IMG/VR virus record: IMGVR_UViG_3300017741_000046
Coordinates: 1 to 25,175 of that record
Reading direction: 5' to 3' (one strand)
DNA from: a virus
Length of the DNA stretch: 25,175 bases
In this document: piece after piece, positions 1 through 25,175 of the stretch
Layout of the letters: each line of letters opens with the position of its first letter
Position numbering within the stretch: the stretch's first letter is position 1
Notes under the pieces: generated by a model
The model's database searches: none
Told to the model about the DNA's origin: nothing
The model's input: the letters and a program-made list of their open reading frames with translations, nothing else
Program-made: the position numbers and the translations under genes

Positions 1-1558
1 TAGCAGAACCATCTCCAACTGTTAAGTTGTCATCTACTGATACAGAATCAACATAAGCTGTAGTAGCTACCTTAGTGCTATTGTCTCCTGCTGATTGTGT
101 TGTAGCTGTTACTCCACTTGCTAGTGTAGATGTAGCAGACAAACCAACTGTAATTGTGCTAGGTAAACCTATAGTGACTGTGTCTGTTGCACTTACTACT
201 ACTTCTACTTCATTAGAAGTACCACTAAATGTAATCGTATTTGCATCACTTATTGTTTCTGATGTAGAACCATCTGATATATTAAAGCTATTCATATTAC
301 CAACACCAGTACCAGACAAGAAAGCACTTCTTGTTTGTTTCTTTAATCCACTAGCTGTGTCATCATAAATAATAATTGTGTCATTATTATCAGCAGTTCC
401 TTCGTTACTAAGGTTAGGAATATCTACAGCAAATGTATTGGCTAATAAACTAAGTCCATCTCCTGCAACGTTACCACTTGTGTTTATAGATATAACAGAA
501 TTTCCACCCATACCAGAGTGTGATGAACAGTAGTAATAAAGATTGTCAGCAGTAGCAGCATCAACAACTATTTGTGTATAAGCACCTGCACTACCTGCTG
601 TACCTGGAGTTGTAACTCCTGTTGTATATGCAGCAGTAGGACTGTTGTTTTTGTTTGTAGATAATCTAAGTGGGTGTCCAGAGTTAGAACCATCTGATTG
701 GTCAAATCTATATGTTACTCCTGGTATAAGTTGTACATTAGCTGTAGCTTCACCATCTAAATAAAATACATTACCAGAACCTGGATTAGCAACTGTTACT
801 GCAAACTGTACTATCGCTGTATTATTTTCTAAATTTATAGTTTTGTTTGTAAGCGTATCTGTAGAACTTTCAGTTACAACTGTGCTATCTACTGCAACAG
901 TAAGTGTTGTACCTGTAGCAGATGTATCAATACCTGCGCCACCTGTCACTGTTAATGAATCAGAATCTAAATCAATATCTATTGTTCCAGAATCAGATAT
1001 TAAATCTAAATCTTGTGCAGTAACTTGTGTATCAACATAAGTTTTGACAGCTTTTGCAGAAGGAAGTGTTGTATCTGTACCTGCAGTAGATGATAAGTCT
1101 GTATCTAAAACACCAGACTTTAAGTTATCTACTTCTAAATTAGATATTGTATTGTTATCTGCATCTATAGTTTTATTTGTAAAAGTTGTTGTAGAACTGT
1201 CTGTAGGTAAAGCATCTATTCTGTCGTTTAAATCTTCTATGTGTTGTTGAAGTGGAGACATACGTGCAACAGAACCAGAAGCATGTGATAATCCAGATGA
1301 TGCAGCAGAACCTGTTAAAAATCTTTTGTTTATGTTATCTAGTGTCAGTGTTTTTGTACCAACGTTAATGCTAGTTACAAGGATTACTTCTCTATTAGTT
1401 GCACTATCTGGATTTAAAACTAAATAACAAGGTGCTGTTAATGTATTGGAAGCTGAATCTACTACAGAGTTTACTGTAAGTGTTAAGTCAGATGCACCGA
1501 TAGTACCTGTTAAGGTTGTCTCATAAGCGTTTAATAAGTTAGTTTCTTGTGCTGTCAT
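1..1558 (-). CDS. Tail fibre protein with cupredoxin-like insert, 3' end outside window
   Basis: The frame is open from an ATG at 1558 to the window edge (519 codons), so the C-terminus is missing. The protein is rich in Thr, Ser, Asn and Asp. It carries phrases common in phage fibres: SAKAVKTYVDTQV near residue 170, two LTNKTI-like blocks, and STKVATTAYVD near residue 492. These indicate a trimeric, beta-rich receptor-binding fibre at the virion tip. Residues about 250-365 form a separate module containing SGHPLRLS (H295) and YYYCSSHSGMGG (C344, H347, M350), an order and spacing like a type-1 copper site. The gene starts one base after the stop of the upstream tail gene, with AGGA ahead of it, and is the last late gene seen. 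The fibre call is from sequence style; copper binding is inference. Confidence 0.8.
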   Translation of the reverse strand, partial: MTAQETNLLNAYETTLTGTIGASDLTLTVNSVVDSASNTLTAPCYLVLNPDSATNREVILVTSINVGTKTLTLDNINKRFLTGSAASSGLSHASGSVARMSPLQQHIEDLNDRIDALPTDSSTTTFTNKTIDADNNTISNLEVDNLKSGVLDTDLSSTAGTDTTLPSAKAVKTYVDTQVTAQDLDLISDSGTIDIDLDSDSLTVTGGAGIDTSATGTTLTVAVDSTVVTESSTDTLTNKTINLENNTAIVQFAVTVANPGSGNVFYLDGEATANVQLIPGVTYRFDQSDGSNSGHPLRLSTNKNNSPTAAYTTGVTTPGTAGSAGAYTQIVVDAATADNLYYYCSSHSGMGGNSVISINTSGNVAGDGLSLLANTFAVDIPNLSNEGTADNNDTIIIYDDTASGLKKQTRSAFLSGTGVGNMNSFNISDGSTSETISDANTITFSGTSNEVEVVVSATDTVTIGLPSTITVGLSATSTLASGVTATTQSAGDNSTKVATTAYVDSVSVDDNLTVGDGSA

Positions 1559-1559
1559 T

Positions 1560-3470
1560 CTATCCTAGTTTTCCTACTCCTAATAGTTCTATTCCTAATC
1601 CTACTCCAGATGTTGAAGTTTGTATTACTTTACTACCTCTAAATCTAACTAAGCAATAGCTTGTAACAGAACCTCTAGGACTTATCTCCTCAATAGGACT
1701 GCTAACATTTTCTATTATACCTCGTAATAAAGTATCTGGTCTGAATATCTCTAATTGAACATTCTTACCTTCTTTATTTCTTAACGCCTGGTAAACCAAA
1801 TCACCTTGACCATTAACTTTTAAAGCTTTTCTAAATGGTCGTTCTACTTGGTCCGATATATTAATAGGCATATCTACAACTAAGTCATTAACTAACTGAA
1901 AACCTCTAATAGCAAAAGCTAACATCTCTGGTGTTTGTGTAACATCATCAGTATTAAGTTCTATTTTACCTGCTATCCATCTACCATCTACTAGAGTCAT
2001 AACCTCTTCATCTCCACCAGTACCAGAAAATACAGATACTTGTTCGGACCATGTGGTAGCTGTTGGATTATTTATATCAGAAGCAATAGTAGAACTGTAT
2101 AACTTTACTGAACCAGAAGTTACTACATTAGTATTTAGCTTTGCACCTACCCACTGTTTCTTTTCTGATGTAAAGAAATCTGCAAGCGGTGTAATGATAT
2201 ATCCTGTAACTACATAGTTTGTGCTTTCTCTATAAGCACCACCAGCAGATACAGTAGAAAACAATCTATCAGAGAAAACAGCTATGCCTCTAACAATGCC
2301 GCTTTCAGCAAACTCCAAGTCTCTAGCTATACCACCTGTTGGTAAGTAGTATCGCCACAAATTAGTTTTGCTAGCGCTATCAATAATACCTGTATAGATA
2401 CTATCTCTTGTAGATATAATTCTGTAAGGTGCCTGGTCTAAAGTAGAAGCTCCATCACCCCATTGTTTTATTAATTGTGCATTAATCAAGACATATAAAC
2501 TATTAGCGTTAGTTATTTCTGCTCTATATAATCTACCTATCTTTCCACTAGCTGTGTTCTGATAAGTACCATAGAAGATAAACCCTTGCGCTGCATCTAT
2601 TGCATTAGGCACTTCACCTTCTACAAAAGTTTGTCCTTTAATTGTTAATGTAGATGATTCATCTGCTAAAGAATATATATAGCCATCATCTGCACAAGCA
2701 AGAACTACTGCACCACCATCAGTAACATCTGTCCAAGAACTACCTGTTGGCAATGCTTTTATTGTTGCTGGATTAGAAGTACCTGTTACTTCATAGAGTT
2801 CTCCATTGGTGCCACTTGCAACTAATCTACCCTTCATACTCCATATATTGTCAAAAGTTTTGTGATTGTTGTGTACTGCATAACTACCAGCACTGTTTCT
2901 TATATAGATATCTCCATTAGCTACTAGGTATAATTTAGTTCCTAAGATAGCCATACCAGAAATATTATTACCACCACTAGGAGTACCATCATCTGCGGCA
3001 CTACCTGTTAATGGTGTTGCTATTATCTTTAAAACTGGACCAGAAGCATAAAATATTTCTCCACCTAACTCTTGCATATAAAGATTTGTTTCAGTAGATG
3101 TTTGTACTTCATCAGTATCATGCAGTAAAGATACGTGGTACTCTTCACCAGCTTCTTTGCCACTAAATACATCAATACCTTTACTATCCCAAAACCTTGA
3201 AAAATCTGTATCTGCTGCATTTCTTCTATGTGCTTTATCTAAACCACCACCACCAGCAAAATCTGTTCTGGAGAATATCTGACCAAACTCTTGTTGAAAA
3301 TCTTCTGGTGTTTCTGATGTTTGTATAGCTTGTGCCTGGAGAGGAGCAGTGTTTATATTCATCTGCCTTCCTGGTCCAACAGCAAAGCGTAAGAATAAAT
3401 CATCTAGGTTTGCTTCAAATCCTTGTGACTTAGGTTCAGATGTATTAGAGGGTGAAGGTAATACAGACAT
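1560..3470 (-). CDS. Beta-propeller-like tail protein, probable tail nozzle (gp12/gp10-like)
   Basis: This 636-residue protein has an N-terminal segment of about 130 residues with a Gly-rich stretch (AGGGG). From about residue 160 to 410 there are six or so loosely repeated strands of the form 'hydrophobic-G-x-L-Y/I-x-G-D/N-G-x-I/L-Y' (for example ILGTKLYLVANGDIYI and DGGAVVLACADDGYIYSL). Such repeats suggest a beta-propeller, the fold found in the T7 gp12 and P22 gp10 nozzle/hub proteins. The C-terminal 150 residues are beta-rich and end in a small Gly/Leu tail. Its ATG overlaps the stop of the adaptor gene as TAATG, and the fibre gene follows at once. That position, after capsid and adaptor and before fibre, fits a tail nozzle. 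No close family was recognised from sequence alone. Confidence 0.55.
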   Translation of the reverse strand: MSVLPSPSNTSEPKSQGFEANLDDLFLRFAVGPGRQMNINTAPLQAQAIQTSETPEDFQQEFGQIFSRTDFAGGGGLDKAHRRNAADTDFSRFWDSKGIDVFSGKEAGEEYHVSLLHDTDEVQTSTETNLYMQELGGEIFYASGPVLKIIATPLTGSAADDGTPSGGNNISGMAILGTKLYLVANGDIYIRNSAGSYAVHNNHKTFDNIWSMKGRLVASGTNGELYEVTGTSNPATIKALPTGSSWTDVTDGGAVVLACADDGYIYSLADESSTLTIKGQTFVEGEVPNAIDAAQGFIFYGTYQNTASGKIGRLYRAEITNANSLYVLINAQLIKQWGDGASTLDQAPYRIISTRDSIYTGIIDSASKTNLWRYYLPTGGIARDLEFAESGIVRGIAVFSDRLFSTVSAGGAYRESTNYVVTGYIITPLADFFTSEKKQWVGAKLNTNVVTSGSVKLYSSTIASDINNPTATTWSEQVSVFSGTGGDEEVMTLVDGRWIAGKIELNTDDVTQTPEMLAFAIRGFQLVNDLVVDMPINISDQVERPFRKALKVNGQGDLVYQALRNKEGKNVQLEIFRPDTLLRGIIENVSSPIEEISPRGSVTSYCLVRFRGSKVIQTSTSGVGLGIELLGVGKLG

Positions 3471-4372
3471 TATGCACTGTAGTTAATGTTGCTTATTGCT
3501 ACTGCTTGTGGATATAAGCTGCGTAAATCTCCTCTTGCTTCATCAATAAGTAACGACCTTAATCTTAGCAAAGCGTTTCTTAATCTTTCACCAGAACCAA
3601 CTGGATAACTCTCTGCAGCTAATTTCTCTGTAATAAATTCTTGTGTCGAAGCATCTACATCTGTTGCTCCCATAATATCTGCTACTGCTCCTACCATAAC
3701 TATTTGTTGGTAGTTATCTTCTAGCAAACATACAGTTGCTAAGTCATCTGCTTCAGTAGCTGGTCTAGCAAATTTTCTTTTAACAACTAAGTAAACTGTT
3801 TTACCTAGTGATGTATTAGAAAACTGTACAGCTGCACCTGTTGAAGATGGTGGGAAGTTAGTAAGTAACTCTATTCCAGCTGATGTATATTGCGCACCAG
3901 AAGAGTTCTGTACATAAGAATTAATTACAAGAACTGTAGTTGCTGGTACTTCTGCAAAGGTAGAATTAGAAGTTACATTAGTTGTAGTTACATTATATAA
4001 ACTTGGGTATAGTCTCTCGATGTTATCAGCTAGTGCATCAAACACAGACTTACGAGGAAACGTAGGATTAACATATAAGTTTACTTCATCTGCATGAGAA
4101 GCAGCATCTGTACCTGCGTATCCTCTTGATACAGTTAAAGTCCTGGTAGAAGTATTAGCTGAAGTAACTAGCATTAACTCCTGGTCAATTTCTATTAAGG
4201 CACCATTGCCTAAAAGATTCTCTTCTTCAGCACTAAACAAGTTATTTTCATAAGTTAAAGAAGTAACTGAATTGTTTATAGCTCCTTCTAATCTTGAGAA
4301 CGCAGATAAGTCATCTGGTTTATTTAAAAAATCTCTATATATTCTGTCCACTAATGTGCTTACTGCTGCCAT
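3470..4372 (-). CDS. Probable head-tail adaptor / tail tube A-like protein
   Basis: This 300-residue protein directly follows the major capsid gene. It begins with a helical segment (VDRIYRDFLNKPDDLSAFSRLEGAI), continues with a beta-rich middle containing SRGYAGTDAASH, and ends in a helical C-terminal third with an acidic/arginine alternation (SLLIDEARGDLRSLYP). A helical bundle with a beta domain is what one expects of a connector protein binding under the portal. The length exceeds T7 gp11 (about 196 residues), so it would be an enlarged version. The start is fixed by GGAG about five bases ahead of the ATG, and the stop overlaps the next start as TAATG. The function is inferred mainly from gene order. 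It could instead be a minor capsid or decoration protein. Confidence 0.45.
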   Translation of the reverse strand: MAAVSTLVDRIYRDFLNKPDDLSAFSRLEGAINNSVTSLTYENNLFSAEEENLLGNGALIEIDQELMLVTSANTSTRTLTVSRGYAGTDAASHADEVNLYVNPTFPRKSVFDALADNIERLYPSLYNVTTTNVTSNSTFAEVPATTVLVINSYVQNSSGAQYTSAGIELLTNFPPSSTGAAVQFSNTSLGKTVYLVVKRKFARPATEADDLATVCLLEDNYQQIVMVGAVADIMGATDVDASTQEFITEKLAAESYPVGSGERLRNALLRLRSLLIDEARGDLRSLYPQAVAISNINYSA

Positions 4373-4387
4373 ATATCTCCATATTAC

Positions 4388-4415
4388 TAGAGGGAGAAGT
4401 ATTTATCTCCCTCTA
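4388..4415 (-). terminator. Perfect hairpin between capsid and adaptor genes
   Basis: TAGAGGGAGA and TCTCCCTCTA pair over 10 bp around an 8-base loop. On the minus strand no clear U-run follows (GTAATATGG comes next), so it is a weak terminator at best. It more likely acts as a partial terminator or an RNase-protecting 3' hairpin that makes capsid mRNA more abundant than downstream tail mRNA. Confidence 0.55.
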
Positions 4416-4439
4416 ATAAATATACTATCTATCCCCTAA

Positions 4440-5378
4440 TTAGGCGGTAGCTAGGTTTGTTATTTTTGCATGGAATTGTTCTGGACCATATTCTAATCCA
4501 ATTTCTCCATAGACTTGATACTTGTAAGCTGCTCCAGATTGAGCTAATGGCTCAACGAAGAAGTGTCCTTTTCCTGGAATGTCCAAGAAAACTGGCTTAC
4601 AGTATTGTAAGTCGGCAATCAAGATATCATCAGTTGGTATGTGTCGTTCAAAAACAATACCTACTTGACCGAAGTCAGTTTCGATTGTTGTAATGTTAAC
4701 ACCACCGATTGTTCTATCTCTTGGCGCTAATGCTAACGCACTTGAATAGATTGATGATAGCTTTTGCTTTTGAAAAGCATTAGCAAAGATAACTGGTTGC
4801 TCGAAAGGAGCGCCAGAATCTGCCATTTTTTTCATAGCTGAATCTACCATAGCTTGTGTAAGAGCAGCTGCACCACCAGCAACTTCGTTAGTTGTTACTG
4901 CTGTGAGCATTCCTCTTGATTTACGAGCTGTTGATACATCTGTATCAGCGACAAAAGCACCTTGTATAAAGGTATGCTCTATGTCTCTTGCAGCTCTTTT
5001 TAGTGACATATCTAATTGAAACGCCAATTCATCTTGAACTGGTTGGTTACCAATGATAGATTGTCCACTTAAGTTTCCTACAGCTGCTTGCTTTGTATAG
5101 GAAACGTTTACACCATATTGCATAATCTGTGTAACGTTAGTTACTTCGCTTCTTGTTCTCTCTGCAAATGATGGGTCCGCACCTTCAACTGCTACTGTTT
5201 GAGCAGCTGCTGCGTTGTCCACTGTTTGCCAAGTGAATTGTTTAGAAGTTACAGATTTACCGCCTGTCATGCCACCGATGGCTGATAGGAAAGGTGTGTC
5301 GTTAGGGGTTATGTTAAATAACTCTCCTACGTAATTAGGCAAATCATACGAATCGCCCATTCCACTTACTGCACCCAT
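4440..5378 (-). CDS. Major capsid protein, SU10-type HK97 fold
   Basis: This 312-residue protein opens with a segment typical of SU10-like major capsid proteins: LPNYVGELFNITPNDTPFL, then SAIGGMTGGKSVTSKQFTW with the characteristic F-x-W, then a Glu/Asp-rich arm and RSEVTNVTQIMQYGVNVSYTKQA. The middle (LKRAARDIEHTFIQG) matches the long spine helix, and the C-terminus is beta-rich. It forms the icosahedral shell. The position next to a short coiled-coil scaffold gene supports this. The start has a good ribosome site (AAGGAG, 7 bases before ATG). No delta-domain or protease gene is seen, so assembly probably depends on the separate scaffold. A strong hairpin follows the stop codon. Confidence 0.88.
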   Translation of the reverse strand: MGAVSGMGDSYDLPNYVGELFNITPNDTPFLSAIGGMTGGKSVTSKQFTWQTVDNAAAAQTVAVEGADPSFAERTRSEVTNVTQIMQYGVNVSYTKQAAVGNLSGQSIIGNQPVQDELAFQLDMSLKRAARDIEHTFIQGAFVADTDVSTARKSRGMLTAVTTNEVAGGAAALTQAMVDSAMKKMADSGAPFEQPVIFANAFQKQKLSSIYSSALALAPRDRTIGGVNITTIETDFGQVGIVFERHIPTDDILIADLQYCKPVFLDIPGKGHFFVEPLAQSGAAYKYQVYGEIGLEYGPEQFHAKITNLATA

Positions 5379-5418
5379 TTAATTCTCCTTTTTTTATTTA
5401 ATTAATAGAGAATAATTT

Positions 5419-5880
5419 TTATAATTTTTTCTCCATTAGGGCTTTTAATTTTTCTGCTTTGAGATTTGAACTTGTCTGCCAATCACCATCTTGCTGCGCT
5501 TGCGCAATTTGGTCATCTACGCCTACTGGTTCAACTGGTACTGATGCTTCAATTACAGTATCTAAGTTCTGTTGACTTGTTACTACCCTTGCTTTTTGTG
5601 CATCTTGTTCCTGGACCACTTCAGAGGATTGACCCCATCCATAGTTTTCAGAAGCAAATTGTTTAATCGCATCTGGTTTTAACTCACCATCATATAAACT
5701 CTTAAGGGCTTTACCTTCACCAGCGGAAGTGTCAAATCCTGCTTCTTTAAAAACAGAGTCTGCCATAACCGACTTCAGCTCTTTGTTTTCTGCTTCAGTC
5801 TTTTTAAGCTGTTCCCTCAACTGTTTCAAAGGATTACTTTCCTCTTGAGTTTCATCTACTGTATTTTCTACATTATCCAT
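5419..5880 (-). CDS. Capsid scaffolding protein
   Basis: This 153-residue, highly charged protein is mostly helical. Residues 16-40 (NPLKQLREQLKKTEAENKELK) read as a coiled coil. They are followed by FKEAGFDTSAGEGKALKSLYDGE, a segment found in many phage scaffolds, and the C-terminus is basic and helical (LKAEKLKALMEKKL), as expected for capsid binding. It lies immediately upstream of the capsid gene, the usual place. The frame stays open to a TTG at 5964, but the ATG at 5880 has an excellent ribosome site (GGGAGAGGAG, 5 bases away) and the upstream codons look unlike coding sequence, so the shorter form is chosen. Confidence 0.8.
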   Translation of the reverse strand: MDNVENTVDETQEESNPLKQLREQLKKTEAENKELKSVMADSVFKEAGFDTSAGEGKALKSLYDGELKPDAIKQFASENYGWGQSSEVVQEQDAQKARVVTSQQNLDTVIEASVPVEPVGVDDQIAQAQQDGDWQTSSNLKAEKLKALMEKKL

Positions 5881-5947
5881 TTTTTCTCCTCTCCCAGATT
5901 TTCTACTAACTACATTATCCTGGGGTAAACAATGCGATAGGCGACTA

Positions 5948-5977
5948 ATTATATATAAGTACAATGAGAATAGTCAG
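5948..5977 (-). promoter_or_regulatory. Sigma70-type promoter for scaffold-capsid operon
   Basis: On the minus strand CTGACT (4/6 match to -35) is separated by 18 bases from a perfect TATAAT at 5953-5948. The predicted start near 5941 leaves about 60 bases of leader before the scaffold ATG. It is the best host-type promoter in this gap, seen by eye only. Confidence 0.5.
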
Positions 5978-6083
5978 CCACTTCTAGCTGTACTGAACGA
6001 AGCGATTTAAGTACGCAGCTTACACGCTTGAAATAAGCTGGAGGTGCAGCATCAATTTATATTCGGAGAACGCCGCAATCCGA
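5975..6083 (-). promoter_or_regulatory. Series of hairpins in the scaffold-capsid leader
   Basis: Four consecutive stems can be drawn on the minus strand: TCGGA/TCCGA (6083-6063), CAGCTTA/TAAGCTG (6040-6016), GTACT/AGTAC (6014-5990) and CAGCTA-GAAG-TGGCTG (5990-5975). The last contains a U-G pair that exists only in minus-strand RNA. An alternative GCTG/CAGC pairing (6050-6037) would compete with the second stem. A TATAAT at 6096-6091 lies just upstream and could start an RNA here. This may be a structured 5' leader or a separate small RNA; no known family was recognised. Confidence 0.4.
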
Positions 6084-6109
6084 TACTTTAATTATATACT
6101 AATAAACTA

Positions 6110-6137
6110 AAATAGTGGGGTTTTATCCCCACTATTT
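6110..6137 (-). terminator. Perfect 11-bp hairpin, likely terminator
   Basis: AAATAGTGGGG and CCCCACTATTT pair without mismatch around a six-base loop. On the minus strand the stem is followed by TAGTTTATTAG, a broken U-run. It would end an RNA begun at the 6195 promoter after about 80 bases, or act as an attenuator before the capsid operon. Confidence 0.5.
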
Positions 6138-6194
6138 ATACGTTCACGAAAGGAAGGTTATCTAATCGATTGCTCGAAGAGAGTCCTTAATATT

Positions 6195-6221
6195 ATTATA
6201 CACGAAAAAAAACTATGTAAC
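6195..6221 (-). promoter_or_regulatory. Candidate promoter, capsid control region
   Basis: A perfect TATAAT (6200-6195) on the minus strand has GTTACA (4/6 match to -35) 15 bases upstream, a short spacer. The -35 box overlaps the GTAACC half of the repeated plus-strand element at 6217, so a factor bound there could block or recruit RNA polymerase. Confidence 0.35.
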
Positions 6222-6246
6222 CTTTTTTAAAGTAAGAGTCTCTAAG
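6217..6246 (+). promoter_or_regulatory. Copy A of GTAACC-N17-CTCTAAG element
   Basis: GTAACC at 6217-6222, a 17-base spacer and CTCTAAG at 6240-6246 match the layout of three copies near 23.4, 24.0 and 25.0 kb. The spacer shares the leading T-run and the AAA at positions 7-9. Unlike those copies, no gene follows on the plus strand; a terminator begins within 10 bases. Confidence 0.55.
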
Positions 6247-6254
6247 TAATGTAA

Positions 6255-6299
6255 AGCAAAGCCCTAACTGTTTGTTTGTTTCTAGTTGGGGTTTTTGCT
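6255..6299 (+). terminator. Strong hairpin terminator at the end of the 275-residue gene
   Basis: On the plus strand CCCTAACT pairs with AGTTGGGG and is followed by TTTTT. The stem extends outward through AGCAAA/TTTGCT. Two G-U pairs (6265/6288 and 6261/6293) favour the plus-strand RNA. On the minus strand the same hairpin has a C-A mismatch and is followed by CTTTGCTTT, so it may still end the upstream late transcript. It overlaps the TAG of the 275-residue gene. Confidence 0.65.
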
Positions 6300-7125
6300 A
6301 TTCCTGGGTTAAACCAGTTACCCTTGAACCTCTACGTGCATATCCAGTACTAGCAGAAAACATTGATGTCTCTTCAGCTTCTAATCTTCTTATGTTCTCC
6401 AACTGGTCTGGGTCCTGGAACACAACAGCTTGAGTAAACTCTTCTAATGTTAAAGCATCATCACTTGGTTCTTGTCTTTGTTGCAACTCCTGGAGTCTTG
6501 GTAAATCTTTTTGTGCAGCTGTGTATAGTTGTCTAGCTTGTGCTTGATTCAATCCAGCTTTTCTTAAGTTCTCTGCTTCTGTTCTTGTAATAGTAAAGCC
6601 AGCTCTTGATGCTTCTCCACCAATCTGTGCAGCTGTTATCCTGCCAGAGATTATCTCTTCTCCTATTGATGGGTCCAATGCTCCCATGAAGATTGCTTCT
6701 GGTGTTAAGTCCACATTGTAATTAGTTGAGAAAAAGTTTTGTACTCCTTGTATGTTATCTACGATACCTTCGTATGCAGCACCAACTCTTTGTTGAAACT
6801 CACGTGCAGATACTTCGCCTTCTAATAAAGATACGAACTGCGGTGCTAGTAATACTTTAGATGTTTGTTCTGGAATACCATACTCAACTAAAGTACCTAT
6901 GTAAGACTGCTCCAATGCTTTGTACGTAGTTTCATTGTATCTAACTTGTCCAGTATCTGGATTGTAGTTACCAGGAAACTCTGCTTTATAAACATCTGAT
7001 TGTCTTACTTCTTGTATTGCTGTTACTGGATTACCAGATTGTGACCAAGTATTTGCAAACAACTGCAACAATGTATCAGACATATTTGGATAAAGTAACT
7101 TTGCTTCTTCTAAGAATGTAGCCAT
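6298..7125 (-). CDS. Predicted virion protein, function unknown (275 aa)
   Basis: I do not recognise this family. The protein is largely helical and rich in Gln, Glu and Ala. The N-terminus (FLEEAKLLYPNMSDTLLQLFANTW) suggests an amphipathic helix. The middle has repeated turns of the type 'P-E-A-I-F-x-G-A-L-D-P' and 'I-S-G-R-I-T-A-A-Q-I-G-G'. Residues about 180-225 form a probable coiled coil (TRTEAENLRKAGLNQAQARQ). There is no signal peptide or membrane segment. Its ATG overlaps the stop of the 634-residue gene (TAATG), and a strong terminator follows its stop, so it is the last gene of the portal-to-internal-protein block. The context suggests a structural or ejected virion protein. Confidence 0.75.
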   Translation of the reverse strand: MATFLEEAKLLYPNMSDTLLQLFANTWSQSGNPVTAIQEVRQSDVYKAEFPGNYNPDTGQVRYNETTYKALEQSYIGTLVEYGIPEQTSKVLLAPQFVSLLEGEVSAREFQQRVGAAYEGIVDNIQGVQNFFSTNYNVDLTPEAIFMGALDPSIGEEIISGRITAAQIGGEASRAGFTITRTEAENLRKAGLNQAQARQLYTAAQKDLPRLQELQQRQEPSDDALTLEEFTQAVVFQDPDQLENIRRLEAEETSMFSASTGYARRGSRVTGLTQE

Positions 7126-9029
7126 TATTGATTAACTCCTAAGTTAGTTTCTACCGAACCAGCAGCTCCACCTAATGCTTCTTCTAATGCTCTAGTTGCT
7201 TCTACTGTAACTTGTCCTACGTTTTGTTCTAAACCTTTTGTTCTAAGTAATGTTTGTGATGCTTCATAGTCATTAGTAGCTACCATGTCTTGCCACCATC
7301 CTTGTGTCTCATCTGCTTCTTGTCCCCATATCTGTCTAGTGATTCCTCTATAAGGACTGACTATATCATCGTATGTTAATTCAGTATTAGTGTGTTTAGG
7401 AAACAAAGCTAATCTACTTGTCTTTAAACTTTCAACTAATGCAGCTTCATAGTCTGGATTGTTTCTAATCCTTCCAGCTTTCTCTGCAACTTCTGCATCA
7501 GTTAAGCTGCCAAACACTGGACCAAGCCATTGTGTATATAAACCTCTTACTCTATCTTCTTGTTCAGCAGTTCTGTTTAATCCACCAACACCACCGCTAT
7601 CTATGTATTCTGAAAACTTAACATCTCTTACACCACTTCTAAATGGGTCTGCAAATAAAGCTAACTGTTCTGTTGTATAAGCTTCTGACCATTCACCAGT
7701 TACCCACTTGTTTGCTATCCATCCAGACAAAGCATCTGGTGCAGCTAACTCTTTATTAGTATCTGTATCATAACCACCAGATACTCCTGCAGCTTTAAGT
7801 GCTGAAGCAACTTGTAGTTTATAATCATTAGCTTTTTGTGTAGCTGTTAATGGGTCAGCTGTGTACTCTTCTAACCAAGAACGTTCAGCTTCATTGTGTG
7901 TCTTATACCAGTTAGTAGAAAACCATTCTGCTCTTGTTACTTCTCTACCTTCTAGTGCAGCTTCAGCTATTAAGGCAACTGAATCTGGGTCTAGTATCCA
8001 AGGTTGTATAGTAGCTTCTTTAGCTAAGTTCTCTGCAAAAGATGTAAATGGATGTGGTGCTTTACCTGTTGCTGGGTCATTACCTGGAAGGTCTGCACTG
8101 TTACCAGCTATAACTCCCATTAAATCTAAGTCATCATAAGAGAACTTGGCATTAACAAAGAAGTTTTCTCCTGGTGTAACAAAGCCAGCTTCTATTGGGT
8201 CATTGTATCGTACCTCATAGAACATAAAGATTGTGCTTCCTTGGTATAAAGAACCTGCACCTGGTACAGCATATCGTAAGAAGAGTTGTCCTTCTACATC
8301 TACTAAGTCTGCACCATCTGGTATATTATTAAATTGGTTTTTTTCATTACTTAAAACTTGTTCTTGTGATTGTCCACCACCAGTTCTGCTTTCACCGCCG
8401 CCTTCACCGCCGCCTTCACCGCCTTCACCGCCGCCTTCACCGCCTTCACCGCCTTCACCACCACTTGGACCACCACTTGGAGAACCGACATTGCCTGTTA
8501 TATTATTAACAACTGATTCTATATATTTTGTTTCTTCTTCTACTTGACCTCTAGTATCTAAAAACTCTGTTGGTTCTTGACCAGCTACCATTCCTGCTGC
8601 TCCTGGTATCAATAGGTCTGTATCTTGTTTAAAATCTACTGGACCTAGTACTCCAGTCTCTACATAATTTTTAATGTACTCTGTTTCTTTTTCTTCAAGA
8701 CTTCTAACATCTACACCTACTGGTGGATTTGCTTTGAGTACTTGCATAGCTATTACTTTTTCTACATCTTTAGGATTGTTAAGTAAGTTCTTAGCTTGTT
8801 GTAATGTTGGAGGAGGTGTAACAGCTTTAGCTTCACGCATAAATCTATCTTGATATGGGTCAGTAATCTTAGGCATATTTTTTGCTGCATCTATTGCACC
8901 ACGTATTACTGATTCAGATTCACCTATTTGTCTTGTTAATTGAAATATTGCTGAACTATTTAAGTTATTATCTCTAGCGTATATAACTAACTCTGGTAAT
9001 GTTTTAATATCTTTGCGTTCTTCTGCCAT
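7125..9029 (-). CDS. Predicted virion protein with Gly-Glu linker (634 aa)
   Basis: This protein has two parts joined by an unusual low-complexity linker. Residues 1-180 are helical and charged, with IKTLPELVIYARDNNLNSSAIF at the start. Residues about 181-218 consist almost only of Gly with regularly spaced Glu and a few Ser, probably a flexible tether. Residues 225-634 are a mixed, Trp-rich domain (GWIANKWVTGEWSEAY, WLEEYTADPLTATQ). No catalytic motif or membrane segment was recognised. Start and stop are both coupled to neighbours by TAATG overlaps. Placement among internal-protein candidates suggests a virion component, perhaps ejected with the DNA. The linker DNA is GC-rich, unlike the rest of the AT-rich gene. 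Confidence 0.78.
   Translation of the reverse strand: MAEERKDIKTLPELVIYARDNNLNSSAIFQLTRQIGESESVIRGAIDAAKNMPKITDPYQDRFMREAKAVTPPPTLQQAKNLLNNPKDVEKVIAMQVLKANPPVGVDVRSLEEKETEYIKNYVETGVLGPVDFKQDTDLLIPGAAGMVAGQEPTEFLDTRGQVEEETKYIESVVNNITGNVGSPSGGPSGGEGGEGGEGGGEGGEGGGEGGGESRTGGGQSQEQVLSNEKNQFNNIPDGADLVDVEGQLFLRYAVPGAGSLYQGSTIFMFYEVRYNDPIEAGFVTPGENFFVNAKFSYDDLDLMGVIAGNSADLPGNDPATGKAPHPFTSFAENLAKEATIQPWILDPDSVALIAEAALEGREVTRAEWFSTNWYKTHNEAERSWLEEYTADPLTATQKANDYKLQVASALKAAGVSGGYDTDTNKELAAPDALSGWIANKWVTGEWSEAYTTEQLALFADPFRSGVRDVKFSEYIDSGGVGGLNRTAEQEDRVRGLYTQWLGPVFGSLTDAEVAEKAGRIRNNPDYEAALVESLKTSRLALFPKHTNTELTYDDIVSPYRGITRQIWGQEADETQGWWQDMVATNDYEASQTLLRTKGLEQNVGQVTVEATRALEEALGGAAGSVETNLGVNQ
8391..8487 (-). 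repeat. GC-rich tandem repeat encoding Gly-Glu linker
   Basis: Units of TTCACCGCC, with some extended by a further GCC, are repeated across this stretch on the plus strand, giving GGE/GGGE units on the coding strand. Unit length varies in multiples of three, so the reading frame is kept. Its composition stands out against the AT-rich genome and suggests expansion by slippage. Confidence 0.85.
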
Positions 9030-10948
9030 TACTTACTACTTTCCATACTATATTGTACTTCATTATCTTGGTTATCGTTGGAGGTTACATTATTGATTCC
9101 TTTAAATAATGTTTCATAAAAAGGTTTTGTAAGTTTGTATGTTATAGACCATTTGTCATCTACCTCACCAAAGTTGTCAAAGAAATCTACATCTTTGTCT
9201 ATAGCTTTAGTTGCAGCATTAGCTACATCTGCGGCAAGAACTAATGTTTCATAGAACGCAAGGATACCGAAAGCTGGTCCAGTAAAAGCTGTTGCTCCAT
9301 ACTTAGTACCTAACTTAGATAAACCTTTCTCTATTACTTCTTGTCCCACATCTAACTTACTTAATCCTTTAAGAACTTTGCTAGCAAACTTTGGTTTAGT
9401 TTTAACCATATCTTCTGCTGTCTTTAGTGCAGCTTCACTGTGATTATCTACGAATGTTCTTCGTACATTATCTAACACTTCTCGCTTAGATTTAGGAGCA
9501 GTATCTCTTGTTAAGCTAGTACCTTGTCTATCTAAAGGTTTATCTAGTATGTTATCTATTGCTACTTCTGCTTCTTTAAGGTCTTGATTAGGTGCTACCC
9601 ATAAGTTTAAGGTGTCATCTATACCAGCTGTCTGCATTGAAACTGGAGATAGTGGAGTAAGCTTACCTGTCCTGGCGTTCTGTACTAACAAATTTACACC
9701 AGCATTCTGTACTTTTTCTATAAAGGTTACAGCTGGTGCCATGTGCATAGTACCTCTTACCTTAAGACTGATATCTGGTTTAAGTATGGTAACTGCTTCA
9801 TCTGTAAATTTAGATGTCTTTGTATCTATCTTTTCTACTTCATAAAACTTAATAGGTTTGGGTAATTTCTTTTTAACAATCTTTTCAATTTCTGATTGTG
9901 AAATATCTATATCGCTTTTAAGTCCAACCATATTACCTACCCTTTTAGGTTTATAAGTAACAACTTGTTCTCCTGTTACATGTTCAATGTTTTTTACTAC
10001 ATCACCAACAAACGCATCATCTATTTCTATTTGCCTTAAGTTAGTTAATCTCCAATAGAAATTGTCTGTTCTGTTTAAATAATCTTTAGTCTTATCTACA
10101 AGAAATGTTTTATAAGAATCTAAAGTTTCTTGAAGAGTAGTTGCTGTAAGTTGTTTGTTTTTACCTATTTCGTAATCTATATTGCTAATTAAATTTCTTT
10201 GAGAATCAAAGTTTTTTATTTGTTCTGGAGTATATTTATTTAATGCAGCTATTCCTTTACCTAAATCTACAGATTCTGTAACTACTGTTCTTGTTAAATC
10301 TATTTTTGCATTAGTTACATATTCCGAAACTGAAATAGCTATATCAAATATATCATTTTCTGTTCCAGTAATACTTGCAAACTTACCTTGCTTCATCAGT
10401 GTTGCTATTTCTAAAGGAGTAGAGTTTAAATTACCAGAAAATCTTTTTAAGTTATCCATACTCTGGTCTATAACGTGTGCTATTGTTTCATTGTAATTAT
10501 CAAATAAACTAATATCATTTGCATCTAAACCCGAACCAGCTAACTTATTCATTGTTTTAATTGTTATATCTTCTTCAAGGTTTATTAAATCAACTAATAT
10601 TTTTCCTACTTTTTTTTCTGATTCTACAACACCTATGTCATTTATCTTTACTAAGAAGTCATCACCTATTACATCAGCTAAAGTAAAGTGTGTCATATCT
10701 CCTGGTGCTGTTAACAATTCACTTAGTATTGTCATATCAAAGTCTTTAGGTTTATACCCTACAAACTTAATAAAATCATCCATTGACTTCATTAATTTTT
10801 TTAAATCTATCTGGGTATATTCTGACCGATTACTTAAATCTGGTACATAGTTCCTCATGTAATTAACACTTCTTCTTGAAGCTTCAAAAGGTATTATTGG
10901 TGCAGTTGTTGCTGCAGCTATGTTGGCTAACTCTTCTTCAGTAGCCAT
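9029..10948 (-). CDS. Predicted internal virion protein (639 aa)
   Basis: No family was recognised. The protein is long, helical and lysine-rich. The first 300 residues contain several amphipathic helices (RSEYTQIDLKKLMKSMDDFIK; DEITIKTMNKL-like segments), the centre is beta-rich, and near residues 555-580 there is a hydrophobic stretch (AFTGPAFGILAFYETLVLAADVAN) that could cross or insert into a membrane. A large soluble protein with one late hydrophobic segment fits an ejection protein that enters the cell envelope during infection; this is inference. The stop overlaps the next start as TAATG. Two bases separate it from the 35-residue gene upstream. AAAGATAG before the ATG is a weak ribosome site, so translation may depend on coupling. 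Confidence 0.75.
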   Translation of the reverse strand: MATEEELANIAAATTAPIIPFEASRRSVNYMRNYVPDLSNRSEYTQIDLKKLMKSMDDFIKFVGYKPKDFDMTILSELLTAPGDMTHFTLADVIGDDFLVKINDIGVVESEKKVGKILVDLINLEEDITIKTMNKLAGSGLDANDISLFDNYNETIAHVIDQSMDNLKRFSGNLNSTPLEIATLMKQGKFASITGTENDIFDIAISVSEYVTNAKIDLTRTVVTESVDLGKGIAALNKYTPEQIKNFDSQRNLISNIDYEIGKNKQLTATTLQETLDSYKTFLVDKTKDYLNRTDNFYWRLTNLRQIEIDDAFVGDVVKNIEHVTGEQVVTYKPKRVGNMVGLKSDIDISQSEIEKIVKKKLPKPIKFYEVEKIDTKTSKFTDEAVTILKPDISLKVRGTMHMAPAVTFIEKVQNAGVNLLVQNARTGKLTPLSPVSMQTAGIDDTLNLWVAPNQDLKEAEVAIDNILDKPLDRQGTSLTRDTAPKSKREVLDNVRRTFVDNHSEAALKTAEDMVKTKPKFASKVLKGLSKLDVGQEVIEKGLSKLGTKYGATAFTGPAFGILAFYETLVLAADVANAATKAIDKDVDFFDNFGEVDDKWSITYKLTKPFYETLFKGINNVTSNDNQDNEVQYSMESSK

Positions 10949-10950
10949 AA

Positions 10951-11058
10951 CTATCTTTTAATTTTGTTTTCTTTTAAGAATTTTTGTTTCTTTAACTGTC
11001 TGTTTTGTCTGGATAACTTCATTTGTTCTTGATAAGACATTTCGTTTATTGGTTTCAT
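10951..11058 (-). CDS. Small basic protein (35 aa)
   Basis: This short frame lies exactly between two late genes. Its ATG (11058-11056) overlaps the TGA of the hydrolase gene as ATGA, and its TAG ends two bases before the next ATG. It encodes 35 residues, 11 of them Lys or Arg, with a likely single helix (SYQEQMKLSRQNRQLKKQKF). The exact fit into the gap with coupled starts argues that it is real. A short basic helical peptide could bind nucleic acid or be packaged with internal proteins, but no function is known to me. Confidence 0.65.
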   Translation of the reverse strand: MKPINEMSYQEQMKLSRQNRQLKKQKFLKENKIKR

Positions 11059-11867
11059 TCTGGGTCCATTGTGGACAAGATATCATCTATTGTAAATTTA
11101 TCTTCGTTATCTCTGACTATCTCTGTTTTAATTTTTGCACCCTCGAAGCTACCAGCTTGTTGTGGTACTTGTGATTCAAACTGTACATCACTAACTGGTT
11201 GTGTCCTATTAGGAACTAATGCTGATAACATATCTGCTGCATACTTTTGCATCGGGTCTATGCCTGGAACCATACCATCATCTTGTGTATTTAATTTAGG
11301 TGGTCCTTGTATTTCTTGTTTGTTCTGTTGTATATAACTTGCAACATCTACATTGACTGGTTGTTTTTCTAGGTATCCAGCATACTTGTCCATAACGCTG
11401 CTTACGTACTCTTGTATGTTAGGTCCAAAACCTTCTATGTTCCCTGTGTCCCCTATCGCATCGATACCTGCGTTCATAGCGGTGTTAGCTTTACCTGGAC
11501 CACCATACCAAGCAACTGCTACTAAGTCCCAAGAACCATACTTATTGTAATATTCAGAAAACTTATAAGCTGCAACGATGTCTTGCATCTCTGGTGTTCT
11601 CCAGTCTGCACCTTCATATCCTGCTTGTTTAGACCATTTGTTCCAGTTAACATCTAAGATACCATAAGCACCTAATGCCTGGACATCTATAATCTCGCCA
11701 TTGTAACCCTTCATCTTGGTTGGTTTATGTTCAAGCAGATAATTGCCGCCAGCGTTCTCTTGCTCTTTAATGGCTTCCATAAATGAAATTAGTTCTTGTT
11801 GATTCATATTACTAATTGGGTCTGTTAGCGATACTATTAAGAATAGTAGCCCTAGTATTCCTTGCAC
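11055..11867 (-). CDS. Lytic transglycosylase/lysozyme-like virion hydrolase
   Basis: This 270-residue protein has an SLT/lysozyme-like domain at about residues 25-155. It contains EAIKEQENAGGNY, with candidate catalytic Glu at 35 or 37, then GAYGILDVNW (residues 66-75, the G-x-x-G-I-x-x-x motif), and AVAWYGGPGKA (117-127), equivalent to the 'aYNaGp' loop. It would cut the peptidoglycan glycan strand during DNA entry or lysis. The start is a GTG at 11867 supported by AGGAG nine bases upstream, and it overlaps the previous gene by 56 bases. The ATG at 11807 has no ribosome site. The GTG form adds a hydrophobic N-terminus (GILGLLFLIVSL) that could be a short signal-anchor. The rest (155-270) is Gln/Pro-rich. 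Its position among structural genes suggests a virion-borne enzyme. Confidence 0.75.
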   Translation of the reverse strand: MQGILGLLFLIVSLTDPISNMNQQELISFMEAIKEQENAGGNYLLEHKPTKMKGYNGEIIDVQALGAYGILDVNWNKWSKQAGYEGADWRTPEMQDIVAAYKFSEYYNKYGSWDLVAVAWYGGPGKANTAMNAGIDAIGDTGNIEGFGPNIQEYVSSVMDKYAGYLEKQPVNVDVASYIQQNKQEIQGPPKLNTQDDGMVPGIDPMQKYAADMLSALVPNRTQPVSDVQFESQVPQQAGSFEGAKIKTEIVRDNEDKFTIDDILSTMDPE

Positions 11868-12834
11868 TATAATTCTCTCCTAATCTGCTTTTCTCTTTGT
11901 CTGTTATCATATCGAACTTTTCTCTCATTCTACTTTCAGCATCTATCTGTGTAAGACCTTGGTCCTCGATAGCGCTTTGTACATTGTCAGCTGCATAGTT
12001 TCCATAATCACCAGCAAGTATTTCCTCACCAGTCATCTCTGGTTGTTGTTGTGCTGTAGCAGCTAAAGATTGATTCTGTTGATAAGAAGCTTCTGCTTCT
12101 TTGTACATTGTGTTAGATAACAGTTTAAGTTCAGAGGGATTAGGGTCTCTGTTTAAATCTGCAGCATAAAGTCTTTTTACTTTCTGTGCAATAGTTGCTG
12201 GGTCAGCTGGTAAGTAAGTCTCTGATTGTGGTATCTCTGGTACTGGATTAGCAACATATTCATCTAATGTTGTTTTCCATGCAGCACCATTAAGTTTTTC
12301 TACATCAGTAATACCACCTCTATTTGCTCTGCTTAACACTGGAGTAAAAGCTCTTTGAGTTGCTAGGTCCCATTCTCCTGGCATAAATCCATCACCAACA
12401 CTAAGTAGATTAGAGTTAATTAAATCTGCTTGTATGCCAGCAATCTCTTCTTCTGATTTGCCAGCGAATAAGTTAACTAAATCTGTTTCAGTATAGAAAT
12501 CTGTAGCACCAGAACGTGGAGGAACATAGTTAGCTGGTACACCTAAGACTGCATCTTGATTACCGAACTGTCCATATTGTTCAGTAGCTGCTGCTAATGC
12601 AACATTATCTCCTGTAACACCTGTTATGTCTTGTCCAGATGTAGCAAAGTCTATGACATATTGCGGAATGTTTGAAGATAATAAATATAAAGAAGCATCT
12701 TGTATTGTAGGTGCTGATAGTATATCTACTCTTTGTTCTGTTGTAATACCTATTTGATTGGTACCTAGTGAATCATCTTCATTAATCTGAAGTATTATAC
12801 TTTCTATTCTTTGTAAAAATTCATCAACTGTCAT
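11812..12834 (-). CDS. Predicted virion protein (340 aa)
   Basis: The family is not recognised. The protein is acidic and rich in Gln, Asn, Ala and Asp. Residues 1-30 form an amphipathic helix (VDEFLQRIESIILQINEDD). Around residues 125-165 there is a compact segment (TETDLVNLFAGKSEEEIAGIQ, then GFMPGEWDLATQRAF) whose pattern is reminiscent of small helical repeat domains. The C-terminal third is probably coiled coil. It overlaps the giant gene by 11 bases and the hydrolase gene by 56 bases, so all three are likely translated together. The context points to a virion or ejection protein. Confidence 0.75.
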   Translation of the reverse strand: MTVDEFLQRIESIILQINEDDSLGTNQIGITTEQRVDILSAPTIQDASLYLLSSNIPQYVIDFATSGQDITGVTGDNVALAAATEQYGQFGNQDAVLGVPANYVPPRSGATDFYTETDLVNLFAGKSEEEIAGIQADLINSNLLSVGDGFMPGEWDLATQRAFTPVLSRANRGGITDVEKLNGAAWKTTLDEYVANPVPEIPQSETYLPADPATIAQKVKRLYAADLNRDPNPSELKLLSNTMYKEAEASYQQNQSLAATAQQQPEMTGEEILAGDYGNYAADNVQSAIEDQGLTQIDAESRMREKFDMITDKEKSRLGENYSARNTRATILNSIANRPN

Positions 12835-15800
12835 TTAATCCTCTTATTAATTCTATATCTTCATCTGCTTCTCGGAGTTCTCTTTCAAAGATTTCTTTTG
12901 CTAAGGGTCCAAACTCTGGGTACTTAACCAATATACCTTGCATCTTGTTTCTTAACAAGCTTCTAAATGGTGCTAGTTTGTTTGAACTTCTAAAAGATTT
13001 GTCAGTATAGGTAGGATTTAATTTTTTTGTTTCTGCAATTACTGCATCTCTAGTCTTTACATACTCAACTAAACCTAATGCTGCTGGGTTAGTTGTCAGT
13101 GAACTGTCTAGTTGATAGCTAACTGGGTCGAACCATGTGTACAATTCATCAATCAAATCATCCATCTCTGGTTTAGTTTGTGAATAGTCTATGCTTCTAC
13201 CATAACCTGGGTACTTACTAGCTATCTCTGCTTTCTTATTTCTTTTAGCTTGTACAGAAACCTTATCGTTTCTTACTAACAATCCATTCTCTTTAACAAA
13301 GTTTTCATACTCAACGCTGCCTAAGAGAATGTTCTTAGCTTGTTGCCATTGTTCTATAGTTCTAGGAACTCTATCTCCACTAATAATCTGATTCCAATAT
13401 TGTTCGTACATGAACTCTGAATTAGTTTCATCTATTAAGAATGCGTAAGTTAAATCAAATTTCTCTACAAGTTCTGGGTTATTTCTCTCCCATGTAGCAC
13501 CATCAGCTGTGACTGGTCTTTTCTTTATAGTCTCTGTTCTACTGGTAGCTAATGTAATTGGGTTAAATCCAAATCTCTCTACGAATGTTTTAACTGCTGT
13601 AGAACTATCTGGTGAAGCATTAGATATATTTCTATACTCTTCGGCTAATGTTTCAAACAAGAATAGTTGTCCTGTCTTATCAGATATCTCATACTTAGGG
13701 CTTACAGCACCAGATGGTCCTATAGCTTGTGAGATACTTCTAATAATAAATATATTCCTGGCGTAGTCTCCTGCTAACTCCATACCTTCATTAGCTCCTT
13801 CTGGAGAACTATCATCAATCTTTCCTGCATACACCAAAGCTTTATACACATCAATGGTTGTATTGGAGAACATACGTTTAGATTCTGCTCCACCTATTCC
13901 AAAAGCAGTACCTAGTTTCTTTAACCAAGATGGTGCTGGTGCTAATGATGTTATAACTTCGCTAATAGTTTCTGTACGAGGTGGTGCAAAGTCTCCAAAC
14001 AATATTGTCTCTTCCCATTTACCTGGTCTCAATACATTAAACTTACGATTTATAAATGCAGCTGGCACTGTAATAGTTGGACCGAAACCTGGTATTAAGT
14101 TACCTGCTATATTTAAAGAACCAGCAAAGACTGGTAGGTTAACTTGTACACCATTCTCTGTTAAGTCTTTAAACATCCACTTTTGTATTAATCCTTCTCC
14201 TGGGTAACCAAATAACTCTTCATTAGTATTTGGGTCTTTGTAAAAGAATCCTTTTTGTCCAGAATCATCAAACACTGGGTTAGGTTTTTGTGCTGACTGT
14301 ACAAGCTGCTGCGCTCTACGTAAAGGTCTGCCTTGATTTTCTACAAGTAATCTACTCCAAGTACTAAAGATTTCTACGTATGCTTCACCGAATGGGAACA
14401 ATCCTCTAGTTGCATTACCTAATCTAGTTCTAGTAGATACATCATAAAGAAGTTTTTTAGTTTCAGTAAGCGCATGTGATGCACCTATCTTATCTATAAT
14501 CTCTACTTTGTTTATGCCGCCTTTAACTCCTTGGTAACTTTCTAATTTTTTAAGTACAGCTTTTTCATTCTTAGTTCCTGTAGCTAGTCCAGCTTCTTTA
14601 GCTTGTTGTACTAACTTCTTAAGTGTTGCTGCATTAGCATGTTGTGCAAAGTCTCCTACTTTGTCCCAGTAATGAAACTTAAAGGTTGGCGCTCTTGACA
14701 TTGTCTTAGTAGGAATAGTCATAAAGAAATTAAAAGATTCATCTACAAAGTCATCTAACCTTCTAGTTTGTGATGTCATTGCATTCTTTAACTCTCCACG
14801 TGCTTGTTCTGGTAATACTTTTTCAAACTTCTTAACGAAATCTTTTTTCATCTTCTCTTGATTTTTTCTTAACTGTGTAGTTATAGAAGTGTATTCAGCA
14901 TCACTAAGCTGACCAGCCCAGTATTTACCCATGTCTATATTTTCTAACCCTACTAACTCTGCAGCATCCATTGCTTCATCTGACAAAGCTTTAAGTAAAT
15001 CTTCTTTACCATTCTCATCTATCCAGTTTCTAGCAAGTCTTGCTCTATTACCTTTAGTGCTTGTCTCTACAATTCCACCAGTAACTTGTGCTACTGAAGC
15101 ATTTGCATAGTAAATAAACTCTTCTGCTTTAGCTTTACCTGGCGCACCATTAAAGCCAGCTCCTTTAAAAGCGTGTCCTTCTGCACCTGTAACTTTTCTA
15201 ATATGTTTATTTAATGGGTTACCTTGTGTCTGTGCTTCTTTAATTAATTTATTTAGCTGCGCTTTTCTAGCAGCAGTATTTGGTTCTAATTGTATTGCCG
15301 CAAGTCTCCTGGACAATGGGTCAAACTTGTGTTGCATAAAGTTTCTAAATGATGCTTCTCCCCAAGCTCTTCTATTCTCTTGTCTTGATACTGTAGTAAA
15401 TCTACCTGTTCCACCTGTTCTCCTGGAAGCAGAAGTTATACCTGCACCATTCAAAGTTACATCAATAAACTGTGCGTTATCTTCAAAAGAACCTAATAAC
15501 ATCTTGCTTGATTCTTTTTCTTTACCCATAGTTCTAGCAATCATTTGTGCTGGATGTGTAATAACATTAGTAACACCAGAAGATAACATTCTTAATTGTT
15601 CTTCTGCTATAACTCTTATTGTCCATGCTGGTCGTAATAGAACTAATGGTTTGAATAAGGCACCATAATACCAATCCATAAACCTTCTTGTTGATTCTAC
15701 ATTCCCAGAAGCTAGTAATTTAGTTCCTACTTTTCCTAGTGTCTCATCTAATGCTTTAGCAGAACGTATTAAAGCTTTAGGGTCTGGCAAATATATCTCA

Positions 15801-17539
15801 TCTGCTAACTGTGATGCAACTACTGGGTCTAATAAATTTTCAACACCATCTAACTTACCTCCTTGTAATTGTCTTAATACATTAGTTATTGGTACATCTC
15901 CACCAGATGAATCTATTGTATAACTTCTTACAGTATCTTTATTTTTCTTAGCGGTTCCAATAAACCTTGCCTGGACACTTAGTCCTTCATCAACTAATTT
16001 ACTTTGCCATTCAGATAACTTTGATGTAGCTGCTTTAACAGTAGTTTTTTCATCTACACCTGCTAGTCCACGTATAACAGCTGGTTTAAAATTTCTCTCT
16101 ATAAAGTTAGTAACAACTATTGCTGTTTGTGAAGGTGCATCTGCAGCACTAAGTGCTTTCATAGAATCTTTCATAAACTTATCTGCAGTTTTAGCAGCTT
16201 TATCTTTATCCATACTTGATGTAGCTAAACGTATAAATCTATTTAATGAAACTAAACTATCATTTTTATTTTCTGTAACAAGTCTTGTTCCATAAGTTCT
16301 TTCCATTCTTTTTGTTAAAAAATTACCTTTTCTTTTAACTGTAGGAACGTTGTTTAATGTTGCCTTTACTAATAATTTCTCATTAACTAATTCAGTAGTA
16401 AGCGCATCATCTATCTCATCAAATGATTTACCTTTATTTTTTGCTTTAAATTTATCTAAAGCAACATAAAAATCATAGTCATCAATATTATTTTTGGATG
16501 CTGCAATAATATCTGATGTATTGTTTTCCCATAAGAATTGTTTAAACTTTACACCATTCTTACCAGCAAGAAATTCTTGTGATGTTGGTCCGAATATAGT
16601 TTTACGTGTTCCCTGGAGTAATCCAGTATTTTCAAATAACTTACCTGCATTACTTAAATTTTCTAATTCAGTAAATGTTTTAGCACCAGCTCTAAGTTTT
16701 CCTACTCCTAGTGTTGCAAGACCTACTGGGTCTAAAAAGATTTGTGCAAGTATGTCTAAAGCACCAGTTATGTTGTTGTAGGCAGCTGTACCTGGTTCTA
16801 TAATCTCATCCACTGGTTTAAATAAAAAACGACCAATAGTTACTGTAGGGTCAAGTCCAGCTTCTTCAAATCTCTCTGCTCTCTCTCCAGTAAACTGTAT
16901 TGCTTCTTCTGCTTTTTTTCTTTGTTGCTCATAAATCTGTACACCTAAAACATTATCTAGTACAAACTCTCTAGCTACTAATGGGTCAACTCCAGCTGCT
17001 AACATGTTTTTGTATTCATCTGTTTGTGTTGGGTCAGTGCTACCTAGAAACCATCCTGTACCTAAATCAACTTCTTTACCTGCTGCTTCAGCTTGTGCTT
17101 TCATATCTAGTAATGAAGATTTAGATTTACCTTTAGCTTCATCGTGAGTCATACCTTGTTGTCTGCCTTCTAAATACCTAACTCCTCTAGCAGCTCCTGC
17201 TTCCCATAAGTTTTGGAATCCTAGGAATAAACCACGTGATGCACCTTTTGCTTTTTCTTTAACACTGATAGCTTCACGTAATTTAGAAAAACCATTCTGT
17301 TCTTTAGCTAAAGATTCTTTTAAAACTATTTGCTGCAATCTAGGGTCATTATCACTAATACCTAACTTGACTGCACCTACTAATGAACCTTTACTTATTG
17401 TTGGATATTTTTTTACAATAGCTGAAGCTTGGTTAGCCATAGCTTGTGTAGCTTGTGTTGGTGCAACAGATTTTTGTATCGCTCTTTCTGTAGCAGAATC
17501 ATCTGCAAAAGAAGCTGCATCAAAGGTACTGTATGCCAT
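12824..17539 (-). CDS. Giant virion protein, probable ejection/internal core protein (1571 aa)
   Basis: This is the largest gene of the window, one fifth of its length. It is predicted to be mostly helical, with Lys/Glu-rich regions. Conspicuous hydrophobic stretches lie near residue 270 (ALDILAQIFLDPVGLATLG), near 630 (GALFKPLVLLRPAWTIRVIA) and near 1050 (GLFPFGEAYVEIFSTWSRLL). A late Gly/Pro-rich hydrophobic segment reads LIPGFGPTITVPAAFI. No long heptad tape-measure pattern is visible, and no tail-tube genes are present. It is therefore more likely an internal protein ejected into the host, like T7 gp16, than a tape measure. No catalytic motif was found. The ribosome site is AAAAGGG, four bases before ATG, and it starts just after the 120-residue gene. 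Confidence 0.8.
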   Translation of the reverse strand: MAYSTFDAASFADDSATERAIQKSVAPTQATQAMANQASAIVKKYPTISKGSLVGAVKLGISDNDPRLQQIVLKESLAKEQNGFSKLREAISVKEKAKGASRGLFLGFQNLWEAGAARGVRYLEGRQQGMTHDEAKGKSKSSLLDMKAQAEAAGKEVDLGTGWFLGSTDPTQTDEYKNMLAAGVDPLVAREFVLDNVLGVQIYEQQRKKAEEAIQFTGERAERFEEAGLDPTVTIGRFLFKPVDEIIEPGTAAYNNITGALDILAQIFLDPVGLATLGVGKLRAGAKTFTELENLSNAGKLFENTGLLQGTRKTIFGPTSQEFLAGKNGVKFKQFLWENNTSDIIAASKNNIDDYDFYVALDKFKAKNKGKSFDEIDDALTTELVNEKLLVKATLNNVPTVKRKGNFLTKRMERTYGTRLVTENKNDSLVSLNRFIRLATSSMDKDKAAKTADKFMKDSMKALSAADAPSQTAIVVTNFIERNFKPAVIRGLAGVDEKTTVKAATSKLSEWQSKLVDEGLSVQARFIGTAKKNKDTVRSYTIDSSGGDVPITNVLRQLQGGKLDGVENLLDPVVASQLADEIYLPDPKALIRSAKALDETLGKVGTKLLASGNVESTRRFMDWYYGALFKPLVLLRPAWTIRVIAEEQLRMLSSGVTNVITHPAQMIARTMGKEKESSKMLLGSFEDNAQFIDVTLNGAGITSASRRTGGTGRFTTVSRQENRRAWGEASFRNFMQHKFDPLSRRLAAIQLEPNTAARKAQLNKLIKEAQTQGNPLNKHIRKVTGAEGHAFKGAGFNGAPGKAKAEEFIYYANASVAQVTGGIVETSTKGNRARLARNWIDENGKEDLLKALSDEAMDAAELVGLENIDMGKYWAGQLSDAEYTSITTQLRKNQEKMKKDFVKKFEKVLPEQARGELKNAMTSQTRRLDDFVDESFNFFMTIPTKTMSRAPTFKFHYWDKVGDFAQHANAATLKKLVQQAKEAGLATGTKNEKAVLKKLESYQGVKGGINKVEIIDKIGASHALTETKKLLYDVSTRTRLGNATRGLFPFGEAYVEIFSTWSRLLVENQGRPLRRAQQLVQSAQKPNPVFDDSGQKGFFYKDPNTNEELFGYPGEGLIQKWMFKDLTENGVQVNLPVFAGSLNIAGNLIPGFGPTITVPAAFINRKFNVLRPGKWEETILFGDFAPPRTETISEVITSLAPAPSWLKKLGTAFGIGGAESKRMFSNTTIDVYKALVYAGKIDDSSPEGANEGMELAGDYARNIFIIRSISQAIGPSGAVSPKYEISDKTGQLFLFETLAEEYRNISNASPDSSTAVKTFVERFGFNPITLATSRTETIKKRPVTADGATWERNNPELVEKFDLTYAFLIDETNSEFMYEQYWNQIISGDRVPRTIEQWQQAKNILLGSVEYENFVKENGLLVRNDKVSVQAKRNKKAEIASKYPGYGRSIDYSQTKPEMDDLIDELYTWFDPVSYQLDSSLTTNPAALGLVEYVKTRDAVIAETKKLNPTYTDKSFRSSNKLAPFRSLLRNKMQGILVKYPEFGPLAKEIFERELREADEDIELIRGLNDS

Positions 17540-17540
17540 G

Positions 17541-17903
17541 TTACCCTTTTAATAAATTAGCTAGTAAAGGGTCACCTGTTAGGTCAAAAAATTTCTGTAT
17601 TAATTCTTCTGTAGATTCTGTTGGTCCTTGTGAACCTACTCCTGGACCAAAGTCCAGTCCATCTTCTACTGGTCGTAATGGTTGGTCAGTAGGTGCAAAC
17701 ACACTACTTTGTAAAGCACCACCTAAGTTTTGTCCTGGCGTTGGAGCAGCTGTAGGTGTCTCTTGACCTAAGTTTAAATTCTTAACTTCATTATTTAATT
17801 CTTTTAATGGACCTTTTTCTCCATAAGTCATTCGAGATTGGTCAATTACATTTTGAGATGCTGGAGGTATTGCTGCGTTTCTTTTAGTAATCCTGGTCGC
17901 CAT
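17541..17903 (-). CDS. Small Pro/Gly-rich protein (120 aa), unknown
   Basis: The open frame begins at an ATG at 17918, but AGGAGG at 17915-17910 is six bases before a second ATG at 17903, so the shorter form starting MATRIT is preferred. The protein has a basic N-terminus, a disordered Pro/Gly/Gln-rich middle (PTAAPTPGQNLGG) and a helical C-terminus (ESTEELIQKFFDLTGDPLLANLLKG). The ribosome site lies inside the acidic C-terminal codons of the upstream gene, with which it overlaps by 20 bases. Between portal and giant internal protein, it may be a minor virion or assembly factor; no family was recognised. Confidence 0.7.
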   Translation of the reverse strand: MATRITKRNAAIPPASQNVIDQSRMTYGEKGPLKELNNEVKNLNLGQETPTAAPTPGQNLGGALQSSVFAPTDQPLRPVEDGLDFGPGVGSQGPTESTEELIQKFFDLTGDPLLANLLKG

Positions 17904-18093
17904 CTTCATCCTCCTCATACTCTTCTAAAAAAATTGGTTCTGATATTACAAAAAATTGTCTAGGCATGTGTTGTTGTGCGATAGTACGCAAGATGTGTTG
18001 TCTTTTAATATAATCTTCTAGGATTATGTCATCACATTCTTCATCAACTTCTGCTAGATGGGTACAAACAATCTCTTCAAATAAATCAAGCAT
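17884..18093 (-). CDS. Small acidic protein (69 aa), unknown
   Basis: This is a 69-residue protein with a helical N-terminus (LDLFEEIVCTHLAEVDEEC), a basic centre (IKRQHILRTIAQQHMPRQ) and an extremely acidic tail (EEYEEDEDGDQDY). Its ATG lies within the last codons of the portal gene (8-base overlap), and its end overlaps the next start by 20 bases, so it is translationally coupled on both sides. The acidic tail could mimic DNA or bind the basic face of another virion protein; that is only a suggestion. No family was recognised. Confidence 0.65.
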   Translation of the reverse strand: MLDLFEEIVCTHLAEVDEECDDIILEDYIKRQHILRTIAQQHMPRQFFVISEPIFLEEYEEDEDGDQDY

Positions 18094-19825
18094 TGCCCAT
18101 CATTCCTAAAGCTTGTTGTATAGAAGGTGCGGGACCAGTGGTGGCTGGACCCATACCTTCAATCATTGCTGTCTCTTCCTGCGGAATCTCTGGTTCTTCA
18201 GCTGTAAAAAATTTATCTAATATGTTTTGCATATTCTCTGGGTTTTTTCTTATCTGTACTACAGCCATGATAGCTTTCTGGTCACCTTGACTTGCTTGTG
18301 CCATAAGCGTATCTTCTAAAACTTTATCCATCTTTTCTTTTGTTATTCTCTCATTAACTCTTACAAGATTATCTAAACCATCTAGGTTCTCTTGTAATGT
18401 TTGTGTGTCAATAACTCCAGAACTAAGTAGTTGCAGCCCTGTAACTATCTTCTGTGGTTCATCATATCCAGCCATAGCTCCATACACTCTTCGTGTCTTA
18501 TAAGATTTTTGTATGTCTTTAACTGGTTCGTATGTTTCTGAAAAGAATTTATTATCTCTATAACCAGAGAGTTCTTTAGTCATACCACCATACATTACTT
18601 CATCCCACTCAAGTCTTTTAGCATCTATCTGTTCTATAGCATCAGCCATAATGGTGTGATACTCTCTAATCATTAGAGACATAGATGCACCTAACTCTTC
18701 AAGTCCTCTACCAGTAGCAAAGCTGACTGGAGATTGTGAGTCATCAGTAGCAGGATAAGAAGCACCAACACGAAGTTGTCGTTCTATTCTGTCTATCTGT
18801 TGAAATAATTGATAAGGCATATTAGATGCTGGTTTTGAAATCTGACTTCCTGGAGAGAAGTAGTTGACTGCGAATCTACCTTTTTTGTATTGTCCAGATT
18901 CTAATTCTCCAGTTATGTTTGTCTCTGTAAATACTGCATCTTCCATAGCGATAATGCTCATAACATTAATCTTTGCCATAGATGCCATTAAACCTATAAT
19001 CTGGTCGTACTGTCCTTGCAGCTGGTCGAAAGAAAATTTCTTTGCTACAACGAAAGCAGGACCACTTCCTAGTGGGTTTGGTATAAAATCTAATACTGTA
19101 CTAGATGACATGTGAAATACATACGTGCCTTCTTCATTATAATATTCAGCTACTAAGTCACCTTGTCCATTAGAGTTTGCCCAAGAACCATTGTATGAAT
19201 CTGTATAAGGAGAAGCATAAGCACTTCCTATATTAATTTGATTAGGGACATCCTTCATAATTTTATCTTTATATGCTGGATAAACTCTAGCTAAAGAATC
19301 TTTAGGTACTCTTCTAACAATAGACATGTCTTTAGGTTGTTGGTCTGCACCAAAGTAACCTGGAAAACAGTTGTATGGGTCTCGTAGTTCAGCTACTGGA
19401 TAAGGGGTTCCATTAGCATCTTTCTTTTCTTTGATTACCCATACAGCGTAGCCATAACCTGGTAACCATCTACCAACTTGTGGCATTTGCAAATCTAATC
19501 TTTGTACATCATCGTACGCAGTTATAATTCTGCCTATCTTTTCAGCTTTGTTTCTTGCACGTTCTGAATCTTTATTGTTAGGTACATCTATTTTTAAGTT
19601 AGGTATTCTTCCTATCTTCTGTGCTAAATGCTCTAAACCAGAACTCATAAGGTTAGGCATTGGTACTTGCCAATCTTCAAAACCTTTTAGCTGGTCACCT
19701 AGTAACGCAAGTATTCCATTGGGTCCACCATTCATGATTGAACGAATACGACCACGCATTGCATAACCATCTTGGTTATCATAATGTAACTGTGTTATCT
19801 TATCGTATAAAGCTGATTCATTCAT
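18086..19825 (-). CDS. Portal protein
   Basis: This 579-residue protein starts five bases after the terminase stop, the usual place for a portal. The N-terminal half carries the typical features: an initial helix, QVPMPNLMSSGLEHLAQKIGR, the wing segment with GYGYAVWVI and RDPYNCFPGYFG, and a beta-rich clip/wing region. The C-terminal half is helical and contains QIDRIERQLRVGASYPATDDSQSP followed by FATGRGLEELGASMS, as in portals of podovirus-like marine phages. The last 70 residues are Gln/Glu/Pro-rich. It forms the dodecameric DNA channel at one capsid vertex and docks TerL. The ribosome site is weak (GGTAAAAAT before ATG), consistent with coupling to terminase translation. Confidence 0.8.
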   Translation of the reverse strand: MNESALYDKITQLHYDNQDGYAMRGRIRSIMNGGPNGILALLGDQLKGFEDWQVPMPNLMSSGLEHLAQKIGRIPNLKIDVPNNKDSERARNKAEKIGRIITAYDDVQRLDLQMPQVGRWLPGYGYAVWVIKEKKDANGTPYPVAELRDPYNCFPGYFGADQQPKDMSIVRRVPKDSLARVYPAYKDKIMKDVPNQINIGSAYASPYTDSYNGSWANSNGQGDLVAEYYNEEGTYVFHMSSSTVLDFIPNPLGSGPAFVVAKKFSFDQLQGQYDQIIGLMASMAKINVMSIIAMEDAVFTETNITGELESGQYKKGRFAVNYFSPGSQISKPASNMPYQLFQQIDRIERQLRVGASYPATDDSQSPVSFATGRGLEELGASMSLMIREYHTIMADAIEQIDAKRLEWDEVMYGGMTKELSGYRDNKFFSETYEPVKDIQKSYKTRRVYGAMAGYDEPQKIVTGLQLLSSGVIDTQTLQENLDGLDNLVRVNERITKEKMDKVLEDTLMAQASQGDQKAIMAVVQIRKNPENMQNILDKFFTAEEPEIPQEETAMIEGMGPATTGPAPSIQQALGMMGNA

Positions 19826-19829
19826 ATTT

Positions 19830-21725
19830 TTACCATGGTGCTGTGTTCATATTACTAATATCAACATTGCCATAACTCGGTGTATATTCATGCGCCATGT
19901 CAGCAACAAATTCTTTTTGTAATCTTCTTACAATCTTAATTGGGAACCAACTTGCCATAACTATATCCGACTTATATCCTTTACTACTTGCCTTGCTAGC
20001 AGCATTTGAAAAATACAAAAGCTGCCTACGATATATATTACTCTTATTTTGCGAATCTGCACTACCATAAGGTAAATTTACTTTACCCTTATCAAAAAGT
20101 TCACTCATAGAACCTACGCCAAAGTATGGGTCAAATTTATTTTTTTGTGTCTGGTGTCCTTCTAAGTGTATGCCTTTAGCTGCAGTCCACTCTTTTAATT
20201 CTCTATCTTGTCGGATGGCACGCTGAAAACCATTCTCTTCAATAATCCAATGTGAGCAATGATATTTCTTGTACCACTCTTTAATTGTTTTAAATGCTTG
20301 GGGTATGCCGCCACCTTTAGTATTTTCTATATCTACCATGTACAGTTTGCCTTCTTCAACATTAAATGCCCATAAGAATGCTGCCTGGTATCCAGTTGCT
20401 GCTGGGTCAAGTCCCGCTATCAATCTACATCCAGCGGGTACATGCCCAATACTTCTTGACTCATCACGTGAAGCATCAAGTGATTCTACTTTAAACATCT
20501 GCAGCCCTTCGGAGAATGGTCGGTTAAGATATACCATTTCAAATATAGCTAACCCACCAGTCGTTTGTGCATTCCTTCTTTGTGACATAAGCCATTTGTA
20601 ACTTCTTTTGCTAGCCCAAAGCATGTGTTTCTTGTGGTCTTTATCTAGTCCAGAATCTATAGGTATCTCTAAACTATGTGCAGATTCAATTATCTTTTTC
20701 CATTCATCGTTATCAATTAACGAATTATATAAATCATCTGGGTGTTGCCTAGAGCCAATAACAACAATAGCTGTATGTTCCTCTTTACGTGATGATAGAG
20801 TTGTAGTCCACCATCGTTTAGTCTGCTCTCTTGAACTAGGTTGTATTGTTGTGGAATGGTCCTCAATGTCATCAGCAATAATCAAGTCACAGTCACGTGA
20901 AAGAATCTTGCCACCTTTACCTACAGCCACCATTGTCGGTGATTTAATACCAGTAACTGTCCTGGTCTTTACTGTGAACTGTCCAGAACTCCAAGTTTTA
21001 CCAGTTCTACTTTTAGGTTTAAATGTTTCTCCTGGTCCACAAAAATCTTGTATCAGCTGTTCGTTATTTTCTAAGTGGTCCAATACAGAACCTACAGCAT
21101 TCTTAGATATATCTTCGTTACCACCTACCCACATAATTCTAATGTTAGGTGCTTTACATATCTGCCATACAGCAAAGTGTGTAAGTAAATCTGTCTTACC
21201 ATGTCGAGGAGGTGAGAGAATCATAAGCTGTTCACCTTTATCAATAGACTTTAAAATATTTTTAATCCAGTTCTTATGGAACTTAGCGGTTTCGTAGGGT
21301 TGTCCAGTCTCTGTTAAGAAGTATCTATTTCTAAACTCTTCAAAAGATTCTAAAGATTTTCTAGCTTCTTCTGGTACATCCCAATCTTCTCTAGCTTCAT
21401 GTACTGCTTTATCTTCTCTGTATGCAAGCAGCATCCTGGCAACAACACTTTGGTCAATGCCCATATCTTCTGCTACAAACTTCTGTGTAATGATGCCTTC
21501 TAAGACTTCTTCTGCATAATCTTCTACAAAAGACATGTAATGTTCACCACGACTAGCTCTACTGTTTGGGGATGTAGCTAACTTAGTAGTTTCTTTTTTC
21601 TTTTTATTTCTTGCCCTGGCGTTAGCAGCTTTAGTACATTGCAGCTTGCAGTACTTTTGTCTGCCATGTTGTTGTTTAAATTTATCTCCACAGTGCGGAC
21701 ATGCAACTGTTTTAAGATTAGCCAT
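19830..21725 (-). CDS. terL: Terminase large subunit with N-terminal zinc and HTH-like region
   Basis: This 631-residue DNA-packaging motor has a complete ATPase and nuclease. The Walker A motif is SPPRHGKT (171-178) and Walker B is LIIADD (281-286) with IED after it. The nuclease acidic residues are D440 in AGLDPA, E496/E497 in WIIEENG and D587 in KSDIV. Ahead of the ATPase lies an extra region: C9-x2-C12, C26-x3-C30 (a zinc-ribbon-like set), a Lys/Arg-rich stretch, and residues 67-107, which resemble a helix-turn-helix (FVAEDMGIDQSVVARMLLAY). This could replace part of a small terminase subunit, none of which was identified nearby. The ATG overlaps the stop of the 47-residue gene as TAATG. 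The function is secure; the role of the N-terminus is inference. Confidence 0.92.
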   Translation of the reverse strand: MANLKTVACPHCGDKFKQQHGRQKYCKLQCTKAANARARNKKKKETTKLATSPNSRASRGEHYMSFVEDYAEEVLEGIITQKFVAEDMGIDQSVVARMLLAYREDKAVHEAREDWDVPEEARKSLESFEEFRNRYFLTETGQPYETAKFHKNWIKNILKSIDKGEQLMILSPPRHGKTDLLTHFAVWQICKAPNIRIMWVGGNEDISKNAVGSVLDHLENNEQLIQDFCGPGETFKPKSRTGKTWSSGQFTVKTRTVTGIKSPTMVAVGKGGKILSRDCDLIIADDIEDHSTTIQPSSREQTKRWWTTTLSSRKEEHTAIVVIGSRQHPDDLYNSLIDNDEWKKIIESAHSLEIPIDSGLDKDHKKHMLWASKRSYKWLMSQRRNAQTTGGLAIFEMVYLNRPFSEGLQMFKVESLDASRDESRSIGHVPAGCRLIAGLDPAATGYQAAFLWAFNVEEGKLYMVDIENTKGGGIPQAFKTIKEWYKKYHCSHWIIEENGFQRAIRQDRELKEWTAAKGIHLEGHQTQKNKFDPYFGVGSMSELFDKGKVNLPYGSADSQNKSNIYRRQLLYFSNAASKASSKGYKSDIVMASWFPIKIVRRLQKEFVADMAHEYTPSYGNVDISNMNTAPW

Positions 21726-21868
21726 TACTTCTTTTTTTTCTTTTTAGGAAATCCAGCTTTCATATTTGCATAAGCTTTAGGACTGATAGTAGATTTCTTT
21801 TTAGACCTACTGGTCCCAGCTTTTTTTCTTTTATTTATATTATGATACAAACCTTTTTTAGCTGCCAT
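21725..21868 (-). CDS. Small lysine-rich protein (47 aa)
   Basis: The frame starts at ATG 21868 with an excellent ribosome site (AAGGAG, six bases away) and ends in TAATG shared with TerL. It encodes 47 residues of which about 18 are Lys or Arg, including six consecutive lysines at the C-terminus. The opening MAAKKGLYHNINKRKKAG resembles small proteins that recur before terminase genes in marine podoviruses. The role is unknown; a nucleic-acid-binding or packaging-associated peptide is plausible. Confidence 0.75.
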   Translation of the reverse strand: MAAKKGLYHNINKRKKAGTSRSKKKSTISPKAYANMKAGFPKKKKKK

Positions 21869-21877
21869 AACTTCTCC

Positions 21878-22135
21878 TTACCAAGCTTTGCAAGACCAAT
21901 ATCTTGCTGTTGTTTTATCTTTAGCTGTGCTGCATTTATGTCTAGCACGAAAAGAAGCCCTAGCTCCAGGGTTATTCTTTCTTATAGCCATGTTAGGGTC
22001 ACCAAACATAATCTTTTTAACTTTGCCATTTTTCATAACAAATACTTTGGACTTCTTACGCCCATAGCCAGGTTCCCCTTTACGAATAGCACTAGGTGAA
22101 TTTAACTTCACTTTCATGCCACGAAATTCAGCCAC
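21878..22135 (-). CDS. Conserved small phage protein with SFRARHxC...YWSCKxW motif (85 aa)
   Basis: This 85-residue basic protein ends with ARASFRARHKC (C68) and TARYWSCKAW (C82), preceded by KVFVMKNGKVKKIMFGDPNM. This combination of FGDPNM, SFRARH-C and YWSC-W recurs in marine T4-like and T7-like phages as a conserved protein of unknown function; I believe it falls under DUF5872, but the name is from memory. The two cysteines with H66 might bind metal. The first usable start is a GTG at 22135, with AGAAG upstream; an ATG six codons later lacks a ribosome site. It is clustered with the terminase, so a packaging or head role is possible. Confidence 0.8.
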   Translation of the reverse strand: MAEFRGMKVKLNSPSAIRKGEPGYGRKKSKVFVMKNGKVKKIMFGDPNMAIRKNNPGARASFRARHKCSTAKDKTTARYWSCKAW

Positions 22136-22136
22136 G

Positions 22137-22199
22137 TTATCTTCTTTTCTTCTTTTTACCAGGTTTCATTTTGGTATATTTTTTTGTGCTTTTAGGCAT
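22137..22199 (-). CDS. Tiny basic peptide (20 aa), first late gene
   Basis: ATG at 22199 is preceded by GAGGAG at optimal distance, the strongest ribosome site in this area. The stop lies one base before the GTG of the next gene. The peptide has 20 residues and ends in a run of four Lys and two Arg. It may be a true micro-protein or a leader peptide whose translation drives the downstream gene. The ribosome site and fit support it; the short length limits confidence. Confidence 0.5.
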   Translation of the reverse strand: MPKSTKKYTKMKPGKKKKRR

Positions 22200-22223
22200 T
22201 TTTTACTCCTCTATACTTATACT
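22200..22223. promoter_or_regulatory. Divergent start region of late (minus) and early (plus) genes
   Basis: Only 24 bases separate the two start codons. On the plus strand TATACT occurs twice in tandem (22212-22223), the first copy six bases before the ATG. For the minus strand, TATAAG and TATAAA lie within the opposite gene's first codons, with no convincing -35 box. The two directions therefore share or block each other's promoter. Confidence 0.45.
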
Positions 22224-22430
22224 ATGGCAGATTTTATACAAGGTAACAAGTACCCTAACTCAAAAAAGAATATGCAGTTTCAAAAAAATAGAATCTGTGT
22301 ACATTCTGCTTGTACTACCATACTATCGCAATACAATAAATATAAATACTGTCATAAACATAAACCTACAGTGTATCCAAGAATCAAGGGTAGAAACCCC
22401 GACACTACCAAACAAGAACCCCTGGGGTAA
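22224..22430 (+). CDS. Small zinc-finger-like protein (68 aa)
   Basis: The protein has C25-x4-C30-x12-C43-x2-H46 within RICVHSACTTILSQYNKYKYCHKH, a compact zinc-binding pattern with the L-S-x-Y-N core that recurs in small phage and host-like zinc-finger proteins. Flanks are basic, as for a nucleic-acid-binding protein. The frame extends upstream to 22116, but that part would run antisense through the late genes and looks non-coding, so ATG 22224 is chosen. No ribosome site precedes it. A TATACT six bases upstream suggests a leaderless transcript. It points away from the late genes and towards a convergent minus-strand gene. Confidence 0.7.
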   Translation: MADFIQGNKYPNSKKNMQFQKNRICVHSACTTILSQYNKYKYCHKHKPTVYPRIKGRNPDTTKQEPLG

Positions 22431-22441
22431 AAAATTTTTTT
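22418..22441. terminator. Possible bidirectional terminator between convergent genes
   Basis: A short ACCC-CTG-GGGT hairpin overlaps the stop of the zinc-finger gene and is followed by six A and seven T residues. The opposite gene stops at 22440 on the other strand. The stem is short (4 bp), so this is tentative. Confidence 0.3.
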
Positions 22442-22592
22442 ATTCGCTGTTATAAATGCCATCATGGAGAATATCCCATACCTCATCTAGTAAAGTATAG
22501 AGTTTTGTGTACATTTGTTCGTTAGTAACGTTTGTGTCAATAGCGAACTGCACCTCCTCCACTTGTTTTAATATTGTTTTTATTTTGTCCAT
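22440..22592 (-). CDS. Small helical protein (50 aa), unknown
   Basis: The ATG at 22592 gives 50 residues: MDKIKTILKQVEEVQFAID, then an acidic helical C-terminus with LYTLLDEVWDILHDG. Heptad-like hydrophobic spacing suggests a helical hairpin or dimer. The frame stays open upstream to 22661, but that would overlap the neighbouring gene, so the shorter form is preferred. TATAGA lies six bases before the ATG and no ribosome site is visible, as for nearby genes. It is convergent with the zinc-finger gene. No family was recognised. Confidence 0.55.
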   Translation of the reverse strand: MDKIKTILKQVEEVQFAIDTNVTNEQMYTKLYTLLDEVWDILHDGIYNSE

Positions 22593-22617
22593 ACTGTATC
22601 TATAGAACAAGAGTTTT

Positions 22618-22731
22618 TTATTTAAGGTATTTGTTTTTAAACTCAATGAACCTATTTGCACAATCTAAACAAACAGCTTTGAAATGATTAGTTATTACTT
22701 GCTCACAAACAACACAATTTTTTTCTTTCAT
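22618..22731 (-). CDS. Micro-protein with two CxxC motifs (37 aa)
   Basis: This short frame encodes NCVVC near the start (C6, C9) and VCLDC (C21, C24), i.e. Cys-x2-Cys-x11-Cys-x2-Cys, followed by a short basic helix (ANRFIEFKNKYLK). The pattern matches a zinc ribbon or small treble-clef finger. TATAGT lies five bases before the ATG and no Shine-Dalgarno is present. The regular cysteine layout and clean stop argue for a real gene despite its size. Likely a nucleic-acid- or RNA-polymerase-binding peptide, by analogy only. Confidence 0.65.
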   Translation of the reverse strand: MKEKNCVVCEQVITNHFKAVCLDCANRFIEFKNKYLK

Positions 22732-22792
22732 ATAATACTATATAGGGGAAAAGTTTTTAATATTATGAAGAAGTTGTAATTAATATTCCTCT
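22732..22792. promoter_or_regulatory. Divergent promoter gap
   Basis: The gap holds -10-like boxes facing both ways: TATAGT for the minus-strand CxxC gene and TAATAT (22781-22786) for the plus-strand RNA/ORF. It is followed at 22794-22807 by the dyad TGATAA-AG-TTATCA, which could be an operator. No convincing -35 boxes are seen. Confidence 0.35.
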
Positions 22793-22927
22793 ATGATAAA
22801 GTTATCACACACAAACAGCAAGGACCAAGTAATTAGATACAGGTAAAGTGGACATCGGGAGTACGAAAGTCTCACCTTACAGCCAGTAAGACCAACTAGA
22901 AAGACAAGTGAGATACCCAAGGTCTAA
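22793..22927 (+). pseudogene. 45-codon frame interrupted by TAA, doubtful coding
   Basis: From ATG 22793 the frame reads 16 codons after Met to a TAA at 22844-22846, then continues without another stop for 26 protein-like codons (SGHREYESLTLQPVRP and on) to TAA at 22925. It could be a broken gene, a sequencing error or a stop-readthrough product. The same bases form nested RNA stems, which is the competing explanation. A TAATAT box sits six bases before the ATG. Confidence 0.3.
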
Positions 22928-22940
22928 GGAAACATCCTAG
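22822..22940 (+). ncRNA. Candidate structured RNA with nested stems
   Basis: Five pairings can be drawn. GGACC (22822-22826) pairs with GGTCT (22921-22925), enclosing GGG (22857-22859)/CCC (22916-22918), GTCTCAC (22869-22875)/GTGAGAT (22908-22914) and CTTAC-AGCCA-GTAAG (22876-22890). A final hairpin AGGA-AACA-TCCT (22927-22938) follows. Two pairs are G-U only on the plus strand, so a plus-strand RNA is favoured. The segment is less AT-rich than its surroundings. No known RNA family was recognised. Folding was done by eye, without energies. Confidence 0.4.
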
Positions 22941-23010
22941 CTTATAAAAGATTATATAAAAACAATAGCCCGCTACATCCTAAAGACCCCCCAGTAGAAT
23001 AAAGAACATA

Positions 23011-23130
23011 ATGAAATGCAAGAAGTGTAAGCGTACATTAAAGCGTGTTAACGATAACTTAGCTTACTGTGATAACTCACCTAATGTGTGTACCTTATCT
23101 ACAAAAACTATAGACATACACAACATATAG
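23011..23130 (+). CDS. Micro-protein with CxxC zinc-type motif (39 aa)
   Basis: The frame encodes MKCKKCKRTLKRVNDNLAYC and continues to a fourth cysteine at residue 27: C3-x2-C6-x13-C20-x6-C27, a plausible zinc-binding set at the end of a basic segment. The remaining 12 residues are polar. Only a weak AAAGAA precedes the ATG. The end overlaps a hairpin at 23126-23155. It is the third tiny cysteine-paired protein within one kilobase. The function is unknown; it may be a nucleic-acid-binding or transcription-modulating peptide. Confidence 0.6.
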   Translation: MKCKKCKRTLKRVNDNLAYCDNSPNVCTLSTKTIDIHNI

Positions 23131-23155
23131 TACCACTACATCTAGTAGCACTATA
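23126..23155 (+). terminator. Hairpin overlapping the stop of the 39-aa gene
   Basis: TATAGT/ACTATA (6 bp) encloses CTAC-ATCTA-GTAG (4 bp) with a small internal loop. It is AT-rich and lacks a U-run, so termination is uncertain; a dyad binding site is equally possible. Confidence 0.3.
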
Positions 23156-23425
23156 TATAGTAATTAATTGGCATTAAATAAATCTAGTGTTACGAATACG
23201 AATACCACCCCCTCAAATTAGCATTCCCATTGCTTGTCCTATAATCTATAATATGTTGCGTTAGAGGGTCTATGTTTCCTAGGGTTTACAGATAAAAGCC
23301 CTGTTTCACTGGTTATTAGATAGTATGTCTAAAAGTACCCCAGTTATTTTTCTGAATGGATATGGCATGGGCTGAATTGCTGAGGATTGTTAGATAACAC
23401 TGAATAAAAAATATTTAAAATACTT
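23131..23425. other. Gene-poor intergenic region before the early block
   Basis: No convincing gene is seen on either strand; the only frames are shorter than about 25 codons and lack ribosome sites. The region holds a sigma70-like promoter at 23224-23252, a tandem ACGAATACGAATACC repeat near 23190, and an AGGGTTT/AAAGCCCT hairpin near 23280-23300. It probably acts as the control region of the plus-strand genes. Confidence 0.5.
23224..23252 (+). promoter_or_regulatory. Sigma70-type promoter upstream of early genes
   Basis: TTCCCA (4/6 match to -35) is followed after 17 bases by a perfect TATAAT at 23247-23252; another TATAAT lies at 23240-23245. Transcription would begin near 23259 and give a leader of about 200 bases before the P-loop gene. 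Confidence 0.5.
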
Positions 23426-23455
23426 GTAACCTTTTGTAACTGCATAGAGTCAAAG
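23426..23455 (+). promoter_or_regulatory. Copy B of GTAACC-N17-GTC(T)AAG element
   Basis: GTAACC at 23426, a 17-base spacer and GTCAAAG at 23449-23455. The ATG of the P-loop gene begins eight bases after GTC. A second GTAAC lies inside the spacer (TTGTAAC repeated after three bases). If GTAACC and TCAAAG act as -35/-10 boxes, the transcript would start at or next to the ATG. Confidence 0.55.
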
Positions 23456-23459
23456 CAGT

Positions 23460-24044
23460 ATGAAACAAACAAACAATATTACATTCATGATAGGTGCAAG
23501 CGGGAGCGGTAAGTCTGCCCATGTTGCTAAGGAAGCAGCAAGGACTAATGCGTTCGTGATTGACCCCGATGAAATCAAGGCGAAACTAAACAAGGACCAA
23601 CCACTATCAAAAGATATCAATGCGGAGCTGCACCCAGCAGCCAGCGACATTGCTTCAAAGATGCTTGAGTTTTATTTCAATGATACTCAAGGATTTTTAG
23701 ACAACTACAGCTGTAACAATGTCATCTTCGATAATCGTGGCAAGTCACCAATAAAAGTACTGAAGAGGATACAAGCAGCAAAAGAAGCTGGACTATCTGT
23801 AAAGGTTATTTACGTAGAAGTAGAACTCCTTAATTGCTTAATCAATGTATTCATTAGGAATCTTAAAAGCAATAGGGCTATGTATCTTCAAGAAGTAATC
23901 AACGCTTATGATTCCATGAAGATATCAGTTGCAATATGCAGGATGCTGCACGTTACAGGAATCATTGAGATGCAAACAGTACAAGGATACAGAAGAATAA
24001 AATCTAAAAGAATATGTAACCTTCTCAAAGTCGGGAGGGTCTAA
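23460..24044 (+). CDS. P-loop kinase, zeta-toxin/polynucleotide-kinase-like
   Basis: This 194-residue protein begins with a beta strand and a Walker A motif (GASGSGKS, residues 12-19), followed by FVIDPDEIKAKL (D35, D37), the substrate-binding/catalytic Asp segment of zeta-toxin-like kinases. NNVIFDNRGKS (86-96) is the second conserved loop, and FIRNLKSNR (131-139) could provide the lid arginines R133 and R139. Family members phosphorylate UDP-N-acetylglucosamine (zeta toxins) or nucleic-acid ends; which applies here is unknown. No antitoxin gene is recognised beside it. The ATG follows the repeated GTAACC element, without a ribosome site. Its last codons contain the next copy of that element. 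An early host-takeover or nucleic-acid repair role is inference. Confidence 0.7.
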   Translation: MKQTNNITFMIGASGSGKSAHVAKEAARTNAFVIDPDEIKAKLNKDQPLSKDINAELHPAASDIASKMLEFYFNDTQGFLDNYSCNNVIFDNRGKSPIKVLKRIQAAKEAGLSVKVIYVEVELLNCLINVFIRNLKSNRAMYLQEVINAYDSMKISVAICRMLHVTGIIEMQTVQGYRRIKSKRICNLLKVGRV

Positions 24045-24046
24045 AG
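24016..24046 (+). promoter_or_regulatory. Copy C of GTAACC-N17-GTC(T)AAG element
   Basis: GTAACC at 24016, a 17-base spacer and GTCTAAAG at 24039-24046 lie inside the last codons of the P-loop gene. From here TGAAGGAAGGAAAA (24051-24064) and the ATG at 24068 sit at exactly the same offsets as in copy D. Confidence 0.6.
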
Positions 24047-24067
24047 AATATGAAGGAAGGAAAAATT

Positions 24068-24235
24068 ATGAGAACTGCTTGGAAGGTAGAAGATATAGCA
24101 AAGTACGCACACTTAGGAGATAAGATGAGCAAAGTTGGTACCGCTAAACATGGAGACGAATACGATGCTGGAACTTGGGAGATGTTAATAGTTGAAGCAG
24201 TCATGGATAAGTTAGAAGCTGAAGGGAGAATATAA
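24068..24235 (+). CDS. Small early protein (55 aa), unknown
   Basis: The frame is open from an ATG at 24050, but that triplet lies where the transcript probably starts. AAGGAAGG then precedes the ATG at 24068 by about seven bases, so the 55-residue form starting MRTAWKVEDIAKYAHLGDKM is chosen. The protein has a helical N-terminus and a C-terminal helix (WEMLIVEAVMDKLEAEG). It is slightly acidic, without cysteine or membrane segments. It is the first gene of a three-gene run with the 78- and 177-residue proteins. No family was recognised. Confidence 0.65.
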   Translation: MRTAWKVEDIAKYAHLGDKMSKVGTAKHGDEYDAGTWEMLIVEAVMDKLEAEGRI

Positions 24236-24237
24236 AA

Positions 24238-24474
24238 ATGAAAACGATTCAAGAAATACAGAAGGACTGGGCAGGCGCATTCGATACAGTCAAGCTATCA
24301 AGCGGGGAGATTGTAGAGGGTAAAGCAGCATTCGAGATTTACATAGAGGAAGGGCTAACAGTTTATCAAGCGCTTAGTAAAACACTAAGAGAATTTATCA
24401 GCGGTAAAGAGATATATAAATACTGCTTCGAGAATTTCATTCCAACAAATCCAATCAAGAAGGAGGTTAAGTAA
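24238..24474 (+). CDS. Small early protein (78 aa), unknown
   Basis: This 78-residue protein starts two bases after the upstream stop, with AGGGAG before its ATG. It looks like a small alpha/beta fold: a helix (IQEIQKDWAGAF), two strands (VKLSSGEIVEGK), then helices (LTVYQALSKTLREFI). The C-terminus has FENFIPTNPIKKEVK. Its stop overlaps the next ATG as TAATG, so it is coupled to the 177-residue gene. No known family and no catalytic motif were recognised. Confidence 0.7.
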   Translation: MKTIQEIQKDWAGAFDTVKLSSGEIVEGKAAFEIYIEEGLTVYQALSKTLREFISGKEIYKYCFENFIPTNPIKKEVK

Positions 24475-25007
24475 TGGGAGCAGGTAATTGTTACCCAGCT
24501 GCATGGAATGCAATCAACACCAAAAAGAATGATGACTATATCGTGGTCCATGCACTGCGAGATATATTCAAGGGTGCTAATCACTTCGGAGGACATGCCT
24601 TCTTAGTTAGAAAATGGAAGGATGGAAAACTATTAGAGAATCCTACTGTTTATGATGACTGCATCAGCGCTAAATATATTGATGGTTCTGTTGATGGTGT
24701 TGTTGATGGGATGCCATTCGATGAGTATGTAGAGAAAACCCACGTTGTAACAGAGGGTGAGTATGTTTACAAAGAATATACTAGAAAAGAATTAAACAAA
24801 GAGACTGCAAAAGATATGGTTCACATGCCATTTGATTTAGCTAAGGAACGATGGGCAATGAAGCCAAAAGAATTTGCTAAGAGATTCCCAGGGTATGAGA
24901 GCTATGTAGATTACATGAAGAATTATTATCAACCAACATTCGAGCCGCACTGGGTCAAGCTAATGGAGATGCACAAAGCAGATGAAGCTAAGAAAAAAAA
25001 GGTGTAA
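24474..25007 (+). CDS. Putative papain-like cysteine enzyme with GNCY/GHA motifs (177 aa)
   Basis: The N-terminus reads GAGNCYPAAWNAI, with C6 at the start of a helix as in papain-fold enzymes. FGGHAFLVRKW places H41 on the following strand, and LLENPTVYDD after it offers N56 or D60 as a third residue. GNCY-x-AA with GHA is a pattern I have seen in small phage and host proteins likely to be cysteine peptidases or related amidases; activity is inferred. The C-terminal half is charged and helical (MPFDLAKERWAMKPKEFAKRF) and ends in AKKKKV. An ideal ribosome site (AAGGAGG, seven bases away) and coupling to the 78-residue gene support the start. There is no signal peptide, so it would act in the cytoplasm. 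Confidence 0.6.
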   Translation: MGAGNCYPAAWNAINTKKNDDYIVVHALRDIFKGANHFGGHAFLVRKWKDGKLLENPTVYDDCISAKYIDGSVDGVVDGMPFDEYVEKTHVVTEGEYVYKEYTRKELNKETAKDMVHMPFDLAKERWAMKPKEFAKRFPGYESYVDYMKNYYQPTFEPHWVKLMEMHKADEAKKKKV

Positions 25008-25033
25008 CCTATTTCAAATTTAAATAGTCTAAG
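25004..25033 (+). promoter_or_regulatory. Copy D of GTAACC-N17-GTC(T)AAG element
   Basis: GTAACC at 25004, a 17-base spacer and GTCTAAG at 25027-25033, overlapping the stop of the 177-residue gene. TGAAGGAAGGAAAA (25039-25052) follows, and the next ATG lies 52 bases from the start of the element, as in copy C. Confidence 0.6.
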
Positions 25034-25055
25034 TTACGTGAAGGAAGGAAAACAA

Positions 25056-25172
25056 ATGGAAGAAAAAGAAATTGTTTGGGTAGATATATTCGGCAATGAA
25101 GTTAAGAGAGATGTGTATCAGATAACTGGTGCAGGTGCAGACACTATGAAATATAAAGAGGAGCTTAAGTAA
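25056..25172 (+). CDS. Small early protein (38 aa), unknown
   Basis: ATG at 25056 is preceded by AAGGAAGG at good distance and gives 38 residues: MEEKEIVWVDIFGNEVKRDV, then a short segment with ITGAGADTMKY. It may form a small beta-hairpin and helix. The TAA overlaps a following ATG at 25172 (TAATG), so another coupled gene probably begins here and runs out of the window. A GTG at 25038 in the same frame is at the presumed transcription start and is not preferred. No family was recognised. Confidence 0.55.
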   Translation: MEEKEIVWVDIFGNEVKRDVYQITGAGADTMKYKEELK

Positions 25173-25175
25173 TGA

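Follow-up and report, generated by a model that had tools for sequence, protein, structure and literature searches.

What is carried by the DNA between two divergent gene blocks of a virus genome when no gene accounts for it, and what might it do for the virus? The question is raised by the window analysed here, the whole 25,175-nucleotide stretch of IMG/VR virus record IMGVR_UViG_3300017741_000046, in which segment 22822-22940 is non-coding and lies between minus-strand structural genes and plus-strand genes. The first-pass annotation, made from the letters alone, described this segment as a possible undescribed structured RNA built from four nested pairings. The letters of all four (GGACC/GGTCT, GGG/CCC, GTCTCAC/GTGAGAT and CTTAC/GTAAG) are indeed present, the segment is less AT-rich than its surroundings, as claimed (43 % GC vs 23-28 % in the upstream flank), and no intact gene covers it, the number of listed ORFs over 22822-22940 being zero. 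Combining homologue searches with tests of covariation, this article provides an assessment of the structure, distribution and possible mode of action of the RNA, here termed class X.

A conserved fold established by homologues

Folding of the window's own sequence is uninformative. The folding-energy check that had been recommended against shuffled controls gave a value no better than chance (z = -0.81, with 37 of 200 shuffles as good), and with corrected ends the value, z = -1.04, was still not significant. It is sequence comparison among homologues, not single-sequence folding, that settles the structure. A 22-base piece recurs unchanged in 12 IMG/VR contigs, with approximately 180 bases around it nearly invariant and differing flanks, and a terminase search added 80 more loci, many of which carry diverged copies of the RNA. 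In a covariation alignment of 36 versions (counts elsewhere rest on 36 to 97 distinct versions), helices P1, P1b, P2 and P3 pair in 95.6 % of cells, and both sides have changed in 176 cells vs 60.5 in shuffles. When the 3' partners are shifted by 1-3 columns, pairing falls to 32-47 %, and RNAalifold recovered P1b (RGU/ACY) unprompted. Because relatedness can mimic covariation, a tree null was applied as a stand-in for R-scape, with columns evolving independently along the tree, each with its own number of changes, in 300 simulations. The floor of this test (p = 0.0033, or 1/301) was reached by five pairs of P3 and three of P1, by the varying pair of P1b, by the outer pair of P2 and by the pseudoknot pair. 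The covariation check that the annotation had called for is, then, strongly positive.

The helices differ in how they vary (Table 1). The six P1 pairs have tree-null values of 0.003-0.013, and compensation in P1b takes the form of G-C in 28 sequences and A-U in 8 (p 0.003). The P2 pair 22850-22864 occurs in GC, UA, UG and CG versions (p 0.003). P3 is paired in 100 % of cells, with five of six modelled pairs doubly changed and p 0.003 for five pairs; it is the GTCTCAC/GTGAGAT stem seen in the letters of the window, now borne out across homologues. The CTTAC/GTAAG stem likewise stands, as P4, for which the 37 distinct versions hold approximately ten different stem sequences, including CUUAC/GUAAG, CAUGC/GCAUG, CAGG/CCUG, AUCG/CGAU and AUAGGU/ACCUAU, in a register that differs between subtypes. 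The two remaining pairings have to be replaced. Opposite an unchanged GGTC, homologues show GGAGC, GGAGA and other sequences, and the true closing helix P1 is UUAGAU/GUCUAA; as for GGG/CCC, the CCC pairs instead with RGU to form P1b, and the partner of the CGGG loop is CCCG at 22969-22972. Stem-breaking substitutions lacking compensation, which the annotation had named as grounds for rejecting its proposal, are therefore absent from the inner stems and present in the outer GGACC/GGTCT pairing.

Table 1. Coordinates of the class X locus and its neighbours in the window
Feature	Position	Strand	Remarks
Terminase large subunit	19830-21725	-	Structural block
Sigma-70-type promoter	22774-22802	+	-35 TTGTAA 22774-22779; 17-base spacer; extended -10 TGA-TAAAGT 22794-22802
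Class X leader core, P1 to P1'	22833-22927	+	Match of covariance model R1 (built with the window sequence among its members) at 22831-22929, 93.6 bits
P1, UUAGAU / GUCUAA	22833-22838 / 22922-22927	+	5/6 pairs doubly changed
P1b, GGU / ACC	22842-22844 / 22915-22917	+	Covariation
P2 hairpin	22850-22864	+	22850-22853 with 22861-22864; G-A mismatch 22851-22863
P2 loop, AUCGGGA	22854-22860	+	7 bases; anticodon-like U at second position
Pseudoknot 5' strand, CGGG	22856-22859	+	R/Y covariation; tree null p 0.003
P3, GUCUCAC / GUGAGAU	22869-22875 / 22908-22914	+	Covariation
P4 hairpin, CUUAC-AGCCA-GUAAG	22876-22890	+	4-6 perfect pairs in 37/37 distinct versions
Downstream motif GCCCGCUA	22968-22975	+	Pseudoknot 3' strand CCCG, 22969-22972; covariation
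39-aa ORF MKCKKCKRTLKRVNDNLAYCDNSPNVCTLSTKTIDIHNI	23011-23130	+	CxxC..C..C; first ORF after RNA; 76 variants, selection

The pseudoknot joins the CRGG of the P2 loop to a CCYG motif located 38-51 bases past P1' in all versions that extend far enough (approximately 41 bases in the window), the consensus being AUC[R]GGA for the loop and GCC[Y]G[Y]U for the downstream motif. Among 97 distinct sequences, the R/Y pair is G-C in 50, A-U in 47 and anything else in none, and the other complement is never present in the downstream-motif stretch. For the Y column, the loop R is the column with which it covaries best (G 96, next best 42). The pair switches state several times on the terminase tree, although the switch count of 10 includes the class Y clade described below and a record that is truncated, and may also reflect exchange of the leader relative to the terminase. 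Base changes gave no support to a hairpin around CCYG, which was also considered. In two loci (L074 and L109), a CAGGC shortly 5' of the GCCUG motif could pair with GCCUG and so compete with the pseudoknot, which might amount to a switch built into the leader of some lineages.

Judged by covariation, then, the region 22833-22975 holds a conserved RNA with helices P1, P1b, P2, P3 and P4 and a pseudoknot, and that a conserved structured RNA exists at this locus is virtually certain. The leader is compact, with approximately 140 bases and four helices plus the pseudoknot; P1/P1b enclose P2 and P3-P4 around a three-way junction, many unpaired bases are invariant, and the joining segments are long, invariant and rich in purines. 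The strand is fixed by G-U pairs, as had been anticipated: G22869-U22914 is G-U in 36 of 36 versions, and U22838-G22922 is U-G except in a few lineages, which have C-A. Since the retained G-U pairs would be A-C mismatches in an antisense RNA, strand and promoter agree.

The same evidence bears on whether the element is an RNA at all, as opposed to a conserved DNA element (for example, an origin or an operator) or a gene remnant. Its location between divergent genes, in a control region of the kind that often contains origins and operators, would suit a DNA element, as would a folding energy that does not surpass that of shuffles. However, compensatory changes occur in five helices and the pseudoknot when judged against both shuffle and tree nulls, G-U pairs are kept on one strand only, there is no reading frame, and the length differences in P4 are not in threes. 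A DNA element or gene remnant is thus exceedingly improbable, and for practical purposes covariation refutes it.

Promoter and probable position in the transcript

The annotation placed the RNA after a -10-like TAATAT; the actual -10 is TAAAGT, extended by TGA and preceded 17 bases upstream by TTGTAA. Best promoter scores average 9.26 across 77 distinct upstream sequences vs 4.18 in shuffles, and in most of these sequences the -10 ends 24-30 bases before P1. The transcription start site would fall downstream of this promoter, and the rightward, plus-strand block is probably early. Scanned proteins of the window and of its most complete relative included no recognisable polymerase, which makes dependence on the host enzyme plausible. 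Together, these data strongly suggest that class X is the 5' leader of a rightward early transcript that the RNA polymerase of the host synthesises, and the general picture first drawn for the locus, that of a structured, plus-strand phage RNA behind a sigma-70-like promoter between two divergent gene blocks, is upheld. The suggested regulatory role is also in keeping with the position and architecture of the leader.

Two observations concern the genomes themselves. A 38,975-base relative (L308/L309), whose first 50 bases recur at 37,384, looks terminally redundant at approximately 37.4 kb, and those of its proteins that were scanned included no recognisable polymerase, only an exonuclease-like protein. 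Within the structural block of the window, 12824-17539 encodes a 1571-aa protein that has no PHROG match.

Distribution and novelty

The core motif ACARGTRAAGNNGRNATCRGGAG occurs in at least 119 virus contigs, one of which (L163) has the motif without the rest of the element. Class X is found once per record (13 of 13), lies on the strand opposite the terminase in 47 of 47 loci, and is retained over terminase divergence down to approximately 53 % identity. In 84,980 prokaryotic genomes, six matches to ACARGTRAAGNNGRNATCRGGAG were obtained, all of them without the remainder of the element and hence probably due to chance; a covariance model search of 299 genomes of one phylum returned zero matches. 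A phage collection searched with three versions of the RNA and with the small protein encoded downstream gave no credible match among named phages, and the terminase has no relative closer than approximately 30 % in that collection, which may omit very near records. As far as has been seen, class X is confined to one phage family, of which the collection searched contains no cultured member. The names of the contigs bear no environment label, and a marine setting is a guess based on the general appearance of the genomes.

Rfam likewise holds no counterpart: at the gathering score there were zero matches in the window or in 14 related loci, and at E values up to 5 only chance matches arose for the window and one high-scoring member. 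The open-licence literature searched contains no description of the class. The claim that the RNA is undescribed thus fits the zero Rfam family matches found even at a permissive threshold; the class is apparently new, though structured phage leader RNA as a kind is already known.

The downstream ORF and a substitute leader

In most lineages, a zinc-ribbon-like ORF of 36-40 aa begins 82-94 bases after P1' (76 variants), with the consensus MKCKECxNTLKQ...YYCDSSPTxCSxSTK. By its median dN/dS of 0.34, this small ORF looks to be a real gene under selection. Comparison of the protein with Pfam and PHROG gave no family above cut-off, and assignment to Com or another known zinc family was set aside, the matches being weak and below threshold. 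A Shine-Dalgarno-like site precedes none of 63 distinct copies of the ORF vs 16 of 35 other genes. In a deep clade, with terminases 53-55 % identical to that of the window, class X is present and the small ORF is absent, and the deep-clade records, some of which are fragments, yielded no copy of the protein. Since this clade keeps the RNA without the ORF, class X is not simply the switch of the small ORF.

Conversely, the ORF can follow another leader. Among 80 loci found via the small protein, class X lies upstream in 64 (two of them cut by contig ends) and class Y, a different leader of approximately 170 bases, in 16. The class Y clade is nested among class X carriers by terminase, and in it the same promoter and ORF surround the new leader. 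As typified by L283 (1790-1960), class Y is unrelated to class X and has compensated stems, with CCAGCT/AGCTGG becoming CTGGCT/AGCCAG in L298 and CTAGCT/AGCTAG in L272; it is also found in L052-L054, L056, L060, L061, L232, L287, L289, L290, L294 and L297, and has zero Rfam matches. Further downstream, genes vary between lineages while class X stays, and they share no evident pathway. In the window, 23130-23460 forms a second conserved non-coding stretch, with a promoter-like TTAGCA-N16-TATAAT at 23218-23245 and with AGGGTTTACAGATAAAAGCCCT, a possible hairpin in which L020 differs; the next larger gene (23460-24044, plus strand) encodes a P-loop kinase of the AAA_33/zeta-toxin type.

This arrangement invites the view that class X is a binding site for a protein, either the phage zinc-ribbon protein encoded downstream, in an autoregulatory loop, or a host protein, somewhat as Com of phage Mu binds mom mRNA. 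The RNA and the CxxC..C..C protein adjoin in most lineages, the protein is under purifying selection, and the start of its ORF has no Shine-Dalgarno-like site in any of the 63 copies. However, the RNA persists in the clade where no copy of the protein was found (among records that are partly fragments), class Y lineages keep the protein without class X, and the protein is not a recognised member of Com. A protein-binding leader is, on balance, quite improbable.

A riboswitch-type leader, in which the core would bind a metabolite of the infected cell, stabilise the pseudoknot and so change expression of the small ORF or early operon, draws on the fold as well as on the neighbourhood. The three-way junction with its invariant purine-rich joints and its pseudoknot between loop and downstream strand is aptamer-like, an unrelated leader class can substitute before the same ORF, and in most lineages the RNA precedes an ORF of 36-40 aa in the manner of the Downstream-peptide motif (PMC2864571). 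Weighing against this are the failure to find either a terminator or a hidden ribosome site, a pseudoknot strand that lies approximately 38 bases before the ORF, the retention of the RNA in the clade that has no small ORF, and downstream genes with no evident common pathway, so that such a leader is judged unlikely.

Similarly doubtful is a stand-alone RNA that is processed or terminated after the pseudoknot and acts in trans, its target being, e.g., the host polymerase, a regulator of the host or a defence system. Class X varies less than any of the ORFs around it and probably predates the small ORF, each genome has a single copy under a promoter of its own, and a gap of several hundred bases often lies 3' of the small ORF; yet there is no intrinsic terminator 3' of the RNA, and the near-constant distance of 82-94 bases to the ORF suggests a shared transcript.

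Proposed mode of action

A cis-acting early leader of some kind is quite probable. In the explanation that we favour, to which, as a whole and with its mechanism included, we assign a probability of only about 0.35, host RNA polymerase would start the rightward early transcript at the 22774-22802 promoter, and class X, as its 5' leader, would work in cis as nascent RNA. The pseudoknot would close once transcription passes the CCYG motif, and the folded RNA would then act on the host transcription machinery, letting the early transcript be completed, as the put RNA of phage HK022 does. Scans for terminators and for Shine-Dalgarno-like sites found no expression platform for class X; terminator-like sites lie within 450 bases in 10 % of lineages vs 5 % in controls, and there is none in the window. 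A cis device that acts on polymerase fits this missing platform, for it needs neither a terminator nor a ribosome site, and action on the host transcription machinery is favoured because neither a terminator nor a ribosome site within reach of the fold was found and the downstream genes vary. RNA polymerase as the target of class X is nonetheless a tentative choice.

Several points count against a put-like leader. The terminators that the RNA would overcome were not found nearby, and the RNA is missing from the long structural operon of the opposite strand. The invariant unpaired bases would suit the binding of a ligand or protein equally well, and the replacement of class X by class Y before the same ORF hints that what the leader does may be linked to that ORF. 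It is also conceivable, though somewhat unlikely, that class X is an RNA-only device unrelated to put, with which this phage family exerts control over host RNA polymerase from roughly the first 160 bases of its early transcript, class Y doing the same job in one clade.

Class X constitutes a well-supported structured RNA class without an Rfam match, for which a covariance model is ready for use, and its CRGG/CCYG pseudoknot, which can be broken and restored, offers a clear test. That class Y can stand in for class X in front of one and the same gene amounts to a natural experiment on the role of the leader. If class X does act on RNA polymerase, it would represent protein-free transcription control by a phage RNA that arose separately from put.

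Comparison with known RNAs

The EAR element (epsC motif, RF01735) of Bacillus eps operons is a compact, pseudoknotted leader of long operons that is proposed to aid processive transcription. Class X is likewise a compact, pseudoknotted leader RNA, but it has no Rfam match, and hosts and structure differ. The manA and wcaG RNAs, first known from metagenomes, are structured RNAs in the 5' leaders of marine cyanophages (PMC2864571). Whereas those precede metabolic genes, class X, again with no Rfam match, lies in an early control region. Another marine example, the Downstream-peptide motif, is a leader before a tiny ORF in marine cyanobacteria (PMC2864571). With this motif (RF01704) and the glnA riboswitches, class X shares a 5' leader position approximately 20-25 bases from the start site, a tiny ORF and a marine setting, the start site being presumed and the setting a guess in the case of class X. 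RF01704, a riboswitch that binds glutamine, precedes an ORF of 17-100 aa, as class X does in most lineages but not in the deep clade. Class X does not match these Rfam models at E values up to 5, is found only in viruses, and has no nitrogen link that we could see.

The closest parallel is drawn with HK022, whose put RNA acts unaided on the elongation complex as early genes are transcribed, the nascent RNA binding the complex and suppressing pausing and termination (PMC9378689). Like put, class X would belong to a phage early transcript, directly after the early promoter (the early block being probable here), and would be an RNA element read by host polymerase that does not depend on one downstream gene. 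It differs in its architecture, for put consists of two simple stem-loops, whereas class X is a pseudoknotted three-way junction that lacks stem-loops of the put type and bears no relation to put that Rfam can detect. There is one put RNA per early operon, and class X is present as a single copy. By analogy, then, class X would resemble put in position and mode rather than by membership, with antitermination as the activity proposed for it here.

Follow-up and report, generated by a model that had tools for sequence, protein, structure and literature searches.

Do the two-box sequences that recur ahead of the early genes of this phage serve as promoters and, if they do, which RNA polymerase would read them? 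The window, by which we mean the whole 25,175-nt stretch of DNA analysed here, carries GTAACC at 23426, 24016 and 25004, each time followed by a second box. The original prediction read these copies as promoters, either with a -35-like GTAACC and a -10-like TCTAAG or of a phage RNA polymerase, and placed the RNA start at the A or G of a nearby start-like triplet.

Copies of the motif in the window and the genes behind them

We confirmed that exactly 17 bases separate GTAACC from GTC in all three copies. The triplets ATG (23460), ATG (24050) and GTG (25038) begin eight bases after GTC, and the ATGs at 24068 and 25056, behind the last two copies, each lie 52 bases from GTAACC, as had been described. 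The coding context was also as claimed: the first copy (B) is intergenic, the second (C) lies at a gene end and the third (D) extends across a stop codon. In copy C, the TAA stop of a 194-aa gene (24042–24044) is part of GTCTAA, and in copy D the stop codon of a 177-aa gene (25005–25007) is part of GTAACC. Three matches of the predicted motif in the window compare with 0.07 expected, and none of 100 dinucleotide shuffles reached three. The recurrence had in fact been understated, as a fourth copy, TGTAACC-N17-CTCTAA, is present at 6216–6245 on the plus strand. The window thus contains four matches of TGTAACC-N17-(G/C)TC(T/A)AA, all on the plus strand (6216, 23425, 24015 and 25003). This full motif adds to the predicted core one base on the left (T) and three bases on the right, and GTC can be CTC.

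The four putative promoters all point along the plus strand. Copy B (23425–23460) has its -35 element TGTAACC at 23425–23431, its -10 element GTCAAA at 23449–23454 and a predicted start at 23460, which is the A of an ATG and would make the transcript leaderless. Copy C (24015–24050) has its -35 element at 24015–24021, its -10 element GTCTAA at 24039–24044 and a predicted start at 24050. In copy D (25003–25038), the corresponding positions are 25003–25009, 25027–25032 (GTCTAA) and 25038, and in the fourth copy (6216–6251) they are 6216–6222, 6240–6245 (CTCTAA) and 6251.

Copy B is followed by the first early gene (23460–24044, plus strand), which encodes a 194-aa P-loop protein resembling the polynucleotide kinase / zeta-toxin family. 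The small open reading frame (ORF) after copy C (24050–24235, plus strand) encodes 61 aa when read from 24050, or 55 aa from the ATG at 24068, which is preceded by the Shine–Dalgarno sequence GAAGGAAGG. Two early ORFs without a family come next on the same strand, one of 78 aa (24238–24474) and one of 177 aa (24474–25007). The small ORF after copy D (25056–25172, plus strand) encodes 38 aa from the ATG at 25056, with a Shine–Dalgarno sequence at 25040–25048. As far as the sequence can tell, the copies stand at the head of early genes or gene slots, and each would give its gene or slot a start point of its own. The transcripts would be early, judging only by the position and content of the genes.

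Recurrence of the motif in related phages

Viral contig scans returned relatives with terminase identities from 100% down to about 60%. No named phage had a DNA match to the window, and the terminase was about 28% identical to those of Streptomyces phages. One relative, G001, has 38,975 bases including a 1,591-base end overlap, and we treated it as complete, with a genome size of about 37.4 kb. Its late structural genes occupy one strand and its small early genes form a block on the opposite one; among its products are an exonuclease, the large terminase subunit, and tail and baseplate-like proteins. A late protein of 1571 aa, encoded at 12824–17539 of the window (minus strand), is conserved in the group and had no Pfam, PHROG or PDB sequence match.

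We counted the motif in 30 records, comprising the window and 29 related records. The exact motif TGTAACC-N17-STCTAA occurred 54 times on the early-gene strand and never on the opposite strand, and with a spacer of 16 it occurred eight times and again never on the opposite strand. There were no exact matches in the 30 records with spacers of 14, 15, 18, 19 or 20, and none to the reversed motif. A position matrix was then built from 28 distinct copies, with a site cut-off of 20 bits. It found 95 sites above 20 bits in the 30 records, all on the early-gene strand and none on the opposite strand, and a reversed-sequence control of about 1.5 Mb gave no match above 20 bits. As the copies behind the matrix came from the searched records, the sites themselves are no blind test; the empty opposite strand and the reversed control are. 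Many of the 95 sites are orthologues shared between related records and hence not independent; the independent evidence is the repetition inside one genome, where the eight matrix sites of G001 differ in spacers and neighbours (the window has four). Only one match was found outside the phage group, on contig L167, and it was taken as a chance match because this contig shows no relatives of the phage's genes. The matrix scan of relatives had been set beforehand as the test on which the original prediction could fall, and it found copies throughout.

The distance between the motif and the first early gene was constant. In all motif-bearing relatives examined, the ATG of the kinase/zeta-like gene lies exactly at the predicted +1, with no Shine–Dalgarno sequence ahead of the gene. 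The stretch from this ATG to the P-loop varies in length and sequence, yet the ATG stays at +1. Because the predicted +1 purine is always the A of the ATG, the mRNA of the first early gene is probably leaderless. Behind most of the other copies, a Shine–Dalgarno sequence such as AAGGAAGG is found within about 30 nt downstream, and most of these transcripts would start a few nucleotides ahead of a strong ribosome-binding site. The RTG triplet at +1 is not generally a start codon; at several copies, the frame it opens ends at a stop codon or does not agree with that of the gene.

The sister clade (G007, G016, G017 and G026; terminase identity 85–87%) has the kinase-like gene and other genes of the early block and does not have the motif. 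Three of its records (G007, G016 and G017) carry TGTTACC-N17-TATAAT before the region of a 200-aa gene, in the place expected for the main-clade type of promoter. This hints at an altered -10 element, so that promoter specificity has apparently shifted inside the group. An automatic search of the sister clade for a promoter in the form of a gapped pair gave nothing clear. Two other sequences were observed ahead of the early genes of the window. The long non-coding stretch there has three tandem 14–15-nt repeats (CACNACATNTAGTA-like) at 23119–23162, which are possibly iteron-like. A stretch at 23170–23290 (CGAATACGAATA ... TTGTCCTATAA ... ATGTTGCG) is kept in the sister clade too and may be an origin or a housekeeping promoter.

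Anatomy of the boxes and the polymerase that may read them

Both boxes are nearly invariant, while the spacer is mostly variable among the 20 distinct copies with a spacer of 17. Almost all of the 28 distinct copies have TGTAAC as their first box, with AAC invariant in those 20. The second is STC(T/A)AA with an invariant TC; it is a GTC-type box in which the preceding base is mostly A, not C. Spacing has little tolerance, exact matches being confined to spacers of 16 or 17. In the 20 spacer-17 copies, spacer positions 1–4 are T or A, bar a single C in one copy, position 8 is A in 18 of the 20, and an A-rich stretch lies 3–8 nt ahead of the -35 box. A purine is found 5 nt past the -10 box in 27 of the 28 distinct copies. 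Such an anatomy is what one would expect of a bipartite sigma promoter and its start site: TGTAACC would be the -35 element and STC(T/A)AA the -10 element, and RNA would start at the purine 5 nt past the latter. The comparison thus speaks well for the predicted start at the A or G of the triplet and upholds the promoter reading, though not the second box as first proposed, TCTAAG, whose conserved form is STC(T/A)AA.

These boxes resemble those of ECF sigma factors. The Bacillus subtilis SigX promoter is TGTAAC / CGWC and that of Escherichia coli RpoE is GGAACTT / TCAAA (as quoted in PMC12153292), and the Caulobacter sigma-F promoter is GTAACC-N16-CGAA (PMC3511200). SigAb promoters combine a spacer T-run with an upstream A/T run, and spacers of 17 or 16 suit them better than one of 18 (PMC12153292). 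The phage motif shares with ECF promoters (SigX, sigma-F, RpoE and Acinetobacter SigAb, GTCAAC / CGTT) the AAC-core -35 element, the GTC-type -10 element, the spacing of 17 or 16, the T-rich start of the spacer and the A/T-rich upstream tract; the last two features of SigAb promoters are both present. It differs from them in occurring in up to eight copies per genome before early genes, in the A that usually precedes GTC and in having no adjoining sigma gene. Searches of G001 and its relatives with PF04542 and TIGR02937 gave nothing above cut-off, whereas control bacterial genomes gave matches. Autoregulated ECF systems and phage-sigma systems usually have the ECF sigma gene in their own genome, though it would be unneeded if the host supplies the sigma factor.

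We favour a host ECF sigma factor, since boxes and spacing match ECF promoters and the searches of G001 and its relatives recognised neither a sigma factor nor an RNA polymerase. We consider it reasonably likely that the motif is a phage-wide early promoter of the ECF type, each copy being read by host core RNA polymerase with an ECF-like (group 4) sigma factor, most likely the host's own. The sigma class is suggested by resemblance, and the host origin of the sigma factor is the least certain part of this explanation. Two points speak against an ECF promoter: early genes depending on a stress sigma factor would be unusual, and CGTC-type boxes have a C ahead of GTC where the phage motif mostly has an A.

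Alternatively, the host core polymerase may read the same promoters by means of a highly divergent phage-encoded sigma factor or a sigma-appropriating protein that profiles miss, and they would then be middle promoters. Among the small early proteins, several without a family are conserved, those of 63 aa and 77 aa were seen only in motif-bearing records, and the motif hardly occurs outside this phage group. None of the proteins stood out as a candidate for such a sigma factor. A conserved helix-turn-helix (HTH) protein of 72–82 aa has a weak sigma region 4 match in distant relatives, but it is present in the motif-free sister clade too. The failure of the PF04542 and TIGR02937 searches, set against the matches in control bacteria, and the presence of the motif already at the very first early gene also argue against a phage sigma factor, which we regard as rather unlikely. 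Phages phiEco32 and 7-11 offer a comparison, as their middle/late promoters (tAATGTAtA, an extended -10 with no recognisable -35) go with a phage sigma gene (PMC4331800, PMC5333181). The likeness lies in phage promoters tied to an ECF-like sigma factor and host core polymerase; here, in contrast, the motif is unlike tAATGTAtA, both its boxes are strong, and the searches recognised no gene for a sigma factor.

Ordinary sigma-70 promoters with a poor match, read by the host housekeeping holoenzyme, would also have a typical spacing of 17, and the sister clade does carry TGTTACC-N17-TATAAT before the 200-aa gene. The boxes, however, are unlike TTGACA and TATAAT, the constraint lies on GTC and AAC and not on the TATAAT positions, and a sigma-70 scan of the region gave 12 sites against 17.7 in shuffles, with none at the copies on the plus strand. 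Such promoters are thus a most improbable source of the motif, which taken together agrees better with an ECF-sigma promoter.

T7- and N4-type phage polymerase promoters are repeated on one strand and have a fixed start. The phage motif has the same strict one-strand repetition and fixed start, and the group does encode a 1571-aa late protein without a family, so a single RNA polymerase, encoded by the phage or carried in the virion, was considered. The motif differs in being bipartite, with a mostly variable spacer of 16 or 17 in place of the contiguous conserved block of T7-type promoters. No phage polymerase gene was matched in the complete relative, in searches of which one gave no match for its positive control either, and the family alignment of the 1571-aa protein showed no polymerase motif by eye. 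The conserved small hairpin of N4 virion polymerase promoters was likewise absent, as spacer folding was not better than in shuffles (5 of 50 as good, mean over copies). The phage-polymerase option of the original prediction therefore finds hardly any credence with us.

Gene cassettes, hosts and transcription during infection

The 6216 copy runs antisense to the late genes and lies between two genes whose ends or starts are at 5964 and 6298. Directly past it, a terminator-like hairpin occupies 6255–6299 on the plus strand (GCAAAGCCCTAACTG...CTAGTTGGGGTTTTTGC; fold -18.7 kcal/mol, z -4.6). The sole match of the window to a known RNA family was STnc400 at 6100–6189, far below the cut-off. In this slot among the late genes (6216–6299 in the window, 26311–26640 in the oriented G001), the putative promoter and terminator are shared between records and the small genes between them differ. 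One or more small ORFs follow the promoter in G001, G002, G004, G009, G010, G024 and G027. In the window, G003, G006 and G020 the slot is empty, with the hairpin following at once, and would yield an RNA of only about 50 nt. Moron genes of phages have their own promoter and terminator. The 6216 slot is like them in having both, against the late-gene direction, and in its exchangeable small genes; it is unlike them in that its promoter is of the same type as those of the early genes and in that it is empty in these four records.

Near-identical promoters stood between differing neighbours in an ungapped comparison, in which some differences are insertions. This arrangement, and the capacity of copies C and D to pair between their boxes, would also suit an element other than a promoter, such as an intergenic RNA processing, translation or hairpin element, or a recombination boundary of gene cassettes. 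The folding result given above speaks against such an RNA element, and the leaderless mRNA of the first gene would not include the motif. A recombination site, for its part, need not follow gene orientation or fix the distance to an ATG. A non-promoter role is thus very unlikely, and cassette exchange can go together with promoter function.

A host scan of genomes with a single protein gave no match. An alignment scan found terminase relatives of 51–55% identity on contigs binned with Actinomycetota, Gammaproteobacteria and Rhodobacteraceae metagenome-assembled genomes (MAGs); as these relatives are spread over three taxa, the scan does not indicate a host. The motif was not enriched over control in those MAGs. 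The phage contigs concerned (L162, L163, L164 and L165), found in marine MAGs, are probably phage DNA in the bins.

A limited literature search found no report of a phage with ECF-type promoters before its early genes and without a phage sigma gene. We suggest, tentatively, that these apparently lytic marine phages may start early transcription from a host ECF sigma factor of the envelope-stress type, coupled to the stress state of the host, the first mRNA being leaderless and a single portable type of promoter standing before every exchangeable cassette. Given its specificity, the motif can be used to annotate transcription units of these uncultured phages and may also help in identifying the host. 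If a host stress sigma factor is used, takeover of the cell would be tied to envelope stress, which infection may itself trigger.
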